From Tamaricihabitans halophyticus (GTDB lineage Bacteria > Actinomycetota > Actinomycetes > Mycobacteriales > Pseudonocardiaceae), in assembly GCF_004340875.1 (NCBI RefSeq), contig NZ_SLXQ01000007.1, positions 186,001 through 250,000 of the forward strand: a DNA stretch of 64,000 bases. Reading direction: 5' to 3'. The notes beneath the pieces are model-generated. The model was not told the origin of the DNA, did not search any database, and saw nothing but the letters and a program-made list of their open reading frames with translations. The position numbers and the translations under genes were made by a program. Shown here one piece after another: positions 1-64,000 of this stretch (position 1 is the first letter of the stretch; each line of letters begins with the position of its first letter).

Positions 1-818
1 GTCTGGAGGAGACACTGACCTCCCGAGACTCGATCAACAGCCAACTGCGCGGCACGCTGGATGAGGAAACCGGACGCTGGGGTATCCGGGTGGCCCGCGT
101 CGAGCTGAAGGCGATTGACCCGCCGCCGTCCATTCAGGACTCGATGGAGAAGCAGATGCGCGCCGACCGGGAGAAGCGCGCGATGATCCTGACCGCCGAA
201 GGTGAGCGGGAATCGGCGATCAAAACCGCGGAAGGTCACAAGCAGAGCCAGATCCTGGCGGCCGAGGGTTCCAAGCAGGCCGCGATCCTGGCAGCCGAAG
301 GTGAGCGGCAATCGCGGATTCTGACCTCGCAGGGTGAACGTGCCGCCCGCTACCTGCAAGCGCAGGGGCAGGCCAAGGCCATCGAGAAGGTGTTCGCCGC
401 GATCAAGCAGGGGCGTCCGACGCCGGAGGTGCTCGCGTACCAGTACCTGCAGACGCTGCCACAGATGGCACAGGGCGATGCGAACAAGGTCTGGATGGTG
501 CCAAGCGACTACGGCAAGGCGCTGGAAGGGTTCGCCAGGATGCTGGGCGCGCCCGGCGACGACGGCGTGTTCCGGTACGAGCCACCGGAGCCGGAGGAAG
601 ACTTCAAGCGGCCGGAGGACTCCGACGAGGGCATCGACGAATGGTTCGATATGCGGACCGACCCGAAGGTCGAGGAGGCCGTGCGGGAGGCGGAAAAGGT
701 GGCACGCCAGGAGGTTCCTGGACCGCTGAACACACCACGTGCCGCGCCGACGGCACCGGCGGTACCGCCGATCGGTGGCCCCGCGGCGCCGCCAGCTGAG
801 CCAGGCGGCGGTCAATAG
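1..818 (+). CDS. SPFH/band-7 (stomatin-like) membrane scaffold protein, 5' truncated
   Basis: The gene enters from outside the window; the open frame runs from base 3 to the TAG at 816-818. What is visible is the end of a band-7/SPFH domain (S-R-D-S-I-N, then R-V-E-L-K-A-I-D-P-P), followed by a long charged helix. That helix contains tandem A-E-G-x-x-x-x-x-I-L repeats (about bases 190-400), typical of the stomatin/prohibitin coiled-coil oligomerisation arm. A proline-rich, acidic C-terminus follows. Family members are membrane-anchored scaffolds that form ring-like oligomers and often work with an NfeD protein; neither the membrane anchor nor NfeD is in view. A GTG at 90 lies inside the domain and is not the start. 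A strong hairpin follows the stop. Confidence 0.9.
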   Translation, partial: LEETLTSRDSINSQLRGTLDEETGRWGIRVARVELKAIDPPPSIQDSMEKQMRADREKRAMILTAEGERESAIKTAEGHKQSQILAAEGSKQAAILAAEGERQSRILTSQGERAARYLQAQGQAKAIEKVFAAIKQGRPTPEVLAYQYLQTLPQMAQGDANKVWMVPSDYGKALEGFARMLGAPGDDGVFRYEPPEPEEDFKRPEDSDEGIDEWFDMRTDPKVEEAVREAEKVARQEVPGPLNTPRAAPTAPAVPPIGGPAAPPAEPGGGQ

Positions 819-839
819 TAGCCGTCTGCTGACCTGATT

Positions 840-871
840 GTGGGGCGTGTCCGTTCGCGGGCACGCCCCAC
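840..871 (+). terminator. Hairpin terminator after the SPFH gene
   Basis: A perfect 10-bp stem, GTGGGGCGTG (840-849) and CACGCCCCAC (862-871), encloses a 12-nt loop. It lies 22 nt after the SPFH stop codon and just upstream of the convergent CGNR gene end. There is only a short T-containing stretch after it (GAGTGTTTC), as is common in high-G+C actinobacteria. Confidence 0.75.
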
Positions 872-915
872 GAGTGTTTCTGGGGTCGGTTTCTCAGGTT
901 CGCCACGTCCGCTCG

Positions 916-1425
916 CTACGGCGAGAGGCGTTGCCGGTGGCGGTGTTCGGCGACCCGGGTCTGATTAGCGCAGCGTGTCGAGCAGTACCGGCGCCGACCG
1001 TTTCGCGACGTGTCCACATAGACCACGTCACAACCATCCCGTCCACAGTGGCCAAATCGGTCCGGAGCCTCACACATCAGGTGGGCCAATCCGGAAGCGG
1101 TAAACGCGCATGCCCGCGTGAGCACGTCATCACGCTCGCTGGCGTAGTGCAGATGCGGCGGTTTGCCTTCGTGTCGCGAGATATACGGCTTGCTGGCCGT
1201 CTCGGCCAGTAGTTCATTGATGAGGTCGACCCTGGTGTCCGTATCGGTGGCCGCGAAAACCGCCCGCAGCCGTACGGTCCAGGCCGCGAGCAGGTCTTGG
1301 TCCTTGCGGCTGAGACGTTCCGCGCCAAGGTAGCGTCGCCGCACCAGCTCATCGGCGTCCTCGACCCCGTTGACCAGCCATACGGCGAGCTCGGCTCCGG
1401 AGCCGCCGTAATGGTTGAAATGCAT
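916..1425 (-). CDS. CGNR zinc-finger (ABATE-type) regulator
   Basis: A 169-residue protein with the two-part layout of the ABATE/CGNR family: an N-terminal alpha-helical sensor-like region and a C-terminal zinc knuckle. The knuckle is C127-G-R-D-G-C132 ... C148-S-T-R-C152-A-N-Q, ending in a basic tail, and corresponds to the CGNR motif (here reading C-A-N-Q). Such proteins are thought to be stress-linked DNA-binding regulators; the DNA target is unknown. The ATG start at 1425 gives H-F-N-H-Y-G-G, close to the usual family start. It is divergent from a small zinc-ribbon gene 25 bp away, so the two probably share a promoter region. Confidence 0.85.
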   Translation of the reverse strand: MHFNHYGGSGAELAVWLVNGVEDADELVRRRYLGAERLSRKDQDLLAAWTVRLRAVFAATDTDTRVDLINELLAETASKPYISRHEGKPPHLHYASERDDVLTRACAFTASGLAHLMCEAPDRFGHCGRDGCDVVYVDTSRNGRRRYCSTRCANQTRVAEHRHRQRLSP

Positions 1426-1450
1426 AAAGCCATTACAGCACGATGGTCGG

Positions 1451-1636
1451 GTGAACGAAAGCGAGTCAGTCGCGGGCGGTAGCTGCCCGAGATGTGGGTG
1501 GCCAGTCGCGGAGCAGCAGATCGTCTCCAGCCACGCTTCCTCATTGGGGCAACTGCGGTATCAGACCTGTGTCTGCGGGATCACGCTGGTGGTCCTCGCC
1601 GGCGATGTGGTCGCCGCGGTGTCCGCCACCGCTTAA
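1451..1636 (+). CDS. Small zinc-ribbon protein
   Basis: A 61-residue protein with C-P-R-C-G-W near the N-terminus and C-V-C-G about 30 residues later, so four cysteines are set up to hold one zinc. No enzyme domain is visible. The GTG at 1451 was chosen because it starts just ahead of the first cysteine pair; a TTG at 1415 would overlap the divergent CGNR gene. No Shine-Dalgarno sequence is seen, so translation may be leaderless. It is divergent from the CGNR gene. The function is unknown; a small nucleic-acid or protein adaptor is one possibility. Existence as a real gene rests mainly on the cysteine pattern. Confidence 0.55.
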   Translation: MNESESVAGGSCPRCGWPVAEQQIVSSHASSLGQLRYQTCVCGITLVVLAGDVVAAVSATA

Positions 1637-1725
1637 CCGAGCCATATCGTTGGGACGCGATTGGACAGACAGATGGCCTTCGGTCGAGCTCGCTCCACTG
1701 TGGCGTCCGTCCTTATAGTGGGGTC

Positions 1726-2610
1726 ATGGACGGGCCGGACCAGGGCGATGGGTGGGAGTTCGCACATGCCAAAGCCCTGGTGCCGGACGCGGTGGTGTCC
1801 GCTGTCGGATACCGCTCCGACTTGCCAGCGCCGGCGGTGCACCTTGGCGCGCCGTCGCCAGCCGTGACGCTGGTGCTCACGCTGGATGAGCCGATCGCGG
1901 CTGGTTCTGCTCCGGAGGATGCGTTCGGGCCAGCGGCGCAGTCAACCCACGTGGCGCTCGGGGGATTGCATACTCAGCCGGTTTATCTGGCACAACCGCG
2001 GGTGCAAACCGGCGTACAACTGGCCGTCCGGCCGCTGGCCGTGCGGGCGTTGTTCGGTATCAGTACCGCGGAGCTACGACAGCGGCAAGTGGACGGTCGC
2101 GACGTACTCGGTATCGGCGCCGAGCTGGTGCGAGAACGGATGAGCGAGGCAGGCAGCTGGTCGGAACGATTCGCGGTACTCGACGGCTATCTGCGTGGGC
2201 TACTGGACCGGGCGTCGACGCGGTGCTGGCCGCGTCCTGAGGTGGCCGAGGCTTGGCAATGGATCGCCCACCATCGCGGCACCGGGTCGATTGGCGGCCT
2301 CGCCCGGCACGTGCGGTTAAGCGAGCGGCAGCTCTCCGCCGTGTTCACCGCCGAGTTCGGCTTGTCACCGAAGGCGGTATCCCGGCTCATGCGATTCGAG
2401 CATGCCCGTCAACGCGTCGCCGGCGCGGTGCGAGCTGGTGGCCCGTTGAATATCGCGGACACCGCCTACGCCTGCGGCTATGCCGACCATTCCCATCTGG
2501 TGCGCGACTTTCACCAGTACCTGGGAATCGCACCGAGCGAGTGGGTGGCGCATGAGCGCCGAAATATCCAAGCGGGAGCTGCCCAGCCGGCGCAAGAATT
2601 CTGGTCATGA
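1726..2610 (+). CDS. AraC-family transcriptional regulator
   Basis: A 294-residue one-component regulator. The N-terminal part resembles the sensor half of actinobacterial AraC proteins (R-P-L-A-V-R-A-L-F-G). The C-terminal third has both helix-turn-helix units: the first near G-L-A-R-H-V-R-L-S-E-R-Q-L, the second in the highly typical I-A-D-T-A-Y-A-C-G-Y-A-D-H-S-H-L segment, ending G-I-A-P-S-E-W. The ATG at 1726 follows a GGGG stretch. The stop overlaps the next ATG by four bases (ATGA), so the downstream VOC protein is translationally coupled and is the likely regulatory target or partner. The open frame extends upstream to 1492, but that part overlaps the zinc-ribbon gene and lacks AraC character. 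Confidence 0.9.
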   Translation: MDGPDQGDGWEFAHAKALVPDAVVSAVGYRSDLPAPAVHLGAPSPAVTLVLTLDEPIAAGSAPEDAFGPAAQSTHVALGGLHTQPVYLAQPRVQTGVQLAVRPLAVRALFGISTAELRQRQVDGRDVLGIGAELVRERMSEAGSWSERFAVLDGYLRGLLDRASTRCWPRPEVAEAWQWIAHHRGTGSIGGLARHVRLSERQLSAVFTAEFGLSPKAVSRLMRFEHARQRVAGAVRAGGPLNIADTAYACGYADHSHLVRDFHQYLGIAPSEWVAHERRNIQAGAAQPAQEFWS

Positions 2611-3038
2611 ACACAACAAACGAATCCGCGACAGCGGGTACCCGCCCTGCTCCTACCGTCTGGCCCACGTTGCAAGCCAGGGACGCGAACGCGCTGATCG
2701 ACTTCCTCGTCGACACCGTTGGTTTCCTGCGGACTGCCGTCTATGCCGACGGGGATCAGGTCGCTCACGCCCAGCTTGATTGGCCCGAGGGTGGCGGGGT
2801 CATGCTCGGAACGCACCAGCCCGGCAGTGACTGGTCACGAGAACCCGGCACCGCCGGTATCTACGTCGTCACTGACGACCCGGACGGCTTGCACGCGCGA
2901 CTGCGCGCGGCAGGGGTCGAGATGGTCCGCGACGTCGCGGACCAGGAATACGGCAACCGCGAACTGTCCATTCGCGATCCAGAAGGCAACCTCTGGTCGT
3001 TTGGCTACTACCGGGGTGAGCCCCGGCAGTGTGCCTAG
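2607..3038 (+). CDS. VOC-superfamily (glyoxalase/bleomycin-resistance-like) protein
   Basis: A 143-residue protein with the paired beta-alpha-beta-beta-beta modules of the vicinal-oxygen-chelate fold: an N-terminal W-P-T-L-Q-A-R-D-A module and a C-terminal I-R-D-P-E-G-N-L-W-S-F-G-Y-Y strand, the usual end of these proteins. Members act as lyases, dioxygenases or drug-binding resistance proteins; the sequence alone does not fix the substrate. It overlaps the AraC-regulator stop by four bases, so the two form a regulator-plus-effector pair. Confidence 0.87.
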   Translation: MNTTNESATAGTRPAPTVWPTLQARDANALIDFLVDTVGFLRTAVYADGDQVAHAQLDWPEGGGVMLGTHQPGSDWSREPGTAGIYVVTDDPDGLHARLRAAGVEMVRDVADQEYGNRELSIRDPEGNLWSFGYYRGEPRQCA

Positions 3039-3161
3039 TAGTTCCGGTTTAGGCGGTGGCGGCGTGCGGCAGCGCCTCCTTCCGGTTGTGAGTAAGCGCG
3101 GCCGATGAGTTCGTGACTCCCGGCGCGTCTCCATTCATGACTCCCAGGAAAGGACACCGTC

Positions 3162-3767
3162 ATGTCAGAGCTTCTCGTCGACTTCATCACTTCTCTCGAC
3201 GGCTACGCATCGGGAGAGGGCTGGCCCGGCTTCTGGGGCCTCGAGGGCCCGGAGTACCTCGCGTGGCTTGGCGAGCAACCCGAGGTCACCCATCTCATGG
3301 GCGCGAACACCTACCGACAGATGTCCGGCTTCGCGGCCGGCCAGGTCCCGAACGGTCAGGATGAGTTCCGGGCCGAAGAGGAAGCGTCCATCGATGAGCT
3401 GACGCAAGCTTCGAAGGTCGTGTTCTCCGCATCTCTCGAGGATCCGCTGACATGGGCGAATTCCACACTCGTCCGCGACGACGCCGTCGAGGCGGTCCGC
3501 GCCATGAAGAAGAACGGCACGGGGATCCTCAGCACAATCGGTAGCCTCAGCCTGAGCCGATCCCTGCTCAACGCTGGACTCGTCGACCGCTTCCGAGTCG
3601 TGATGTTCCCGGTGATCACCGGGGCCACGGGCGCAGAACGCATCTACGACGGCTACCCGGACGTCGCCCTCGAGATGCTTGAACACCGCACCTTCGACGG
3701 CCGCATCCAGCTGGTCGAGTACAAGCCACGGGTGCTCGAGCATCCGCCGCTCGGCGCCCCCGCGTGA
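3162..3767 (+). CDS. RibD C-terminal/dihydrofolate-reductase-like family protein (paralogue 1)
   Basis: A 201-residue protein starting L-L-V-D-F-I-T-S-L-D-G-Y, the hallmark opening of the RibD_C/DHFR-like reductase family, with H-L-M-G-A-N-T-Y-R in the nucleotide-binding region and I-G-S-L-S-L-S-R-S-L-L-N-A-G-L-V-D in the C-terminal half. Members are presumed NADPH-dependent reductases of small heterocycles, but most free-standing ones have no assigned substrate. The ATG at 3162 has AGGAAAGG 10-17 nt upstream. It stands alone, 120 bp after the VOC gene. Two further members of the family are in this window, at 5731 and 25344. Confidence 0.87.
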   Translation: MSELLVDFITSLDGYASGEGWPGFWGLEGPEYLAWLGEQPEVTHLMGANTYRQMSGFAAGQVPNGQDEFRAEEEASIDELTQASKVVFSASLEDPLTWANSTLVRDDAVEAVRAMKKNGTGILSTIGSLSLSRSLLNAGLVDRFRVVMFPVITGATGAERIYDGYPDVALEMLEHRTFDGRIQLVEYKPRVLEHPPLGAPA

Positions 3768-3833
3768 CGGCCGTGGCCAAGGCACCGGGCCACGGTCTAC
3801 CGCACGCTGCAACGGGACCAGAGGTCAGCCAAA

Positions 3834-3846
3834 ATCAGAATCTGAT
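3834..3846. repeat. Short palindrome between convergent genes
   Basis: ATCAGA-A-TCTGAT is a 13-nt palindrome in the 138-bp gap between the reductase stop (3767) and the convergent coiled-coil gene stop (3906). It could act as a weak terminator; no T-tract follows. The rest of the gap shows no gene. Confidence 0.35.
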
Positions 3847-3905
3847 GTCCAACGCCCCGACTACTTCGTTCAGCTTCAGGAGTCCAGGGCCTACGACGTG
3901 GCACA

Positions 3906-5078
3906 TCAGGTGTCCTGGTCAGCTCGGCCTGCCGCAAGTTCAGCCAGTCGCTGCCGAAGGTCCGCCGTAGCGTCCACGTCCACGTTCGCTGCCTCGCCTG
4001 GTGTCAGCGCGAGTTCCTGCAGTTGGCTCCGTAGTGAGCCGAGTGCCTGCTCGCTGCATTCGTGTCGACTGCTGGTCTCGGTCAGCTGATGCTCCAGCCG
4101 GCCGATCCTGCGCTGCAGTTCACCAAGCTCCCTGGCATGCGCGGTTGTGGCCGTCTCGATTGCCTCGTCGTGTGCCGTTCGGGCGCGGGCCACGGCCTCG
4201 TTCAGCGCGTCCGCGGCTCGCGCGCGTTCCTCGGCCAGCTGGGTGTCGTAGCGGTTGCGGAGCGCGTCCAGCGCGTTCGCCTGCTCGGCGATCAACGCCT
4301 CGGACCGTTGCCGCTCCTGCTCGACCCTTGCCCGTTCGTGGTCGACCTGATCGCGCAGGGTAGTGAGGTCACTGTTGGCGACCGCGAGTCGTTCGGACAA
4401 CGTGGTCAGCCGTTCCGCCGCTGATTTCGCTGTCTCCTCACTGCGCGCGGCGTCCGCTCGCGCGGTGTCGCGCTGGGTTTCCGCGCGAAGCTGGGCACGT
4501 TCGGCTGCATCCATGGCCTGTAGCGCTCGGTCGCGATCCTGCTCGGCCTGCCGCTTGACCTGCTCGGCCACGGTTTCTCGCTCGGTCGCTTCCGCCGCTG
4601 TCTGCCGCGCCTGGTCGGCTCGATCGTCTGCGGCCGCTCGCAGGCCTTGCTCGTCCGCCGCGGCACGAATGGCCGCGTCCTTGGCCCGTTGAGCCTCGAC
4701 GACCTCATCCGCGAGTTGCCGTTCGAGTTGTTCGAGCAATCCGGCGAGTTGCCGCGTCGGTCCGAGGGCGCGGGACACCTGCTCGGACAGCTCCGTGACA
4801 GGCAGCGGAGGCGCGTCGGTATCGACACGGATAGAGCCAAGGATGTCCTCGGCATTGCCGGCCTGTTTACAACTGACGCCCTTACTTCCCCAGGTCTTGC
4901 CGTCCTGGCAGTAACGAGGGCGATTGCCGGGGCCGGAGTTCAGCGGCAGGGGAGCGCGGCAGCCCGAGAACGCGCATCGGCGGCGCTGTGCTCCGGCTGA
5001 ATCTTCCGACGCCGGATCGGCATCGGAACCGGTCGTCTCCTCGGCCATCAGTTGCGAAAACCCCTGCTCAGCTCCCAT
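3906..5078 (-). CDS. Zinc-finger plus long coiled-coil protein, function unknown
   Basis: A 390-residue protein in two parts. Residues 35-70 hold four cysteines (C35, C40, C57, C70) in a zinc-finger-like pattern with the motif R-P-R-Y-C-Q-D. From about residue 95 to the end it is an almost unbroken Glu/Arg/Ala-rich coiled coil, first A-A-x-E-R-A rich and then D-x-x-R-x-E-x-E rich. The layout recalls KfrA-like proteins (small DNA-binding head, long coiled-coil tail that self-associates), but the head here is a zinc finger, not a KfrA helix-turn-helix. Immediately upstream is a 14-bp inverted repeat in an A+T-rich promoter, which this protein may bind. A second ATG at 5048 is possible. I do not recognise a specific family. 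Confidence 0.75.
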   Translation of the reverse strand: MGAEQGFSQLMAEETTGSDADPASEDSAGAQRRRCAFSGCRAPLPLNSGPGNRPRYCQDGKTWGSKGVSCKQAGNAEDILGSIRVDTDAPPLPVTELSEQVSRALGPTRQLAGLLEQLERQLADEVVEAQRAKDAAIRAAADEQGLRAAADDRADQARQTAAEATERETVAEQVKRQAEQDRDRALQAMDAAERAQLRAETQRDTARADAARSEETAKSAAERLTTLSERLAVANSDLTTLRDQVDHERARVEQERQRSEALIAEQANALDALRNRYDTQLAEERARAADALNEAVARARTAHDEAIETATTAHARELGELQRRIGRLEHQLTETSSRHECSEQALGSLRSQLQELALTPGEAANVDVDATADLRQRLAELAAGRADQDT

Positions 5079-5093
5079 CAGGCTATCCTATCA

Positions 5094-5140
5094 AACCAAT
5101 TACGCAATCATAATCAGCAGTTATATTTGCGTAATTGGTT
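5094..5140. promoter_or_regulatory. 14-bp perfect inverted repeat, candidate operator
   Basis: AACCAATTACGCAA (5094-5107) is repeated inverted as TTGCGTAATTGGTT (5127-5140), separated by an A+T-rich 19-bp spacer. Centre-to-centre distance is 33 bp, about three helical turns. Each arm contains a near-palindromic TTRCGYAA core, so it could be two separate dimer sites. It lies 16 bp upstream of the coiled-coil gene start and upstream of the divergent membrane-protein gene, in one of the few A+T-rich patches of the window. An autoregulatory operator is inferred. Confidence 0.6.
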
Positions 5141-5245
5141 ATAGAGATGCTCAGTCAACCTGCGATAAGGTCTCATATCGTGGGTCAGATTGGCGGATTG
5201 ATCGAGCCGGCGGCTGGCTTGTGTCTGCCGACTACACTGCCGCGA

Positions 5246-5692
5246 ATGAGCGCGGGCACGGACAACGATGATGCCCAGGCCCCATGGTCGGGAGGTGCGG
5301 CGATTGGCTCGGCCGGGTGGTCGGCGACGACACTCGGCTTCGGCGTCTTTACCCTGCTGACGGCGCTGATGGGCTGGGCCGCATGGCTACTGGTCGTCGC
5401 GCCGGTAACCCTGACCTCCGGAGGCGGCTGGTTCGCCTACGCCCCAGCTACCGTGGGCGACTCGGCGGTCCCTTACTCCTTTGGGGGTGCCGGCATACTG
5501 ACGACTCTGGTCGGCGGGGTGTGGCTGGCGCTGGTGCCCGTGGCCGGGGTTGGCCTGGTGGTCGCCAGGCATGCGCGTGGCCGCGTGCCCGCCTTACGAG
5601 TGCGGGCAGGCACGATCACCTGTGTAGTGGGGTTGCTGCTGGCCGTGGCCGGGGCCTTCTGGTGGTTCATGGTCAGCACTGGCGCGCCCTGA
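5246..5692 (+). CDS. Small integral membrane protein
   Basis: A 148-residue protein with three hydrophobic stretches: around residues 31-55 (F-G-V-F-T-L-L-T-A-L-M-G), 80-105 (L-V-G-G-V-W-L-A-L-V-P) and 120-142 (T-C-V-V-G-L-L-L-A-V-A-G). A short basic loop (R-H-A-R-G-R) lies between the last two and supports a cytoplasmic loop. No catalytic motif is seen. The ATG at 5246 follows a weak upstream region; the frame stays open back to 5135, so a longer N-terminus cannot be excluded. It is divergent from the zinc-finger/coiled-coil gene across the inverted repeat. The function is unknown. Confidence 0.6.
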   Translation: MSAGTDNDDAQAPWSGGAAIGSAGWSATTLGFGVFTLLTALMGWAAWLLVVAPVTLTSGGGWFAYAPATVGDSAVPYSFGGAGILTTLVGGVWLALVPVAGVGLVVARHARGRVPALRVRAGTITCVVGLLLAVAGAFWWFMVSTGAP

Positions 5693-5730
5693 GCCGCCGT
5701 GCGCACGCTGCCGGGATAATGCGAGGGCGC

Positions 5731-6312
5731 TCACCGACGCACCCGATAGCGCAGGTGCAGCACCCGCTCGCCCTGAATCACCACGTCCGGATCTTCCAGC
5801 AGGTGCTGCGCGTGGACCGATCCGAAGAACCGCTTGCCGGACCCGAACACGACCGGAACGACGTCCATCCGCACCTCGTCGACCAGGCCCGCGGCGAGTA
5901 GCTGGCCACCGACGTCGCCGGCGGCCACCTCGACCACGCGGTCACCCGCAAGCTTCTGTGCCCTGGCCATGGCTTCCTCGACGCCGCCGACGAAGTAATA
6001 CGGCGCCTCGGGGTCCCAGCCCTGGGGCGCCGGCCGGTGCGTCACGACGACCACGTGGTCGACCCCGCCCGGCGGCTTCCCGCCCCAGCCGTCCGTCAGA
6101 TCGAAGACGTGGCGGCCGACGATTGTCGCGCCGATCTGGTCCCAGTATGGCCGGGTGTAGTCGTAGGACGTCCGCGACACTGTCATCTCGCCGCTCTCGT
6201 CCAATGGGACGTCACCGTTGGTGTACCAGTCGAACAGCGGTCCGGGTTGGTCGTGCTCGTCCGCGACGAAACCGTCTACTGACACCACGTTGTACATGAC
6301 TACCGTGCCCAC
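5731..6312 (-). CDS. RibD C-terminal/dihydrofolate-reductase-like family protein (paralogue 2)
   Basis: A 193-residue protein with the family opening V-M-Y-N-V-V-S-V-D-G-F-V-A-D, the central I-G-A-T-I-V-G-R-H-V-F-D nucleotide-binding element, and A-A-G-D-V-G-G-Q-L-L-A-A-G-L-V-D-E as the second signature. A P-V-V-F-G-S-G-K-R-F-F segment near the end is also typical. It is a presumed NAD(P)H-dependent reductase with unknown substrate. It lies downstream of, and on the same strand as, the AraC gene that ends at 6377, with a 64-bp gap, and may be under that regulator. Confidence 0.87.
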   Translation of the reverse strand: MGTVVMYNVVSVDGFVADEHDQPGPLFDWYTNGDVPLDESGEMTVSRTSYDYTRPYWDQIGATIVGRHVFDLTDGWGGKPPGGVDHVVVVTHRPAPQGWDPEAPYYFVGGVEEAMARAQKLAGDRVVEVAAGDVGGQLLAAGLVDEVRMDVVPVVFGSGKRFFGSVHAQHLLEDPDVVIQGERVLHLRYRVRR

Positions 6313-6376
6313 GGGGCCCTCCTTTGCTTCGGGGTGCCCAAATTAGCGAGTCATGAGCCGCGGCTCTTGTAAGAAA

Positions 6377-7219
6377 TCAATCGGCCGGCAGTGGCCAGCT
6401 GTCCAGCGTATGACCGGGGTGCTCACGCAGGAACCGCCGCCGGACCTCGATGTAGCGGGTCGGTGTGAGCCCGGTGAACGCGCGGAACTCGTGGCCAAAG
6501 TGGGCTTGGTCGAAATAGCCAGCGCCACCGGCGAGGTCGGCCCAGTCGATCGGTTCGGCGAAGTTGATCGAGAACACGGTGGCGGCGAAGCGGTGGGTGC
6601 GGGCCAGCCGCTTCGGCGTGACGCCGACGAGCTCCTTGAATCGCTGTGCCAGATGAGTGCTGCTGACGCCTGTTGCCGCGCCCAGCTCGCCGATCGCAAC
6701 CGCCCCGCCGGTCGCGGCGATGAGGCTGCTCGTATGGCGGACCAGCCCCAGGCCCGAGGGCGCGCACAGCCGACGCATGAGCTCCGCTTCGAGCAGGGTC
6801 AGCATCTCGTGTGGTCCGTCCGCCGTGGTAAGCCGGTCGCGCAGCTCGGTAACGGCGGGACGGCCCCACACGTGCTCGACCGTCACCGGCCGGTCGCGCA
6901 GCTCGGCCGCAGGCATCGGCAGGAATGGTGCCAGCCCCCATGGCTTGAAGTGCACGCCGACGGACCGGGTCCAGGGCGGATAGCCGAACTCCCAAGCGCG
7001 GGTGGGCATGGTGACCACACAGCCATCGGCGTAGTCGGCCGCCTCGACATCGGCGCCGCCGCGGATGCGAAACGGCGCCCCGAGGTTGACGATCAGCAGC
7101 ACCGCCGGCGGCGGCAGCGTCAGCCGGGCATACGGCGGTTCACCCGCCAGGTAGTACAGATCGTCGATCAACCCGTCCAGCGGTGGTCGTGGCACTCTGG
7201 ACACGTACTCCACGCTCAC
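6377..7219 (-). CDS. AraC-family transcriptional regulator
   Basis: A 280-residue regulator. The N-terminal half (D-G-L-I-D-D-L-Y-Y-L, then H-F-K-P-W-G-L-A-P-F) matches the cupin-like sensor half of AraC proteins of the G-V-H-F-K-P-W-G type. The C-terminal half carries the first helix-turn-helix (I-G-E-L-G-A-A-T-G-V-S-S-T-H-L-A-Q-R-F) and the second (W-A-D-L-A-G-G-A-G-Y-F-D-Q-A-H-F), ending G-L-T-P-T-R-Y. The GTG at 7219 was chosen because protein-like sequence begins there; the frame remains open to 7384, but that part overlaps the divergent flavoprotein gene. A 9-bp inverted repeat lies in the shared promoter. The reductase downstream (paralogue 2) and the divergent flavoprotein/lyase genes are both candidate targets. 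Confidence 0.88.
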   Translation of the reverse strand: MSVEYVSRVPRPPLDGLIDDLYYLAGEPPYARLTLPPPAVLLIVNLGAPFRIRGGADVEAADYADGCVVTMPTRAWEFGYPPWTRSVGVHFKPWGLAPFLPMPAAELRDRPVTVEHVWGRPAVTELRDRLTTADGPHEMLTLLEAELMRRLCAPSGLGLVRHTSSLIAATGGAVAIGELGAATGVSSTHLAQRFKELVGVTPKRLARTHRFAATVFSINFAEPIDWADLAGGAGYFDQAHFGHEFRAFTGLTPTRYIEVRRRFLREHPGHTLDSWPLPAD

Positions 7220-7263
7220 AGCATCGCCTGCTTCCTGCCACGTGGTTGCGGCCGGGGGTTTTG

Positions 7264-7302
7264 CTTTGCCACATACGTCCCGATCACCGAACCGTGGCAA
7301 AG
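7264..7302. promoter_or_regulatory. 9-bp inverted repeat between AraC gene and flavoprotein gene
   Basis: CTTTGCCAC (7264-7272) and GTGGCAAAG (7294-7302) form a perfect inverted repeat with 21 bp between arms, centre-to-centre 30 bp. A further GCCAC half-site sits at 7237-7241 inside the palindrome CCACGTGG (7238-7245). The spacing of about three helical turns between half-sites suits a regulator dimer bridging sites. The right arm ends 13 bp before the flavoprotein ATG. Confidence 0.5.
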
Positions 7303-7315
7303 AGGGGTGGTCCAG

Positions 7316-8856
7316 ATGACAGGTGAGGCCGTTACCGATGTACTCATCATTGGTGCAGGGCCCGGCGGACTGCAGCTCGCCCATGACCTACACCAGGCGG
7401 GCAGCGACTACCTGGTAGTCGACCGGGCAGACCACCCCGGCAGCTTCTTCAGCCACTATCCGCGGCACCGGCAGCTCATTTCGGTGAACAAGGTCGCTGT
7501 CGATGAGCGAGACAACCCGCTTCGCTTTGACTGGAACTCGCTGCTCAGCGCGGACGAAGCGATGCGGTTCGGTAAGTACACGGCGGAGTACTTCCGCCGG
7601 CCGCGGAGATGACCCGCTACCTCGCCGATTTCGTCGACCGGCATGAACTACGGGTCCGCTACCAGTCCAGAGCAACCGGTATCAGCGCAGATCCCATCGG
7701 GTATGCGGTGTCGTTTTCCGACGCGCCGCCGGTGCGGGCACGGCGGGTCGTGATCGCGACCGGCGTCGAACCGTATCGGCCTGACATTCCCGGAATTGAC
7801 CTCGTCGAGCGCTACGCGGACCTCGCCACCGATCCAAGCGAGTTCCACGCCGCCCGCGTGTTGATCATCGGCAAAGGCAACTCGGCCTTCGAGACAGCCT
7901 CGGCGCTGATACCCGTGGCCGCGACGGTGCACCTGGCGAGCCCGAGCCCGGTACGGCTTGCCTGGAACACCCACTATGTCGGACACGTTCGCGCGGTCAA
8001 CTGCAACGCCATCGACACCTACCAGCTCAAGATCGGCAACGCCCTGCTTGACGCCGAAGTGACCGGTATCCGCCGAGACGGAACCGGGTTCCACGTGGAC
8101 CTCGCCTACACGCACGCCGGCGGGCAGCGGGTCACCTACCAATACGACCGGGTGATCGCGGCGACCGGTTTCCGGTTCGGGGCGCATGACCTGCTGACCG
8201 GGCTGGGCGGTCAGACCTGCCACGACGGCCGTTATCCAGCCATGACGCCCGACTACGAGTGTCCCGACCGGCCGGGGCTGTACTTCGCCGGAACGTTGAC
8301 GCACGCCAGGGACTACCGCAAGGCGATGTCCGGGTTCATCCACGGCTTCCGGTACAACTCTCGATTTCTTGCTCGACTGTTGACGGCTGCCGGCGACCTC
8401 GCCCCGCAGTGCAGGATCGACGTCGACGCGGCGACGCTCGCGCAATGGGTACTTGATCGGCTCAACACCTCGGACGCGCTGTACCTGCAGCCCGGCTACT
8501 TCGCCGACGTGGCCGCGGCCACCGATCCCGACCAAACCGACCTCGGAGTGTACGAAGCGGTACCGCTGGACTGGGTGCGCGACGGCGGGTTGGGCAGTGG
8601 TTGGCAGCTCGCCGTCACACTCGCGTACGGCCCACCGGCGGCGGATCCACTGAATGTCGACCGGCGCGATGATCCGTCCTATGCGGACGTGACGCCATAC
8701 CTGCACCCGGTGATCCGGCTCCGGCACGCTGGCGTGGATACCGCCGAGCTGCATCTTCTCGAGGAGCTGGAGAACCGGTATCGCCCCGAGGAACACCTAC
8801 CTCGGTTGACGTCCTTCCTGCGGTCCGCCCTTCCTGTCGAGTCGGTGGTGAGCTGA
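7316..8856 (+). pseudogene. FOXRED2-like FAD/NAD(P)-binding oxidoreductase, frameshifted
   Basis: Two frames together make one flavoprotein. The first part (ATG 7316, preceded by AGAGGGG) carries the FAD-binding I-I-G-A-G-P-G-G-L-Q-L and the motif H-R-Q-L-I-S-V-N-K, then meets a TGA at 7610. The rest continues in the next frame from about 7596 (M-T-R-Y-L-A-D-F-V-D) with V-V-I-A-T-G, a second dinucleotide fold I-I-G-K-G-N-S-A-F-E-T-A, and A-A-T-G-F-R-F. The layout, with H-R-Q-L-I-S-V-N-K and D-W-N-S-L-L-S, is that of FOXRED2/ERFAD-type flavoproteins. The junction TTCCGCCGG (about 7592-7600) would be repaired by one extra C, giving Y-F-P-P-A-A-E-M. It is either a genuine disabling mutation or a sequencing error. 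The last codons lie 1 nt before the lyase gene, so the two form an operon. Confidence 0.8.
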
Positions 8857-8857
8857 G

Positions 8858-10234
8858 ATGTCCAACTATCAGGCCGAGCCCTGGAAGATCAAGATGGTCG
8901 AGCCGATTCGCCAGCTGAGTCGACCTGAACGCGAAGCGGCCATCGTCCAAGCCGGATACAACACCTGCCTGCTCGATTCCCGAGACGTCTACATTGACCT
9001 GTTCAGCGACTCCGGCGTGAACGCGATGTCGGATCGGCAGTGGGCCGCAATGATGGTCGGCGACGAGGCTTATGCCGGCTCGGCAAGCTTTACCCGACTG
9101 GCCGACACCGTGCGCGCCTACTATGGCTATCCGGAAGTCATCCCCACCCATCAAGGCAGGGGAGCCGAGCACATCCTCAACCGGATGCTGGTCCGGCCCG
9201 GCCAGCACTGCCCGGGCAACATGTACTTCCCGTCCACCAGGGTCCACCAGGAACTCAACGGTGGCGCCTTTCACGACGTGATCATCGACGAAGCGCACGA
9301 CCCGTCCACGGTCCTACCGTTCAAGGGCAATGTGGACTGCGACAAGCTGGAAAAACTCATCGCCGAGGTCGGCGCGAACAACATTCCGTACCTCGCGCTC
9401 GGTGCTCCCGTAAATATGGCTGGCGGACAACCCGTGTCGATGGCCAATATCGACGACCTACGGGCGTTGACGAGCGAACACGGTATTCCGTTGATCCTCG
9501 ACGCCGCCCGTGCGGTGGAGAACGCCTGGTTCATCCAGCAACGCGAAGCGGGCTGGGCAAACGCCAGCATCGCGGAGATCCTGCGCGCGATGTGTGACCG
9601 CACCGACGGCGCCACGATGTCCGCGAAGAAGGACTCCTATGCCAACATCGGCGGCTGGCTGGGGCTACGCGATGCTGAGCTGGCAACGCAGGCGCGGGGA
9701 CTGGTGGTGCTGTTCGAAGGCTTGCATACCTACGGCGGGATGGCCGGTCGGGATATGGAAGCCGTCGCGCAGGGCATCGAGGAATCCGTAGCCGAGGACA
9801 ATATTCGCGCCAGGATCCAGCAGGTTGGTTACCTCGGCGACCGGCTGGCCGCCGCGGGTGTGCCGGTCATGCAACCCATCGGCGGCCACTGCGTATGCAT
9901 TGACGCGGCGGCCTTCCTGCCGCATATTCCGCGCGAGCGGTTCCCCGCGCAGGCACTGGCTGCGGCGCTCTACGTCGAGGGCGGCGTCCGAGGCGTGGAA
10001 CGGGGCATGATTTCCGCCGGTCGCGATCCGGACACGGGGGAGAACCGAACACCGAACCTGGAGCTTGTTCGGCTGGCGATCCCGCGCCGGGTCTACACCC
10101 AGGCACACCTCGATGTGGTCGCCGAAGCGGTCATCTCGCTGTGGCACAACCGGGACAGTGTGCGCGGTCTGCGGTTCGTGCACGAACCGCGATACCTCAG
10201 GTTCTTTCAAGCTCACTTCGCGCCGGTCGACTAG
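8858..10234 (+). CDS. Tyrosine phenol-lyase/tryptophanase-family beta-eliminating lyase
   Basis: A 458-residue PLP enzyme of full family length. The PLP lysine is the second Lys of M-S-A-K-K-D (K258); P-T-H-Q-G-R-G (96-102) and Y72 in D-E-A-Y-A-G-S build the cofactor site. Family members cleave tyrosine to phenol, pyruvate and ammonia, or tryptophan to indole. By comparison with Citrobacter tyrosine phenol-lyase (from memory), R382 matches the tyrosine-specific Arg381 and F449 matches Phe448, arguing for a phenol-lyase. However, the position of Thr124 is P125 and that of Met379 is V380, so the true substrate is uncertain. It starts 1 nt after the flavoprotein stop, so the lyase product may feed that oxidase. 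No dedicated transporter is adjacent. Confidence 0.9.
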   Translation: MSNYQAEPWKIKMVEPIRQLSRPEREAAIVQAGYNTCLLDSRDVYIDLFSDSGVNAMSDRQWAAMMVGDEAYAGSASFTRLADTVRAYYGYPEVIPTHQGRGAEHILNRMLVRPGQHCPGNMYFPSTRVHQELNGGAFHDVIIDEAHDPSTVLPFKGNVDCDKLEKLIAEVGANNIPYLALGAPVNMAGGQPVSMANIDDLRALTSEHGIPLILDAARAVENAWFIQQREAGWANASIAEILRAMCDRTDGATMSAKKDSYANIGGWLGLRDAELATQARGLVVLFEGLHTYGGMAGRDMEAVAQGIEESVAEDNIRARIQQVGYLGDRLAAAGVPVMQPIGGHCVCIDAAAFLPHIPRERFPAQALAAALYVEGGVRGVERGMISAGRDPDTGENRTPNLELVRLAIPRRVYTQAHLDVVAEAVISLWHNRDSVRGLRFVHEPRYLRFFQAHFAPVD

Positions 10235-10293
10235 GCGCCCCCAGTGGAGCGAGGTTCAGCAATCGTCGGTGCGGGCTTCTAGACTGCGTGCTC

Positions 10294-10833
10294 ATGACCC
10301 AGCTGGACGAACAGGGGCGACTCGAACCGCCCGTTGCGGGTGACGAACTGGACACCCTGATGGGGTTCCTGAACTTCCAACGGGAAACCTTCGCCTGGAA
10401 ATGCCGCGGGCTGACCAGCGAGCAGCTGGCGACGACCGCGGCGTCCTCGACGATGACACTCGGTGGGATGCTGCGGCACCTCAGCTTCGTCGAGGACATC
10501 TGGTTCTCTTTCCGACTACACGCCAACCCACCGCAGGAGCCGTGGGACAGTGTCGATTGGACGGCCGATCCGGACTGGGACTGGCACAGCGCGGCTGCGC
10601 ACACGCCGCAGGAACTGCTCGCCCAATGGGAACTGGCCTGCGCGCGCTCACGTGAGCTCACGGCGGACGCGGTCGCCGACGGCGGACTGGCACGGCTCGC
10701 GTATCGGCCATGGCCAGACGGCAGAACCCCGAACCTGCGGTGGATTCTCTGCCACATGATCGAGGAGTACGCTCGGCACAACGGCCACGCCGACCTGATC
10801 CGCGAGTCGTTGGACGGGGAGACGGGCGAGTAA
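10294..10833 (+). CDS. DinB/DUF664-family protein
   Basis: A 179-residue four-helix-bundle protein of the DinB/MST (DUF664) family, with the expected metal-site helices: L-R-H-L-S-F-V-E-D-I-W-F in the first half and C-H-M-I-E-E-Y-A-R-H-N-G-H-A-D near the end, both histidine-bearing. The W-x-W-H aromatic region between them is also typical. Actinobacterial members include mycothiol- or bacillithiol-dependent transferases and many of unknown reaction. The ATG at 10294 is the first in-frame start after the lyase gene, 59 bp downstream. The recombinase gene begins 8 bp after its stop. Confidence 0.87.
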   Translation: MTQLDEQGRLEPPVAGDELDTLMGFLNFQRETFAWKCRGLTSEQLATTAASSTMTLGGMLRHLSFVEDIWFSFRLHANPPQEPWDSVDWTADPDWDWHSAAAHTPQELLAQWELACARSRELTADAVADGGLARLAYRPWPDGRTPNLRWILCHMIEEYARHNGHADLIRESLDGETGE

Positions 10834-10841
10834 CCGAACCC

Positions 10842-11879
10842 GTGACAGCACAGCACGACAATTCACGTGAGCCAGCCGTTCCGGATGCCCCGACATCGAT
10901 CGTCAACACGTCGGGCGAACGCCCGCTGTCCCCACACGACCGGCTGGCCGCGCTCGACAGCGTTGCGGCCGCGTACGTCGCGGAACAACGACCGGCGAAT
11001 ACCCGCAAGGCATATGCCGACGCGTGGCGAATCTGGCAGGACTACACCCGCGACGCCGGAATCCCCGTGCTCTCCAGCACCGTCGGCGCACTTGTCGGCT
11101 TTGTGCGCTGGCTGGAGACGACCAAGGCGGCCTCGGTAGCCACCATCGACGCGCGATTGACCGGCGCCGTGGTCGGCCTGCGCGGTTACGGCATCCCGGT
11201 CGATCAGGAGGCGAGCCGGGCCGCCTGGAACGCCTTGAAAGGCTACGAGCGACGGCTGGCCGAAGCCGGCATTGTGCGGGGGAGAGGTAAGGCGCAACCG
11301 GTGACGCTCGCGCACCTGCGGGCGATGTCGCGGGCGTGTCCGTCCAGCGTGGCCGGCCTACGGGATCGGGCGGTGTTGCTACTCGGCTTTACGATCGCCG
11401 CACGCCGCAGCGAACTCGCCGGGCTGCGCGTCACTGACCTTGTCTCAGCAGGTAGTGACGGACTGCTCGCACGGCTTGGCTACACGAAAACCGGGCCGGA
11501 CGAGCGCGCCGTGCCCTACGGCGTGCACAGGGACACCTGCCCGGTCAGTGCCTGGCACGCGTGGCGGCAGGCGGCGGGGATGACCGAGGGCCCCGCATTT
11601 CGCCGCGTCGACCGCCACGATCACGTGTTCGCCGCTGGCCTGTCCGCGCAGGCGATCGGCGAGGTCATTGCCCGTTGCGGGAAACGGGCCGAACTGCCCT
11701 TTCGGATAACCGGGCACTCCTTGCGTGCCGGATTGGCCACCGAGGCGCGTCGTAACGGTGCTGACCACAAGGCCGTATGTGACCAGGGTGGTTGGTCGTA
11801 CGGGTCGAAGGCGGTCCATGGCTACTTCCACACCGTCGACCGATGGTCGGACAACGCCGTGCGGGATATCGGACTGTAG
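10842..11879 (+). CDS. Tyrosine recombinase/integrase family protein
   Basis: A 345-residue protein with a SAM-like core-binding N-terminal domain (about 38-145; R-P-A-N-T-R-K-A-Y-A-D-A-W-R) and a C-terminal catalytic domain. The catalytic set is visible: R188 (A-R-R-S-E-L), K216 (Y-T-K-T-G), H292/R295 (G-H-S-L-R-A-G), W318 (G-G-W-S) and the nucleophile Y328 (V-H-G-Y-F-H). It should therefore be competent for strand exchange. There is no excisionase, tRNA gene or recognisable attachment duplication beside it, so it may be a domesticated or orphan recombinase rather than part of an intact element. The GTG start at 10842 lies just after the DinB stop; a longer N-terminus would overlap that gene. 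Confidence 0.9.
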   Translation: MTAQHDNSREPAVPDAPTSIVNTSGERPLSPHDRLAALDSVAAAYVAEQRPANTRKAYADAWRIWQDYTRDAGIPVLSSTVGALVGFVRWLETTKAASVATIDARLTGAVVGLRGYGIPVDQEASRAAWNALKGYERRLAEAGIVRGRGKAQPVTLAHLRAMSRACPSSVAGLRDRAVLLLGFTIAARRSELAGLRVTDLVSAGSDGLLARLGYTKTGPDERAVPYGVHRDTCPVSAWHAWRQAAGMTEGPAFRRVDRHDHVFAAGLSAQAIGEVIARCGKRAELPFRITGHSLRAGLATEARRNGADHKAVCDQGGWSYGSKAVHGYFHTVDRWSDNAVRDIGL

Positions 11880-11926
11880 CAACGCGCACACCAGGTGAGC
11901 CGCACCGCCACCAGGCCGTCGTGTAC

Positions 11927-11954
11927 ATTAATAAATGAACAGACATTTAATAAT
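11927..11954. promoter_or_regulatory. Imperfect 11-bp inverted repeat, likely TetR operator
   Basis: ATTAATAAATG (11927-11937) and CATTTAATAAT (11944-11954) form a dyad matching at 10 of 11 positions with a 6-bp centre. It ends 12 bp before the TetR ATG, just upstream of the AAAAGGAG ribosome-binding site, in an unusually A+T-rich stretch. Position and symmetry are those of an autoregulatory TetR site. Confidence 0.65.
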
Positions 11955-11966
11955 AAAAGGAGCAGC

Positions 11967-12581
11967 ATGGCAGGACGTCCGCGGGAGGTGACCGACGCCG
12001 CGATCTTGCGGGCAGCGGCGGAGGTGATCGGACGGCTCGGACCAGCGGGGCTGACCTTGGCCGCGGTGGCCAAGGACGTGGGTGTGGTCCCCGGCACGCT
12101 GGTCCAACGGTTCGGCTCCAAACACGGTCTGCTGGTGGCCCTCGCCAAGCAGGCGGCCAATGATGCCCAGGCGCCACCAGAGCGGGCCGGGCACGTCAAC
12201 GGCAGCCCGATCGACACGTTGTACTCGCTGGTTATCGAGTCGATGGCGACCATGGCCACGCCCGAACGCTTCGCGAATCATCTGGCATTCCTCTGCCTCG
12301 ACCTGACCGACCCGGAGCTGTATGCCCCGGCACATGCGATGCATACAGCGCAGCGAGCCGTGATCGAAGGCTTGCTTGTCGAGGCCGTCGAGTCAGCCGA
12401 GCTCGCCACCGGGACCGATACGACCGCCCTTGCCGGCTCGGTGCAGGCGATCACTACCGGCGCGGGCCTTTCCTGGGCACTCGATCGCCACGGCACGCTC
12501 GCTGAGCGGCTTCGGCAGGAGCTGGACACGCTGCTGCGTCCGTACCGCACCACGCATGGTGCCGAACTGGAGGAAACATGA
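11967..12581 (+). CDS. TetR-family transcriptional regulator
   Basis: A 204-residue regulator. Residues about 8-55 form the TetR helix-turn-helix (A-I-L-R-A-A-A-E-V-I-G, then G-L-T-L-A-A-V-A-K-D-V-G-V-V-P-G-T-L-V-Q-R-F). The rest is a helical ligand-binding domain with no assignable inducer. The start is fixed by AAAAGGAG upstream of the ATG. The stop overlaps the ATG of the following SDR gene by four bases, so regulator and dehydrogenase are translationally coupled. The dyad at 11927-11954 suggests it represses its own operon. Confidence 0.9.
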   Translation: MAGRPREVTDAAILRAAAEVIGRLGPAGLTLAAVAKDVGVVPGTLVQRFGSKHGLLVALAKQAANDAQAPPERAGHVNGSPIDTLYSLVIESMATMATPERFANHLAFLCLDLTDPELYAPAHAMHTAQRAVIEGLLVEAVESAELATGTDTTALAGSVQAITTGAGLSWALDRHGTLAERLRQELDTLLRPYRTTHGAELEET

Positions 12582-13480
12582 CGAAAGAGCTCGCCGGATC
12601 AGTCGCGCTGGTCGCCGGCGGCACCAGGGGCGGCGGGCGGGGTATCGCCGTCGAACTCGGAGCCAGCGGTGCCACCGTATACGTCACGGGGCGCAGCAGC
12701 GCTTCGGGCGAGTCCGGGATGGACCGGCCAGAAACGATCGAAGAGACCGCTGAGCAGGTGACGGCCGCGGGAGGGCACGGCATCCCGGTCCGCGTTGACC
12801 ACAGTGACGCCGAGGAGGTGCGCGAGCTGGTTGCCAGGATCAGCCGCGAGCAGCATGGCCAGCTGGACATCCTGGTCAACTCCGTATGGGGCGGCGATCC
12901 GCTGACCGACTGGGCACACCCGCTATGGGAGCAGGATCTCGACGTCGGACTTCGGCTGCTGCGACAAGCCGTGGAAACCCATGTGATCACCAGCAGGTTC
13001 GCCCTGCCACTGCTGGTCGCCCGCAAGAGCGGACTCGTCGTGGAAGTCACTGACGGCAACACCGCCCGCTATCGCGAATCGTTCTTCTACGACCTGGCGA
13101 AATCAACGGTCATCCGGCTGGCCGTCGCGCAAGCCGCGGAGCTGAAACCGCATGGCGTCACGGCGGTAGCGATCACGCCAGGGTTCCTCCGCTCGGAAGC
13201 CATGCTGGACCACTTTGGCGTCACCGAGAAGAACTGGCGCGATGGGGTGGCCACCGATCCGCATTTCGCCGAATCGGAAACGCCCGCGTATCTCGGACGA
13301 GCGGTCGCCGCGCTCGCGGCTGACCCGCACAAGATGCGCAAAACCGGGCGAGCGTTGGCTACCTGGAGCCTGTACCAGGAGTACGGATTCACCGATGTCG
13401 ACGGAACCCAGCCGGATTTTGCCGCGTACTGGGCGAAGAGCCTCGAGGAGCAGTTCGGCCCGCTCGGCGAACCGCTGTGA
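12578..13480 (+). CDS. Short-chain dehydrogenase/reductase (SDR)
   Basis: A 300-residue oxidoreductase. The cofactor loop is G-G-T-R-G-G-G-R-G-I near the N-terminus, the structural V-N-S-V-W-G-G replaces the common N-N-A-G, and the catalytic Tyr and Lys are in F-Y-D-L-A-K-S. T-G-R-S after the second strand indicates NADP(H) preference (inferred from the arginine). The longer C-terminal part (H-F-G-V-T-E-K-N-W-R-D, then the conserved G-F-T-D-V-D-G-T-Q-P-D) is typical of a subgroup of about 300 residues. The substrate is unknown. It is expressed with, and probably controlled by, the TetR regulator. Confidence 0.9.
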   Translation: MTKELAGSVALVAGGTRGGGRGIAVELGASGATVYVTGRSSASGESGMDRPETIEETAEQVTAAGGHGIPVRVDHSDAEEVRELVARISREQHGQLDILVNSVWGGDPLTDWAHPLWEQDLDVGLRLLRQAVETHVITSRFALPLLVARKSGLVVEVTDGNTARYRESFFYDLAKSTVIRLAVAQAAELKPHGVTAVAITPGFLRSEAMLDHFGVTEKNWRDGVATDPHFAESETPAYLGRAVAALAADPHKMRKTGRALATWSLYQEYGFTDVDGTQPDFAAYWAKSLEEQFGPLGEPL

Positions 13481-13532
13481 CCATGCGTTTGTCAACCTCG
13501 GTCGGCCTCGCCTTGGTGCTGAACAACACGGG

Positions 13533-14390
13533 TCATTGGTCGATCAGCGCTTCGGCGAGTGCCCGCCATTGCTCATGTGGCACGGCAGCCGCGTCCGTGG
13601 GGCGCACGACGAGAACAACCTGATCCGCGCCGGCGTCGAGGTGCTGGCGCACCCTGGCCGCGACCATGTCGACGTCGCCCCAGGCAACCAGACCATCGAG
13701 CAGCCGGTCGCTCGTTCCGGCTATGTCGTCGTCGGTGAACCCCATCCGCCGCAGATTCGCCGGGTAGCCACTGACCTGAACGAGGAAGCTGATCGGGTCG
13801 CGTACGGTGGCCCGCGCCAGGTGCGGATCGCTTTCCAGCACGACGTATTCCATGATGGCCAGGGTTGCCTGATCGCCGAGAGTCTGCCGAGCGTGCGCGG
13901 TGAACTCCGGTGTGACCAGCAGTGGAATGGCACCCGCCGCGCGATCCCTGGACAGCTCCAGCATTCGTGGGCCGAGGGCGGAAAGAATTCGTGTGCTGGG
14001 CGGGATTGCTGGGTCCGCGTTGTCCAGCTGGTCGAGGTAGGCGTTCATGGTGTGCAGCGGGTATCGACCGGGTGCCCCGCCCAGCCCGGTGATCAGCCGA
14101 CCCGGATTCTTCGCTTCGATCTCCTGCCGGAAGGCGAGCACATCGTCTGGGGAGTGCACTCGTGCTGGGATGATCGCGCTTCCGACGGGGATCAGCTCGG
14201 TTGCCTGGATGACATCGCGCAGCGGATCCAGCGTCGTGAGTTCACCGCCGGGAATCCAGATCGTCGAGTAACCGAGCTTCTCCACAAGAACCGCGTCGTC
14301 TAGATGGCCTGCTCCCGACCGTATGTCCAGGCTTACGCCGATGGGACCCACCGTGCCTTTCCCGCGCGTTCCGAGATCTAGTCGCGCCAT
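13533..14390 (-). CDS. LLM-class F420-dependent oxidoreductase
   Basis: A 285-residue protein of the luciferase-like monooxygenase fold in its F420-dependent branch. It shows the opening G-P-I-G-V-S-L-D, the E-K-L-G-Y-S-T-I-W-I-P-G-G element, I-I-P-A-R-V-H-S-P, G-L-G-G-A-P-G-R-Y, and a terminal Q-H-L-D-A-G-A-D-Q-V segment. Such enzymes use coenzyme F420, which is made by actinobacteria, to reduce or oxidise diverse small molecules. The ATG at 14390 is preceded by GAGAGG; a TTG six codons earlier is less likely. A good promoter (TTGACC-16-TAATAG) lies upstream. It converges on the SDR gene with about 50 bp between stops. Confidence 0.87.
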   Translation of the reverse strand: MARLDLGTRGKGTVGPIGVSLDIRSGAGHLDDAVLVEKLGYSTIWIPGGELTTLDPLRDVIQATELIPVGSAIIPARVHSPDDVLAFRQEIEAKNPGRLITGLGGAPGRYPLHTMNAYLDQLDNADPAIPPSTRILSALGPRMLELSRDRAAGAIPLLVTPEFTAHARQTLGDQATLAIMEYVVLESDPHLARATVRDPISFLVQVSGYPANLRRMGFTDDDIAGTSDRLLDGLVAWGDVDMVAARVRQHLDAGADQVVLVVRPTDAAAVPHEQWRALAEALIDQ

Positions 14391-14435
14391 TGGCCAGCCT
14401 CTCGACAACGTATGATTCCTGGCATGGAGACGACG

Positions 14436-14463
14436 CTATTAGCTGGACTTAACTTGAGGTCAA
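14436..14463 (-). promoter_or_regulatory. Candidate promoter of the LLM oxidoreductase gene
   Basis: On the minus strand TTGACC (14463-14458) and TAATAG (14441-14436) are separated by 16 bp, matching housekeeping -35/-10 elements. The dyad CTTGA-GG-TCAAG overlaps the -35, and an adjacent TTAACTTGAGG half resembles MerR/SoxR-type sites, so regulation by a MerR-like protein is possible. Confidence 0.5.
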
Positions 14464-14494
14464 GCCATGGCGTCGCGAACGGCACGGAACACGG

Positions 14495-15640
14495 ATGGTA
14501 GACATCCACTGGACTGAATCCGGTGGTTCGCGGTCAGCGGTCTGGCACTCGGCGACCGGGCAACTGCCGCCACGGCGGATCGAGCTGGCTGACGACCGCA
14601 CGCGGGCCAACGACGCCTACCGGCTGGCTCGGGCGGGTACCGGGTTGTTGTGGCGCGGTGACTACCACAATGGACGTCAGCTGCTGCAGGCCGTGCGTCG
14701 CCGAATCGACCGAAGCGATTCCAGTGCCGATGCCACGAACTCGATCGCCGAGGCGTTCCGCCGCCAGCGCCAGACGCGACAGCGGCAAGCAGAACTGCTG
14801 AACAAGGTACTGCTCGAACTGACCGCTGATTACCGGATACCACTACGCAGGGCCCCGGATGTACGCCAGGCCTGCCGGTGGGCGTACGGCACATCGTCGC
14901 AAGCCACGGTACTGCCACTGCGCGAACTGCTCGGTGTGCTCGGTGCGTGGCAATGGCACGAGAAAGGCGTGCCGATCCCCGCACTGAACTCCCGAATCCA
15001 TCCTCACTATGGCGTGTTCTCACCGACCCGAAACGAATACATCGACCTGGTGGCCGAGGCACCGTTACCGCCCGGCGCCCACCCGCCGGATCTGGTATTC
15101 GATATCGGCACCGGAACCGGCGTCCTCGCCGCGGTCCTCGCCAACCGCGGCATCGGTCGGATCGTTGCCACCGACAGCAGCCCCAGCGCGGTCGCCTGCG
15201 CAACCGCGAACATCGCCCGGCTCGGCTTCGCCGGACAGGTCGACGTGGTCCAGGGCGATATGTTCCCGCGCGGGCGGGCGGGACTGATCGTGTGCAATCC
15301 GCCCTGGCTGCCTGGCCAGCCCAACTCGCTACTCGAACAAGGCGTCTACGACCCGCAAAGCCAGATGCTGCGCGGCTTCCTCGACCAGCTCCGTGACCAC
15401 CTCGAACCGCACGGACAGGGCTGGCTCATCCTCTCCGACCTCGCCGAGCGGCTCGGACTGCGCACGCGAACCGAGTTACTCGACATGATCACCGCCGCTG
15501 GGCTACGGGTGCTTGGCCGACTCGACACCGCACCACGGCATCCACGCAGCACCGAGACCACCGACCCAGTGCACGCCGCACGCGCCGCCGAAGTGGTATC
15601 GCTGTGGCGACTGTCGCCGGCAGACGATCGGCCCGGCTAG
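14495..15640 (+). CDS. Class I SAM-dependent methyltransferase (HemK/PrmC-like)
   Basis: A 381-residue protein. The C-terminal two-thirds is a Rossmann methyltransferase: motif I is D-I-G-T-G-T-G-V-L-A, the acidic ribose-binding residue follows in V-A-T-D-S-S-P-S-A-V, and the catalytic loop is C-N-P-P-W-L-P. N-P-P-W/Y loops are characteristic of enzymes that methylate amide or exocyclic nitrogens (PrmC and N6-adenine enzymes). The N-terminal 130 residues (R-T-R-A-N-D-A-Y-R-L-A) are a separate helical domain, perhaps for substrate recognition. The substrate is unknown. Its stop shares the palindrome CTAG with the stop of the convergent PHP-UvrD gene. Confidence 0.88.
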   Translation: MVDIHWTESGGSRSAVWHSATGQLPPRRIELADDRTRANDAYRLARAGTGLLWRGDYHNGRQLLQAVRRRIDRSDSSADATNSIAEAFRRQRQTRQRQAELLNKVLLELTADYRIPLRRAPDVRQACRWAYGTSSQATVLPLRELLGVLGAWQWHEKGVPIPALNSRIHPHYGVFSPTRNEYIDLVAEAPLPPGAHPPDLVFDIGTGTGVLAAVLANRGIGRIVATDSSPSAVACATANIARLGFAGQVDVVQGDMFPRGRAGLIVCNPPWLPGQPNSLLEQGVYDPQSQMLRGFLDQLRDHLEPHGQGWLILSDLAERLGLRTRTELLDMITAAGLRVLGRLDTAPRHPRSTETTDPVHAARAAEVVSLWRLSPADDRPG

Positions 15641-18600
15641 AGCAGACTCAGCTGCCGCGCCCGCGGCCGCCTCGCGACCCCGGCAGTGTCTTGCCGGACC
15701 GCGCTCGGCACATCGCGCAAGAACCGCGTCGGAACCGTCGCGCGAGGTGAACTGCCCGGCCGGTGGCGCCGCGCGGCGTGGCTCAGGAACAGCCGATCCT
15801 GCGCCCTGGTCATGCCAACGAAGAACAGCCGCCGCTCTTCGGCGATCAGCGCGTCTTCGGGTTCGCTTCCTGGCCAACGAAGCGGCAGCAGTCCATCCTC
15901 GCAGCCAACCAGGAACACGACCGGGTACTCGAGTCCCTTCGCGGCGTGCAGCGTCAGTAACGAGATCGCATCTGCGCGTGGGTCGAGCGTATCCGTCTCG
16001 GCGCCGAGCACCAGTTCCCGCTCGAACAGCGTGAGGTCCCTGCCACAGCGTTCGGCCAGCGGCATCAGTAGGTCCAGCGCGGTATGTACCTCGGGCAACT
16101 GCTGCTCGGCCAGGTTCCTGCGCGCCGCCGCCGCGGCCGTTCGTACCAGGTCGGCGACTGACCGCTGCCCGGGGTCCGTGCGGGCGTGCGTCAATTCGCG
16201 CACGATATGGTCCACGCCGGCCCGCGCGGTAAGCGGATCATGCGAACGTTTCTGTACCGGGAAGCCACGGCGGCCGAGTTCAGTCAGCAACACGCTGGAC
16301 TGCGCGTCGGTCCGGTACAACACCGCGATATCGGCGAAGCCGACGCCGTTTTCGGTCGTATGACCTGGCACGAGCCCACTGTCTAGCGAGTGAAACGAAG
16401 CGCCGCCAAGTAGCTGGTCGATGGTGTCCGCGACGAAACTCGCCTCGGCGCGCTCGTCGGCCGCGCGATGCACCGTGATCGGGTGATCTGGCGTACTGCG
16501 CGCCGCATGCAGCGCACGATCGGCGACCAGGGTGCTTGGCCGTACGGCCTGTAGGGAACCATCCACAATGGAGGCGCCACTCCGGTAGTTCCTGGTCAGC
16601 TGGGTCACTGGCGCGCCCGGGTAGTCCTGGGTAAACCGCAGGAAGAACCCGACATCGGCGCCCCGGAACGAGTAGATCGCCTGGTCCGGATCGCCGATCG
16701 CGGTCAGGTTGGCCTCAGGCGGGGCGAGCTGGCGCAACAATCGGTACTGCATCTCGTCGATGTCCTGGTATTCATCGACGGTGATCCACCGATAGCGGTG
16801 CTGGTAGTCCTCCCGTAGCCGAGCGTCGTCCTCGAGCAAGTGCACCGTGAGGAGTACCAGCTCGTCGAAGTCCACCAGATCACGGGCCCGTAGCTCGGCG
16901 GTGTATCTAGCGAGCAGCTCGCCGGTCTCGGAGGTCGGGTCGTCTGCTCGACGAATTCGGCTGAACTCGGCCAGCGCCTTGCGGGCGGCACCCGCGTCAC
17001 CGGTGATGTCGGTGAGTACGGCGCGCTGGGTCGCCGCGTCGGCGACCCCGAACGACGCTGGCAGGCCGGCTCGTGCGTGCTGCTCGCGTAGCAGGCGAAG
17101 CCCCAACGAGTGAAAGGTCGCGACGGTAATCAGCTCGGCGGCCGGACCGATCAGGGTGTGCAGTCGGTCAGCCAGTTCAGCGGCGGCACGCCGGGTGAAG
17201 GTGATCGCCAGGAAGTTGTCCGGGGACAGCCCGTGATCCACTACGTGATGCGCGATTCGGTGCGTCACCGTGCGGGTTTTGCCTGTTCCCGGTCCTGCCA
17301 CGATCAGCGACGGCCCGCTTGCCAGGGTCGCCGCCCGGCGCTGGTCTTCGTCTAGTCCCTCGAGCAACGAGGACACTGGGGATGCGGGTGGTTCCGGTGG
17401 CGGTGCGGACGGAGCCGCGTCAACTGTCGGCGCCGGCACGGACCGTGGTTCGGGTGTCGCTGGCGCGGCGTCGGTGACCAGGGAGCTTTCGAACAGGGAG
17501 TCCTCGAACAGTGCGGGGGCGTTGTTGGTGCGCAATCGGCGAAGCTCGCCTTGCTCGAAGAGTCGAATCGTCCCGTACTCGCCGTCGTAGCCGGCTTCCC
17601 GGATCACCTCGCCGGAACGCAGCCGGCGAACGGCTTCGGCGATCGGTTCGGAGCTGCGCGAAAGCTCGTCGATGGCGATGTCTTCCAGGATGGCGAGTTC
17701 CGGACCATGCGCGGCGGTCAGCGCGTCGATCTCGGTACGGACCGTCTTGCTCTTCGGGCCGACGCCGAGGACCTCACCGACGATCTCCGGAAGCGGGATC
17801 AGATTGCGGAAACCGGCCGCCGCCGGCGGGCGGAAACCCGCCGGGCGATCGGCCAGTTCGGCAACCCGGTTGAGTACGCCCACGGTCAACGGTCGCGCGC
17901 AGCTGGGGCATTGTCCATTGTGGGCGCGCGTCTGCGCGGGGCCGAAGCGGATCCCGCATTTACGGTGGCCGTCCGCGTGATACTTGCCTTCTTCGGGAAA
18001 GAACTCGACCGTGCCGTCGAAACCGTCACCGGTGCGTAGCGCGTCCCTGATCGCGAAGTAGTCGACGGCGGTATCAAAGACGGTGGCCTCGCGCCCGAGC
18101 ATCGGTGGTGAATGCGCGTCTGAGTGGCTGACCAGCGAGTAGCGATCCAACATGGAGATTCGCCAGTTCATCTCCGGATCGCTGGACAACCCGGTTTCCA
18201 CGGCAAAGATGTGATCGGCCAAGTCGCGGTAGCAATCGTCGATCGCGTTGAAGCCAGCCTTGGAGCCCAGTACCGCGAACCAGGGTGTCCAGATATGCGC
18301 GGGAACCAGATAGGCGCCGTCGCCACTTTCCAGGGTGATCTCAAGCAGATCGCGGGAGTCCAGCCCGAGGATGGGTCGACCGTCCGAACCGAGGTTGCCG
18401 ATCCGTCCGAGCCTGCGGTTGAACTCGGCCGCCGCGGCGAAGTCCGGCATGTAGCAAAGGTGGTGGACCTTACGGGTGTAGTCGCCGTACTTGTAGATCG
18501 TGGAAATCTCCACCGAGAGCATGAAGCGCACCTGTCCAGCGCAGCTCGGCGGCAGGGTGCGATCGATATCGCGAGCAAGGTCCGCCCGGAGCTGGAACAG

Positions 18601-18786
18601 TCCCGGTTCGGCTGGTTCGAGCACCTCGCGCAGATGGTCGAACCAGGCAGGGTGGGTGAAATCGCCCGTTCCTACCACGGTGATGCCCTTACGCCGAGCC
18701 CACCACGTCAGATGCTCGATATCGCAGTCCTTGCTGCATGCCCTCGAGTACTTGGAGTGAATGTGCAGATCAGCGTAGTAGCGCAC
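15637..18786 (-). CDS. PHP-domain/UvrD-family helicase fusion protein
   Basis: A 1049-residue two-module protein. Residues 1 to about 310 are a PHP phosphoesterase-like domain: Y-A-D-L-H-I-H-S-K-Y supplies the first metal histidines and H-S-D-A-H-S a later pair. A zinc-ribbon-like C-G-I-R-F ... C-P-S-C and a helical region follow. After a Pro/Ala-rich linker comes a superfamily 1 helicase: Walker A A-G-P-G-T-G-K-T, motif II V-D-E-Y-Q-D, motif III G-D-P-D-Q-A-I-Y-S-F-R-G, motif V L-T-L-H-A-A-K-G-L-E and motif VI V-G-M-T-R-A. It is probably a DNA repair helicase with an associated nuclease or phosphatase module. GTG at 18786 was chosen because R-Y-Y-A-D-L-H-I-H is the usual beginning; the open frame reaches 19023 but upstream it is not protein-like. 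Confidence 0.88.
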   Translation of the reverse strand: MRYYADLHIHSKYSRACSKDCDIEHLTWWARRKGITVVGTGDFTHPAWFDHLREVLEPAEPGLFQLRADLARDIDRTLPPSCAGQVRFMLSVEISTIYKYGDYTRKVHHLCYMPDFAAAAEFNRRLGRIGNLGSDGRPILGLDSRDLLEITLESGDGAYLVPAHIWTPWFAVLGSKAGFNAIDDCYRDLADHIFAVETGLSSDPEMNWRISMLDRYSLVSHSDAHSPPMLGREATVFDTAVDYFAIRDALRTGDGFDGTVEFFPEEGKYHADGHRKCGIRFGPAQTRAHNGQCPSCARPLTVGVLNRVAELADRPAGFRPPAAAGFRNLIPLPEIVGEVLGVGPKSKTVRTEIDALTAAHGPELAILEDIAIDELSRSSEPIAEAVRRLRSGEVIREAGYDGEYGTIRLFEQGELRRLRTNNAPALFEDSLFESSLVTDAAPATPEPRSVPAPTVDAAPSAPPPEPPASPVSSLLEGLDEDQRRAATLASGPSLIVAGPGTGKTRTVTHRIAHHVVDHGLSPDNFLAITFTRRAAAELADRLHTLIGPAAELITVATFHSLGLRLLREQHARAGLPASFGVADAATQRAVLTDITGDAGAARKALAEFSRIRRADDPTSETGELLARYTAELRARDLVDFDELVLLTVHLLEDDARLREDYQHRYRWITVDEYQDIDEMQYRLLRQLAPPEANLTAIGDPDQAIYSFRGADVGFFLRFTQDYPGAPVTQLTRNYRSGASIVDGSLQAVRPSTLVADRALHAARSTPDHPITVHRAADERAEASFVADTIDQLLGGASFHSLDSGLVPGHTTENGVGFADIAVLYRTDAQSSVLLTELGRRGFPVQKRSHDPLTARAGVDHIVRELTHARTDPGQRSVADLVRTAAAAARRNLAEQQLPEVHTALDLLMPLAERCGRDLTLFERELVLGAETDTLDPRADAISLLTLHAAKGLEYPVVFLVGCEDGLLPLRWPGSEPEDALIAEERRLFFVGMTRAQDRLFLSHAARRHRPGSSPRATVPTRFLRDVPSAVRQDTAGVARRPRARQLSLL

Positions 18787-18851
18787 CCGGATGATCTTGC
18801 CAGCCTCGTTGACGTGCCCCGCAGCTGGGGACCACGACTTTAACGGTTGTG

Positions 18852-18863
18852 ACTTATATAAGT
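18852..18863. promoter_or_regulatory. 12-bp perfect palindrome in A+T-rich divergent promoter
   Basis: ACTTATATAAGT lies in an A+T-rich patch (about 18841-18880) between the PHP-UvrD gene (minus) and the SRPBCC gene (plus). TATGAT at 18865-18870 could be a -10 element for the plus-strand gene. It may be an operator or simply overlapping divergent promoters. Confidence 0.4.
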
Positions 18864-18928
18864 ATATGATGTAATAGTTGGGTAAGCAAAACAAGTCCAG
18901 GTCAGCGAACCTGGCCAGAAAGCGGGGG

Positions 18929-19567
18929 ATGGCCGTGATCAACGTCTTCGAGCAGATCGGCGCGGTGGGGCGCGCGGTGGTCAGCGAAACCCGCGAAGCG
19001 GGCACCGCGCGGGTGCTGACCATCAGCCAGCGCTATGAAGCCGAAATCCACGACGTATGGGACGCCTGCACCAATGCGGAGCGGCTGCCGCGCTGGTTCC
19101 TACCCGTCTCCGGCGATCTCGAACTCGGCGGCCGGTACCAGTTGGAGGGCAACGCGGGCGGCACCGTGCAACGCTGCGACCCACCCAAGAGCTTCCGGGC
19201 TACCTGGGAATACGGCGGTGAGACCAGCTGGATCGAGCTGCGGCTGAGCACGGAGCCCGGCGGCGGAACCCTGTTCGAACTGGAACACAGCTCGTATGAG
19301 GACGACGAGCGCTGGAGCGAGTACGGCCCCGGCGCCGGCGGAGTCGGTTGGGATCTCGGGCTGCTCGGACTTGCGCTGCACCTGGGCACGACAACTGGCC
19401 TCGATCCGGAGGCCGTTATGGAATGGGTAGCCTCAGCCGACGGCAAGGAGTTCATGACTCGATCCAGCGAAAGCTGGTACGAAGCAAACCTGGCAAGTGG
19501 CGCCGATACCGAAGCGGCTCGCGCCGCCGCGGATCGCACGACCGCCGCCTATACCGCCGAAGGCTGA
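18929..19567 (+). CDS. SRPBCC/AHSA1 (START-like) domain protein
   Basis: A 212-residue protein with the AHSA1-type hot pocket: I-S-Q-R-Y-E-A-E-I-H-D-V-W-D-A-C-T, R-L-P-R-W-F-L-P-V-S-G-D-L, G-G-R-Y-Q-L-E-G-N-A-G-G and F-R-A-T-W-E-Y-G. Such proteins bind hydrophobic ligands and in actinobacteria commonly sit with ArsR regulators; no ArsR gene is adjacent here. The ATG at 18929 has the purine-rich GCGGGGG directly before it. It is probably a ligand-binding or detoxification accessory; the ligand is unknown. Confidence 0.87.
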   Translation: MAVINVFEQIGAVGRAVVSETREAGTARVLTISQRYEAEIHDVWDACTNAERLPRWFLPVSGDLELGGRYQLEGNAGGTVQRCDPPKSFRATWEYGGETSWIELRLSTEPGGGTLFELEHSSYEDDERWSEYGPGAGGVGWDLGLLGLALHLGTTTGLDPEAVMEWVASADGKEFMTRSSESWYEANLASGADTEAARAAADRTTAAYTAEG

Positions 19568-19587
19568 ACCAGGGCTGGGTCGAGCCG

Positions 19588-19977
19588 TTAGTCGAGCGAA
19601 GGCCGGTAGGTGCCGAAACACCAGATGTTGTTGCCCTCGGGGTCGAGCGCCGCGTACTCCCGCGAACCGTACGGTTGATCAGTGAGACCGGCATGGATCT
19701 CGGCGCCCGCCGCGAGCGCGCGCTCGTGATGGGCGTCCACATCGTCGACAGGCAGGTAGAGAACCGCCCGTCCAGTGTCGAACTGGTCTGGCGGATTCGT
19801 TCGGGTACCCACCATGACGATGCCATCGCCCCAGGACAGTTCCGCGTGCCCGACCGTGCCGTCTTCGGTGGTGCTGACATGCTGCTCGGTCATACCAAAA
19901 GCGCCGCGCAGAAACGCGAGTGCCGCCGTGGCATCGGTATAGCGAAGCGTCGGATAAATGCTCATGCCCACGGACAT
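19588..19977 (-). CDS. VOC-superfamily protein
   Basis: A 129-residue protein with the VOC opening I-Y-P-T-L-R-Y-T-D-A-T-A-A-L-A-F-L, H-A-E-L-S-W-G-D-G-I-V-M-V-G in the middle, the interdomain V-D-D-V-D-A-H-H-E-R-A, and the ending D-P-E-G-N-N-I-W-C-F-G-T-Y. It belongs to the PhnB/glyoxalase-like subset with no catalytic assignment possible. The start could be ATG 19977 or ATG 19965. It converges on the SRPBCC gene and lies downstream of a frameshifted AraC gene on the same strand. Confidence 0.87.
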   Translation of the reverse strand: MSVGMSIYPTLRYTDATAALAFLRGAFGMTEQHVSTTEDGTVGHAELSWGDGIVMVGTRTNPPDQFDTGRAVLYLPVDDVDAHHERALAAGAEIHAGLTDQPYGSREYAALDPEGNNIWCFGTYRPSLD

Positions 19978-20034
19978 TACGGCGGGCGGCCGCCGCTGGC
20001 TTGAACAAATGAGAACTCGGTTAGCCCACCTCAA

Positions 20035-20892
20035 CTAGCTCAGGGCCGCACGCAGCTCGTTCAGGTACTCGGTCGGCGGACATCCGGCCAGCGCGTGAAA
20101 CTCCCGGACCAGATGGCTGTGATCGGCGTAGCCGCATCGCGCGGCAATCTCGGCGAGGTTGCCCGCACCATCGCCAACCTGTGGACTCCCGCCCGGGGCG
20201 AGCAGTGCCACGGTTCGACGGAATCGCAGCACCCGCGCCAGCGTCTTGGGCGGCAGACCGAGCTGTTCGTGAAACTTAGTCAGTAGGTGCCGGCGGCTCC
20301 ATCCGATCTCGCTGGCCAGTGCGGCTACGGGCATACCACCCGCGGTCCGGGTCAACTGTAGCCAAGCCCAGTCCACTGCCGGGTCCGGTTGCAGCAACGG
20401 ATCGCGAAAGAGCCGGCACAGCACCGCATCGACGAGGGCGAAGCGGTTTGCCCAGGTAGCTTCCTCCGCCAGCCGCTCGGGTAGCGCGGCCAACGCCGGG
20501 ATATCCAGCTCGGGCAGCGACGGAAGCCGGTTGGTCAGTTCCGACATCGGCCGGGCCAGCAGGATAAACGCGCCAAGCGGGGTGAGATCGACCTGAATGC
20601 CGGCCTGCGCACCGGTGAACTTGGTCGAACACCGCGGCGTCGTGCATGTCCACGAAAAAGGCATGTGGCACGGACGGGCCAGCCGGACCATACAGTCGAA
20701 GAGGACCGCCGAACCCGAGAATGAGCGTGCACGAACCAGTGGGGGCTTCACGACGACACAGTGGCCGTAGCGACAACTCACGGTACCCGGAATAACGCAG
20801 CACGTAATTGGCCGGGCGGGGTGCGGGCAGCGGTGTAGGTACTCGCCGGTTGGCCCGGACTCCGACGTGTCGGTTATGGACGGTTCGGCCAC
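20035..20892 (-). pseudogene. AraC-family regulator with two compensating frameshifts
   Basis: The C-terminal half is a clear AraC DNA-binding region (I-G-W-S-R-R-H-L-L-T-K-F and C-G-Y-A-D-H-S-H-L-V-R-E-F), and the likely start is GTG 20892. Between about 20820 and 20625, however, the sensible sequence (N-Y-V-L-R-Y-S-G-Y-R-E-L, T-L-I-L-G-F-G-G-P-L-R-L, H-A-F-F-V-D-M-H-D-A-A-V) lies in a different frame. The continuous frame there reads as Cys-rich nonsense. One base is missing near the G-runs at 20814-20821 and one extra base is present near 20621-20632, so the two errors cancel. As written, about 63 codons of the sensor half are scrambled while the helix-turn-helix stays intact. This is a real lesion or a pair of sequencing errors. 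Confidence 0.75.
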
Positions 20893-20989
20893 CGTCCCAG
20901 ACTGCCCGATGCGACGCCGGCAGTACACCACGGGACGAAGCGGCCGCGGCTGGCTAGGCTGGGCAAACCGACGTCGCGAAAGGGGAGAG

Positions 20990-21820
20990 GTGACCGCTGC
21001 CGAGTTCACCCAGGAGTCGATCGTCGCCAGACTGCGGGCCGCCGGCTGCGTGTTCGCCGAGGACGAAGCCCGCTTGCTGACCGAAACCGCGACCGATTCG
21101 CGGGAACTGGCCAGCATGATCGCGCGCCGCGAATCGGGAACTCCGCTAGAGCAGGTGCTCGGCTGGGCAGAGTTCTGCGGCACCCGGATCATTGTCGAAC
21201 CGGACGTGTTCGTGCCACGCAGGCGGACCGAGCTACTCGTACGCGAAGCGGTGGGCATCGCGACCAGCGCGCCAAGCTCGGTGCTGGTCGTGGTCGAGCT
21301 GTGCTGCGGTAGCGGCGCTGTCGGCGCCATGGTGCACCGCGGCATCGCTGAAGCAGGGAGACAACCGGCCGGTGTCGAGCTACATGTAGCCGACAACCAT
21401 CCAGCCGCCGTGCATTGCGCGCGGCGCAATATCCCTGCCGATGCCCATTGCTATCTCGGCGATCTGTTCGCGCCACTGCCGGCAACGTTGCGCGGCAACG
21501 TCGATCTGATCGTTGCCAACGCGCCCTACGTGCCTTCCTCCGCGATCGAGACGATGCCGCCGGAGGCGCGCCACTACGAGCCGCGTGACGCACTCGACGG
21601 CGGGACCGACGGCCTTGAGGTCCAACGGCGGATCATTGCCGACGCGCCGGACTGGCTCGCGAGTCCGGGTCACGTGTTGGTGGAGACCAGCCGCGCACAG
21701 GCAGCGGGGACCGCCCAAGCAATGCACGCGGCGGGACTTCGGCCGCGGACGGTGTCCGCGGCCGACCTGGACGCGACCGTGCTGATCGGACAGTTACCGG
21801 CAGCGGAGACCGTCAGCTAG
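20990..21820 (+). CDS. PrmC-related putative N5-glutamine methyltransferase
   Basis: A 276-residue protein with a PrmC-like N-terminal helical domain (D-E-A-R-L-L, then P-L-E-Q-V-L-G-W-A-E-F-C-G) and the conserved V-F-V-P-R-R-R-T-E-L-L entry to the methyltransferase domain. Motif I is degenerate (V-E-L-C-C-G-S-G-A-V-G), and the catalytic loop is A-N-A-P-Y-V-P instead of N-P-P-Y. It lies in a PrmC-related actinobacterial group whose substrate has not been shown; it is probably not the release-factor methyltransferase itself. GTG at 20990 is fixed by AGGGGAG upstream. Its stop shares a CTAG with the convergent protease gene. Confidence 0.85.
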   Translation: MTAAEFTQESIVARLRAAGCVFAEDEARLLTETATDSRELASMIARRESGTPLEQVLGWAEFCGTRIIVEPDVFVPRRRTELLVREAVGIATSAPSSVLVVVELCCGSGAVGAMVHRGIAEAGRQPAGVELHVADNHPAAVHCARRNIPADAHCYLGDLFAPLPATLRGNVDLIVANAPYVPSSAIETMPPEARHYEPRDALDGGTDGLEVQRRIIADAPDWLASPGHVLVETSRAQAAGTAQAMHAAGLRPRTVSAADLDATVLIGQLPAAETVS

Positions 21821-22704
21821 CCGAGTGCACGCAAGGCAGTGGCGATGATCTCGGAACTTGGCGTGTGCAGGACCTGCGGCGCCTGCTGACCGGTGGCCTC
21901 CAGATAGGCGTCGACAAGCCGGTTACCAACGGCGTAGCCAGCTCCGGTCGGCAGACCAACCGGGGTCGCGCCAAAACGTTCCGCGATCACGTCACCGTGG
22001 ACCCACGCCGCGAAATTCTGCATCCCCGTCACGTCCAAACCGGACACGACCTTGGCGAACACCTGATCGTTCGCCAAATGCGGTACACCGATCCGCGCAT
22101 AGCCGAGCTCATCGCCGTAGCGGTGCCGAGCGAACGCATCGGCCAGCCCTTCGGACACGACTTGTTCGCCCACGGTCACGGTCGTCGGGTCCCATACGAT
22201 GCCGCCAGGGCTGTAGCGCAGGTTGTGGTTCAACTCGTGCACCACGGTCGCCTCGAGCCGCGCGAGGTTCTCCGGGGACGGCCAGAGCGTGATCACGATG
22301 TAGCCGGAGATGCCACCCATACCGGTCATTCCCAACGCGACATCCATGAAGTGACTGTCCGAGGGGTCGCCAAGTACGAACAGCACGGTGATATCCGGGG
22401 CGTGCAGGTCCGGTGTAGCAGCAAGCTGTACCGCTAGGGCGTCGTCCAGCGCCCGCTGCATCCGGTTCCAGGCATCGGCGTGGGCAAGCGTCTCCAGCGC
22501 ATCGAGGCACTGCTGCTCGTCGCGGTCGATCGGGAAACCGGCGGCCTGCTGATGTTGCTCTACCAGATCGACCTCGCCGGGGAAATAACGGTACAAGCCA
22601 CGTACCGATTCGAGCATCGCGCGCAGCAGTTCGGGTCGTTGGGCTGGCGTCGCCCGCAGAATCCGTGTCATATCGGTGTACGTGTCCAGCACGGTGATCG
22701 TCAT
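21817..22704 (-). CDS. DUF2268 (YjaZ-type) putative zinc metalloprotease
   Basis: A 295-residue protein with a zinc-protease motif V-V-H-E-L-N-H-N in its second half and a downstream glutamate in V-S-E-G-L-A-D-A-F-A-R, the expected third ligand region of DUF2268 proteins. The N-terminal third (D-T-Y-T-D-M-T-R-I-L-R) is helical. No signal peptide is seen, so it is probably cytoplasmic. The ATG at 22704 begins M-T-I-T-V-L-D-T-Y; sequence further upstream in this frame is not protein-like and overlaps the phosphotransferase gene. The substrate is unknown. Confidence 0.85.
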   Translation of the reverse strand: MTITVLDTYTDMTRILRATPAQRPELLRAMLESVRGLYRYFPGEVDLVEQHQQAAGFPIDRDEQQCLDALETLAHADAWNRMQRALDDALAVQLAATPDLHAPDITVLFVLGDPSDSHFMDVALGMTGMGGISGYIVITLWPSPENLARLEATVVHELNHNLRYSPGGIVWDPTTVTVGEQVVSEGLADAFARHRYGDELGYARIGVPHLANDQVFAKVVSGLDVTGMQNFAAWVHGDVIAERFGATPVGLPTGAGYAVGNRLVDAYLEATGQQAPQVLHTPSSEIIATALRALG

Positions 22705-22738
22705 GAGCGCAACGTTAGACATTGACGCTGCGGGAGAG

Positions 22739-23668
22739 TCAAGCCGGTTCCGCGCGGCGAAGCCGTTCAGCCACCTGTGCTCGGAAGTCCTTAGCCGTGG
22801 TGGCGGGGTAGCCGTGGAGCGCTTCCCACCGGAGGTCGTGCGCCGCTGGCCATACACTCGCTGCCCAGGCCAGCTGCCACTCGTCGGCGGTGAACCAGCG
22901 GCCACGCGCCTCCTGGTAGGTGGCCAGGAACGCCTCGGTGCTTTCGATCGGTGGCAGGGTAGCCGGACCCATCTTGGGGAATACCGCACTCGCGGCTCCC
23001 ACGAGCGCGGCCTCCGGCTGCCACGCCAAGCTGTCCCAGTCGTGCACTACGCGCACGCGGTCCTGATCCCAGCGAAGGTTGTGTGCCTCGAAATCCGCGT
23101 GGCCAAGCACCCGGGGCAGATTCGCGGCTAGGGCAAGCATGCGCTCCCGTGACCCATGAGCGGCGGAGGTGACGTAGCTCGGTACTCGCTTCTGATCCTT
23201 TTTGTCGAGCGACTCGATCGCCGGCCACAGCCCTGGCTCCGTGTGGTCCCAGCGCACCCAGCGCGGATTCGGCAAGGGTGGCGCGAGCGTGAGTTTCGCC
23301 AGCCCAGCCATGAGCTGGGCGAATACCGCTGCGTAGCGCGCTGCCACGGCGGGCGAGTCGCCGCGTAGTAGCGTGCCTCCGGCGCGGTACTCCTCGGCGT
23401 GTACGGCGAGAGGGCCGACACCGTGGACCGGAGTCAGTGGTTGGGCACAGGGGAGTCCCTGGTCCGCCAACCGTGCCTGCGCCAGCACACACGACACCGC
23501 CCGGTTCTCGTCTGGGCGGGCCTTGACCACGACATCCCGAGCGTCGGTCAACCGAATACCCAGCACCGTGGACATCGATTTGTGGTGGAACAGTACGGCC
23601 GATGGCCGGCTCCCGAGATGGTCCAGACACCACGCGGGTAACCAATACGGTAGACCTGCCAACGACAT
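22739..23668 (-). CDS. Aminoglycoside-phosphotransferase-family kinase-like protein
   Basis: A 309-residue APH/ChoK-fold protein. The catalytic loop is G-H-A-D-F-E-A-H-N-L-R-W and the metal-binding motif is H-D-W-D-S-L-A-W, both intact; the N-terminal lobe contains a V-V-V-K-A-R lysine. These proteins phosphorylate small molecules (aminoglycosides, homoserine, choline, macrolides), and the substrate cannot be read from the sequence. The ATG at 23668 starts S-L-A-G-L-P-Y-W. It is divergent from the RCC1-like gene with only 61 bp between starts, implying a shared control region. Confidence 0.87.
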   Translation of the reverse strand: MSLAGLPYWLPAWCLDHLGSRPSAVLFHHKSMSTVLGIRLTDARDVVVKARPDENRAVSCVLAQARLADQGLPCAQPLTPVHGVGPLAVHAEEYRAGGTLLRGDSPAVAARYAAVFAQLMAGLAKLTLAPPLPNPRWVRWDHTEPGLWPAIESLDKKDQKRVPSYVTSAAHGSRERMLALAANLPRVLGHADFEAHNLRWDQDRVRVVHDWDSLAWQPEAALVGAASAVFPKMGPATLPPIESTEAFLATYQEARGRWFTADEWQLAWAASVWPAAHDLRWEALHGYPATTAKDFRAQVAERLRRAEPA

Positions 23669-23729
23669 GGTGAATACTGTCCCACCGGTACACCCACACG
23701 CGCGGTCGGTGACGCACCGAGGAGGCCGG

Positions 23730-24626
23730 ATGTCGCAGAATGGGTCGGCGCTGGCAGCGGGTAGACGACACTCGGTTGGTCGGCGCTCGGACGGGACCGT
23801 GGTGGCCGTGGGAAATGGCGCCGCCGGCGAGTGCCAAGTTGCCCAATGGGACGACATCGTCGCGGTGGCCGCCGGCAATGTGCACACCGCCAGCAACACC
23901 GGAAAATCCCATACGGTCGGACTTCGCTCGGACGGGACCGTACTGGCAACTGGGTGGAACGGCGACGGCCAATGCGATGTCACCACATGGCTGGACGTCA
24001 CGGCGGTGGCCGCCGGTTGGCGAAGCACGCTCGGGCTATTGGCGAACGGCACCGTGCTGGCAGCCGGCCGCGCCACGGAAGGGCAGTGCGAAGTGCGATC
24101 CTGGCGTGAGACCGTGGCGATGTCCTGTGGCGATTGGCATTCGGTAGGAGTGCGGGCGGACGGTTCGGCGTTGGCCGTGGGTAACAATCGTCGACGGCAG
24201 TGTGCCGTGGACGACTGGCGCGACCTCATCGCGGTGGCGGCCGGGTACCTCCACACCGCCGGTCTCCGCGCAGACGGCCGTGTCCTGGCGACCGGAAATC
24301 GCCGGACTGGGGCCTGCGACGTCGACGAGTGGACAGACGTGGTGACGCTGGCAGCGGGCAGTTATCACACCGTCGCCGCTACGGCGTTCGGCCGGGTTCT
24401 CGCGACCGGCGACAACAGCCACGGGCAGTGCGAGGTCACCGGCTGGCGGGACATCGTTGGGGTAGCGGCGGGTTCCACACACACCCTCGGGCTGCGTGCT
24501 GATGGCACGGTCGTCGGCACCGGGAACAACGCAGACGGGCAAGGCGACGTCGATTCCTGGTCGGGAATTCAGCCGCGACAAGACTCGGGCTCGTCAGGAT
24601 CGAGGTTGCATGCCGCCGATGACTGA
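23730..24626 (+). CDS. RCC1-like seven-repeat beta-propeller protein
   Basis: A 298-residue protein made almost entirely of seven repeats of about 38 residues. The pattern is W-x-D-I-V-A-V-A-A-G-x-x-H-T-x-G-L-R-A-D-G-T-V followed by A-T-G-x-N-x-x-G-Q-C-x-V-x-x-W. Seven copies fit one closed seven-bladed propeller; repeat two has a short insertion (S-N-T-G-K). RCC1 and its bacterial relatives are interaction platforms; bacterial functions are mostly unknown. There is no signal peptide, so it should be cytoplasmic. The ATG at 23730 is set by GGAGG four bases earlier. The next gene starts inside its end. Confidence 0.88.
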   Translation: MSQNGSALAAGRRHSVGRRSDGTVVAVGNGAAGECQVAQWDDIVAVAAGNVHTASNTGKSHTVGLRSDGTVLATGWNGDGQCDVTTWLDVTAVAAGWRSTLGLLANGTVLAAGRATEGQCEVRSWRETVAMSCGDWHSVGVRADGSALAVGNNRRRQCAVDDWRDLIAVAAGYLHTAGLRADGRVLATGNRRTGACDVDEWTDVVTLAAGSYHTVAATAFGRVLATGDNSHGQCEVTGWRDIVGVAAGSTHTLGLRADGTVVGTGNNADGQGDVDSWSGIQPRQDSGSSGSRLHAADD

Positions 24627-25260
24627 CAACTGGCTATCCGACACCCGCATGTCGTATGACATCGACGCTTCCGGGTACGCCGAGAAGGTACGCGGGTTAC
24701 TCGACAGGATGCCGTACCTCCGCGCGAGCCTCGCGGCGTTCGCCGAAGCGGTGCACCAAGCCGGCGGTGGGGCAGTCGCGGACATCGGCTGCGGGCCGGG
24801 CTACGTCACCGCGCACCTCAACGAGGTTGGCGTGGACGCGTTCGGCATCGATCTGGCCCCCGAGATGATCGCCATCGCTCGCCGCGACCATCCACAGCTA
24901 CGTTTCGAGGTCGGCACGATGACCGCCCTCGACCTCGCGGATGACTCCATCGCGGGCGTAGTGGCGTTCTGGTCCCTCATTCACGTGCCCGACGCGGCCA
25001 TTCCCGGTGTGCTCGACGAGTTCCGCCGGGTGTTGCGCGCACAGGGTTCGCTACTGGTCGGCTTCCACGTCGGTGACGAGACACGGCATACCTCCGAGGG
25101 CTATACCGGCCGCCCGATCAACGTCGACAGTCACCATCGTCGGCCCAGTCAGGTCGTTGACTGGCTGCGCGCCGCAGGGTTCACGATCGAGGCAGAACTG
25201 GTCATCGGGCCAGGGGAGGACGTCCCGGGAGCCGTTGTTTTCGCGCGTAACGAGTCCTGA
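24610..25260 (+). CDS. Class I SAM-dependent methyltransferase
   Basis: A 216-residue methyltransferase of the UbiE/Methyltransf_11/25 type. Motif I is V-A-D-I-G-C-G-P-G-Y-V-T, the acidic motif is F-G-I-D-L-A-P-E-M-I, and post-motifs are F-E-V-G-T-M-T-A-L-D-L and F-W-S-L-I-H-V-P. The substrate is not identifiable. ATG 24610 (GAGG upstream) overlaps the RCC1-like stop by 17 bases; ATG 24619 would overlap by 8. The two are therefore translationally coupled, and the propeller protein may be its partner or target. Confidence 0.88.
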   Translation: MPPMTDNWLSDTRMSYDIDASGYAEKVRGLLDRMPYLRASLAAFAEAVHQAGGGAVADIGCGPGYVTAHLNEVGVDAFGIDLAPEMIAIARRDHPQLRFEVGTMTALDLADDSIAGVVAFWSLIHVPDAAIPGVLDEFRRVLRAQGSLLVGFHVGDETRHTSEGYTGRPINVDSHHRRPSQVVDWLRAAGFTIEAELVIGPGEDVPGAVVFARNES

Positions 25261-25343
25261 GGCGATGATTTTCTCGGGTGGTGCTGGTCTATACGCCCAG
25301 TACCTGGTCAACGGGACGGTACCGACTCACGGAGGTTGCCGCC

Positions 25344-25919
25344 GTGCGGAAACTGACGTTCGCCATGAATGTGAGCCTGGACGGCTACATCGCCGCTCCC
25401 GGCGACGAGCTTGGCTGGAGCGTGCCGAGTGATGAGCTGTTCCAGTGGTGGTCGGACCGGGTGGCTGCGACGGGTCTGGCGTTGTACGGGCGCAGGCTGT
25501 GGGAGGCGATGAACTCGCATTGGCCGACAGCCGACCAGCAGCCTGGTGTCACACCCGCGGAGATCGAGTACGCCCGCCGCTGGCGAGACATGCCGAAAGT
25601 GGTGTTTTCGGCGACGACCAGCGCGGTCGACTGGAACACGCGGCTGGTCAGCAGTGACGCGGTCGACGAGATCACCCGGCTCAAGGCCGAGAAGGCAGCC
25701 AATGCCGGCCCGATGGACATCGGTGGTGCCACATTGGCCGCGGCGGCCATGCGGGCGGGGCTGATCGACGAGTACCTGCTGCTCACCGCGCCAGTCCTGG
25801 TCGGCACTGGAACGCCGTTCTTCGCGACTCTGGACAACTGGGTGAACCTGGACCTGGTGGAGACCCGAACGTTTCCCGACTGCGGCGTGGTCCTGACCAG
25901 GTACGAGACCAGACGTTGA
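25344..25919 (+). CDS. RibD C-terminal/dihydrofolate-reductase-like family protein (paralogue 3)
   Basis: A 191-residue protein with the opening L-T-F-A-M-N-V-S-L-D-G-Y-I-A, the nucleotide-binding T-G-L-A-L-Y-G-R-R-L-W-E and the second signature M-D-I-G-G-A-T-L-A-A-A-A-M-R-A-G-L-I-D-E. It is a presumed NADPH-dependent reductase of unknown substrate. GTG 25344 has GGAGG at 25331-25335. It follows the methyltransferase by 83 bp on the same strand. Confidence 0.87.
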   Translation: MRKLTFAMNVSLDGYIAAPGDELGWSVPSDELFQWWSDRVAATGLALYGRRLWEAMNSHWPTADQQPGVTPAEIEYARRWRDMPKVVFSATTSAVDWNTRLVSSDAVDEITRLKAEKAANAGPMDIGGATLAAAAMRAGLIDEYLLLTAPVLVGTGTPFFATLDNWVNLDLVETRTFPDCGVVLTRYETRR

Positions 25920-26011
25920 GTGTCCAATGTCGGGTATCGGGGGAAGTGGCACCAGATCAACTACTTAACATAATGTAGCTTATCGGCGCTAACCCGCGAG
26001 ATGTGAGAGCG

Positions 26012-26887
26012 CTAGCGGTACCTGGTTTCGTTGCGGCGCGCCTCGCCGAGCCAGTCGGTCAGTGTGGCGACCACGCGCGCCGGTTGACGGGCCCATCGCA
26101 GGTGGTCAGTCTCGCGGGCGTCATCGGTCCGGCCGAGGTGGATTCGGGTCAACGGTGCTCGCGGAAGCAGCGCGGCAAGTCCATCCACGCTTCTGGGTGG
26201 CGCGAGCCTGTCGCCGGCGAGTGAGACCGCGAGCAGCGGCAGGTCCACCGCAGCGAGTTCCGCGGTGAAGTCATGGCGTGGCCGGCCGAGTTCAAGCCGG
26301 CCGGTACGTGCGAACCTGGCCCAGTCGCGCATTTGGGTGCGCGCCTCGTCGCCGCCGAACCCGATCCGGCCCCCGGGCAGATGTCCCATGAGCGCGGCCA
26401 ACAGCGCCACGCTCTGAGTGAGCGCCAGGTGCCGCAAAGACCACAGGCGCCAGTACACCGACCCTGCCGCCACCGCGGCCAGGCCGGATACCGCGGCCGG
26501 TCTGCGGGCGGCGCACACGAGGGCCAGGTGTGCGCCCAGGCTGTGCCCGAGCAGGTATGGCGCAGGCAGCTGATGCTCGCCGAGCACGGTCACCGCCGCG
26601 TCGAGGTCGTGGGCCAGGTCGAGGTAACCCCAGTCGGTTCGCCATCCTGGTCTGTGTGCGCCCTCGGCCTCGTGTCCACGCAGTTCCGTGACCGCGGCGT
26701 GGTAGCCAGCGTCGTTCAGCTCGGCCAACAGGCGGTCGTACCAGCGCGCCTGTACCCCCATCGCGGGAATTACCAGGACCGTGGGCGCGGCGAGTTCGGT
26801 GGCTCGATGGACGATGAGTTGTGCCGTGCTGCCGTCGGCGCGGTCGACCACCAGCGTCTCGGTGCCAGAGTTCATGCGGCTGCTCAC
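26012..26887 (-). CDS. Alpha/beta hydrolase
   Basis: A 291-residue alpha/beta-hydrolase. The nucleophile elbow is L-G-H-S-L-G-A-H, preceded by the typical V-L-V-I-P-A-M-G-V oxyanion region and by D-W-G-Y-L-D-L-A-H-D-L. The candidate acid and histidine are in V-S-L-A-G-D-R-L-A-P-P and R-E-T-D-H-L-R-W-A. It resembles the subgroup annotated as putative serine aminopeptidases or lysophospholipases. GTG 26887 is preceded by GGAAGGAAG; ATG 26875 is an alternative. It is divergent from the XRE regulator across 126 bp that contain a palindrome. Confidence 0.88.
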   Translation of the reverse strand: MSSRMNSGTETLVVDRADGSTAQLIVHRATELAAPTVLVIPAMGVQARWYDRLLAELNDAGYHAAVTELRGHEAEGAHRPGWRTDWGYLDLAHDLDAAVTVLGEHQLPAPYLLGHSLGAHLALVCAARRPAAVSGLAAVAAGSVYWRLWSLRHLALTQSVALLAALMGHLPGGRIGFGGDEARTQMRDWARFARTGRLELGRPRHDFTAELAAVDLPLLAVSLAGDRLAPPRSVDGLAALLPRAPLTRIHLGRTDDARETDHLRWARQPARVVATLTDWLGEARRNETRYR

Positions 26888-26962
26888 GCTGCTTCCTTCC
26901 TACCGGCCAGGCGTTGCGCCCAGCTCGGAGTACCACGTTCGCCGCGAGCCCGCCGTTACGCC

Positions 26963-26979
26963 ATGACCTCGGAGGTCAT
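26963..26979. promoter_or_regulatory. 17-bp palindrome in the hydrolase/XRE divergent promoter
   Basis: ATGACCTC-G-GAGGTCAT is a perfect 8-bp inverted repeat with a single central base. It lies 34 bp upstream of the XRE ATG, over the presumed -35 region of a promoter with TAAGAT (27002-27007) as -10 that would give a nearly leaderless mRNA. It is a likely operator for the XRE regulator, and possibly for the divergent hydrolase. Confidence 0.55.
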
Positions 26980-27013
26980 CGTGACGCACGCGAATCGGGC
27001 CTAAGATCGTCCC

Positions 27014-27850
27014 ATGACCAGCACCGGCACGGTCATCGACGCGACCGCCTACCCCGCCGTCGGTGGACTGCTACGCAGCTGGCGTGCACAACGCCGGCTC
27101 AGCCAACTCGAACTGTCCCACCGCGCCGAGGTCAGCGCGCGCCACCTGAGCTGCCTTGAGACCGGTCGGAGTAGGCCGACCGCGGAGATGATCCTGCGAC
27201 TGGCCGAACACCTCGATGTCCCGCTCGGTGACCGGAACCAGCTGCTGTTGGCCGGCGGGTTCGCCCCGCGCTACAGCGCCCGCACCATTGACGACGACAC
27301 GCTGGCCCCGGTGATGGCTGGGCTCCGCCGCCTTCTCGACGCGCACCTTCCCTATCCGGCATTGCTGCTCGATGAGCGCTGGGATGTCGTCGACACCAAT
27401 GCCGCAGTCGACGTGCTCCTCGCCGGGTGTCAGCCAGCGCTCCTGGAGCCTCCGGTCAACGCGGTTCGGCTCAGTGTCCATCCAGGCGGCCTCGCGCCCC
27501 GGATTCGTAACCTCGCCACATGGGCCGGCCACCTTCGTCGCCAAGTCCTCCATCGCGCCGAGCGCAGTCGAGATCCCGCCTTGCTCGACCTTGCCGCCGA
27601 GATCAGCACGTTTGTCGACCTCACGGACAGACCCTCGCCCAGCCCCGGCCCCGTGCTTGCTCTTGAGCTGGAGAGTGACCGTGGCCCGCTCAGCTTCTTC
27701 AGCGTCGCGGCGCGACTGGAGACCGCCACCGACAGCACCCTGGAAGGGTTACATCTCGAGACGTTCCTGCCAGCCGATGCCGCCACTACCGCCGTTCTCA
27801 CGTCGAGCTCGGGCCCGAGCCCGGACTACCCCACCAAAACGTCACCGTGA
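27014..27850 (+). CDS. XRE-family regulator with MmyB-like ligand-binding domain
   Basis: A 278-residue regulator. Residues about 15-75 form the Cro/C1 helix-turn-helix (L-R-S-W-R-A-Q-R-R-L-S-Q-L-E-L, then S-A-R-H-L-S-C-L-E-T-G-R-S-R-P). The remainder matches the MmyB-like PAS-type domain, with P-A-L-L-L-D-E-R-W-D-V-V-D-T-N-A-A and the later L-H-P-G-G-type element (S-V-H-P-G-G-L-A-P-R-I). Such regulators are common in Streptomyces and relatives and often control the adjacent divergent gene, here an alpha/beta hydrolase. A palindrome at 26963-26979 is the obvious candidate site. Confidence 0.9.
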   Translation: MTSTGTVIDATAYPAVGGLLRSWRAQRRLSQLELSHRAEVSARHLSCLETGRSRPTAEMILRLAEHLDVPLGDRNQLLLAGGFAPRYSARTIDDDTLAPVMAGLRRLLDAHLPYPALLLDERWDVVDTNAAVDVLLAGCQPALLEPPVNAVRLSVHPGGLAPRIRNLATWAGHLRRQVLHRAERSRDPALLDLAAEISTFVDLTDRPSPSPGPVLALELESDRGPLSFFSVAARLETATDSTLEGLHLETFLPADAATTAVLTSSSGPSPDYPTKTSP

Positions 27851-27855
27851 CGTTT
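27837..27855. repeat. 19-bp palindrome across the XRE stop codon
   Basis: AAACGTCAC-C-GTGACGTTT is a perfect 9-bp inverted repeat with one central base; the TGA stop (27848-27850) lies inside it. It may work as a compact hairpin for transcription termination between the convergent XRE and zinc-finger genes, or as a protein site. Confidence 0.45.
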
Positions 27856-27881
27856 CTGGGCGGTGTAACCGGATGTGAAAC

Positions 27882-28247
27882 TCAGCGGATGCGTTCGAGA
27901 TCTTGGGCCGCTCGAGCGAGTTCGCCCGCGAGCTGGCGAAGTTCGACCGTGCTGGCGCCGTCATCCACGGCGGTCACCATGTCTTCGGCGGAACAGCGCA
28001 CCTGAAACAGTCGATCTTGCAAATCGGCCAGTTCCGCATCGGACAGTACGACCGCATCATCCGGCAGTCCGCCGCGCTGCACCTGGCTGCGTCGTTCGTA
28101 CGCACGCTGCCGGCACGCTTGGCCGCAGTACCGACGCCGCCTGCCAACCTTGCCGTCCGCAGTGGACAGATGACGACCGCACCAACCACAGTGCTGTTGA
28201 GCGCGGGATCGTCGCGGCGACGTGGACTCCGGTGTGGGCGTTCCCAT
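27882..28247 (-). CDS. Small zinc-finger protein of unknown function
   Basis: A 121-residue protein. Near the N-terminus is C-G-W-C-G-R, followed about 20 residues later by R-R-R-Y-C-G-Q-A-C-R-Q-R-A-Y, a C-x2-C ... C-x3-C knuckle of the kind found in actinobacterial MYM/CGNR-like small proteins. The C-terminal half is an amphipathic helical stretch (D-A-E-L-A-D-L-Q-D-R-L-F, L-R-Q-L-A-G-E-L-A-R-A-A). ATG 28247 is chosen because the sequence upstream is basic, low-complexity and reaches into the next promoter. It could be a small DNA-binding or adaptor protein. It is divergent from the GDPD gene. Confidence 0.6.
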   Translation of the reverse strand: MGTPTPESTSPRRSRAQQHCGWCGRHLSTADGKVGRRRRYCGQACRQRAYERRSQVQRGGLPDDAVVLSDAELADLQDRLFQVRCSAEDMVTAVDDGASTVELRQLAGELARAAQDLERIR

Positions 28248-28261
28248 ACCGGAGACGCTAA

Positions 28262-28300
28262 CTCGCCGGCAACGAGCCACCCAGAAGCCACGCCGGCGAG
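28262..28300. promoter_or_regulatory. 9-bp inverted repeat between zinc-finger and GDPD genes
   Basis: CTCGCCGGC (28262-28270) and GCCGGCGAG (28292-28300) are perfect inverted arms 30 bp apart centre-to-centre in the divergent promoter. Just downstream TGACTAG is directly repeated (28308-28321 region) across the GDPD start. G+C-rich arms make chance occurrence more likely than for the A+T-rich sites. Confidence 0.35.
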
Positions 28301-28313
28301 GCACACTTGACTA

Positions 28314-29099
28314 GTGACTAGCAGATCGGCGTATCTGACAGGACCTCGCCCCCGCGCTTTCGCGCACCGGGGGTGGCATCTCGGCGACCTCGACGGCATG
28401 GAAAACTCGCTCGCCGCCTTTCAGCGTGCGGCGGCGGAAGGCTATCTGTATCTCGAAACGGATGTGCACGCGACCGCGGATGGCGTTGTGGTCGTCCAGC
28501 ATGACAGCGAGTTGGATCGAACAACCGATGGCGTGGGTCCCATTGCCGACCAGCCGTGGTCGGCCGTTCGCCGCGCGAAGATCGGCGGCCGGGAATCGAT
28601 CTCCCGGCTGGAGGACTTGCTCGAGGCTCTCCCCCATGCATTGATCAACATCGATGTGAAGGCGGAGAGCGCGCTGGACCCGACCCTTGCGGTACTCCGG
28701 CGTACCGGCGCGCTTTCCAGAGTTTGCTTGGCATCGTTCGACGAGAGTCGGCTGCGGCGAGCGCGTGAGCGCGCTGGGCCGCAGTTGCTGACGTCGATGG
28801 GCCCTCGATCAGTTGGCCTGCTGTGGGCGGCGAGCTGGCTGCCCTTTCGGATTCCTGGACTGCCGGTGCATGGACGTTTCGCGCAGATCCCACCGGAATA
28901 TGGATGGCTGCGGGTAGTGGACCGTGCTCTCCTGCGGTCCGCGCATCGGCGCGATCTTGAGGTTCACGTGTGGACGATCAACGAAGAACCCAAGATGAAC
29001 GAGCTGCTTGATCTCGGGGTAGACGGTCTGGTCACCGATCGGCCGGATCTGCTGCGAGATATCTTGGAAGCTCGTGGCCTGTGGGTTCAGCAGGGTTAG
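28314..29099 (+). CDS. Glycerophosphodiester phosphodiesterase family protein
   Basis: A 261-residue GDPD-fold enzyme. The catalytic and metal-site motifs are complete: A-H-R-G near the N-terminus, E-N-S-L-A-A-F, L-E-T-D-V-H (Glu and Asp metal ligands), V-V-V-Q-H-D and, in the C-terminal part, H-V-W-T-I-N and D-G-L-V-T-D-R-P. It hydrolyses glycerophosphodiesters to sn-glycerol-3-phosphate and an alcohol. No signal peptide is seen, so it is cytoplasmic. GTG 28314 gives T-S-R-S-A-Y-L. The 3' end forms part of a long hairpin shared with the convergent Rpf gene. Confidence 0.9.
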   Translation: MTSRSAYLTGPRPRAFAHRGWHLGDLDGMENSLAAFQRAAAEGYLYLETDVHATADGVVVVQHDSELDRTTDGVGPIADQPWSAVRRAKIGGRESISRLEDLLEALPHALINIDVKAESALDPTLAVLRRTGALSRVCLASFDESRLRRARERAGPQLLTSMGPRSVGLLWAASWLPFRIPGLPVHGRFAQIPPEYGWLRVVDRALLRSAHRRDLEVHVWTINEEPKMNELLDLGVDGLVTDRPDLLRDILEARGLWVQQG

Positions 29100-29118
29100 A
29101 CGCCCACAGGCCACGAGC
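29070..29118. terminator. Bidirectional hairpin terminator between GDPD and Rpf genes
   Basis: A perfect 16-bp stem joins bases 29070-29085 (core CTCGTGGCCTGTGGG) to 29103-29118, with a 17-nt loop that contains the GDPD stop codon (29097-29099). The left arm is therefore coding sequence. It would terminate both convergent genes. No T-tract is present on either side. Confidence 0.75.
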
Positions 29119-29126
29119 GGCCCTCG

Positions 29127-29846
29127 CTACCGTGGCGCCTCGCCTTCCCAGCCGGCTTTCCACGTTTTCGGCCCCAGTCGGCCAGAATCCCTGATGTCGT
29201 TCGCGCGCTGAACGTCGAGCACGGCTTCCTTGGTCTCGTCGTAGTAGCAACCGGTGCCCTCGAAGTCATACCCGTAATCGTTCATCTTGAGCTGGAACTT
29301 GCGGAGCTCGGGTGAACAGTCTCCGTAGGCGTAGACCAGACCGGGCCATTCCGGCATCGCGCCGGAGTCCTCGTCGGGCTTCGGCTGTGGTTTGGGTGCC
29401 GGCTCTGGTTTTGGCTTCGGCGCGGGCGAGCCCGAGCCACCGATGTATGCCGAGTCGTCGTAGCTTGGCACCACTTTGGACCGACCATCGCCATCGTCGG
29501 CCAGGCCGAGCATGCCCGCGCATTCCCACGGCTGCCAGCCGCGCATCCGGTACAGGTACAGCGCCCGATAGTCCTGCTCGGCGGGGCTCGCCTCGCTCGG
29601 GTATCCGGTACCGCCGACGCTCTGCCAAGTCGGCAGGTCGAACTGGTAAGCGCCGTAGTAACCGTTCCCCGTGTTGATCGAGTAGTTGCCGCTCGACTCA
29701 CACATCCGGACCGCTTCCCAGGAGCTGGAAGGCGGGTCCGCCGCGGCGACGCCGCTGAGGGTCAGTTGCGCGCCCCCGGCTACCAACGCGATGAGCGCAA
29801 TGCGGGTGATCGTCCGCAGTACGCGGCCTGGCTGCCTCTTGGTCAT
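29127..29846 (-). CDS. Resuscitation-promoting-factor-type transglycosylase with peptidoglycan-binding tail
   Basis: A 239-residue secreted protein. It has a signal peptide (K-R-Q-P-G-R, hydrophobic I-A-L-I-A-L-V-A-G-G, cleavage near A-A-A-D-P), then the Rpf domain with W-E-A-V-R-M-C-E-S-S-G-N-Y (catalytic Glu), N-G-Y-Y-G-A-Y-Q-F and the second cysteine in W-E-C-A-G, which pair as in the family. A Pro/Lys-rich linker (P-K-P-K-P-E-P-A) leads to a C-terminal domain with D-V-Q-R-A-N-D-I and L-G-P-K-T-W like a PG_binding_1 fold. It cleaves peptidoglycan during resuscitation or cell-wall remodelling. ATG 29846 gives the signal peptide; the longer frame upstream is non-coding. No ydaO-type riboswitch was recognised upstream. 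Confidence 0.9.
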   Translation of the reverse strand: MTKRQPGRVLRTITRIALIALVAGGAQLTLSGVAAADPPSSSWEAVRMCESSGNYSINTGNGYYGAYQFDLPTWQSVGGTGYPSEASPAEQDYRALYLYRMRGWQPWECAGMLGLADDGDGRSKVVPSYDDSAYIGGSGSPAPKPKPEPAPKPQPKPDEDSGAMPEWPGLVYAYGDCSPELRKFQLKMNDYGYDFEGTGCYYDETKEAVLDVQRANDIRDSGRLGPKTWKAGWEGEAPR

Positions 29847-29982
29847 GCCCGAACAGTAAGCAACAGACTCAGAAACCACAAGAGTCACACAGAACCCACC
29901 AGTATCACATGCAACACCGAGTAGAACAGTCTCCGACACGCCGCCATTCGGGTGAGGGTTTTCGTGGGGGTGTTCAATGCTG

Positions 29983-30002
29983 CCGGTAGACACGTCTACC
30001 GG
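29983..30002. promoter_or_regulatory. 20-bp palindrome upstream of the MFS gene
   Basis: CCGGTAGAC-AC-GTCTACCGG has perfect 9-bp arms and a 2-bp centre. It lies in the 268-bp divergent region between the Rpf gene and the MFS gene, 113 bp before the MFS start. Its size is that of a typical dimeric repressor site (TetR, GntR or LacI type). Nothing else is recognised in this intergenic region, apart from a lower-G+C stretch near the Rpf start. Confidence 0.55.
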
Positions 30003-30114
30003 GTTCGCTGCCAACGGCTCGTTCGAGCCCAGTACAGTCGCCGCCAGCGCACCGAACACTTCCCCACCATCTGCTCGCATGCTGAGGAGCCATGATGATC
30101 AGCTGGCGTCACCC

Positions 30115-31536
30115 ATGACCGAGGCCGCCGCGCCGACGCCCGCGCGTGATCCGGCAGCCCGCCGTAAGGAACAGCGCGGCTGGTATTGGTACGACTGGGC
30201 GAATCAAACCTTCAACACTTCGGTCACCACGGTTTTTGGAGCGCTGTACCTCACCGCAGTAGCGAAAGCCGACGCCAGCGCGGACACGGTCCGTAATGGC
30301 CCAACGCCCTGCACGGATGACCGGGGTATCGAGAACGCCCTACAGAACTGCGATATCGGGGTGTTCGGCCTGCACTTCCCCGCAGGATCGTTGTGGGGGT
30401 ATTTGCTGTCCGTGGCCACCGTGGTCCAGGTCGTCATCGTGCCGGTGTTGGGAGCCATCGCGGACCGCACCCAACACAAGAAGGGCATGCTCGCGTTCTT
30501 CGCCTTCGTTGGCGCCACCGCGGTGATGTTCATGGTGTTCGCCTCCGGGACGAACTGGCAGCTCGGCGCGGCCCTCTTTATCGTGGCAGAGATATGTTGG
30601 GGCTCGTCGATCGTGCTCTACTACGCGTTCCTGCCGGAAATTGCCGGACCGGACGAGCGCGACCGGGTATCGGCTCGTGGATGGGCCATCGGTTATCTCG
30701 GCGGCGGCGTCGCTCTTGCCCTGCAGCTCGCCTTCTATCTGAATTACGACGCCTTCGGGATGACCGAAGAACTCGCCGTCCGGATCTGTTTCTTCACCTC
30801 CGGCCTGTGGTGGGCGGTGTTCACCGTCATTCCGATGCGTCGGCTCCGCCAGCACCAACCGGCCACCGGTACCGAGCGTGGCCCCTCTGTCGTGTCCGCT
30901 GGGTTTCGTGAGCTTGCCAGCACCGTGAAACAGGCTCGTGGCTTTCCGCTCACCCTCGCCTTCCTGGGCGCCTACCTCATCTATACCGACGGTATCTCCA
31001 CGGTGGCCAACGTTTCGGCGCAGTACGGGAGCGAGGAGCTCCGGTTCGACAACGAAGTGCTGATCGTCACAATCCTTGTCATCCAGTTCGTCGCCTATGG
31101 CGGCGCGATGTTGCACAGTTTCGTCGCGCGGTACTTCGGCGCCAAACGCACCATCCTGGGCAGCCTGCTGGCCTGGATTGGAGTGTTGATCTTTGCCTAT
31201 TTCATCGAGGCTGGCCAGCAGTTGCAGTTCTATCTCGTCGCGGTCGGGATTGGCCTGGTACTCGGTGGGACAAATGCGCTGTCACGTTCGCTCTACAGCC
31301 AGATGATTCCGGCAGGCAAAGAGGCGCAGTACTTCTCGCTTTACCAGATCAGCGAGAAGGGCACCTCGTGGTTGGGGCCGCTGCTGTTCGCCGGGATTGG
31401 CCAGGCGACCGGCTCGTTCCGGTACGCGATCATCGCACTGGCCGTGTTCTTCATCGTCGGGTTCGTACTGCTGACCTTTATCCCGGTACGTAAGGCCATC
31501 AAGGCAGCGGGTAATCCTGAACCACGTGTGCTCTGA
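30115..31536 (+). CDS. UMF1-type MFS transporter (Atg22-like)
   Basis: A 473-residue polytopic membrane protein. The N-terminal W-Y-W-Y-D-W-A-N-Q-T-F-N-T-S is the hallmark of the UMF1/Atg22-like branch of the major facilitator superfamily. About eleven or twelve hydrophobic segments follow, with P-V-L-G-A-I-A-D-R between helices two and three and G-G-T-N-A-L-S-R-S-L-Y-S-Q-M-I-P in the second half. Yeast Atg22 is an amino-acid effluxer; bacterial substrates are unknown. It is divergent from the Rpf gene and upstream of thymidine kinase with 63 bp between. Confidence 0.88.
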   Translation: MTEAAAPTPARDPAARRKEQRGWYWYDWANQTFNTSVTTVFGALYLTAVAKADASADTVRNGPTPCTDDRGIENALQNCDIGVFGLHFPAGSLWGYLLSVATVVQVVIVPVLGAIADRTQHKKGMLAFFAFVGATAVMFMVFASGTNWQLGAALFIVAEICWGSSIVLYYAFLPEIAGPDERDRVSARGWAIGYLGGGVALALQLAFYLNYDAFGMTEELAVRICFFTSGLWWAVFTVIPMRRLRQHQPATGTERGPSVVSAGFRELASTVKQARGFPLTLAFLGAYLIYTDGISTVANVSAQYGSEELRFDNEVLIVTILVIQFVAYGGAMLHSFVARYFGAKRTILGSLLAWIGVLIFAYFIEAGQQLQFYLVAVGIGLVLGGTNALSRSLYSQMIPAGKEAQYFSLYQISEKGTSWLGPLLFAGIGQATGSFRYAIIALAVFFIVGFVLLTFIPVRKAIKAAGNPEPRVL

Positions 31537-31599
31537 CGGTGCGTCCTTCGAGTGCGTCATTGGCGGGCCCGGTAGCCGCTGTCGCATAGGGTCTGCGTC

Positions 31600-32421
31600 G
31601 TGACTGTGTCCGAGCAGAACGTGCCGGCCGAGCAGGGCCTACCCGAGCAGAACCTGCCAGATTCGGCGGTAGCCAGCGATCCAACCGACGCATTGTCCCC
31701 GGTGCCTGGGCATACCGCGCAGAACCGGGCACCATCCACGGGTCGGCTCCGCTACTGCTACGGCCCGATGGACTGTGGAAAATCCACTCTCGCGCTGCAG
31801 ATCGACCACAATCACGCCAGGCAGGGGCGACGCGGACTGCTGCTGGTCCGGCATGACCGATCAGGGCAGCCGCGGATCTCGAGCCGGATCGGGATCACCC
31901 GCCAGGCCTATGAGGTGGGCGCGGACACCGATATCCGGGAGCTGGTCCGAGCACAGTGGGCCGCCGGTCACCGGCTGGACTATCTGATCGTCGACGAAGC
32001 CCAGTTCCTGTCGACCGAACAGGTCGAGCAGCTGGCTGAGCTCGCCGACGACGTCCAGCTGGACGTGTACTGCTTTGGGATCGCCACGGATTTCCGGAGT
32101 CGGCTGTTTCCTGGTTCCCAGCGGCTGTTCGAACTGGCCGATGAACTCCAGCCGGTCCAGGTCGACGTGCTGTGCTGGTGTGGCGCAGCTGGCCGGTTCA
32201 ACGCACGGGTGCAGCATGAGCGGGTGCTCCGCGCCGGCGATACGGTGCTCGTCGCGGACACGGAACCAGGACAGTCAACCCCCGGTGGCGCCAAGCAAGC
32301 GGGGACCGAGCCCGCCGCCGAGGAGCCGCAGAACGTGCGCTACCAGGTGTTGTGCCGCCGGCATTACCGCCAAGGTGATCTCGGTGCGACGGCACCCCAC
32401 GGCCAATTGCGCCTAGCGTAA
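31600..32421 (+). CDS. tdk: Thymidine kinase (type II)
   Basis: A 273-residue kinase that phosphorylates thymidine in pyrimidine salvage. The P-loop is Y-G-P-M-D-C-G-K-S-T, Walker B is L-I-V-D-E-A-Q-F, the lid/substrate region shows Y-C-F-G-I-A-T-D-F-R, and the structural zinc cysteines are in L-C-W-C-G-A and the C-terminal L-C-R-R-H-Y. It is longer than the usual type II enzyme (about 190-220 residues) because of a roughly 48-residue Pro/Ser-rich N-terminal extension and an acidic insert before the last zinc motif. The GTG at 31600 gives T-V-S-E-Q-N; a later start is possible but none is better supported. Confidence 0.9.
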   Translation: MTVSEQNVPAEQGLPEQNLPDSAVASDPTDALSPVPGHTAQNRAPSTGRLRYCYGPMDCGKSTLALQIDHNHARQGRRGLLLVRHDRSGQPRISSRIGITRQAYEVGADTDIRELVRAQWAAGHRLDYLIVDEAQFLSTEQVEQLAELADDVQLDVYCFGIATDFRSRLFPGSQRLFELADELQPVQVDVLCWCGAAGRFNARVQHERVLRAGDTVLVADTEPGQSTPGGAKQAGTEPAAEEPQNVRYQVLCRRHYRQGDLGATAPHGQLRLA

Positions 32422-32625
32422 CCGCAACGAGACTTGCCAAGTGGAGATACGGTGCAAGTAGCGGCGCCCCGAGCCTGGTTGGCCAGCCGGCTACCAGCAG
32501 TCCCCCGAGCGGGCGTAAATCACAAAGTTCCCCCGAAAGGCGGCGTCATATTCGACCCGTCACAGTCTCTCTCCAGGGAAAGGCAGTCGCGTCCAACAGA
32601 AGAACTCACCCGCAGAAATTTGTAG
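32422..32625. other. Non-coding stretch downstream of tdk
   Basis: The 328-bp gap between tdk and rbpA is the longest without a gene in the window. In this first two-thirds I see no convincing gene, RNA or terminator; the remainder holds the rbpA promoters and a nested dyad, described separately. Confidence 0.5.
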
Positions 32626-32654
32626 TTGAGCGGTGAATCATGTCACGGTATGCA
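32626..32654 (+). promoter_or_regulatory. Candidate housekeeping promoter of rbpA
   Basis: TTGAGC (32626-32631) and TATGCA (32649-32654) are separated by 17 bp, good -35/-10 matches. The -10 falls inside the left arm of the 13-bp inverted repeat 32644-32706. A transcript from here would start near 32661 and have a leader of about 90 nt. Confidence 0.5.
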
Positions 32655-32706
32655 ACTGCGGCCGGTACCGGGAATCCTGCGGTACCGTCGCGCGTTGCAT
32701 ACCGTG
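32644..32706. repeat. Nested inverted repeat over the rbpA promoters
   Basis: Outer arms CACGGTATGCAAC (32644-32656) and GTTGCATACCGTG (32694-32706) are a perfect 13-bp inverted repeat. Inside, the 8-bp palindrome CGGTACCG occurs twice, at 32663-32670 and 32680-32687, placed symmetrically with 6 nt to each outer arm and 9 nt between them. Left arm and inner copies bracket the SigR -35 element; the right arm contains its -10 GTT. It is probably a multi-site operator; a cruciform or RNA structure is possible. Confidence 0.7.
32670..32696 (+). promoter_or_regulatory. SigR-type (thiol-stress) promoter of rbpA
   Basis: GGGAAT (32670-32675), an 18-bp spacer and GTT (32694-32696) match exactly the GGAAT-N18-GTT promoters read by actinobacterial SigR/SigH. 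rbpA is known as a SigR-regulon gene in Streptomyces, which supports the assignment. The expected start would be about 45 nt before the rbpA ATG. Confidence 0.75.
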
Positions 32707-32749
32707 AGCATCACCCGGGCTCAGCTTGAGCCGATGGAAAGGAAGCACC

Positions 32750-33094
32750 ATGGCCGACCGTGTTCTCCGTGGAAGCCGACTCGGGGCGGTCAGCTACGAG
32801 ACCGACCGAAACCATGACTTGGCGCCCCGTCGCACCGTCCGGTACGCGTGCCCAAAGGACCACGACTTCGAAGTGCCGTTCTCGGATGACGCCGAGATCC
32901 CTTCGGTGTGGGAGTGCCGCCTACACGGCAGCGAGTCCAAGATCATCGACGGTAGCCAGCAAGAGGAGAAGAAGGGCAAACCGCCGAGGACGCACTGGGA
33001 CATGCTCCTGGAGCGTCGGTCGATTCCCGAGCTGGAAGACCTGCTCACGGAACGTCTCGAAGAGCTGAAGGGACGGCGCAGCCGCTCCGCCTAG
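32750..33094 (+). CDS. rbpA: RNA polymerase-binding protein RbpA
   Basis: A 114-residue actinobacterial transcription factor that binds the principal sigma factor and RNA polymerase and stabilises the open complex. The family features are plain: D-R-V-L-R-G-S-R-L-G-A-V-S-Y-E-T-D-R at the N-terminus, the central core Y-A-C-P-K-D-H-D-F-E-V-P-F with W-E-C-R-L-H-G (cysteines that hold zinc in some members), and the C-terminal R-T-H-W-D-M-L-L-E-R-R-S-I-P-E-L sigma-interaction helix. AAAGGAAG precedes the ATG. A SigR-type promoter, a second promoter and a nested dyad lie upstream; a strong terminator follows. Confidence 0.97.
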   Translation: MADRVLRGSRLGAVSYETDRNHDLAPRRTVRYACPKDHDFEVPFSDDAEIPSVWECRLHGSESKIIDGSQQEEKKGKPPRTHWDMLLERRSIPELEDLLTERLEELKGRRSRSA

Positions 33095-33106
33095 CACGAT
33101 CACGAG

Positions 33107-33154
33107 GACAGAACCCACGACGGCGGTGTGCGCGGTCGTGGGTTCTGTCTTTTC
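33107..33154 (+). terminator. Intrinsic terminator of rbpA
   Basis: A 15-bp perfect stem runs from GACAGAACCCACGAC (33107-33121) to GTCGTGGGTTCTGTC (33135-33149), with a 13-nt loop, followed by TTTTC. This is a textbook Rho-independent terminator 12 bp after the rbpA stop, and may also serve the convergent ppm1 gene. Confidence 0.9.
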
Positions 33155-33180
33155 TGGTTCGTGCGTGATCGCCAGCTGCG

Positions 33181-33945
33181 TCAGTGCCAGTACAGGCGTT
33201 TGAGCTGGCCGAACCGATGCCGTAGACCCCAGCCGGTGAGCTTCAGCAATGCCTCCCGGACGACCGCGAGGTCCATCTTCGACTCCCCCGTCTCGCGTTC
33301 GGTGAAGGTAATGGGCACCTCGACGACCTCGAAGTCCGCGCGGACCGTTCGCCAGGCAAGGTCGATCTGGAAGCAGTAGCCGTGCGAGGTGACCTCGTCC
33401 AATGCGAGCGTTTCCAACACCGTGCGGCGATAGGCGCGAAAACCGGCGGTCACGTCGTTGATCTCGACGCCGAGCATGATCTTGGCGAAGATGTTCGCGC
33501 CAACGGAAAGTAGCTCACGGCGGCGCGGCCAGTTCACCACTTTGCCGCCAGGGACATAACGAGAACCGATCACCAGGTCGGCGTCGGTCAACGCGTCCAG
33601 CAGCCTGGGCAGGTCTTCCGGCGCGTGCGAGCCGTCCGCGTCCATCTCCACGATCGTCGCGTAGTCCCGCTCAAGGCCCCACCGGAAGCCGGCGATATAC
33701 GCCGCGCCGAGTCCGGCCTTTTCCGTGCGGTGCAGGATATGAATTCGTTGGTCCTTCGCGGCGAGCTTGTCCACGAACTCGCCGGTGCCGTCCGGGCTGC
33801 CGTCGTCGACGACCAGCACATGTGCATCCGGTAGGGCGGTGTGCAGCCGCTCGAGGGCCACGCCGATGTTGTCCCGCTCGTTGTACGTCGGGATTACCAC
33901 CAGCACCGGGTCGACCTCACTACGGTCCCTCGGCTGGTCTGTCAT
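33181..33945 (-). CDS. ppm1: Polyprenol monophosphomannose synthase
   Basis: A 254-residue GT2 glycosyltransferase that moves mannose from GDP-mannose to polyprenyl phosphate, making the donor for protein mannosylation and for lipoglycan assembly outside the membrane. It shows [22 protein letters not shown], the metal motif M-D-A-D-G-S-H and [10 protein letters not shown], all diagnostic of DPM1-like enzymes. There is no membrane anchor. Its start overlaps the end of lnt by four bases; in mycobacteria the two are fused in one protein, here they are separate but coupled. It converges on rbpA. Confidence 0.93.
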
Positions 33946-35693
33946 TCCTGCCCTCCTCGCCGGCGCGCCGAACGCGTGCCGGTGTTCGATTCATCGTCCT
34001 GCCCGCGATCATGCTGATCCGACGTGCGCCGCGCATGCCAACGGGTGCGTAGCCAGCCTCCAAGAACGCCGCCGAGCGCGAGCAGGCCGCCACCGGTGAG
34101 AGCCAGCTCCGGTGCTTTCCCCAACCGATCGGAAAGCGTAACTTGCGAGCGCAGCGGCACGTCGGCCGCCAGTGTCGTAGCGGTGTACAACTCAGTCTGG
34201 CTGGCCACCGAACCGTCCGGTCGAACAAAGGCGCTGACCCCGCTCGTCGCCGCGTTGATCACCGCTCGGTCGTGTTCGACGGCGCGTACCCGCGACATGG
34301 CGAGCTGCTGGTAGCTCATTTCGGTATCGCCGAACCACGCGTTGTTCGTAGGTACCAGCAGCAGTTTCGCACCCGCCTCGACCGCCTCGGCTGGTATCGC
34401 GTCGTAGGCGATCTCGTAGCAGATGGCGAGGCCGAGTTCGGTGCCCGCGGTGCGTACCAGGCCAGGTTCGGTGCCGGGTGTCATATCGGTGTCGCGGTCC
34501 AGAAACGGGGTGAACCAGCCGGCGATGTTCCGGAACGGGATGTACTCGGAGAACGGCACGAGCTCCTGTTTGGCGTAGCTCGCGACTTGGCCAGCACCGG
34601 GCTCGACGGCCACCACGGTATTGCGCACGCTGCCGTCCGCGCCGTAGGCCAATGCGCCACTCAGCAATGGGGCGCCGAGTCGATCGGCGTAATCCGCCAG
34701 CTGTGCCGCTGTGTTGCCACCAGGGTGGAGGCGAGCACTGCTCTCAGGAAGGAGCACCAGATCCGGCTGCGGTTGTGCGCCGGTGCGGATGTCGCGCAGC
34801 AGCCGTTCCAAGCCGGCTTGGTGATTGGCCCAGATGGTGTCGCCCTCAGCTAGCAGGTCAATGCCCACGTTCGGGGCGTTGCCCTGGACCACGGCGACGC
34901 GTAGGCCACCGTCGGTGGCTCCGGCGTTCAGGCTTGGCAGGAGCAGCCCGCCCGCGAGCAGCGGGGTGATGAGCATGATGCCGGCAGGTATGTCCGAGCG
35001 GCGTGGTCGGATACCGGGGCGCGGGCGACCTCGCCACACGAGCGCCGCCGCGGCCGCGCCGAGGAGCACGACGGTAAAGCCAAGTAGGGCGGTGCCACCG
35101 ATCGAGACAAGTGGCAGCAGTACGCCGTCGGCTTGGCTGTAGGCGAGTTCACTCCACGGGAACCCGTTCAGCGGGAATCGGGCGCGCAGTGCTTCGCCAG
35201 CCACGAAGATCATCGCCATCCACAACGGCGCGAGCGGCAGTTTGCTCACGGCCGCCATGGCGGCGACCGCCACGGCGATCAGCAGCGCACAGATCAGGCT
35301 CAGCGCCAGCCACGGTCCGATCCCGAACCGCACGGACAGAAAATCATCGAGCCATTTCAGCAGTAGTAGCTGCCAGACGCTAGCGAACACCAGCCCATAC
35401 CCGAACCCAGCACGAGCCTTTCTGCCCCAGATGACCGCGCATAATCCGAGGAAGGCGATGGGCGCCAACCACCACAGGGTGCGTGGGGGGAACGCAAGGT
35501 AGAGCACTGCTCCGCTGACAAGCGCGATAGCGCTGCGGATGAGCACTGCCGTGGACAGCCGGAATCTGGTTCGTGTGCCGGACCGGGTGCTGAGCGGCGC
35601 GCTGGTATCGGCTGTGGGCACGGCGGACAGCCTAGGCGTGGGTCTGCTAGCTGGCTGTGTGGTGTCCACGGCCGTGTCGCGAGCGCTGTTCAA
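33942..35693 (-). CDS. lnt: Apolipoprotein N-acyltransferase
   Basis: A 583-residue membrane enzyme that N-acylates the lipidated cysteine of lipoproteins. About seven to eight hydrophobic segments occupy residues 50-245, followed by an extracytoplasmic nitrilase domain with the catalytic triad: Glu in L-P-E-S-S-A-R, Lys in [14 protein letters not shown] and Cys in [10 protein letters not shown] last membrane segment ([15 protein letters not shown]) precedes a basic tail. TTG 35693 is the farthest start; GTG 35669 is an alternative. It is coupled to ppm1. Confidence 0.93.
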
Positions 35694-35738
35694 GGATATA
35701 GCGGAGGCACCAGCTCGGCGTGCTTCTACGATGGAGCG

Positions 35739-36596
35739 ATGACCACCGCCGCTGGATCAGCGCTTCCCGTGCGGGTGCGTGCTGCGCTGCGCTGTCCGCT
35801 GTGCGCCGAGTCGCTCGCGGCGGAGTCTGGCGCTGTCAGGTGTACTCATGGTCACGCGTTCGATATCGCCAAGCAGGGTTACGTGAACCTGCTGACTGGT
35901 AAGGGTGCGCCGGGTAGCTCGGACGGCATGGAGATGGTGCGCGCCAGGCAGACCTTCCTGGCATCCGGCCATTACGCTCCTCTGGCCCGGATGCTGGTCG
36001 AACAGCTGCCCGAGCTGGGCGATGGTCTGGTGCTCGATGCTGGCTGTGGTACTGGCTACTACCTGCGCGCGGTGCTGGACGCGAATCCGGACGCGGTGGG
36101 ACTCGCTGGGGACGCGGCCAAGAACGCGGTGCGCTCGGCGACCAGTGGCGCGCCACGCATCGGCGGTGCGGTTTTTGATATCTGGCAGGGCTTGCCGGTC
36201 CAGTCCGGCTCGGTGGCCGCCGTGTTGAACGTGTTTGCCCCGCGTAATCCGCGCGAGTTCCATCGGGTCCTCACCGTGGGTGGGGCGCTGCTCGTGCTCA
36301 CGCCGACCTCGGCGCATCTCGCCGAACTCGTCGATCGGCTCGGACTGCTCTCCGTTGAACAGGGCAAGCTACGGCGTGCGGATGCCGAGCTGACTCCCCT
36401 GCTGTATCCGGCCGGACGGGAACAGCTGCGGTTCACCATGCGGCTGACGCATGCGGAGATCGCGGCGCTGGTCGGTATGGGGCCCACGGCGAGGCATCTG
36501 CCTGAGGACACCATGCGAGGGCGGATCGCCGATCTGGCCGAGCCGGTCGAGGTCGCCGCGGAGGTCGTGCTCTCGGTGTACCGCCGTCGCGGCTAG
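35739..36596 (+). CDS. RlmA/TlrB-type 23S rRNA guanine-N1 methyltransferase family protein
   Basis: A 285-residue protein. The N-terminal zinc finger is R-C-P-L-C-A ... [10 protein letters not shown], followed by A-K-Q-G-Y-V-N-L-L, both diagnostic of RlmA. The methyltransferase fold follows with [17 protein letters not shown] and [13 protein letters not shown]. RlmA enzymes methylate G745 or G748 of 23S rRNA, which in producers can confer macrolide resistance. The ATG at 35739 is in good context. It is divergent from lnt, and its stop shares a CTAG with the convergent kal stop. Confidence 0.9.
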
Positions 36597-36973
36597 GGCG
36601 CCACGACGGTACCGGTTGCCCTGGTGACCAGCAGTGGTTCGGCGAGTACCCGTGCGGCGGAGCTGCCGCGATCCGGCTCCGCCCGGCACACGACGCGAGC
36701 CTCGAACCGCAGTTCGCGGGAGCGGTTTCCGATTCGAACGAGCGTCGCGGTTGCTTCGAGGACATCGCCAGCCTGGATCGGTGCGAGGAACTCGACCGAG
36801 GAGTAGCCGGCGAAAAGGCCCTCGTCACCGTCGGTTCGGATGCTGAGCTCGGTCGCGACGTCGCCAAACACGCCGAGCCCGTAAGCACCGTCAACCAGAT
36901 TGCCGCCGTAATGTGCATGTGCGTATGGCACATACCGTTTGTGGGTGACGGCGAATCCTTCCACCAAGCTCAC
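36593..36973 (-). CDS. kal: 3-aminobutyryl-CoA ammonia-lyase (Kal), hot-dog fold
   Basis: A 126-residue hot-dog protein, the family length. [42 protein letters not shown] and L-R-F-E-A-R follow the lysine-fermentation Kal pattern. It removes ammonia from L-3-aminobutyryl-CoA to give crotonyl-CoA, the last dedicated step of lysine fermentation. GTG 36973 is set by AGAGGAG seven bases upstream. It is last in the kdd-amidohydrolase-kamD-kamE-kal run, 19 bp after kamE. Confidence 0.87.
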
Positions 36974-36992
36974 GGTGGGCTCCTCTCGCTGG

Positions 36993-37769
36993 TTACTGCT
37001 CGCTGTCCGTGGATATCGCATGGACCAGGTAGCTGGCTACCTCGCCGGGGGTGGTGCCTTTCGCGAACACCCGATCCACGCCAAGGTCGGCCGCCATTAG
37101 CGGATCGAATCGCGGGCCGCCCGCGACAAGGAGTGGTCGACGTTGCCCCATGGCCTCGGCGAAGGCGGCGGACATCTCTCTGGTGTTCAACAGGTGCGCG
37201 TCGCGTTGGGTGACGACCTGGGATACGAGGACCGCGTCGGCCCGCTCCACTCGCGCGCGTTTCACCAACTGCGGAACGGATACCTGGGCGCCAAGGTTGA
37301 TAACCCGCAGCTCGCGGTAGTACTCGAGGCCCTTGTCGCCCGCGAATCCCTTGATGTTCAGGATCGCGTCGATGCCCACGGTATGCGCGTCGGTGCCGAT
37401 GCAGCCGCCAACCACGACGAGCTTGCGGCGCAGTAGGTTACGCACCGCACTGTTCACCTCAGCGGGGCTGAGTAGCGGGAACTCCCGTTCCACCACACGC
37501 ACGGCGTCCATATCGACGATATGACTCACCTTGCCGTACACCACGAAGAACGTGTACTGCGCGCCCATCGCCTTGGCGTGCACCACCATGGCTGGGTCCA
37601 TCCCCATCTTGTTCGCCAGCTGGAGTGCGGCTGCCTCGGCACGCGGGCCATGGGACAGTGGCAAGGTGAACGACGTCTGCACCATCCCGTCGCCGGTGGT
37701 GTCGCCGTAGGGACGAACGTGCCGCGGCTCGTTGGGCCGCTCCCCGATCGCGTCCTGTTCGTTCGTCAT
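36993..37769 (-). CDS. kamE: Lysine 5,6-aminomutase beta subunit (KamE)
   Basis: A 258-residue cobalamin-binding subunit. G-T-D-A-H-T-V-G (about 126-132) is the D-x-H-x2-G motif whose histidine (H129) replaces the lower axial ligand of adenosylcobalamin. K140 in L-N-I-K-G-F-A-G corresponds to the lysine that anchors PLP in the resting enzyme of Acetoanaerobium. The C-terminal half is the Rossmann B12 domain ([23 protein letters not shown]). It migrates the terminal amino group of beta-lysine from C6 to C5. Start and kamD stop overlap (TAATG), giving 1:1 coupling. Confidence 0.95.
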
Positions 37770-39343
37770 TACGCCGCCCCCGATTCGAAGAAGTCGATCG
37801 CCGGGTTGTGATAGCCATCGTCCTTAGCGACGACTCCCCCTGCTCCCTTACCGCCATCGGCTGGGCGTTTCATCAACCCGAAAGTGCCGTTGCCGATCGC
37901 GTCAAGCAGGCCATCTTCGGTGATCCGCCCGAGCAGGTCGACCGCCTCGCCGAGGACCTGCTGAGCCCGTTTGGCAATGAAGCCATCGGGTGCCGGCCGG
38001 AAATCCTCGCGCAGATTGCCGGCGGCATTGCGCACGTAGTGCACATTGGTCAGCGCCAGGTCACGATCGGACAGCCATGGGGTCACCACCGCCTCGGTCA
38101 TCATGCCGACCAGCAGGATCGACTGCTCGGAAAGTACCCCCGCCAGGTTGAAGAACCCGTCGAGCAGGTAGCCCTGGAAGATGTCGCCCGTCATATGTTT
38201 CGTCGGCGGCATCCATTTCAGCGGGGCGTCCGGGAACAACTCCCTGGCGAGTAGCGCGTGGGCCAGTTCGAGGCGGAACGAGTCGGGTATGGCTGGATTG
38301 ATCTCGAAGGCGTGCCCGAGTCCGAGTAGCTCGTCCGGCAACCCGGCTTCATGCGCGAACCGTTCGTTGAGCAACTGCGAGACGGTCACCGTGTGTGCCT
38401 CGTCGACCGCGTCAGCGGTGGTGAGGTAGTTGTCCTCACCCGTATTGATGAGAATGCCGGCGCGCGCGTGTACCTGGCGGGAGAACCGCTGGTCGACAAA
38501 GGTCCGGATCGGGTTGATATCGCGGAACAGGATGCCGTACATGCAGTCGTTGAGCATCATGTCGAGGCGCTCCAGCCCGGCGAGTACGGCCATTTCCGGC
38601 ATACACAGGCCCGACGCGTAGTTGGTCAGCCGGATGTACCTGCCGACCTCTTTGGACACCTCGTCCAGCGCCGCGCGCATGATCCGGAAGTTCTCCTGGG
38701 TGGCGAACGTTCCCGCGAAACCGTGGTGGGTGGCGCCTTCCGGCACGTAGTCCAGTAGCGACTGGCCGGTGGATCGGATGACGGCGATGATGTCGGCGCC
38801 GGCGCGGGCGGCGTTGGTGGCCTGTACGACGTCCTCGTCGATATCGCCGGTGGCCACGATGAGGTACACCCACGGCCGTTGCGGTGGATCACCGATCTTG
38901 CGGATCATACGGTCTCGCTCGGCCCGATTGCGGTCCAACCGCCGGATCCCCGCGCGGACGAGCTTGCGACTGAGGCTCACCGCGCCGCGGCGGGCGTTGC
39001 CGCTCGGGATGGAGTACCGCACCTGGCCAGCCGCCGTGGCCTCAGCGAGTTCCGTCAGGTCCGTATACGAGCCTTCTCGCATCGCGTGACTGACCGGAAG
39101 GAGGACGCCCTGCGCAAGGCCGCAGTGTTCCTGGACGGTGTCCACGACCCGGTTGACCCAGGGCACGTCGCCGGCGCGGTGCGTGGTGTCCGCGCCGACC
39201 ATTCCGGCTAACCGCAGGCTAGCCCGCTCGACGGCGACCGTGGTGTGTGCCGTGGCCAGGTCGATGACCGGTTCGGCGGCACGGGCGGCCAGCTCGCGGG
39301 CCTTGCGTGTCACCTCCGGGTCCAAACCGAGTGTGCTCGTCAC
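37769..39343 (-). CDS. kamD: Lysine 5,6-aminomutase alpha subunit (KamD)
   Basis: A 524-residue TIM-barrel subunit that forms the PLP and cobalamin cleft with KamE. Conserved stretches are G-M-V-G-A-D near the N-terminus, P-V-S-H-A-M-R-E-G-S-Y-T-D, Y-S-I-P-S-G-N-A-R-R-G, A-T-G-D-I-D-E-D-V-V-Q, M-N-D-C-M-Y-G-I-L-F-R-D-I-N, H-A-R-A-G-I-L-I-N-T-G-E-D-N-Y and P-P-T-K-H-M-T-G-D-I-F. Full family length. The substrate is beta-lysine (or D-lysine). It lies downstream of the amidohydrolase gene with a 42-bp gap and is translationally coupled to kamE. Confidence 0.95.
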   Translation of the reverse strand: MTSTLGLDPEVTRKARELAARAAEPVIDLATAHTTVAVERASLRLAGMVGADTTHRAGDVPWVNRVVDTVQEHCGLAQGVLLPVSHAMREGSYTDLTELAEATAAGQVRYSIPSGNARRGAVSLSRKLVRAGIRRLDRNRAERDRMIRKIGDPPQRPWVYLIVATGDIDEDVVQATNAARAGADIIAVIRSTGQSLLDYVPEGATHHGFAGTFATQENFRIMRAALDEVSKEVGRYIRLTNYASGLCMPEMAVLAGLERLDMMLNDCMYGILFRDINPIRTFVDQRFSRQVHARAGILINTGEDNYLTTADAVDEAHTVTVSQLLNERFAHEAGLPDELLGLGHAFEINPAIPDSFRLELAHALLARELFPDAPLKWMPPTKHMTGDIFQGYLLDGFFNLAGVLSEQSILLVGMMTEAVVTPWLSDRDLALTNVHYVRNAAGNLREDFRPAPDGFIAKRAQQVLGEAVDLLGRITEDGLLDAIGNGTFGLMKRPADGGKGAGGVVAKDDGYHNPAIDFFESGAA

Positions 39344-39385
39344 CTGGTTATCCCTTCGCTCGCCGTGGGGCGCGGGCGTCGGCGC

Positions 39386-40999
39386 CTACGCCCCTTCCTG
39401 ATAAATCGTCTCGCCGCGCAACAGCGTGCGCAGGCAGCGCGGTAGTTCGTCCTCGGGCCCGAGTGGCGGCAGCCCGGGCACGCCGGATCGTGGATCGGTC
39501 GACCAGCGCTGTGTCCGCATATCCGGTGCGGCCACCACGAGCTCGGCCGCATCCCAGATGGCGAGGTTCGCCGGCGCGCCCGGCTGCAGGGTGCCGACGA
39601 GTGGATCGCGCAGGCCCGCCGCTCGATACCCGCCCCTGGTGTGCGCCAGAAACGCCGCGCGTGGCGAAAGTCCGGCGCCGCTGGTCCGGTGGTTGACCGC
39701 CGCGCGCACGGTTGCCCACGGGGCGGCCGGGGTCACCGGCGCGTCCGACCCGAACGCGAGCGGTACGCCTGCGGAAGCGAGCTGGGCGAAGGGGTTGAGC
39801 CGCGTTCCCCTTGGCAGCCCCAGCCGCTGTGCGTACAGCCGGTCGGTGCCGCCCCAGGCCTCGTCGAACAGCGGCTGCACGGAGGCGATCACACCCCAGG
39901 ACGCGAGTGCGGCAGCCTGCTGCGCGTCGACCATCTCGGCATGCTCGAGGCGGTGTCCCCGTGAAGCCAGGGCGGGTGTGCCGACGACGGCGGCCGCGCG
40001 TTCGAAGCCCGCGATCGTCTCGGCAACCGCGCCGTCGCCGATCACGTGGAAGCCGGCCTGGACGCCGGCCCGCGTGCAGGCGATCAGGTGGTTGGCGATC
40101 GTTTCGGCGTCCAGATAGCGGGCGCCGTGATTACCGGGGTCATCGGTATAGGGCTCGCGGAGCAAGGCGGTGCGCGAGCCGAGCGCGCCGTCCACGAACA
40201 GATCACCGGCCACTCCGGTGGCGCCGATCTGGCGCGCCTGTTCGAGGCCGCCGGCCTCGCCCCAGTACCCGACGACCTCCGGCACACCCCCGTGCGCGGC
40301 TAGCTCAAGCAGGGCGCGCAGGTCCGCCGCGCCAGAGATATCCGGGCCGGCGCATTCGTGGACGGCCGTCACTCCGACGGAGGCAGCGTGCCGGAGGAAC
40401 GCGCGCTGCGCCGCGTCGCGTTGCGCCAAGGGCAGCGCGTCGAGCGCGGCCCTGCGGAGGTGATGGTGTGCCTGCTTGCGCAGTGGTTCGGTATCCGACC
40501 AGCCGTCCGCGGTACGGGCGGCCGGCGCCCTGTCGAGCAGCGCTGTCGAGGCGAGCGCCGAGTGCGCGTCGATCCGGGACAGATACGCCGGTCTGTTACC
40601 GACCGCGGCATCGAGCTCGGTGCGGCTGGGTGCACGACCTTCCGGCCAGACGGATTCCTGCCAGCCGTGTCCCCAGACCAGGCCATCCGGGTGGCACTGT
40701 GCGTACCTTCGGATGGTGTCCAGGCATTCCGTGAGCGAGGTCGTCTGACTCAGGTCAAGGCCGTGCAGGGCGAGGCCTGCCGTGGTGGCATGGACGTGCG
40801 CGTCGACGAACGACGGCGCGACGAATGCTCCGTTCAGGGTGATGACCTCGTCGGCATCGGCATACAGCGCACGAGCCGGGGCGTCCTGGCCGAGCCAGAC
40901 GATGGTGTCCCCGGTGATAGCCAGTGCGGTCGCGTCCGGGGCGTGTGCGGTGTAGATCCGCCCGCCGAGCAGCAGGGTCGTCTTCGCGGTGGTGTTCAC
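39386..40999 (-). CDS. YtcJ-type metal-dependent amidohydrolase
   Basis: A 537-residue amidohydrolase_3 protein. Metal ligands appear in F-V-D-A-H-V-H-A-T (HxH), H-V-I-G-D-G-A-V and R-L-E-H-A-E-M, with F-G-S-D-A-P-V near the end; G-H-G-W-Q-E-S-V-W is the usual YtcJ element. These enzymes hydrolyse N-acyl or amide bonds; most are unassigned. GTG 40999 overlaps the kdd stop by four bases (GTGA), tying its translation to the lysine pathway. It might process an N-acylated, cyclised or lactam form of an intermediate; that is inference. It occupies the place where the cleavage enzyme Kce would be expected. Confidence 0.88.
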   Translation of the reverse strand: MNTTAKTTLLLGGRIYTAHAPDATALAITGDTIVWLGQDAPARALYADADEVITLNGAFVAPSFVDAHVHATTAGLALHGLDLSQTTSLTECLDTIRRYAQCHPDGLVWGHGWQESVWPEGRAPSRTELDAAVGNRPAYLSRIDAHSALASTALLDRAPAARTADGWSDTEPLRKQAHHHLRRAALDALPLAQRDAAQRAFLRHAASVGVTAVHECAGPDISGAADLRALLELAAHGGVPEVVGYWGEAGGLEQARQIGATGVAGDLFVDGALGSRTALLREPYTDDPGNHGARYLDAETIANHLIACTRAGVQAGFHVIGDGAVAETIAGFERAAAVVGTPALASRGHRLEHAEMVDAQQAAALASWGVIASVQPLFDEAWGGTDRLYAQRLGLPRGTRLNPFAQLASAGVPLAFGSDAPVTPAAPWATVRAAVNHRTSGAGLSPRAAFLAHTRGGYRAAGLRDPLVGTLQPGAPANLAIWDAAELVVAAPDMRTQRWSTDPRSGVPGLPPLGPEDELPRCLRTLLRGETIYQEGA

Positions 41000-42078
41000 G
41001 AGCGATGAGTGTGCCCTTCGCGCCGCTCGAAGAGCGTGCGGACCCCGTCGTGCCGGCGTACCAGGTCCAGTGCGAAATCCGCGTGGCCCGGCGCGTAGCC
41101 GTTCCCTACCAGCATGCGGACATCGGCGGCGAGGGCCTCGGCGCCGAGCGCGGCGGCGGTGAAGGACGTGGCCATGGAGAAGAACACCACTGTCCCGCCG
41201 TCCGCGGTCGCCAGGATCGCGCCGTGTTCGCAGCCGGGTACGTCGACGCACACCACGGTGATATCGGCGGATCGCCCCAGCGTGGCTGTGATCGCCTCTG
41301 AGGTGGCAACCGGGTCGCGCGCGTCCGCGATGGCCACGGCGTCGGCCAGCCCCGCTTGTCGCAGCGCAGCCGCTTCTGCCTCGGTCGGCACGAGCGCCAG
41401 TACGGCGTCCGCGCCGGCGTCACGTGCCGCGGCCAGGGACAGCGATCCGGATTTGCCCGCGCCACCGAGCACACAGACCCGCGCGCCCGTGCCGTACTGC
41501 CGAACGACCCGGTCGGTAAGCGCGGGAGCGCCACACACGTCGAATACGGACAAGGCGAGCTGGTCGGCCAGATCAGTGGGGAGTTTCGCCGCGACCGACC
41601 GACGAAACAGCACTGCCGTACCGCTACACGGAATCTGTTCGGTGCTGCCGTCCCATCCGCTGAGCTCGTCGGTTACCCGCAGTGGCGTGCAGGTAAGCGA
41701 TACGAGGGTGGCGATCCGGTCGCCCACGTGCAGATTCAGCTCGGCCTCTGGACCGCGCGCGCGTACCTTCCCGATCAGCATCCCGCCGGACCCGGTCACT
41801 GGATTATGCATCTTGCCGCTGCCGCGGATGATCTCCAGCACCGCCGCGCGGAGCTTCGCTGGTTCCGGATGGGCTTCGCGGAGCTGCCGGAACGAGGCGG
41901 CATCGAGGTTCAGGCGTTCGACATCGACGATGATCTCGTCCGGCCACGGCTCCGGGGCCGCGTTCAGCAGGGTCGCCTGCTGGGGCAACACCCCAGCGGG
42001 TTCGAGTACCCGATGCAGGCCATACGACGACGACTCGCCGAGCTGACCGCTGGTCTGCCCAGTTTCTACCTGAGTCAT
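40996..42078 (-). CDS. kdd: L-erythro-3,5-diaminohexanoate dehydrogenase (Kdd)
   Basis: A 360-residue NAD(P)-dependent enzyme oxidising 3,5-diaminohexanoate to 3-keto-5-aminohexanoate. It has the Kdd start Y-G-L-H-R-V-L-E-P-A-G-V-L-P-Q-Q-A, the I-R-G-S-G-K-M-H-N-P-V-T-G-S-G-G-M active-site region and the dinucleotide fold V-C-V-L-G-G-A-G-K-S-G. The ATG at 42078 is preceded by GAGGTGGG. It is the first gene of the minus-strand run and divergent from kamA over 79 A+T-rich bases. Confidence 0.93.
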   Translation of the reverse strand: MTQVETGQTSGQLGESSSYGLHRVLEPAGVLPQQATLLNAAPEPWPDEIIVDVERLNLDAASFRQLREAHPEPAKLRAAVLEIIRGSGKMHNPVTGSGGMLIGKVRARGPEAELNLHVGDRIATLVSLTCTPLRVTDELSGWDGSTEQIPCSGTAVLFRRSVAAKLPTDLADQLALSVFDVCGAPALTDRVVRQYGTGARVCVLGGAGKSGSLSLAAARDAGADAVLALVPTEAEAAALRQAGLADAVAIADARDPVATSEAITATLGRSADITVVCVDVPGCEHGAILATADGGTVVFFSMATSFTAAALGAEALAADVRMLVGNGYAPGHADFALDLVRRHDGVRTLFERREGHTHRS

Positions 42079-42157
42079 TGCCCACCTCGAAAAGATTTAC
42101 GTTATATTCTGATTCAAGCAGCATATCTTCACGCATAACACAGGTCGAGGAGAATGA
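42079..42157. promoter_or_regulatory. Divergent promoter region of the lysine-degradation genes
   Basis: An A+T-rich 79-bp segment separates kdd (minus) from kamA (plus). TATAAC on the minus strand (complement of GTTATA near 42103) is a candidate -10 for kdd; CATATCT (about 42122) is a candidate -10 for kamA. No cobalamin riboswitch is visible, although KamDE depends on B12. Ribosome-binding sites are clear on both sides (GAGGTGGG for kdd, GAGGAGA for kamA). Confidence 0.5.
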
Positions 42158-43561
42158 ATGACTGCGATCCGAGTGTCTGAGCCGGCTACCGCGACAGCCG
42201 AGCTATTGGCCCAGCCATACCCGTATCGCCGACAGGAACTGGTCGAACCGGACTGGCGGCGCTTCCCCGGCTGGCGGGACGTCACCGAGGCACAGTGGGG
42301 CGACGCGCAATGGCAGCGCGTGCACTGTGTTCGCAACATCAAACAGTTGCGTGCCGTCATCGGGGACACCGTGGCCGAGGAGTTCTTCACCGACCTTCAG
42401 GCGGACCAGGAACGGACCGCCACCATGTCCATGCTGTTGCCGCCGCAGATGCTCAACACGATGGCGCCGACCATGGACGGGAGTTCGACCGCGGAGTTCA
42501 CCGCCGCGCTCTACGCCGACCCGATCCGCCGCTACATGCTTCCCGTGCACAGTGACCGGGATCCGAGCTGGCCGAACCATCCGCATTCCAGCAGGGACTC
42601 GCTACACGAAGCGGAGATGTGGGTCGTCGAGGGGTTGACCCACCGCTACCCGACCAAGGTGCTCGCTGAGCTGCTGGCCACCTGCCCCCAGTACTGCGGG
42701 CACTGCACCCGGATGGACCTCGTCGGCAACTCCACAGCCACCATCGACAAACACAAGCTCGAGCTCAAACCGGTAGATCGCCAGGACGCGATGATCACGT
42801 ACCTGGAGAACAACCCGGGAGTCCGCGATGTGGTGGTCTCGGGCGGCGACGTGGCAAACGTGCCGTGGCATCAACTGGAAGCCTTCCTGATGCGGCTGCT
42901 CGGCATCTCGACCATCCGCGATATCCGACTTGCCACCAAGGCATTGGCTGGTCTGCCGCAACACTGGCTACAGCCCAAGGTTGTGGAAGGTATTGAGCGA
43001 GTGGCACGTACCGCCCGTCGTCGGGGGGTGAACCTGGCCATTCATACGCACGTCAACCACGCGCAATCGGTGACACCCCTGGTTGCCGAGGCCGCGCACA
43101 CCATGCTCGAGGCAGGGGTACGGGACGTACGCAACCAGGGCGTGCTGATGCGTGGGGTCAATGCCACCCCGAACGATCTGCTCGACCTCTGTTTCGCGCT
43201 GCAGGACGACGGCGGAATCCTGCCCTACTACTTCTACATGTGCGACATGATCCCGAACGCCGAGCACTGGCGGCTCGCGGTACACGAAGCGCAGGACCTA
43301 CAACACGCCATCATGGGCTATCTGCCCGGCTACGCCACGCCACGAATCGTGTGCGATGTGCCGTACGTCGGCAAGCGCTGGGTCCACCAGCTCGCCGACT
43401 ACGACCGGGAGCGCGGAATCTCGTACTGGACCAAGAACTATCGAACCAGCATCGAACTCGACGACACCGATCCTGACACGCTGACCAGGACCTATCCCTA
43501 CTACGACCCGATATCGACGCTGCCCGAATCTGGTCAGCAGTGGTGGCGGACGCACGGGTGA
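42158..43561 (+). CDS. kamA: Lysine 2,3-aminomutase (KamA), radical SAM
   Basis: A 467-residue radical-SAM/PLP enzyme converting L-lysine to L-beta-lysine. The iron-sulfur cluster motif is C176-P-Q-Y-C180-G-H-C183-T-R; S-G-G-D is the SAM-binding element; Y-L-P-G-Y-A-T-P-R and V-P-Y-V-G-K-R-W contain the expected PLP-anchoring lysine region. The N-terminal W-R-R-F-P-G-W-R-D-V-T matches longer KamA forms rather than the short EpmB type. GAGGAGA precedes the ATG at 42158. It is divergent from the other pathway genes. It needs low oxygen or protection of the cluster, which is notable in an apparently aerobic lineage. Confidence 0.94.
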   Translation: MTAIRVSEPATATAELLAQPYPYRRQELVEPDWRRFPGWRDVTEAQWGDAQWQRVHCVRNIKQLRAVIGDTVAEEFFTDLQADQERTATMSMLLPPQMLNTMAPTMDGSSTAEFTAALYADPIRRYMLPVHSDRDPSWPNHPHSSRDSLHEAEMWVVEGLTHRYPTKVLAELLATCPQYCGHCTRMDLVGNSTATIDKHKLELKPVDRQDAMITYLENNPGVRDVVVSGGDVANVPWHQLEAFLMRLLGISTIRDIRLATKALAGLPQHWLQPKVVEGIERVARTARRRGVNLAIHTHVNHAQSVTPLVAEAAHTMLEAGVRDVRNQGVLMRGVNATPNDLLDLCFALQDDGGILPYYFYMCDMIPNAEHWRLAVHEAQDLQHAIMGYLPGYATPRIVCDVPYVGKRWVHQLADYDRERGISYWTKNYRTSIELDDTDPDTLTRTYPYYDPISTLPESGQQWWRTHG

Positions 43562-43613
43562 ACCTCGTTGAGCAGTATTTAGTTCTTATTGCTTTCCTCA
43601 CCAACCGGCGCCG

Positions 43614-46205
43614 TTGACCGGTATCTTCCGGAACGTGCAGCTCCCTTGGCGTGCGGCGGCGCGTGCGGCCTTCACCAGTCCCGTCACCATCATCGTGACG
43701 GCGACGACCGCACTGCTGGTCGCCTTCGTCGCCGTCGCGGCGGTGCTGCATTCGGCGGCGGCCGGCAGTGCGGCGGTCGACTACCAGACCGAGAACCTCT
43801 GCGCCCAGGCCGTGCCTACGGGTGTGGACGGCCAGGACTTCTCGATCCAGGACGCCAACACGGTGATCGCCGACGCGCGAGCGCAGGGCGCCAAGCACGG
43901 GTTCGACACCGCGATCGCGGCCAAGTACAGCTCCCCCGTCGTCGTCGACCACCAAGGCACGCCAGCAAAGATCAAATTCGCCTATCGGGACCGTGCTCAG
44001 GACAATCTGCGCGTCGTACGCGGCGGTGACCCGAACGGGATCTGGATCTCCGAAACCATGGCCGAGGACTTCGGAATGCGGCTCGGCGACCAACTCGGCG
44101 GAGCCCAACTTCCCCCGGTGACCGCGATATACGCCGACCTGAGCACGCCCACGTCGCAATGGTGGTGTAGCGAGTCCGCCTACGCCGTGCCGAACATGCT
44201 CGCCGGCGACGCCGAATACGCGCAGGTTGCCTGGCTACCGAGCTCGGACGACTACGACACCGCGATGAGCACCACGGACGACGCTGGGCTCACCACCCTC
44301 AGTGTCCGCTTCCCCAGTGATCAGATGCCACACACCACGGGCGAGGCACAAGCACAGAGCGAACGCAACGACGCGCTGATTACCACCCTGACGAACACCA
44401 TTGATTCCCGCGACCTGGAGACCACGCCAAGCCTGGACAATGCTTTCGAGCGGCCCACCGAGGTGGCCTCCGATGCGCAGACGACGGTGTTCACCTCCAT
44501 CCTCTCGCTCACCGTGATCAGCCTGCTTGTCGGGCTTGCCGGGGTCGCCACGGTCACTATCCAGTGGTGTCAACGCCGGCAGAGCGAACTGCGCCTGCTG
44601 TGGTCCAGAGGTGCCAGCCCTACCGCTCTTGGCTTGCGCGCGGTGCTGGAACTCGCGGCACCACTGGCAATCGGCACCGTCCTCGGTGCTGTCCTGGCGC
44701 GCGTGTTGCTGCCCTGGTACGCGCCCGCTCGTGCGGTGGACCTCTGGCCGCAGGTACTGGCCGGGCTTGCCGCGTTGGGCACGTTGCTGATCGCGATCGC
44801 CGTCGCGGGCACGACGACCCTGTTCTGGGTGCATCGCCGCTTCGCCCGCGTCCCCGCGAGACCGGGACGGCTACGCCGCGGATGGCGATACGTACCATGG
44901 GAACTGCTCAGCGGCGGCCTCGCGGTCGCGGCATGGGCGCGGCTATCCGCTGGCTACGCCGCGGCCAGCGATGGACCGGTGCCGACCGTGGATCCCGCCG
45001 CGCTCGCCTTTCCCCTACTCGTCCTGCTCACCGTGGTGCTGCTGGTCGCGCGGATCGCGCAGCTCCTGCTCGGCCGGTCCCATTACGCTTCCTGGTGGCG
45101 GGTCCCTGCCGCGCAACTCGCGATGCGCCGGCTCGCCGCGAGTCGCGGACCGGCGATCGGTGTGCTGCTGGTCGGTGCGCTGGCCGTCGGGGCACTCGCA
45201 ACCGGCAGTGGTATCGCCAACGCGCAGTCGAACGCGATGCTCGAGAAGTCCAATATGTTCATTGGCGCGAACAGTTCGGTACAGGTCACCGCGGACACCG
45301 TGGTGGACGAAAACCCCATACCCAAGGAGGTTGCCGGCAGCAGCACGCTGGTCGGCGAGAAGGAAGACGGCGATGTGACCATCTTGGCCGTCGATCCGGA
45401 GGACTTTCCCAAGGGTGCCTGGCTCGAAGGTCGAACTCAGGAAGAGATGTCCGAAGTGCTCGCGCCGCTGCGCGCGCAGCGGCAATCGGCAAGCGACCCC
45501 ATCCCCGCGATCAGGGTCGGCCAGGCACCCTCGGGGGCGATCGAGCTGCCGTCCCTACCCGGCGCGGAAACGGTAGCCGCCGTCGAATCGTTCACCAAGA
45601 TCGGCACGAACCCCGGCTATGTCATCTCCTCGGACGTGTTGTCCCACCAGGAACGGTGGGACATGACCACCTGGTCGATCTGGTCGCAGGACAGCCTCGA
45701 ACGGCTGTCCGGAGTGCTGAACGACGCTCAGGTCTACCACTTCGCCGTAAAGGACCGGGAAGCCGAGTTCAACGCGATGCCGTTCCTGGTGATCGAGTGG
45801 ACGTTCGGCTTCGTCACCGCGCTCGGCCTGGTTCTCGCGGCGGTCGCGGCCGTGGCGCTACTGCTCGCGGTTGAAGTGCGCCGCCGGCAGAATGCGCTGT
45901 CCGGAACGTTCTTACTGCGCATGGGATTGCGCCAACGCGCGCTGTTCGGCAGTCATCTGCTCGAACTCGGTGCGCTCGCCACCGCGGCCGTGCTCACCGG
46001 CGTCGGAATCGGCGCGACCGGCGCGGTCCTTTCCGTCCCGCTGCTTGACCCCGCGCCATGGCTGAACCCGATACCCGATCTGCCAAACCTGACACCGCTC
46101 GTGCTAGCGAGCCTCGCGGGCGGTGGGCTCGTCGTACTACTCGCCGGGTGGGTCGCGGTGCGCGCGGTGCGTACCGCCAGCATCGGAGAGCTGATTCGTG
46201 GCTGA
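43614..46205 (+). CDS. FtsX-type ABC transporter permease
   Basis: An 863-residue membrane protein of the MacB/FtsX type. One membrane segment near the N-terminus (I-I-V-T-A-T-T-A-L-L-V-A-F-V) is followed by a large outside domain. A set of membrane segments lies around residues 285-395 (I-L-S-L-T-V-I-S-L-L-V-G-L-A-G, with R-R-Q-S-E-L-R-L-L-W-S-R-G-A-S-P as the coupling region), a second outside domain follows, and a last group of segments occupies the C-terminus (L-R-M-G-L-R-Q-R-A-L-F-G). It is likely a lipoprotein, peptide or lipid exporter or a mechanotransmitter. TTG 43614 or GTG 43635 is the start. The following ATPase gene overlaps its end by eight bases. Confidence 0.88.
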   Translation: MTGIFRNVQLPWRAAARAAFTSPVTIIVTATTALLVAFVAVAAVLHSAAAGSAAVDYQTENLCAQAVPTGVDGQDFSIQDANTVIADARAQGAKHGFDTAIAAKYSSPVVVDHQGTPAKIKFAYRDRAQDNLRVVRGGDPNGIWISETMAEDFGMRLGDQLGGAQLPPVTAIYADLSTPTSQWWCSESAYAVPNMLAGDAEYAQVAWLPSSDDYDTAMSTTDDAGLTTLSVRFPSDQMPHTTGEAQAQSERNDALITTLTNTIDSRDLETTPSLDNAFERPTEVASDAQTTVFTSILSLTVISLLVGLAGVATVTIQWCQRRQSELRLLWSRGASPTALGLRAVLELAAPLAIGTVLGAVLARVLLPWYAPARAVDLWPQVLAGLAALGTLLIAIAVAGTTTLFWVHRRFARVPARPGRLRRGWRYVPWELLSGGLAVAAWARLSAGYAAASDGPVPTVDPAALAFPLLVLLTVVLLVARIAQLLLGRSHYASWWRVPAAQLAMRRLAASRGPAIGVLLVGALAVGALATGSGIANAQSNAMLEKSNMFIGANSSVQVTADTVVDENPIPKEVAGSSTLVGEKEDGDVTILAVDPEDFPKGAWLEGRTQEEMSEVLAPLRAQRQSASDPIPAIRVGQAPSGAIELPSLPGAETVAAVESFTKIGTNPGYVISSDVLSHQERWDMTTWSIWSQDSLERLSGVLNDAQVYHFAVKDREAEFNAMPFLVIEWTFGFVTALGLVLAAVAAVALLLAVEVRRRQNALSGTFLLRMGLRQRALFGSHLLELGALATAAVLTGVGIGATGAVLSVPLLDPAPWLNPIPDLPNLTPLVLASLAGGGLVVLLAGWVAVRAVRTASIGELIRG

Positions 46206-46908
46206 AACGGGGACGGTGATGGCGGCGAAGGAGGTACTCCGCGCGGACGCGGTGCACGTTGACTACCGCACTCCCGCGGGACCGGCAACAGCGGTCGCGG
46301 ACGTGAGCTTCGGTGTCCCTGACTCGGGAGTCACCGTGCTCGCCGGGCGTTCCGGTTCAGGAAAATCAACGATGCTCCGTGTGCTCGGACTGCTGGAATG
46401 GCCGAGCACCGGAACCGTGTGGTACGGCGATACGGACACCGGCTCCTTACGGGAACCACAACGACGCGAGTTGCGTCGTGCCGACCTCGCCGTGGTTTTC
46501 CAGAACCCGTCGGACAACCTACTCGAGTACCTTTCCGTCGGCGACAATCTGCGTGCGGCCGCGCAATCGGCCGGGCGGGACTGCGCCAGCGTCGAGCTGC
46601 TCGAACAACTCGGACTACCGGGTAGCCAGGACTGGCGAGTAACCGCGCTCTCCGGTGGGCAGCAGCAGCGACTCGCCTTTGGTTGCGCGTTGGCCCGCGG
46701 TAGTTCGGTGATCCTGGCCGACGAGCCGACCTCGCAACTGGACAACGCCTCAGCAGATCTGGTGCTGGATACCCTTCGGCAACTCGCCGACGGGGCGATC
46801 CCGGTGCTGGTGGCCTCACACGACCCGCGGTTGATCGAACTCGGCGACCACCTTGCCCGCCTCGAGGACGGACGACTGGTCGATTTCACTTCGGCAGGTG
46901 CATCATGA
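46198..46908 (+). CDS. ABC transporter ATP-binding protein (first of two)
   Basis: A 236-residue MacB/LolD-type ATPase. Walker A G-R-S-G-S-G-K-S-T, Q-loop F-Q-N-P-S-D-N-L-L-E-Y-L-S-V, canonical signature L-S-G-G-Q-Q-Q-R, Walker B V-I-L-A-D-E-P-T and switch histidine S-H-D-P-R are all intact. The GTG start overlaps the permease end. It is coupled to the next ATPase (ATGA overlap), so the two ATPases probably form a heterodimer under one permease. Confidence 0.92.
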   Translation: MAETGTVMAAKEVLRADAVHVDYRTPAGPATAVADVSFGVPDSGVTVLAGRSGSGKSTMLRVLGLLEWPSTGTVWYGDTDTGSLREPQRRELRRADLAVVFQNPSDNLLEYLSVGDNLRAAAQSAGRDCASVELLEQLGLPGSQDWRVTALSGGQQQRLAFGCALARGSSVILADEPTSQLDNASADLVLDTLRQLADGAIPVLVASHDPRLIELGDHLARLEDGRLVDFTSAGAS

Positions 46909-47597
46909 ACCAACCCCGCCCAGTAGCCACCGCTTCAGTGTCCATTATGGATGTCATCCGGACATATCAGCACCCGAGCGGACCCGTGGACGTGCTGCGC
47001 GGCGTCCGGCTGAACATCGACTCGGGAGAACTGGTAACGCTCAGCGGACGATCGGGGTCGGGCAAGAGCGCGCTGCTCGCAATGCTGAGTGGCTTCGACA
47101 GTCCGGACGCCGGCACGATCCATGTGGACGGGCAACCAATAGTCGAACCACCGCACTGGGCACGCTGCGCCGTGCTGCCACAGACCTTCGGCCTGGCGAC
47201 TGAGCTGACGGTGGCGGAAAACGTTGCGCTGCCACTGCGGCTCGGGGATTCGGCGCCCTCCCCCGCGGCGCTGAGCGCTCGAGTCAACGAGCTACTCGCC
47301 GAGCTCGGGATCGACACCCTCACCTCGCGTTACCCGCCGGAAATCTCCTTCGGACAACAACAGCGAGTCGCACTCGCGCGTGCGGTGGCCGCACGACCTC
47401 GGGTGCTGCTCGCCGACGAGCCGACCGCACACCTGGACAACGCCAGCATGCCGCCCGTGTTGCGGATGCTGCGCCAGTGCGCCGACGAGGGCGCCGCGGT
47501 ACTGGTAGCCACGCACGACCAGCACGTGCACGAGATCGCCGACAGGCAAGTCCAGCTTCGCGACGGCGTCATCGTCACGCCCACCGAGGATCCGTAG
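46905..47597 (+). CDS. ABC transporter ATP-binding protein (second of two)
   Basis: A 230-residue ATPase paired with the preceding one. Walker A is G-R-S-G-S-G-K-S-A, the Q-loop region is L-P-Q-T-F-G-L-A-T-E-L-T-V-A-E-N-V, Walker B is V-L-L-A-D-E-P-T and the switch is T-H-D-Q-H. The signature motif is non-canonical, I-S-F-G-Q-Q-Q-R in place of L-S-G-G-Q. With the canonical partner this would make an asymmetric heterodimer with one full and one altered site. It starts within the previous stop (ATGA). Confidence 0.92.
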   Translation: MNQPRPVATASVSIMDVIRTYQHPSGPVDVLRGVRLNIDSGELVTLSGRSGSGKSALLAMLSGFDSPDAGTIHVDGQPIVEPPHWARCAVLPQTFGLATELTVAENVALPLRLGDSAPSPAALSARVNELLAELGIDTLTSRYPPEISFGQQQRVALARAVAARPRVLLADEPTAHLDNASMPPVLRMLRQCADEGAAVLVATHDQHVHEIADRQVQLRDGVIVTPTEDP

Positions 47598-47607
47598 ACT
47601 CGGCATC

Positions 47608-48678
47608 GTGCGGTCGAATTGGATACGCGGCGTGCTCGGTGCGGCAATCGTCGTGCTGCTCGTCGGCGTGGTGATCCTGGTGGTCGAGGTGTCCAGACAG
47701 GATGAGCCACAACCCGGTCCGCCAGAAAACGCCGAACGCGTCGTCGTCGCACTTGGCGACAGCACCATGTCCGGCGAAGGAGCGGGTGATTACACCAACC
47801 GCACCAACGGGAGGAACGGCAACTGGTGTCATCGATCGCCGAACGCATCGATCGAATCCGTAGACATCCCCGGTGTCGACCGTGCGATCAACCTGGCCTG
47901 TTCCGGCGCGCCGTCCGAACAGGTCGGTCTCGGCGAAACCAAGCAGTACACCGAAGAATCCCAAGCAGCACGGCTCGGCGAACTCGCGAAGAAGTACCGG
48001 GTAGTGGCTGTCGCCGTCGCGACCGGCGCTAATGACGAACCAAAGTTCTCCCACCTGGTGAACCAGTGCGTGCAGGCATGGGCGAACCAGCGCGGCGATG
48101 GCTGTAGCAAGCAGATCCGGCAGGACTGGCAAGGCCGGATCGACGCTATGCAACCGAAGGTCGTTAGCGCACTGCAAGATGTCCAGCAGGTCATGTCTGA
48201 TGCGAACTACGACGAAGACGACTACGACCTGGTGCTGCAATCCTATGCGGCACCGTTGAGCCCGGATATCCCGAACAGCCTGCAAGGGCTCGTCGGTTGC
48301 CCGTTTCGCACTGAGGATCTGCGCTGGGTTCGCGACGAAGCGATGCCCGCGCTCACCGCAGCGCTGCGCGAGGCCGCGGAGGAAACCGATACCCGCTTCC
48401 TTGACCTGTCGCGGTCCGCGCGTGGAAACGAGGCCTGTTCCGGTGGAGCCGACGACAGCACCGAGTGGTTCACCCGGCTGACCGTGCAATGGGAGGACCT
48501 CAACGACGAGGAGCGCGTACAACACGTGCTGCAGGAGTCGTTCCACCCCAATGCGCGAGGCGCGGCACAGTTTGGTCGCTGCCTCAGCGATTTCTTGAAC
48601 AACACCGATGATCAGGCAGCGTGCCTGAAAGACCAGAAAGGACAGCTACGCGCGGTCGCGACCATTGGCGCCGACTGA
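47608..48678 (+). CDS. Membrane-anchored SGNH/GDSL-hydrolase-like protein
   Basis: A 356-residue protein with an N-terminal hydrophobic anchor (G-A-A-I-V-V-L-L-V-G-V-V-I-L-V-V-E) and an outside SGNH-like domain: block I A-L-G-D-S-T-M-S-G-E-G (nucleophile Ser), block II L-A-C-S-G-A, block III A-T-G-A-N-D-E and a C-terminal S-F-H-P-N-A-R-G histidine. The Asp of the usual D-x-x-H is replaced by Glu-Ser (Q-E-S-F-H). Many cysteines suggest disulfides outside the cell. It may be an esterase or cell-wall deacetylase; the substrate is unknown. It lies 10 bp after the ABC ATPase and is probably in its operon. Confidence 0.82.
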   Translation: MRSNWIRGVLGAAIVVLLVGVVILVVEVSRQDEPQPGPPENAERVVVALGDSTMSGEGAGDYTNRTNGRNGNWCHRSPNASIESVDIPGVDRAINLACSGAPSEQVGLGETKQYTEESQAARLGELAKKYRVVAVAVATGANDEPKFSHLVNQCVQAWANQRGDGCSKQIRQDWQGRIDAMQPKVVSALQDVQQVMSDANYDEDDYDLVLQSYAAPLSPDIPNSLQGLVGCPFRTEDLRWVRDEAMPALTAALREAAEETDTRFLDLSRSARGNEACSGGADDSTEWFTRLTVQWEDLNDEERVQHVLQESFHPNARGAAQFGRCLSDFLNNTDDQAACLKDQKGQLRAVATIGAD

Positions 48679-48734
48679 ACGATACGTTCGACTCCCGGCG
48701 TCTTCGCGCGATCGTGGCGTGCGACGAACGAAAT

Positions 48735-49262
48735 ATGGCGATCGAGTTCCCACTCCTCAGCGAACGACTAGCGTTGCGACCATTCCGCGATGACGACGTC
48801 ACCGCGATCCACCGGGTCTACGGTGACCCGGAAGTCATGCGCTATGTCGCCTACGGCAAGCCCACCTCGCCAGAAGAAACGGCGAGCATGGTGGCCGATT
48901 ACATTCGCCACCAAGAAGAGTACGGCTACAGCACGTGGGTTGTTCTCGACCGCGCGACCGGCGCGGTGATCGGCGATGCCGGCCTGGTAGCGCAGGAAGT
49001 AGGCGCGGAGGTCGGCTACACCCTGGCAACCGCGTACTGGGGCAAAGGCCTCGCCACCGAAGCGACCAGACTGTGCGTCGAGCTCGCCTTCGGACAGCTC
49101 GCGCTGCCCCAGCTCATCGCCTGTGTGGACCCCCTGAACCCCAATTCGGCACGGGTACTGCGGAAGCTCGGGTTCGAGCACGCTGGTCAGCAGGAAGCTT
49201 ACGGCCGGCCCCACGACGAGTACCGGCTCACCGCGCAAAGCTGGGCTGCCGCAACAGCCTAA
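48735..49262 (+). CDS. GNAT-family N-acetyltransferase (RimJ/RimL-like)
   Basis: A 175-residue acetyltransferase opening L-L-S-E-R-L-A-L-R-P-F-R-D-D-D, with I-G-D-A-G-L-V, V-G-Y-T-L-A-T-A-Y-W-G-K-G-L-A-T-E-A (acetyl-CoA pyrophosphate loop) and N-P-N-S-A-R-V-L-R-K-L-G-F near the end, a full GNAT core of the ribosomal-protein-acetyltransferase type. The acceptor is unknown. The ATG at 48735 starts A-I-E-F-P-L-L. It converges on the TetR gene. Confidence 0.9.
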   Translation: MAIEFPLLSERLALRPFRDDDVTAIHRVYGDPEVMRYVAYGKPTSPEETASMVADYIRHQEEYGYSTWVVLDRATGAVIGDAGLVAQEVGAEVGYTLATAYWGKGLATEATRLCVELAFGQLALPQLIACVDPLNPNSARVLRKLGFEHAGQQEAYGRPHDEYRLTAQSWAAATA

Positions 49263-49301
49263 GGCGCGAACACCCGTAGAACGGTTGAAAAGCTCGGCCC
49301 G

Positions 49302-50084
49302 CTAGCGAGTCCCGGACCGGCCACCGGTCCGGGACCGCACATACGATTCGATCCCCGTCAGTAAACAGTCCAGGCCGACCTGGAAAACACGCGGCAGATC
49401 CCCAGCCGCACCGTACATCTGGCCGACCGCCGAACCGACCCGCGAGGCCAGTGGGAATCGGCCAACCATGGCCACCTCGTCCAGCACCGGTGCATGCCCG
49501 CGCCACCATTGCTCATCGCTCATACCGGTACGTCGTTCCGCCTCGCCAGCGTCGACAACCCGACGGGCCGAGCCCTCCACATAGCCGATCACCGCGCTGA
49601 GCACGGTGTCCATCTCCACGTCCGTGAGGCCAATACCGTCCAGTACCCGCAGCTCGTTGTCGTACTTCGCCGTCGCGTTCGGACCGAGTGCCGGACGAGT
49701 CGAACTCACCTGCAGCATCCACGGATGCCGCAGCAACAACGTCCAGTTGCGCCGTGCCACTTCCGCCAGACCAGCCAACCAACCATCCGCCAACGCGACC
49801 GGGTCAGCCGATTCGCCATACGCGGTATCCACCATGACATCGACCAGTTCGGCCTTGCTCGGCACGTAGGTGTACAGCGACATCGTGCCCACGTCGAGGC
49901 GTTCGGCCACCTGGCGCATGGACAGCGCCCCGATCCCCGAGGCATCCGCGAGCTCGATACCCGCCGTGGCGATCTGCCGTAGCGTCAGCCGCGGCCGCGG
50001 TCCCCGCTTCGGCGGGTCGAACGTGCCCCACAGCAATTCGACGCTACGGCGCGGGTCGCCACTTCCGGTGTATTCCACAGCCAC
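49302..50084 (-). CDS. TetR-family regulator (TetR_C-type)
   Basis: A 260-residue regulator. After an N-terminal arm with W-G-T-F-D-P-P-K-R-G-P-R-P-R-L-T comes the helix-turn-helix (I-A-T-A-G-I-E-L-A-D, S-M-R-Q-V-A-E-R-L-D-V-G-T-M-S-L-Y-T-Y-V). The C-terminal domain has W-R-R-H-P-W-M-type R-R-N-W-T-L-L-L-R-H-P-W and W-W-R-G-H-A-P, typical of the TetR_C group in actinobacteria that often controls drug exporters. GTG 50084 or 50078 is the start. The last codons are part of a strong hairpin. Confidence 0.88.
   Translation of the reverse strand: MAVEYTGSGDPRRSVELLWGTFDPPKRGPRPRLTLRQIATAGIELADASGIGALSMRQVAERLDVGTMSLYTYVPSKAELVDVMVDTAYGESADPVALADGWLAGLAEVARRNWTLLLRHPWMLQVSSTRPALGPNATAKYDNELRVLDGIGLTDVEMDTVLSAVIGYVEGSARRVVDAGEAERRTGMSDEQWWRGHAPVLDEVAMVGRFPLASRVGSAVGQMYGAAGDLPRVFQVGLDCLLTGIESYVRSRTGGRSGTR
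49309..49335. terminator. Hairpin overlapping the TetR gene end
   Basis: GTCCCGGACCGG (49309-49320), a 3-nt loop and CCGGTCCGGGAC (49324-49335) form a perfect 12-bp stem inside the final codons of the TetR gene. It faces the convergent GNAT gene stop 47 bp away. It is likely a bidirectional terminator embedded in coding sequence. Confidence 0.6.
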
Positions 50085-50091
50085 GCGCCTA

Positions 50092-50105
50092 TTCTGACAG
50101 CAGAA
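50092..50105. promoter_or_regulatory. Short dyad upstream of the TetR start
   Basis: TTCTG-ACAG-CAGAA is a 5-bp inverted repeat 8 bp upstream of the TetR GTG start, where an autorepressor site would be expected. The arms are short, so this is tentative. Confidence 0.3.
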
Positions 50106-50179
50106 CACGTGCCGTGCCCGTTTGCGCGCGGCTAATCCTATGTGGACATCCAGTTCCGGGTATGCGCGAAACGTGCTGC

Positions 50180-50890
50180 TCAGCTGACCGGTGTGTGTTG
50201 CCGCACGGCACGGGGCAACAACACGTCGAGCACCCTGCCCGCCATAGCGCTTGGCGAGCCATCCACCGGCCGCAACACCACATCCGGCGCGGCGGGCGCC
50301 TCATAGCGGTCGTCGACTCCGGTGAAGTGCCGAAGGTCGCCGGCTCGCGCCTTCGCGTACATACCTTTGACATCGCGGGACTCACACACCGCGAGCGGCG
50401 TATCCACGAACACTTCGATAAACCGCAGCTCGTCCTGCTCGTGCATGTTGCGCACGGCATGTCGATCGGCCAGGTAGGGACTGATCAACGCGACGATCGA
50501 GACCAGGCCCGCGTCAGCGAACAACTTGGCCACCTCGCCAACGCGACGGATGTTCTCCGTCCGGTCCCGAGCGGTGAACCCCAGATCGGCGTTGAGTCCA
50601 TGTCGTAAGTTATCGCCATCGAGCAGGTACGCGGGACGATGCACAGCCAGCAGCTGACGTTCGACCTCCGCGGCGACGCTGGACTTACCCGCCCCGGACA
50701 ATCCGGTCAACCACACGGTGGCGCCCGCCGTCGGCCGATCGCTGCGACGTATGGCCGTGGTCTGCCAGACCACCTCAGGGTTGTGCTCCGCGCTCAACCT
50801 GACCTCCCGACTCGGTCCGGACGCGTCATCCGTCGATCCGGCCAGCTCGGAACTGGCCACCGATCGGCGCAGAATACCGTCTGGTCGCAA
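50180..50890 (-). CDS. cysC: Adenylylsulfate (APS) kinase
   Basis: A 236-residue enzyme that phosphorylates adenylylsulfate to PAPS in sulfate activation. The kinase core begins near residue 57: V-W-L-T-G-L-S-G-A-G-K-S-S (P-loop), L-L-D-G-D-N-L-R-H-G-L-N, N-I-R-R-V-G-E-V-A-K-L-F, I-S-P-Y and D-L-R-H-F-T-G-V-D-D-R-Y-E-A-P. It carries an extra N-terminal stretch of about 55 residues not found in minimal CysC. The only start for that stretch is TTG 50890; GTG 50860 would shorten it. It is alone here, without CysD/CysN. It is divergent from the SNF2 helicase across a 169-bp region in which I see no other feature. Confidence 0.9.
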   Translation of the reverse strand: MRPDGILRRSVASSELAGSTDDASGPSREVRLSAEHNPEVVWQTTAIRRSDRPTAGATVWLTGLSGAGKSSVAAEVERQLLAVHRPAYLLDGDNLRHGLNADLGFTARDRTENIRRVGEVAKLFADAGLVSIVALISPYLADRHAVRNMHEQDELRFIEVFVDTPLAVCESRDVKGMYAKARAGDLRHFTGVDDRYEAPAAPDVVLRPVDGSPSAMAGRVLDVLLPRAVRQHTPVS

Positions 50891-51059
50891 CCAGTACGCT
50901 GCGGGGCCGGGCAGCCGCGGTCGGCAACTTTGGGCTTACCGCCAGCACGATGCCTCGGCACTGCGCCGAACTGGGTTTCCGGACGTTCGGGAATAGCCCG
51001 GCGTCACCCGTCGTTGAGGGTGTTCCGGATTCAATCGACGTGTATCCAACCCCAGCGAG

Positions 51060-53915
51060 GTGATGATCGTTCAGGACCGCACTGAACACCACAAAATGAT
51101 CGGCTGGGAGAACTGCGCGGTGGTGTTCGAGCCTGCTGATCCACCACGTGCAGGAACCATGGCTTTCTGGTGCGACGCCCCAGACCAGCCCCACTCCGAC
51201 CAGCACCACCCTGGCCAGCACCACCCTGGCCTGCCGCGCACCGAGAATGGCACGCCAGGCGAGCTTGCCATCGTGGTTGAACCGGGAGATCACATCGAAC
51301 GTAAACCGGTCGTGCGGCTGCCTATCGTCGAGGTAGTACCGATTCTCGCCAAGGCGCGACGTGCGCCAACCAGCACCGCGTCCATCGCGTTCTGGGGCGC
51401 CGCGACGGTCCTGGCACTGCAACTGGTCGCGCGCGGAAAACTCCTCCCTGGGCTGTCCGCCAACGACGTCGACTCGTGGCACGCTGGCCCTTTCACCACC
51501 GACGACCTCACGCGAATCGAGCAGCTCGCCGCGGCGATGCCCGCCGAGGCACGAGCGATTCCCCTCTCGGAGACCGCGCCGTACGCGTTGCCGCACGCGG
51601 GCGAACTACTCCGCGCTTTTCTGGACGCCGTCGCCGACGGGTTACCTCGCGGTTCGGCCGCGACCGCAGCGGCAGGCACCTCGCTTTTCGCCGGAACCTC
51701 AGTGCGGCAAAGGCCGCAACTACGGAACTGGGCCCGCGAAACAGCGGCCGGCAGCGATGCCGGTATCCGGATCTCGCTGCGCATCGAACTGCCGCACGAT
51801 CCAGCCAACGCGTCACTACGAGCCGTGGCCCAGGTGCACAGCCTGACCGAGCCGACAAGGATCGTCGACGCGGCACGGTTGTGGGGCGAACTCCCCGCCG
51901 GTTTCACCGAGCGATCCCGACTCGACACCACGGTCGCCATCCGCGCCGCCGCACGACGGTGGCCAGCACTGGGCCGATTGCTGGAACAAGCCGTGCCGAC
52001 CGAGCTGATCATTGCCGACGACGAGATCACCGAGTTGCTCGCCGGCGCGGGCGCCCGCCTCGCTGAAGCCGGCATCGACGTGCACTGGCCGACCGAGTTG
52101 GCACGCGACCTTTCCGCGCGGGCCATGATCGAACAGGCCGAGCAGGCACCATCCGACCTGCCCGGGGTGTTCGGCGGCACCGAGCCGTTCGCGGTGAACT
52201 GGCAACTCGCCCTCGGGGAAAACCCGCTGACCACGGCCGAGCTGGACCAGCTTGCCGAAGCCCATCGGCCCGTGGTGTGGCTACGTGATCGATGGACGCT
52301 TGTCGCGCCGAACCTCGCGGACAAGGCACGGGAGCGCGAGCTCAAATCGCTCACCCCGATCGCGGCACTGAGCGCGGCGCTCAGCGGTACCACCGAGGTC
52401 GATGGTGAACGGGTTGCCGCCGTCAGCAGCGGTTGGCTCGAGGAGCTACGTGAACGCCTCCAGCGTGGCGAAGGTGACGCGTCCCGCATTGGCCAGCCAC
52501 GTGAACTGGCCGCGACGCTGCGCGACTACCAACTGCGCGGCCTCCGCTGGCTGGCCATGCTGACCGAGTTGGGCCTCGGAGGCTGCCTCGCAGACGATAT
52601 GGGGCTCGGCAAAACCGTCACCCTCATCGGACTGCATCTGCATCGCCGCGCCGAGGGTATCGCCCACGGGCCTACGCTCGTCGTATGCCCAGCCTCACTA
52701 CTCGGTAACTGGGAACGCGAAATCGCCAGATTCGCACCCAGCACGCAGGTTCGACGATTCCACGGCACGGCGAGGCATCTGGCCGAGATCAACGACGGAT
52801 TCGTACTCACCACCTACGCGACCATGCGGCTGGATGCCGCCGAACTGGGCGCGGTGCCATGGGATCTGTTGGTCGCGGACGAGGCGCAGCACGTGAAAAA
52901 CCCCTACTCGGGGACGGCACGCGCACTGCGCACTATCCCCGCGACAGCGCGCATCGCGCTCACCGGCACGCCCGTGGAGAACAACCTGTCCGACCTGTGG
53001 GCGATTCTCGACTGGACAACACCCGGGCTGCTCGGCACGCTCGCGGCATTTCGAACCCGCTGGGCGCAACCCGTCGAAGCGGACAACGACCGCCAGACGG
53101 CGGAGCGACTCGCCAAGCTGACCCGGCCGTTCCTGCTTCGCCGCCGCAAGACAGATCCCGGAATCGCTCCCGAACTGCCCACGAAAACCGAAACGGACCA
53201 GCCGGTCACCCTGAGCACCGAACAGGCGGGCCTGTACGAAGCCGCGGTACGTGAAACCATGAGCCAGATCCGTGGCAGTGCTGGAATGGCGCGCCGTGGG
53301 CTGGTCGTGAAACTGCTGACCTCGCTCAAACAGATCTGCAACCATCCCGCGCAGTATCTCGCCGAGGAAAGCCCACGACTCAGCGGACGTTCCGGAAAAC
53401 TGGATCTACTCGATGAGCTGGTGGAGGTCATCACCGCCGAGAACGGATCCATGTTGGTGTTCACCCAGTACGTGGCCATGGCGCGGCTCCTGGAACGACA
53501 TCTCACCGATCGAGGTATACCCAGCCAGCTGTTGCACGGTGGCACACCAACCGCCCGCCGCCAGCAACTCGTCGACGACTTCCAGGCAGGACGGGTACCC
53601 GTTTTCCTGCTCTCCCTGAAAGCAGCAGGCGTCGGGCTGAACCTGACCCGCGCGGAACACGTCGTGCACTACGACCGATGGTGGAACCCCGCGGTAGAGG
53701 ACCAAGCGACTGACCGGGCTTACCGCATCGGCCAGACCCGGCCGGTTCAGGTGCACCGGCTCATCGCTGAGGGCACGATCGAGGACCGCGTCGCGACGAT
53801 GCTGGCCGCGAAACGCGACCTCGCGGATGCGGTGCTCACCTCCGGTGAAGCGGCGCTGACCGAACTGTCCGACAGCGACCTCGCCGAGCTCGTCGAACTG
53901 CGCAGGGGGCGATGA
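51060..53915 (+). CDS. SNF2-family DEAD/DEAH-like helicase
   Basis: A 951-residue Swi2/Snf2 ATPase. The N-terminal half is the bacterial SNF2-associated domain (F-A-V-N-W-Q-L-A-L-G, W-L-R-D-R-W-T-L-V). The motor has motif I D-D-M-G-L-G-K-T-V-T, motif II D-E-A-Q-H, motif III A-L-T-G-T-P-V-E-N-N, and in the second lobe V-F-T-Q-Y, L-S-L-K-A-A-G-V-G-L-N-L-T, D-R-W-W-N-P-A-V-E-D-Q-A and R-I-G-Q-T-R. It translocates on duplex DNA. The start is GTG 51060 or ATG 51063. The SWIM protein gene starts inside its last codons (overlap of four bases), so the two act together. Confidence 0.93.
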   Translation: MMIVQDRTEHHKMIGWENCAVVFEPADPPRAGTMAFWCDAPDQPHSDQHHPGQHHPGLPRTENGTPGELAIVVEPGDHIERKPVVRLPIVEVVPILAKARRAPTSTASIAFWGAATVLALQLVARGKLLPGLSANDVDSWHAGPFTTDDLTRIEQLAAAMPAEARAIPLSETAPYALPHAGELLRAFLDAVADGLPRGSAATAAAGTSLFAGTSVRQRPQLRNWARETAAGSDAGIRISLRIELPHDPANASLRAVAQVHSLTEPTRIVDAARLWGELPAGFTERSRLDTTVAIRAAARRWPALGRLLEQAVPTELIIADDEITELLAGAGARLAEAGIDVHWPTELARDLSARAMIEQAEQAPSDLPGVFGGTEPFAVNWQLALGENPLTTAELDQLAEAHRPVVWLRDRWTLVAPNLADKARERELKSLTPIAALSAALSGTTEVDGERVAAVSSGWLEELRERLQRGEGDASRIGQPRELAATLRDYQLRGLRWLAMLTELGLGGCLADDMGLGKTVTLIGLHLHRRAEGIAHGPTLVVCPASLLGNWEREIARFAPSTQVRRFHGTARHLAEINDGFVLTTYATMRLDAAELGAVPWDLLVADEAQHVKNPYSGTARALRTIPATARIALTGTPVENNLSDLWAILDWTTPGLLGTLAAFRTRWAQPVEADNDRQTAERLAKLTRPFLLRRRKTDPGIAPELPTKTETDQPVTLSTEQAGLYEAAVRETMSQIRGSAGMARRGLVVKLLTSLKQICNHPAQYLAEESPRLSGRSGKLDLLDELVEVITAENGSMLVFTQYVAMARLLERHLTDRGIPSQLLHGGTPTARRQQLVDDFQAGRVPVFLLSLKAAGVGLNLTRAEHVVHYDRWWNPAVEDQATDRAYRIGQTRPVQVHRLIAEGTIEDRVATMLAAKRDLADAVLTSGEAALTELSDSDLAELVELRRGR

Positions 53916-55114
53916 CCATGGCAACCGATGACCGCGTACGGGGGTTTCCGGCATTCGGGCCAACCCCACGTCGCCGTGGTGCCAACGCCGGCTCCTGGTG
54001 GGGAACCGCCTGGTTGAAGGCGCTCGAGGACGGCTCACTTGATCACACCCAGCTCAAACGCGGCAGGCAGTACGCGTACGCCGGGCGGGTTGGCCCGATC
54101 ACGGTGAGTCCCGGCCGGATCGCGGCCACGGTGCAGGATCACGACGAGCCGTTCCACAGCCAAGTACAGCTGGACCAGCTCACAGACCCGGCCTGGGACC
54201 GGTTTCTGGACCGCATCGCCGGAAAGGCCGGACACATCGCGGCGCTGCTCGACGGGGACATGCCCACTGAACTCGCTGCGTTTGCCGAGGACATCGACAT
54301 TCCGCTGCTGCCCGCGATAGGCGAGCTCGAACCGGAGTGCACCTGCCCCGGTTGGGAACATCCCTGCCAGCACGCGGCGGCGTTGTGTTATCAGGTGTCC
54401 TGGCTGCTCGATGCTGACCCGTTCGTACTACTGCTGATCCGCGGTAGAGCTAGTGGCGAGGTTCTCGAACAGCTCCAACGCCGAGGAACCGAACCCGCGA
54501 CAGCGGGCGCACCGCAGGAACCCATTCAGGCCGAAGGCATCCCCGCGACGATTGCCTTCGGGACACCGACCGCTGAGCTACCCGAGGACCCGCCACCCGT
54601 TACCGAGCCACCCAGCTGCTGGGAACTGCCAGCAGGACCAGAGATCGAACCGGCGGTTCTGCGGTTACTCGCCCATGACGCCGCTCTACGGGCACGCGAG
54701 CTACTCGCCGAACTGCCAGTGCCGAACGACGACTGGCAACAGGCCGTGCGATTCGCGGCACACCACAGCCACGACTGGGTACTCGACCGGCTCGCCAGCG
54801 CGCAAAACCGCGATACGCACGAACTTCGGCTGGCCGCCGCGGCATGGCAGCAAGGTGGCCCCGCCGGCCTTGCCGTCCAGGAGCGATCTTGGCAACCATC
54901 CGAAGTGGAACGAGCGCGCGCCGAACGATTGTGGTCAGCCGCCGAACTGCCCAAAGCGCTACGCCGAGCGAATACGTGGACCCTGGCCGAACTACGGGTC
55001 CAACTGCGCTACGGCACCGACGGTCACTGGTACCCGTACCGACAACACGCTGGTGACTGGTGGCCGGTAGGCAGACCGCGCCAAGACCCCGGCTCAGCGT
55101 TCACCGAGCTGTGA
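53912..55114 (+). CDS. SWIM zinc-finger protein
   Basis: A 400-residue protein. The SWIM motif C-T-C-P-G-W-E-H-P-C-Q-H (C-x-C-x(n)-C-x-H) lies about residues 145-160. Before it are the typical R-G-R-Q-Y-A-Y-A-G-R-V and I-T-V-S-P-G-R-I-A-A-T-V-Q strands; after it A-A-A-L-C-Y-Q-V-S-W-L-L-D. The C-terminal half is helical and rich in Ala/Arg with a W-T-L-A-E-L-R element. SWIM domains bind DNA or proteins and commonly accompany SNF2 ATPases in bacteria. Translational coupling to the helicase (ATGA) indicates a joint complex. Confidence 0.9.
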   Translation: MTMATDDRVRGFPAFGPTPRRRGANAGSWWGTAWLKALEDGSLDHTQLKRGRQYAYAGRVGPITVSPGRIAATVQDHDEPFHSQVQLDQLTDPAWDRFLDRIAGKAGHIAALLDGDMPTELAAFAEDIDIPLLPAIGELEPECTCPGWEHPCQHAAALCYQVSWLLDADPFVLLLIRGRASGEVLEQLQRRGTEPATAGAPQEPIQAEGIPATIAFGTPTAELPEDPPPVTEPPSCWELPAGPEIEPAVLRLLAHDAALRARELLAELPVPNDDWQQAVRFAAHHSHDWVLDRLASAQNRDTHELRLAAAAWQQGGPAGLAVQERSWQPSEVERARAERLWSAAELPKALRRANTWTLAELRVQLRYGTDGHWYPYRQHAGDWWPVGRPRQDPGSAFTEL

Positions 55115-55124
55115 AGCCAGGCCA

Positions 55125-55580
55125 TCACAGTTGCGGCGGCCGGCCCTCATAGGGCGTGGACAGCACCACCGTCGTCCGGGTGGACACTTTCGCGGCCTCC
55201 CGGATCCGCCGCAACAACTCCTCGAGATCACTGGGCGAGCCCACCCGAACCAGCAGGATGTAGGACTCATCGCCGGCCACCGAGTAGCAGGACTCGATCT
55301 CCGGAAGGTGCTTCAGGCGGTCCGGGTAGTCGTCCGGCGCGGCGGGGTCGGTGGGTGTCAGTGAGATAAATGCGGTCAGCGCCAATCCGAGCTGTTCGGT
55401 GTCCAGCCGCGCCGTATAGCCACTGATCGCGCCGCGCTGTTCCAGTCGCCGCACGCGTTGGTGCACCGCCGACACGCTCAAGCCAACCCGCTCCGCCAGC
55501 TCGGTGAAGCTGCACCGGCCATTAGCTGCCAGCTCCCGCAGGATCGCCCGATCCAGCTGCTCGAGATCAGATTCCGCCAC
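55125..55580 (-). CDS. Lrp/AsnC-family regulator
   Basis: A 151-residue regulator: N-terminal helix-turn-helix (L-D-R-A-I-L-R-E-L-A-A-N-G-R, F-T-E-L-A-E-R-V-G-L-S-V-S-A-V-H-Q-R-V-R-R-L) followed by a RAM effector-binding domain (C-Y-S-V-A-G-D-E-S-Y-I-L-L-V-R-V). The length is standard. GTG 55580 overlaps the M24 peptidase stop by one base (TAGTG), so it is the second gene of that operon. It probably senses an amino acid; a link to peptide or proline-peptide breakdown is inferred. It could also act on the lysine genes 12 kb away, but nothing in the sequence shows this. Confidence 0.92.
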   Translation of the reverse strand: MAESDLEQLDRAILRELAANGRCSFTELAERVGLSVSAVHQRVRRLEQRGAISGYTARLDTEQLGLALTAFISLTPTDPAAPDDYPDRLKHLPEIESCYSVAGDESYILLVRVGSPSDLEELLRRIREAAKVSTRTTVVLSTPYEGRPPQL

Positions 55581-56710
55581 TACAGCTCCACTAGCGAGTG
55601 CGGCTGGCGGTTCAGACTCTCCACCCCGTCGTCGGTGACCACCACGATGTCCTCGATCCGCGCACCCCACTGGCCAGGGAAATAGATCCCCGGTTCGACG
55701 CTGAACGCCATGCCCGGCTCGAGGTGCAGGTCGTTACCGCCCATGATGTACGGCTCCTCGTGCACGTCCAGGCCGATACCGTGTCCGGTGCGGTGAATGA
55801 AGCGCTCGGCGTGCCCGGCCGCGCTGATGATCGACCGCGCGGCGTCGTCGATGTCCTGCGCCCGTGCGCCCGGGCGCACCGCGTGCACGGCGGCGCGCTG
55901 CGCTTCCTCCAGGACCGCGTAGCAGTCGGCGATGTCCGTCGATGGAGCGCCGAGCGCGTAGGTACGGGTGCAGTCCGAGTTGTATCCACTCGGCAGCGGG
56001 CCACCGATGTCCACGACGACGACGTCGTTGTCCGCGATCACCCGGTCGGACACATCGTGGTGCGGGCTGGCCCCGTTCGGTCCGGCGCCCACGGTGACGA
56101 AGGCGACGTGGGTATGTCCCTCGGCAACGATCGCCTCGCATACATCGGCCGCTACCTCGGCCTCGGTGCGTCCGGGCCGCAGCCATTCGCCCATCCTGGC
56201 GTGCACCCGGTCGATCGCCGCGCCAGCTTCGCGTAGCGCCGCTACCTCCGCGTCGTCCTTACGCATCCGCAGCTCCCGCAGCACGGGACCGGCCAATGCC
56301 TGGCGGGCCTCCGGCAGCGCTGTGTGAAATCCGAATACGTGCACCGCTTGGGTGGTATCGCTGAGCGCCACCTGTCTGGGCTTGTCCGCCGCCTCGGCGA
56401 CCAGCTGGTACGGATCGGTGCCATCGACCCAGGTGTGCAGCTGGACGCCAAGGTCATCAAGCGGCACGTCGGCATAGCCGGGAGCTTCCAGACGCGGGAC
56501 GACAAGCACCGGATCCCGCCCATTCGCGGGCAGTACCAGGCAACTAAGTCGCTCGTGGGACTCGCCGCCGACACCGAGCAGGTACCGCATATCCGAGCCA
56601 GGGGCAATGAGCAGCGCGTCGGTGTCCGCGCTCGCCGCTTGCTTCGCGGCCTTGTCCAGTCTGGTGCGCAGCTGAGTGGCATCCGGTGCGGTGCTGATGG
56701 TGGTCGCCAT
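55580..56710 (-). CDS. M24-family metallopeptidase (Xaa-Pro dipeptidase/aminopeptidase-like)
   Basis: A 376-residue pita-bread peptidase. The five metal ligands are visible: Asp in V-V-V-D-I-G-G and in Y-N-S-D-C-T-R-T-Y, His in T-G-H-G-I-G-L-D-V-H-E, Glu in L-E-P-G-M-A-F-S-V-E-P-G and Glu in A-R-I-E-D-I. The N-terminal creatinase-like domain (D-A-L-L-I-A-P-G-S-D-M-R-Y-L-L-G) is present. It releases residues before proline or acts on dipeptides. ATG 56710 opens A-T-T-I-S-T; upstream sequence in frame is not protein-like. It is coupled to the Lrp regulator downstream. Confidence 0.92.
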   Translation of the reverse strand: MATTISTAPDATQLRTRLDKAAKQAASADTDALLIAPGSDMRYLLGVGGESHERLSCLVLPANGRDPVLVVPRLEAPGYADVPLDDLGVQLHTWVDGTDPYQLVAEAADKPRQVALSDTTQAVHVFGFHTALPEARQALAGPVLRELRMRKDDAEVAALREAGAAIDRVHARMGEWLRPGRTEAEVAADVCEAIVAEGHTHVAFVTVGAGPNGASPHHDVSDRVIADNDVVVVDIGGPLPSGYNSDCTRTYALGAPSTDIADCYAVLEEAQRAAVHAVRPGARAQDIDDAARSIISAAGHAERFIHRTGHGIGLDVHEEPYIMGGNDLHLEPGMAFSVEPGIYFPGQWGARIEDIVVVTDDGVESLNRQPHSLVEL

Positions 56711-56862
56711 GCCGTGCAGCCTAACGCCCAGCGTCGCACCATCGCGCCACAACGGCGCGTCGGGCACGTACCTCGCCAGCAAGTTCCCTGGCACGGCAAT
56801 TTTCCAGGCGGTTTGGCCGGGTCGGCCCGCGTATGTCGTGGCTTGCTGGCAAGCTTTGCGAT

Positions 56863-57810
56863 GTGACCCGACCGCTCGCGTTGCTGGACGCCGCCAGCCT
56901 CTACTTTCGAGCCTTCTATGCCCTGCCGGATTCGCTTACCGCGCCGGATGGCACTCCGGTCAACGCGGTACGCGGCTTCACGGACACGGTCGCTCGCATC
57001 ATCAACGATCGTGGACCGCACCGGCTGGTCGCCTGCCTGGACGCGGACTGGCGTCCCCAGTTCCGGGTCGACCTGCTGCCCAGCTATAAGGCGCATCGGG
57101 TGCAGGCGGAGGTCGAGGACGCGGCCGATACCGAAGAGATACCGGATGCGCTCAGCCCGCAGGTGCCGATGATTCTGGACGTGCTGGACGCCGCTGGCCT
57201 GGCTACAGCCGAGGCCACGGGTTTCGAAGCCGATGACGTGATTGGCACGCTCACCGCGCGAGAAGCCGACGATCCGGTCGAGGTCATCACCGGGGATCGG
57301 GATCTGTTCCAGCTCGTCCGGACCGAACCCACCTCGTGCCGGGTGGTTTACGTCGGTCGTGGTTGGGCCAAGGCCGACGTGCTTGGGCCGGCTGAGCTGG
57401 CTGAACGCTATGCACTCCCGATGGAGACCGCGGGCGCCGCATACGCGGATATGGCCGTATTGCGCGGTGATCCGTCCGATGGGCTGCCGGGCGTAGCGGG
57501 GATCGGTGAGAAAACCGCGGCGAAGCTGATCACTCAGTTCGGTTCGCTTACCGAGCTGCTGCGGGCCACGATCGACGGCGATTCACGCGTGACCACCAAG
57601 GTGCGCAACCAGCTCGCCGGCGCGGCCGATTACCTGGCGGCGGCACCGACCGTCGTACGCGTGGCCTCGGACGCCCCGGTGGTCATGGACCGCGCGGACA
57701 GCGTGCCGGTCCAGGGCCCGGCCGATCCCGATCGACTGGCCGAACTACAGAACCAATGGAACCTCGGCGGCTGCATCGATCGCCTACGTAAAGCGCTGAC
57801 CAGCGGCTAA
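56863..57810 (+). CDS. 5'-3' exonuclease (PolI N-terminal-like)
   Basis: A 315-residue FEN/PIN-fold nuclease. Acidic metal-site residues appear in L-L-D-A-A-S-L-Y-F-R-A-F-Y, A-C-L-D-A-D-W-R, G-F-E-A-D-D-V-I-G-T and V-I-T-G-D-R-D-L-F-Q-L; the helix-hairpin-helix is D-G-L-P-G-V-A-G-I-G-E-K-T-A. It acts in flap removal or repair, as a free-standing homologue of the PolA 5' nuclease. GTG 56863 was chosen because T-R-P-L-A-L-L-D is the usual start. Confidence 0.93.
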   Translation: MTRPLALLDAASLYFRAFYALPDSLTAPDGTPVNAVRGFTDTVARIINDRGPHRLVACLDADWRPQFRVDLLPSYKAHRVQAEVEDAADTEEIPDALSPQVPMILDVLDAAGLATAEATGFEADDVIGTLTAREADDPVEVITGDRDLFQLVRTEPTSCRVVYVGRGWAKADVLGPAELAERYALPMETAGAAYADMAVLRGDPSDGLPGVAGIGEKTAAKLITQFGSLTELLRATIDGDSRVTTKVRNQLAGAADYLAAAPTVVRVASDAPVVMDRADSVPVQGPADPDRLAELQNQWNLGGCIDRLRKALTSG

Positions 57811-57928
57811 TCCGCTTACGGTGATGCTGATCGGCACCGGTAAGTCGATGGTCAGCAGTCGGTAAGTCTCCACCCGCACAGTACGAGCAACACCGAAAAC
57901 GTTGCAGCTACTGGCACGAGGAGACCTG

Positions 57929-58513
57929 ATGACCGAGCAAAGCCCCCTCCGGATCGCGATTCTGATGGGCAGCACCCGAAATGGGCGGTTCTGCCCCACC
58001 ATTACCGGCTGGTTCGGCGAGCAAGCCGAGCAGTACGGTGACCTCGCCGTGGACGTTATCGACCTGAACGAGGTCGCCCTGCCGGACACGCTCATCGACG
58101 ACAACGACCCAATACCACCGCAGGTTGAGGCCTTGTCCGCGCGGATCCACGCGGCGGATGCCTTCGTCGTCATCACCCCGGAGTACAACCACAGCTTCCC
58201 TGCCCCGTTGAAAACGGCTATCGACTGGTTCTACGCGGAGTGGCAGGCGAAACCCGTCGGCTTCGTCTCTTACGGCGGTATGTCCGGCGGGCTGCGCGCC
58301 GTCGAGCAGCTCCGCCTGGTCTTCGCCGAGGTGCATGCCATGACCGTGCGGGACGGGGTCAGCTTCCACAACTACCCGGACCAGTTCGACGAGCAGGGAC
58401 AGCCGAAAGACCGCGTGGGCGTCAACGGGGCCGCGAAGGCGATGCTCGACCAACTCTGCTGGTGGGCACGCGCCTTGCGTACCGCGCGGGCCGCGCATCC
58501 CTACACCGGCTGA
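57929..58513 (+). CDS. NADPH-dependent FMN reductase (SsuE/ArsH/ChrR-like)
   Basis: A 194-residue flavodoxin-fold protein. The FMN phosphate loop is M-G-S-T-R-N-G-R-F-C-P, and T-P-E-Y-N-H-S-F-P-A-P-L-K-T-A-I-D-W is the conserved flavin ring motif; S-Y-G-G-M-S-G-G-L-R-A follows. It is likely an NAD(P)H:quinone or FMN reductase. ATG 57929 has GAGGAG six bases upstream. The VOC gene follows after 35 bp and may share the transcript. Confidence 0.92.
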   Translation: MTEQSPLRIAILMGSTRNGRFCPTITGWFGEQAEQYGDLAVDVIDLNEVALPDTLIDDNDPIPPQVEALSARIHAADAFVVITPEYNHSFPAPLKTAIDWFYAEWQAKPVGFVSYGGMSGGLRAVEQLRLVFAEVHAMTVRDGVSFHNYPDQFDEQGQPKDRVGVNGAAKAMLDQLCWWARALRTARAAHPYTG

Positions 58514-58548
58514 CCGAACATCCACGTGGACGAAAGGAACCGCGAATC

Positions 58549-59007
58549 ATGACCATTTCACTGGACCACACGATCGTGCCTGCCCGGGACAAGCACGCGG
58601 CGGCCGAGTTTCTTGGCAACGTACTGGGTCTCGAGGTAACCACCGACCCTGGCGGTTACTTTGCTCAGCTCACGCTGGCGAACGGGGTCACCCTCGACTA
58701 CTACGACGGACCTGGTTTTCAGTCCGGGTTCCCGTCCCTGCACTGGGCGTTTGTCGTGACCGATGAGGAGTTCGACGCCGCGATGGGTCGGCTGATCGAA
58801 GCTGGTGTGCGTTACTACGCGCTTCCGCACCAACCGGACGAGACCGCCCACCAGGTCAGTTACAGCGCACGGGGACACCGCGGCGTGTACTTCCCGGACC
58901 CGGAGGGGCACGGGATGGAGCTACTCACCGCGACCGAGGATCCAGCGGACGAGTGGTGGGTCGGCGACTACCGAAACGCGACGGCAGCCGAGCTGCCCAA
59001 AGGCTAG
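58549..59007 (+). CDS. VOC-superfamily protein
   Basis: A 152-residue protein with two VOC modules: L-D-H-T-I-V-P-A-R-D-K-H-A-A-A-E-F-L, L-D-Y-Y-D, L-H-W-A-F-V-V-T-D-E-E-F, and G-V-Y-F-P-D-P-E-G-H-G-M-E-L with the C-terminal metal-type Glu. The His at the start and the late Glu could bind a metal; the reaction is unknown. It lies downstream of the FMN reductase. The last codons (A-A-E-L-P-K-G, stop) are the first partial unit of the 25-bp palindromic tandem array that follows. Confidence 0.9.
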   Translation: MTISLDHTIVPARDKHAAAEFLGNVLGLEVTTDPGGYFAQLTLANGVTLDYYDGPGFQSGFPSLHWAFVVTDEEFDAAMGRLIEAGVRYYALPHQPDETAHQVSYSARGHRGVYFPDPEGHGMELLTATEDPADEWWVGDYRNATAAELPKG

Positions 59008-59101
59008 AGCGGCTGAGCCGCCCAAACGCTAGAGCAGCTGAGCTGCCCAAAGGCTAGAGCGGCTGAGCCGCCCCATGGCTAGAGCAGCCGAGCTGCCCAT
59101 G
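58985..59101. repeat. Tandem array of 25-bp units, each with a 13-nt palindrome
   Basis: Four units starting GCTAGAGC occupy 59003-59027, 59028-59052, 59053-59077 and 59078-59101 (25, 25, 25 and 24 bp); a partial fifth lies in the VOC gene end. Each has an odd palindrome: in order GCAGCC-G-AGCTGC, GCGGCT-G-AGCCGC, GCAGCT-G-AGCTGC, GCGGCT-G-AGCCGC, GCAGCC-G-AGCTGC, an A-B-C-B-A order. Paired changes in the arms preserve base pairing in B and C. The array fills the gap before the convergent SCO1664-family gene. It may act in termination or as protein-binding sites. Confidence 0.85.
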
Positions 59102-59139
59102 TCTCCAGCGGACGGCCGATCCGGGCTATCCCCGCACCG

Positions 59140-59943
59140 TCAGAACGGCGGCCAGGGGATAGCCCGCCACTGTTCGCCCGGACTGGGAAACACTTGGTTC
59201 GCCAGCAGCGCATCGGTTCGCTCCGTGATGGCGTGCACCTCGGCGGCGGTGAGATGTTCCGCCAGCTGCTCACTCAACTGACCGTCAAGTTCCGATCGCA
59301 GTTTTCGCAGCATCTCCACGGCGTCCTCCGGAAGCGGTTCACCGGACCAGCCCCAGAGCACCGTGCGTAGTTTCGGCTCACTGTGCAGACAGATCCCGTG
59401 GTCCACGCCATAAACATGCCCGGACTGGTCGGTGAGCACGTGCCCACCTTTACGGTCCGCGTTGTTCGCCACCGCGTCGAACACCGCGAGTTGCCGTACA
59501 CCGGCGTGATCCGCGTGTGCCAGGACGGCCGGCTCGCCGTGCCGATCATGCGCGTGCAGCACCACTCGCCACCCGTCCGGGACCTCGTCCGGACGCATGA
59601 TGTCCACCAGCTCGACCGACTCACCTTCCGGCGCGGCATCGATCCACAGCTGCACCATGCCCTCGCCGAATGGGCCGGATCGCAATACCGTCGGTGGTAC
59701 CAGATCGGCGCCGGTAGCCGAGGACAACAGGTACGTCGCGACTTCACGACCGGCCAATGTGCCGTCCGGGAAGTCCCACAATGGGCGTTCTCCGCGCACC
59801 GGCTTGTAGACGCAGTGGGCCGTGACCTCATCCAGCGTGATCGTGCCGAACAGCGTGGCGTTGGACGCGTCCACCAGCCTGCCCTCGACGTCGATCCGGC
59901 CATGTGTCACCAGCTCAACCATGCCCGGGTCCGACACGGTCAA
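59140..59943 (-). CDS. SCO1664-family protein (PI3/4-kinase-like fold)
   Basis: A 267-residue protein of the actinobacterial SCO1664 family. It has an N-terminal lobe (G-R-L-V-D-A-S-N-A-T-L-F-G, C-V-Y-K-P-V-R-G-E-R-P-L-W-D-F-P-D-G-T-L) and a kinase-like catalytic region (F-D-A-V-A-N-N-A-D-R-K-G-G-H-V, V-Y-G-V-D-H-G-I-C-L-H), where N-A-D-R-K and D-H-G resemble the D-x3-N and D-F-G elements. Its role is unknown. It overlaps the upstream DUF3090 gene by four bases. In many actinomycetes this pair lies with a histidine phosphatase and mshC; neither is here. Confidence 0.9.
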   Translation of the reverse strand: MTVSDPGMVELVTHGRIDVEGRLVDASNATLFGTITLDEVTAHCVYKPVRGERPLWDFPDGTLAGREVATYLLSSATGADLVPPTVLRSGPFGEGMVQLWIDAAPEGESVELVDIMRPDEVPDGWRVVLHAHDRHGEPAVLAHADHAGVRQLAVFDAVANNADRKGGHVLTDQSGHVYGVDHGICLHSEPKLRTVLWGWSGEPLPEDAVEMLRKLRSELDGQLSEQLAEHLTAAEVHAITERTDALLANQVFPSPGEQWRAIPWPPF

Positions 59944-60527
59944 CTCTCCGGGTCGGCTGTCGAGTCGTCGGCCGTGCGCCGGTAGCCGTTCTGCCGCGGG
60001 CAGATATGCCCTTGTGGGTCGAGTGGATCACCGCAGAGTGGGCATGGTTTACGGCCCGCGCCAACCACCCGATCGGCCCGTGCCGCGAACGCCCTGGCCT
60101 CGGCGGGTGTCAGGAAAACGCGCACCGCGTCGGGGCCCTCTTCGGTGTCGTCCAGCACAACGGCTTCGTCGACTTCGCCTTCGGTTATCGCGAGGAGTTC
60201 GATGACGACCGCCCGCGTCTCGGCATCCCAGCCAAGTCCCATCGTGCCTACCCGGAACTCTTCCTCGACGGGTACCTGGAGCGGTTCGAGGTCGAGGCTC
60301 GCCGCTTCCTCGGCGTCCGGTACGTCGGCGCCGAACCGTCGCGAGACCTCTTCGAGCAGCGAGCTTATCCGCTCCGCAAGCACGACGACCTGCTGTTTCT
60401 CCAGCGTGACGCTGACCGTCCGGGCTTGTTCGGAGGCCTGCAAATAGAAGGTGCGCTCGCCTGGCTCGCCGACCGTGCCTGCGATGAAGCGGTCGGGCTG
60501 GCGGAAGACATGGATTACCCGAGACAT
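59940..60527 (-). CDS. DUF3090-family protein
   Basis: A 195-residue actinobacterial protein: S-R-V-I-H-V-F-R-Q-P-D-R-F-I-A-G-T-V-G-E-P-G, then F-Y-L-Q-A, V-S-V-T-L-E-K-Q-Q-V, and F-L-T-P-A-E-A-R-A-F-A-A-R-A. A C-terminal zinc-ribbon-like C-P-L-C-G-D-P-L-D-P-Q-G-H-I-C-P-R-Q-N is intact. The role is unknown. ATG 60527 is the usual family start; the frame reaches 60578. It is coupled to the SCO1664-family gene and divergent from the S9 peptidase. Confidence 0.92.
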   Translation of the reverse strand: MSRVIHVFRQPDRFIAGTVGEPGERTFYLQASEQARTVSVTLEKQQVVVLAERISSLLEEVSRRFGADVPDAEEAASLDLEPLQVPVEEEFRVGTMGLGWDAETRAVVIELLAITEGEVDEAVVLDDTEEGPDAVRVFLTPAEARAFAARADRVVGAGRKPCPLCGDPLDPQGHICPRQNGYRRTADDSTADPES

Positions 60528-60667
60528 GACATCAACGACCCTAGGACACCGCGCCTGTGCCGGCACCAGCTCCCCCACTAATCATTCGCTATACCGTGCA
60601 GCGCACCGCCGACACCCGCGGAAACTGATGATGTTCGCACCGCCATCGATCGTTAGAGTTACCGCTC

Positions 60668-62617
60668 GTGACGAAGACCGCTCCTTACGGCACCTGGCCC
60701 TCACCATTGACCGCTGCTCAGGTCGCCGCCGCTGACGGCGCGCCCACCTGGCCGGACGTTGTCGGCGAGGAAGTGTGGTGGACCGAGCCGCGCCCTGAGC
60801 AGGGCGGACGGATCACCCTGCTGCGAGCCGTACCTGGCGAACCCGCTCGCGAGGTGCTGGCTGAGCCGTGGAACGTCCGCAACCGGGTCCACGAGTATGG
60901 CGGGCGGCCATGGACGGTGTTGCATACCGAGCATGGGCGACGGCTGGCGTTTACGAACTGGGACGACCAGCGGATCTACCTCTGTGATCCGGACGATCCC
61001 GCCGAACCAGTCGCACTGAGTCCGGAACCCGAGCGGCATCACGGGGTGCGCTACGCCGATCTGCGGCCTGGCCCCGGGGGCGAGCTCTGGTGTGTCCGGG
61101 AGCGCGTCACGGGGTCCGCGCGTACCGACGTGGTGCGCGACCTGGTCGCGCTACCGGTAGCAGGTCCCGAGCGGGTGCTCACGTCCGCGCAGCACTTCAT
61201 GACGAGTCCGCAGCCGAGTCCGGACGGCAGGCACGCGGCATGGTTCGGCTGGGACCACCCCCGGATGCCGTGGGATGGCACCGAGTTGTGCCTCGCCGAG
61301 ATTCAGCCGGATGGCACGTTCGGTCCGCATCGGGTGCTGGCCGGCGGCACCGAGGTGTCGGTTTGCCAGCTGGCCTGGGAATCCGCGGAGAGCCTGCTCG
61401 CCGTACTCGATCCGGATGGGTGGTGGAATCTCTATCGGATCGACTTGACTGGCACCGTCGACAACCTGGCGCCGGGCGCCCATGAGCTTGGCGATGCGCT
61501 GTGGAAGCTTGGCTCCCGCTGGTTCGCCCCACTCGGCGGCGGAAAGCATGCCGTCCTGCGATCCGGTCGACTCGCCGTACTCGACGAAGGCACGCGGACG
61601 GTGAGCGATGTGCCGGGCACTGGAGGTCTGCCGGTGTGGACCGCGAGCATTGTCGCCGATCGTGGTGCGATCGTCGGCGTCGCCGGCGGTCCCGACCGCG
61701 AGACGGCCGTGGTGCGGCTCGATCTGGACAGCGCCACGACAACCGAAATCACTTCGGCCGCCCCGAGTGTGCCGGTCGACCATCTACCGACACCGGTGGC
61801 CCGAACTTTCACGGCGGCGGATGGTTCGCGGATCCCCGCCTACTACTATCCGCCGACCAACCCGGCTTGCGCCGCACCCGACGGGACGGCTCCGCCATTG
61901 TTGGTGCACGTACACGGTGGCCCGACGAACCGCTGCAGCCCGGCGCTTGATCTGGAGTTCACCTACTTCACCAGCCGCGGTTTCGCCGTCGTCGCGGTGA
62001 ACTATGGCGGCTCCACTGGCTACGGACGCGCTTACCGGGAACGCCTGCGGGAACAGTGGGGGCTCGTGGACGTCGCGGATTGCGCGGCCGTCGCGGAAGC
62101 ACTGGCGGCCGAAGGCCTCGCCGACCCGAAACAGCTCGCCATCCGTGGCGGTAGTGCCGGTGGCTGGACCGCCGCGGCGGCACTCACCTCGGTGCGCACA
62201 TTCCGGTGCGGCACCGTCCAGTACCCGATTCTGGATCTCACCGCATGGACCAGCGATGGTGGCGAGACGCACGACTTCGAATCCCGTTACCTGGACAGTA
62301 TCGTTGGTGCCCTACCTGAACACGCCGAACGGTATCGGGAACGATCGCCGATCAACCGGATCGACCAGCTCGCCGGCCCCGTGTTACTACTGCAGGGATT
62401 GGAGGACGAGATCTGCCCGCCGGAACAGGCAACACGGTTCATCGAGGCCTTGGCCGGACGCGGCATCCCGCATGCCTACCTGACCTTTGCGGGCGAGCAG
62501 CATGGTTTCCGCCGCGCCGAAACGATCATCGAAGCATTACAAGCCGAGTTGTCCTTCTACGGTCAGGTGTTCGGCTTCGAGGTGGCCGGTGTACCAGCAC
62601 TGCGGATGAGCGAATGA
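60668..62617 (+). CDS. S9-family prolyl oligopeptidase-type peptidase
   Basis: A 649-residue serine peptidase. An N-terminal beta-propeller (V-H-E-Y-G-G-R-P-W, repeated W-x-x-D-x-x-P strands) precedes an alpha/beta-hydrolase domain: oxyanion region H-V-H-G-G-P-T, nucleophile G-G-S-A-G-G-W, acid Asp in L-E-D-E-I-C-P-P and His in E-Q-H-G-F-R. Y-G-G-S-T-G-Y-G-R-A-Y is characteristic of the acylaminoacyl-peptidase group. It is cytoplasmic, with no signal peptide. GTG 60668 starts T-K-T-A-P-Y. The next gene overlaps by four bases. Confidence 0.93.
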   Translation: MTKTAPYGTWPSPLTAAQVAAADGAPTWPDVVGEEVWWTEPRPEQGGRITLLRAVPGEPAREVLAEPWNVRNRVHEYGGRPWTVLHTEHGRRLAFTNWDDQRIYLCDPDDPAEPVALSPEPERHHGVRYADLRPGPGGELWCVRERVTGSARTDVVRDLVALPVAGPERVLTSAQHFMTSPQPSPDGRHAAWFGWDHPRMPWDGTELCLAEIQPDGTFGPHRVLAGGTEVSVCQLAWESAESLLAVLDPDGWWNLYRIDLTGTVDNLAPGAHELGDALWKLGSRWFAPLGGGKHAVLRSGRLAVLDEGTRTVSDVPGTGGLPVWTASIVADRGAIVGVAGGPDRETAVVRLDLDSATTTEITSAAPSVPVDHLPTPVARTFTAADGSRIPAYYYPPTNPACAAPDGTAPPLLVHVHGGPTNRCSPALDLEFTYFTSRGFAVVAVNYGGSTGYGRAYRERLREQWGLVDVADCAAVAEALAAEGLADPKQLAIRGGSAGGWTAAAALTSVRTFRCGTVQYPILDLTAWTSDGGETHDFESRYLDSIVGALPEHAERYRERSPINRIDQLAGPVLLLQGLEDEICPPEQATRFIEALAGRGIPHAYLTFAGEQHGFRRAETIIEALQAELSFYGQVFGFEVAGVPALRMSE

Positions 62618-63543
62618 ACCCCGACCGTATACCGGCACGACTGCGCCATGGCGACCGCGTCGAGCTCATCGCCCCGGCTGGTCCGGTCCCGGGAGATTTG
62701 CTCGAGGCAGGTATCGACGTCCTCGAATCCTGGGGGCTCCGGGTCACGCTTGGTAAGCATGTGCAGGCGCGGCACGCCGAGCTGAGCTACCTCGCGGGCG
62801 AGGATCAGGATCGGGCGGCCGATCTGCAGCGGGCCTGGTGCGATCCGGATATCGCGGCGGTGATCTGCGCCCGCGGCGGCTACGGCTGCCTGCGCATCAT
62901 GGAATATCTGGACTGGCCGAGTATGGCGGCCGCCCCGCCGAAAGTGTTCTGCGGTTCGAGTGACGTGACCATGCTGCATGAGGGCTTCCGGCGGTATCTC
63001 GAGCAGCCAACGGTGTTTTCGCCGATGCCCGCGACCGCGAACTTCGTTGGCGACGGGTGGGCCCAGCATCACCTCCGCCGAATGCTCTTCGAACCGAGCA
63101 CCGCGCGGGTGTTGACGGGGCCGGAGGCGAGTTGCCTGGTGCCTGGTCGCGCCCGTGGCCGGCTGGTTGGCGGTAACGCCAGCCTGCTGGCCACCGCGCT
63201 GGGCACGCCCGACGCGGTGTTACCGGAGCCGGGTTCGATCGTATTGCTGGAAGATGTCACCGAGGATGTGTACCGACTGGATCGCATCGTCACGCAGTTG
63301 CTGCGTGCCGGTTGGTTCGATGCGGTGGCCGGTGTCGCGCTCGGTTCCTGGACGGACTGTGGTGAGCTCGGCGCGGTGCGAGCGCTGATGCGCGATCGGC
63401 TTGGTTCGCTGGGTGTCCCCATCGTGTGGGAACTCGGCTTCGGTCATCTCCCAGACCAGCTCACCGTCCCCCTCGGTGTGCTGGCCGAGCTGGACGCCGA
63501 CGAGGCAACGCTTACCGTGCTGGAACCGGCGCTGCGGGACTGA
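62614..63543 (+). CDS. LD-carboxypeptidase (S66 family)
   Basis: A 309-residue S66 serine peptidase (LdcA/MccF type). I-A-P-A-G-P-V begins the fold, A-R-G-G-Y-G-C-L-R precedes the nucleophile region F-C-G-S-S-D-V-T (catalytic Ser), and the Glu and His appear in L-L-E-D-V-T-E-D-V-Y-R-L-D-R and L-G-F-G-H-L-P-D-Q. Members trim the terminal D-alanine of tetrapeptides in wall recycling or cleave microcin-like conjugates. Coupled by ATGA to the S9 peptidase, so both may serve peptide breakdown. It overlaps the convergent MFS gene end by 32 bp. Confidence 0.92.
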   Translation: MNPDRIPARLRHGDRVELIAPAGPVPGDLLEAGIDVLESWGLRVTLGKHVQARHAELSYLAGEDQDRAADLQRAWCDPDIAAVICARGGYGCLRIMEYLDWPSMAAAPPKVFCGSSDVTMLHEGFRRYLEQPTVFSPMPATANFVGDGWAQHHLRRMLFEPSTARVLTGPEASCLVPGRARGRLVGGNASLLATALGTPDAVLPEPGSIVLLEDVTEDVYRLDRIVTQLLRAGWFDAVAGVALGSWTDCGELGAVRALMRDRLGSLGVPIVWELGFGHLPDQLTVPLGVLAELDADEATLTVLEPALRD

Positions 63544-64000
63544 GCCGACTCTGTTGGCTCCCCGTACCCGCGAAGCCGGCAATCACCGCGGCGAGTAGGG
63601 CGGCCAGGCCGCCGATCACGAACAGCACCACGAACGCGGTCGTGGCGGGCACGGCGGTACCGGCGACCGTCATGGTGATCCCGGCGAACAAGGTGCCTGC
63701 CGTCGCGCTGCCTAGCGAGGTACCAATGCTCCGCGCGAGCGTGTTGATCCCGGTTGCCGCCGCGGCTTCGGTTTCCGGGGTGGTCTTCAGCACGAGGGCC
63801 GGCATCGCCCCGTACGCCACGGCGACTCCGCCGGAAACCACTGCGGCCGACAGCGCAACACCCCACAGTTCGGCACGCAGTAGCAGCCACACCAGGTAAC
63901 CCGCTCCGATGATCGCGGCACCTAACATCAGGGTCAGCCGCGGACCGCGTACCGTGATCAGCCGCCCGGCCAGCGGAGCGATCAGCACCATCAATAGCCC
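63512..64000 (-). CDS. MFS transporter (DHA2-like), C-terminal part only
   Basis: The gene continues beyond the right edge; about 162 C-terminal residues are visible. Segments P-L-A-G-R-L-I-T-V-R-G-P-R (the loop motif of MFS), L-G-A-A-I-I-G-A-G-Y-L-V-W-L-L-L, G-V-A-L-S-A-A-V-V-S-G-G-V-A-V-A-Y-G, and the diagnostic A-T-G-I-N-T-L-A-R-S-I-G-T-S-L-G suggest a 14-helix drug-proton antiporter. The last helix is V-L-F-V-I-G-G-L-A-A-L-L-A-A. Its stop lies within the end of the LD-carboxypeptidase gene on the other strand. Confidence 0.88.
   Translation of the reverse strand, partial: GLLMVLIAPLAGRLITVRGPRLTLMLGAAIIGAGYLVWLLLRAELWGVALSAAVVSGGVAVAYGAMPALVLKTTPETEAAAATGINTLARSIGTSLGSATAGTLFAGITMTVAGTAVPATTAFVVLFVIGGLAALLAAVIAGFAGTGSQQSRLSPAAPVPAR

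Follow-up and report, generated by a model that had tools for sequence, protein, structure and literature searches.

The window, a stretch of 64,000 nucleotides of DNA from Tamaricihabitans halophyticus (Pseudonocardiaceae), carries rbpA at 32750-33094 on the forward strand (Pfam RbpA, 148 bits), the strand of all promoter and leader features described below. A thymidine-kinase gene (NF003297, 324 bits) lies directly upstream at 31600-32421. The closest named match of the window RbpA is a protein from a Pseudonocardiaceae MAG (L059, 99% identity). The relatives search turned up RbpA in all of its genomes (60 of 60), and RbpA was also seen in 80 contigs with public titles. Most of the relatives searched have a further, distant RbpA-like protein at about 30% identity, for example at G000:C14:28378-28701.

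Upstream of rbpA the sequence GGGAAT (32670-32675) is followed after 18 nt by GTT (32694-32696). This is the arrangement of a SigR/SigH-type ECF promoter in front of a target gene (GGGAAT/C, 18-19 nt, GTT), and it was present in nearly all relatives that were read; in alignment A1 the -35 element is nearly invariant and GTTGC at the -10 element is invariant. The genome encodes a sigma factor of the SigR/SigH type (TIGR02947, 356 bits; cut-off 251.6). The SigR-type promoter recognized in the sequence-only reading is real by these observations, and from the spacing its start site is expected near 32703-32705. The accompanying suggestion of stress control of RbpA fits the available part of PMC6344877, which places rbpA under SigR in Streptomyces and under SigE in mycobacteria.

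A second, housekeeping promoter had been read as TTGAGC-N17-TATGCA at 32626-32654. The letters are present, but a sigma-70 scan of 32380-32780 gave 0 promoters, and none of the 46 aligned sequences, of which the window is one, has the form TAnnnT at the proposed -10 hexamer. Judged as a SigA promoter, for which a conserved TAnnnT -10 with a TTGACa-like -35 at 16-18 nt is expected, it was rejected. Its left part falls within an element conserved in relatives, TTGACnnGTGAAnnnnGTCAC (32626-32646 in the window), which contains GTGA-N6-TCAC and, in its long form with TTGAC, is essentially single-copy and located before rbpA in the genomes that have it. Because the housekeeping -10 is not conserved, the notion of two interleaved promoters fails, and a switch, if there is one, would choose among transcripts that differ in their 5' ends, not between two -10 elements.

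In many relatives a conserved block, GTGA-N17-GATAAC-GCGTCAC, precedes the hairpin described below and forms a candidate upstream promoter. Its best match in the window is 9/17, and genera rich in the hairpin differ in the hexamers. In relatives such as L031 and L037 the block, as GTGAyr-N17-GATAAC-GCGTCACGA, lies about 45-95 nt ahead of the hairpin and is followed by a pyrimidine-then-purine stem, GCATCCCTTAGGAGGAAGC; it is poorly kept in the window species. The block is possibly the upstream rbpA promoter, and we infer that an upstream rbpA transcript would be made in T. halophyticus. Many genera also have a small hairpin such as CACCCATTAGGGTG, with varying letters, about 150-200 nt before rbpA. 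For a possible whole-leader structure including the upstream GCATCCCTTAGGAGGAAGC stem, RNAalifold on 46 sequences gave only -4.1 kcal/mol, and that stem shifts register. A short upstream ORF from TTGTTGAC, noticed by eye with a polypurine GGAGG before it, was rejected because its reading frames end at unrelated places. In the 46-sequence alignment the window row is anchored at a doubtful upstream place, which affects only columns upstream of the hairpin.

Predicted leader hairpin over the SigR promoter

Repeat finding gave a single inverted repeat upstream of rbpA, with 28-nt arms at 32643-32670 and 32680-32707 that are 82% complementary and spaced by 9 nt. The RNA fold of 32627-32720 had an energy of -53.7 kcal/mol versus -34.7 ± 3.6 kcal/mol in shuffles (z -5.3), and 0 of 200 shuffles were as good. 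The predicted hairpin extends from 32631 to 32716 and comprises 86 nt with 35 base pairs, with interruptions. The nested dyad that had been described as 63 bp long with two CGGTACCG palindromes is thus present, beyond chance and longer than reported, growing outwards where GGTGA (32632-32636) pairs with TCACC (32711-32715). The two palindromes, one per inner arm, were located by repeat finding at 32663-32670 and 32680-32687; they are absent from the relatives printed, in which other sequences take their place and still pair. Covariance model R1, built from 18 sequences, scored the window hairpin at 71 bits (E 6e-16), the window row being one of those 18.

Four strands could account for the fold: strand 1 (GGTGA, 32632-32636), strand 2 (the left outer arm TCACGGTATGCAAC, 32643-32656, beginning with TCAC), strand 3 (the right outer arm GTTGCATACCGTGA, 32694-32707, ending with GTGA) and strand 4 (TCACC, 32711-32715). 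Strands 1:4 and 2:3 would form the long hairpin, or strands 1:2 and 3:4 would pair locally. The first helix is paired in 90.1% of cells of alignment A3. The outer arms form 14 of 14 pairs in the window and 10-14 of 14 in 44 of the 46 aligned sequences, the other two rows being misregistered; strand 3 is defined by repeat finding, arm pairing and covariation, and strand 4 by the predicted structure and the covariation alignment. In this hairpin the SigR -35 forms the apical tip and the -10 lies within the 3' arm. The local 3:4 alternative, a 5'-terminal mini-hairpin GTGA-GCA-TCAC at 32704-32714, would be open to the SigR transcript, and a local fold of the matching 15 nt is seen in each of the 81 sequences (81 of 81). 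A second stem-loop, GGCTCAGCTTGAGCC at 32718-32732, is common to the long and the SigR transcripts, and pairing variants of it were seen by eye in relatives.

The hairpin is not a general property of SigR promoters. An unusually strong fold occurs at just two of 24 further GGGAAT-N18/19-GTTG sites in this genome (z -4.0 and -2.7); the remaining 22 have z above -2, among them the one that lies some 400 bp ahead of sigR (z +1.6).

Distribution and covariation of the hairpin

With an E cut-off of 0.01, R1 had matches in 135 of the 297 genomes of the family and in 24 of 46 genera, generally at one place per genome when its own reverse strand is set aside. Matches that were fetched lay directly upstream of the rbpA start on the sense strand in 107 of 110 cases, a location before one gene that is characteristic of a structured leader; the remaining three, with E of 3e-4 or worse, are weak and seem to be false. 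When 298 genomes from across the order were searched, 33 had matches, all of them Pseudonocardiaceae, and there was nothing outside the family. Named loci with strong matches came from Amycolatopsis, Prauserella, Saccharomonospora, Actinocrispum and Actinokineospora; Saccharothrix, Lentzea and Saccharopolyspora scored weakly, and Pseudonocardia loci had no model score. Rfam 15 gave no match at gathering score, the only match being to a miRNA on the minus strand (21.9 bits versus 100, E 0.55).

Pairing was analysed in 46 anchor-aligned sequences, a set that excludes other Pseudonocardiaceae in which the left element or an anchor was missing (e.g. L020, L027, L033, L036, L043, L044, L062, L068, L071, L074, L075, L078, L081, L082, L086, L089 and L113); nine of the left-out rows were returned in later comparisons, including the strand-energy and gene-defined counts. 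The misregistered rows L018 and L029 were counted as they stood in the outer-arm pairing and were dropped for the gene-defined G·U count. For the larger model search set 83 of 100 sources were used, with weak and duplicate rows left out.

The arms are kept and pair in relatives, a check that had been named beforehand. Across the 46 sequences the outer arms formed on average 11.37 of 14 pairs with G·U allowed, versus 10.97 ± 0.10 with arms swapped between species, a value reached by 0 of 5000 permutations. The arm region folded better than its shuffles in 43 of 46 sequences (93%), and in many of the species among the 22 printed folds the structure is one continuous hairpin despite quite different inner-arm sequences. 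Gene-anchored windows beat their shuffles at 107 of 107 model-positive loci (mean z -2.88); in the clade with the full hairpin 19 of 19 sequences did so (mean z -4.87).

In 81 distinct sequences 78.8% of cells were paired, versus 37.5-52.6% with slid partners. A covariation score on these sequences was reached by 0 of 500 column shuffles, in an alignment fitted to the structure. A null simulated on the tree with columns evolving independently gave 72.6 ± 2.3% paired cells versus the 78.8% observed (0 of 300 simulations), and the number of cells changed on both sides was reached in 2 of 300. The inner stem was 60.7% paired versus a tree null of 49.0 ± 4.2% (1 of 300). When only the outer arms were considered, the paired percentage was reached in 17, the both-sides count in 74 and the Watson-Crick percentage in 0 of 300 tree simulations; this result is weak because the right arm hardly varies. 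Covariation beyond phylogeny, the mark of a structured cis-regulatory leader RNA, was thus found for the hairpin, and more weakly where the outer arms are taken by themselves. With no structure imposed, the consensus fold was weak, at -1.45 kcal/mol.

Arms were also exchanged between species. The inner halves paired with their own partner at -12.6 kcal/mol versus -9.7 kcal/mol across species, below all 5000 permutations (n=80). After removal of near-identical arms, whole arms paired at -34.5 versus -29.9 kcal/mol (0 of 4000, n=40). In the Saccharothrix/Lentzea/Saccharopolyspora-type clade, represented by 19 of 25 loci, own arms had no advantage over swapped ones (98% of permutations did at least as well, n=19), although 23 of 27 sequences still fold slightly better than shuffles. 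Since species-specific pairing was not found in this clade, the full hairpin can be taken as established only in some of the family.

A hairpin over the SigR promoter was also considered in Actinoplanes, Micromonospora and Pseudonocardia and was rejected: single folds are suggestive, and within-species pairing was no better than foreign (26%, 79% and 22% of permutations as good, respectively). In single folds of L124, L128 and L131 (Actinoplanes types) and L101 (Actinomycetospora) the SigR -35 lies in or near the loop, without covariation support.

RNA or DNA: the strand signature and alternative explanations

At positions whose partner is an almost constant G or U, so that a transition still gives a wobble pair, a transition was found in 141 of 567 cells; at positions whose partner is an almost constant C or A, so that a transition would disrupt pairing, it was found in 7 of 567. 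Transversions occurred in 87 of 1134, all counts being of cells and not of independent events. In a gene-defined set, not chosen by the model, the outer arms had 63 G·U versus 18 A·C cells in 44 sequences, an excess that arises partly from base composition. Energy z was lower on the sense than on the antisense strand in 36 of the 55 sequences defined by gene and in 69 of the 81 found by the model. Sense-strand selection maintains the pairing in a large part of the Pseudonocardiaceae, and pairing that is kept through sense-strand G·U points to RNA rather than to an operator or a cruciform, neither of which predicts such a strand bias.

These observations bear on the proposal that one regulator acts on both start sites, or that a structure switches between them. 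Its structural part is supported, as relatives keep both the arms and their pairing, and each pairing partner has a local alternative; its two-promoter part fell with the housekeeping -10. There remains an operator for the SigR promoter alone, with the inverted outer arms serving as sites of one DNA-binding regulator through looping or cooperative binding. The arm sequence is conserved across most of the family, and the GTGA-N6-TCAC of the left element resembles what we take to be the half-site pair of the CRP family. The arm changes, however, obey RNA wobble rules and keep pairing through sense-strand G·U, which a protein-DNA operator does not need; the inner stem covaries though its sequence changes freely; and TTGACnnGTGAAnnnnGTCAC, being essentially confined to one site per genome, reveals no regulon. 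We therefore regard an operator as unlikely, although it is the best of the alternatives.

The dyad might also act as DNA, a cruciform or supercoil-sensitive element that blocks or times SigR initiation, and a single DNA strand of it does fold strongly (-32.3 kcal/mol, z -6.0). In a cruciform both strands must pair, so G·T and A·C would be tolerated equally, whereas G·U and A·C numbered 226 versus 49 in the outer helix, where column composition alone predicts 234 and 59, and 167 versus 31 in the inner helix. As the outer counts are near the composition expectation, the comparison of wobble-tolerant and wobble-intolerant positions is the stronger evidence. A cruciform is in our judgement distinctly improbable.

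Still less credence is given to promoter mimicry, in which GGGAAU and GUUG of the RNA, at promoter spacing, would bind SigR-RNA polymerase or SigR as a feedback brake resembling 6S RNA: both elements are kept in the RNA structure with the -35 at the tip, but they are needed at the DNA level in any case, and the large bubble of 6S RNA is absent here. A functionless chance dyad at an ordinary SigR promoter is equally implausible, for although GC-rich DNA folds readily and pairing is not species-specific in one clade, chance does not account for the specificity of the model, the covariation, the tree simulations or the shuffles of the window.

A proposed link between promoter choice and leader structure

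Our main reading, to which we assign a probability of roughly one half, is that the dyad encodes a conserved 5' leader RNA hairpin of rbpA, carried by a message started upstream and escaped by the SigR message, which starts inside it. A transcript starting upstream of about 32630 would contain all four strands and fold into the hairpin of about 35 bp through 1:4 and 2:3 pairing. Because GGGAAT is at the tip and GTT in the 3' arm, a SigR transcript starting near 32704, within the 3' arm, would lack the 5' arm; with strands 3 and 4 only it could not form the long hairpin and would begin with the small 3:4 hairpin. The choice of promoter would in this way decide the leader structure.

The long, nearly continuous stem suggests that the hairpin probably serves RNase III-type processing or stability of the housekeeping message and is escaped by the stress message. 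Its 35 predicted pairs in the window, although interrupted, exceed the at least 20 bp of an RNase III leader substrate, and an RNase III gene is present in the genome. Translational occlusion and an RNA thermosensor were rejected as roles: the mean unpaired probability of the ribosome site was 0.504 in the long versus 0.542 in the SigR transcript (lower in 20 and higher in 14 of 41), and without a consistent difference no translational role is evident.

A bolder version of the leader-hairpin reading, which we hold tentatively and at somewhat less than even odds, is a dual-coded stress promoter, in which the same DNA would be the SigR promoter and the body of a regulatory leader hairpin. The hairpin would be a brake on housekeeping rbpA transcripts only, bypassed by SigR through starting inside it; in the boldest form the hairpin, showing the SigR elements as RNA, would feed back on the SigR polymerase.

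Parts of this arrangement are familiar. The leader hairpins of rnc and pnp are processed by RNase III and share the long, nearly continuous double-stranded stem, which for rbpA is known as a prediction; we know of no RNase III-processed leader with a stress promoter in its stem. CIRCE is likewise an inverted repeat at a stress promoter that is also present as RNA; it differs in being a fixed sequence with a 9-nt spacer that is bound by HrcA, whereas the rbpA arms vary and covary. Leader hairpins are known, and so are alternative promoters, each in its own right; the two occur together in Listeria prfA, where a second, stress-sigma promoter presumably lies inside the leader hairpin. The prfA thermosensor leader is similar in placing a hairpin on the longer transcript (available text of PMC8079631). 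That hairpin covers the ribosome site, whereas the rbpA hairpin ends 33 nt ahead of the start codon and brings no consistent change in access. The SigR regulon promoter of actinobacterial rbpA has the same GGGAAT/C-N18/19-GTT upstream of the gene; here it lies inside a conserved leader hairpin, which the available part of PMC6344877 does not mention. A literature search, as far as its sources were accessible, gave no published description of an rbpA leader hairpin. What is new, as far as checked, is a stress promoter with elements that themselves make up the body of a covarying leader hairpin.

If this is true, those who map promoters would learn that inverted repeats lying over a promoter may act as signals in the RNA and need not be operators. 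RbpA sets the efficiency of the main RNA polymerase in actinobacteria and contributes to rifampicin tolerance. The rbpA hairpin would then represent a leader RNA class outside Rfam whose carriage is set by promoter choice, providing a simple coupling of stress transcription to post-transcriptional control.
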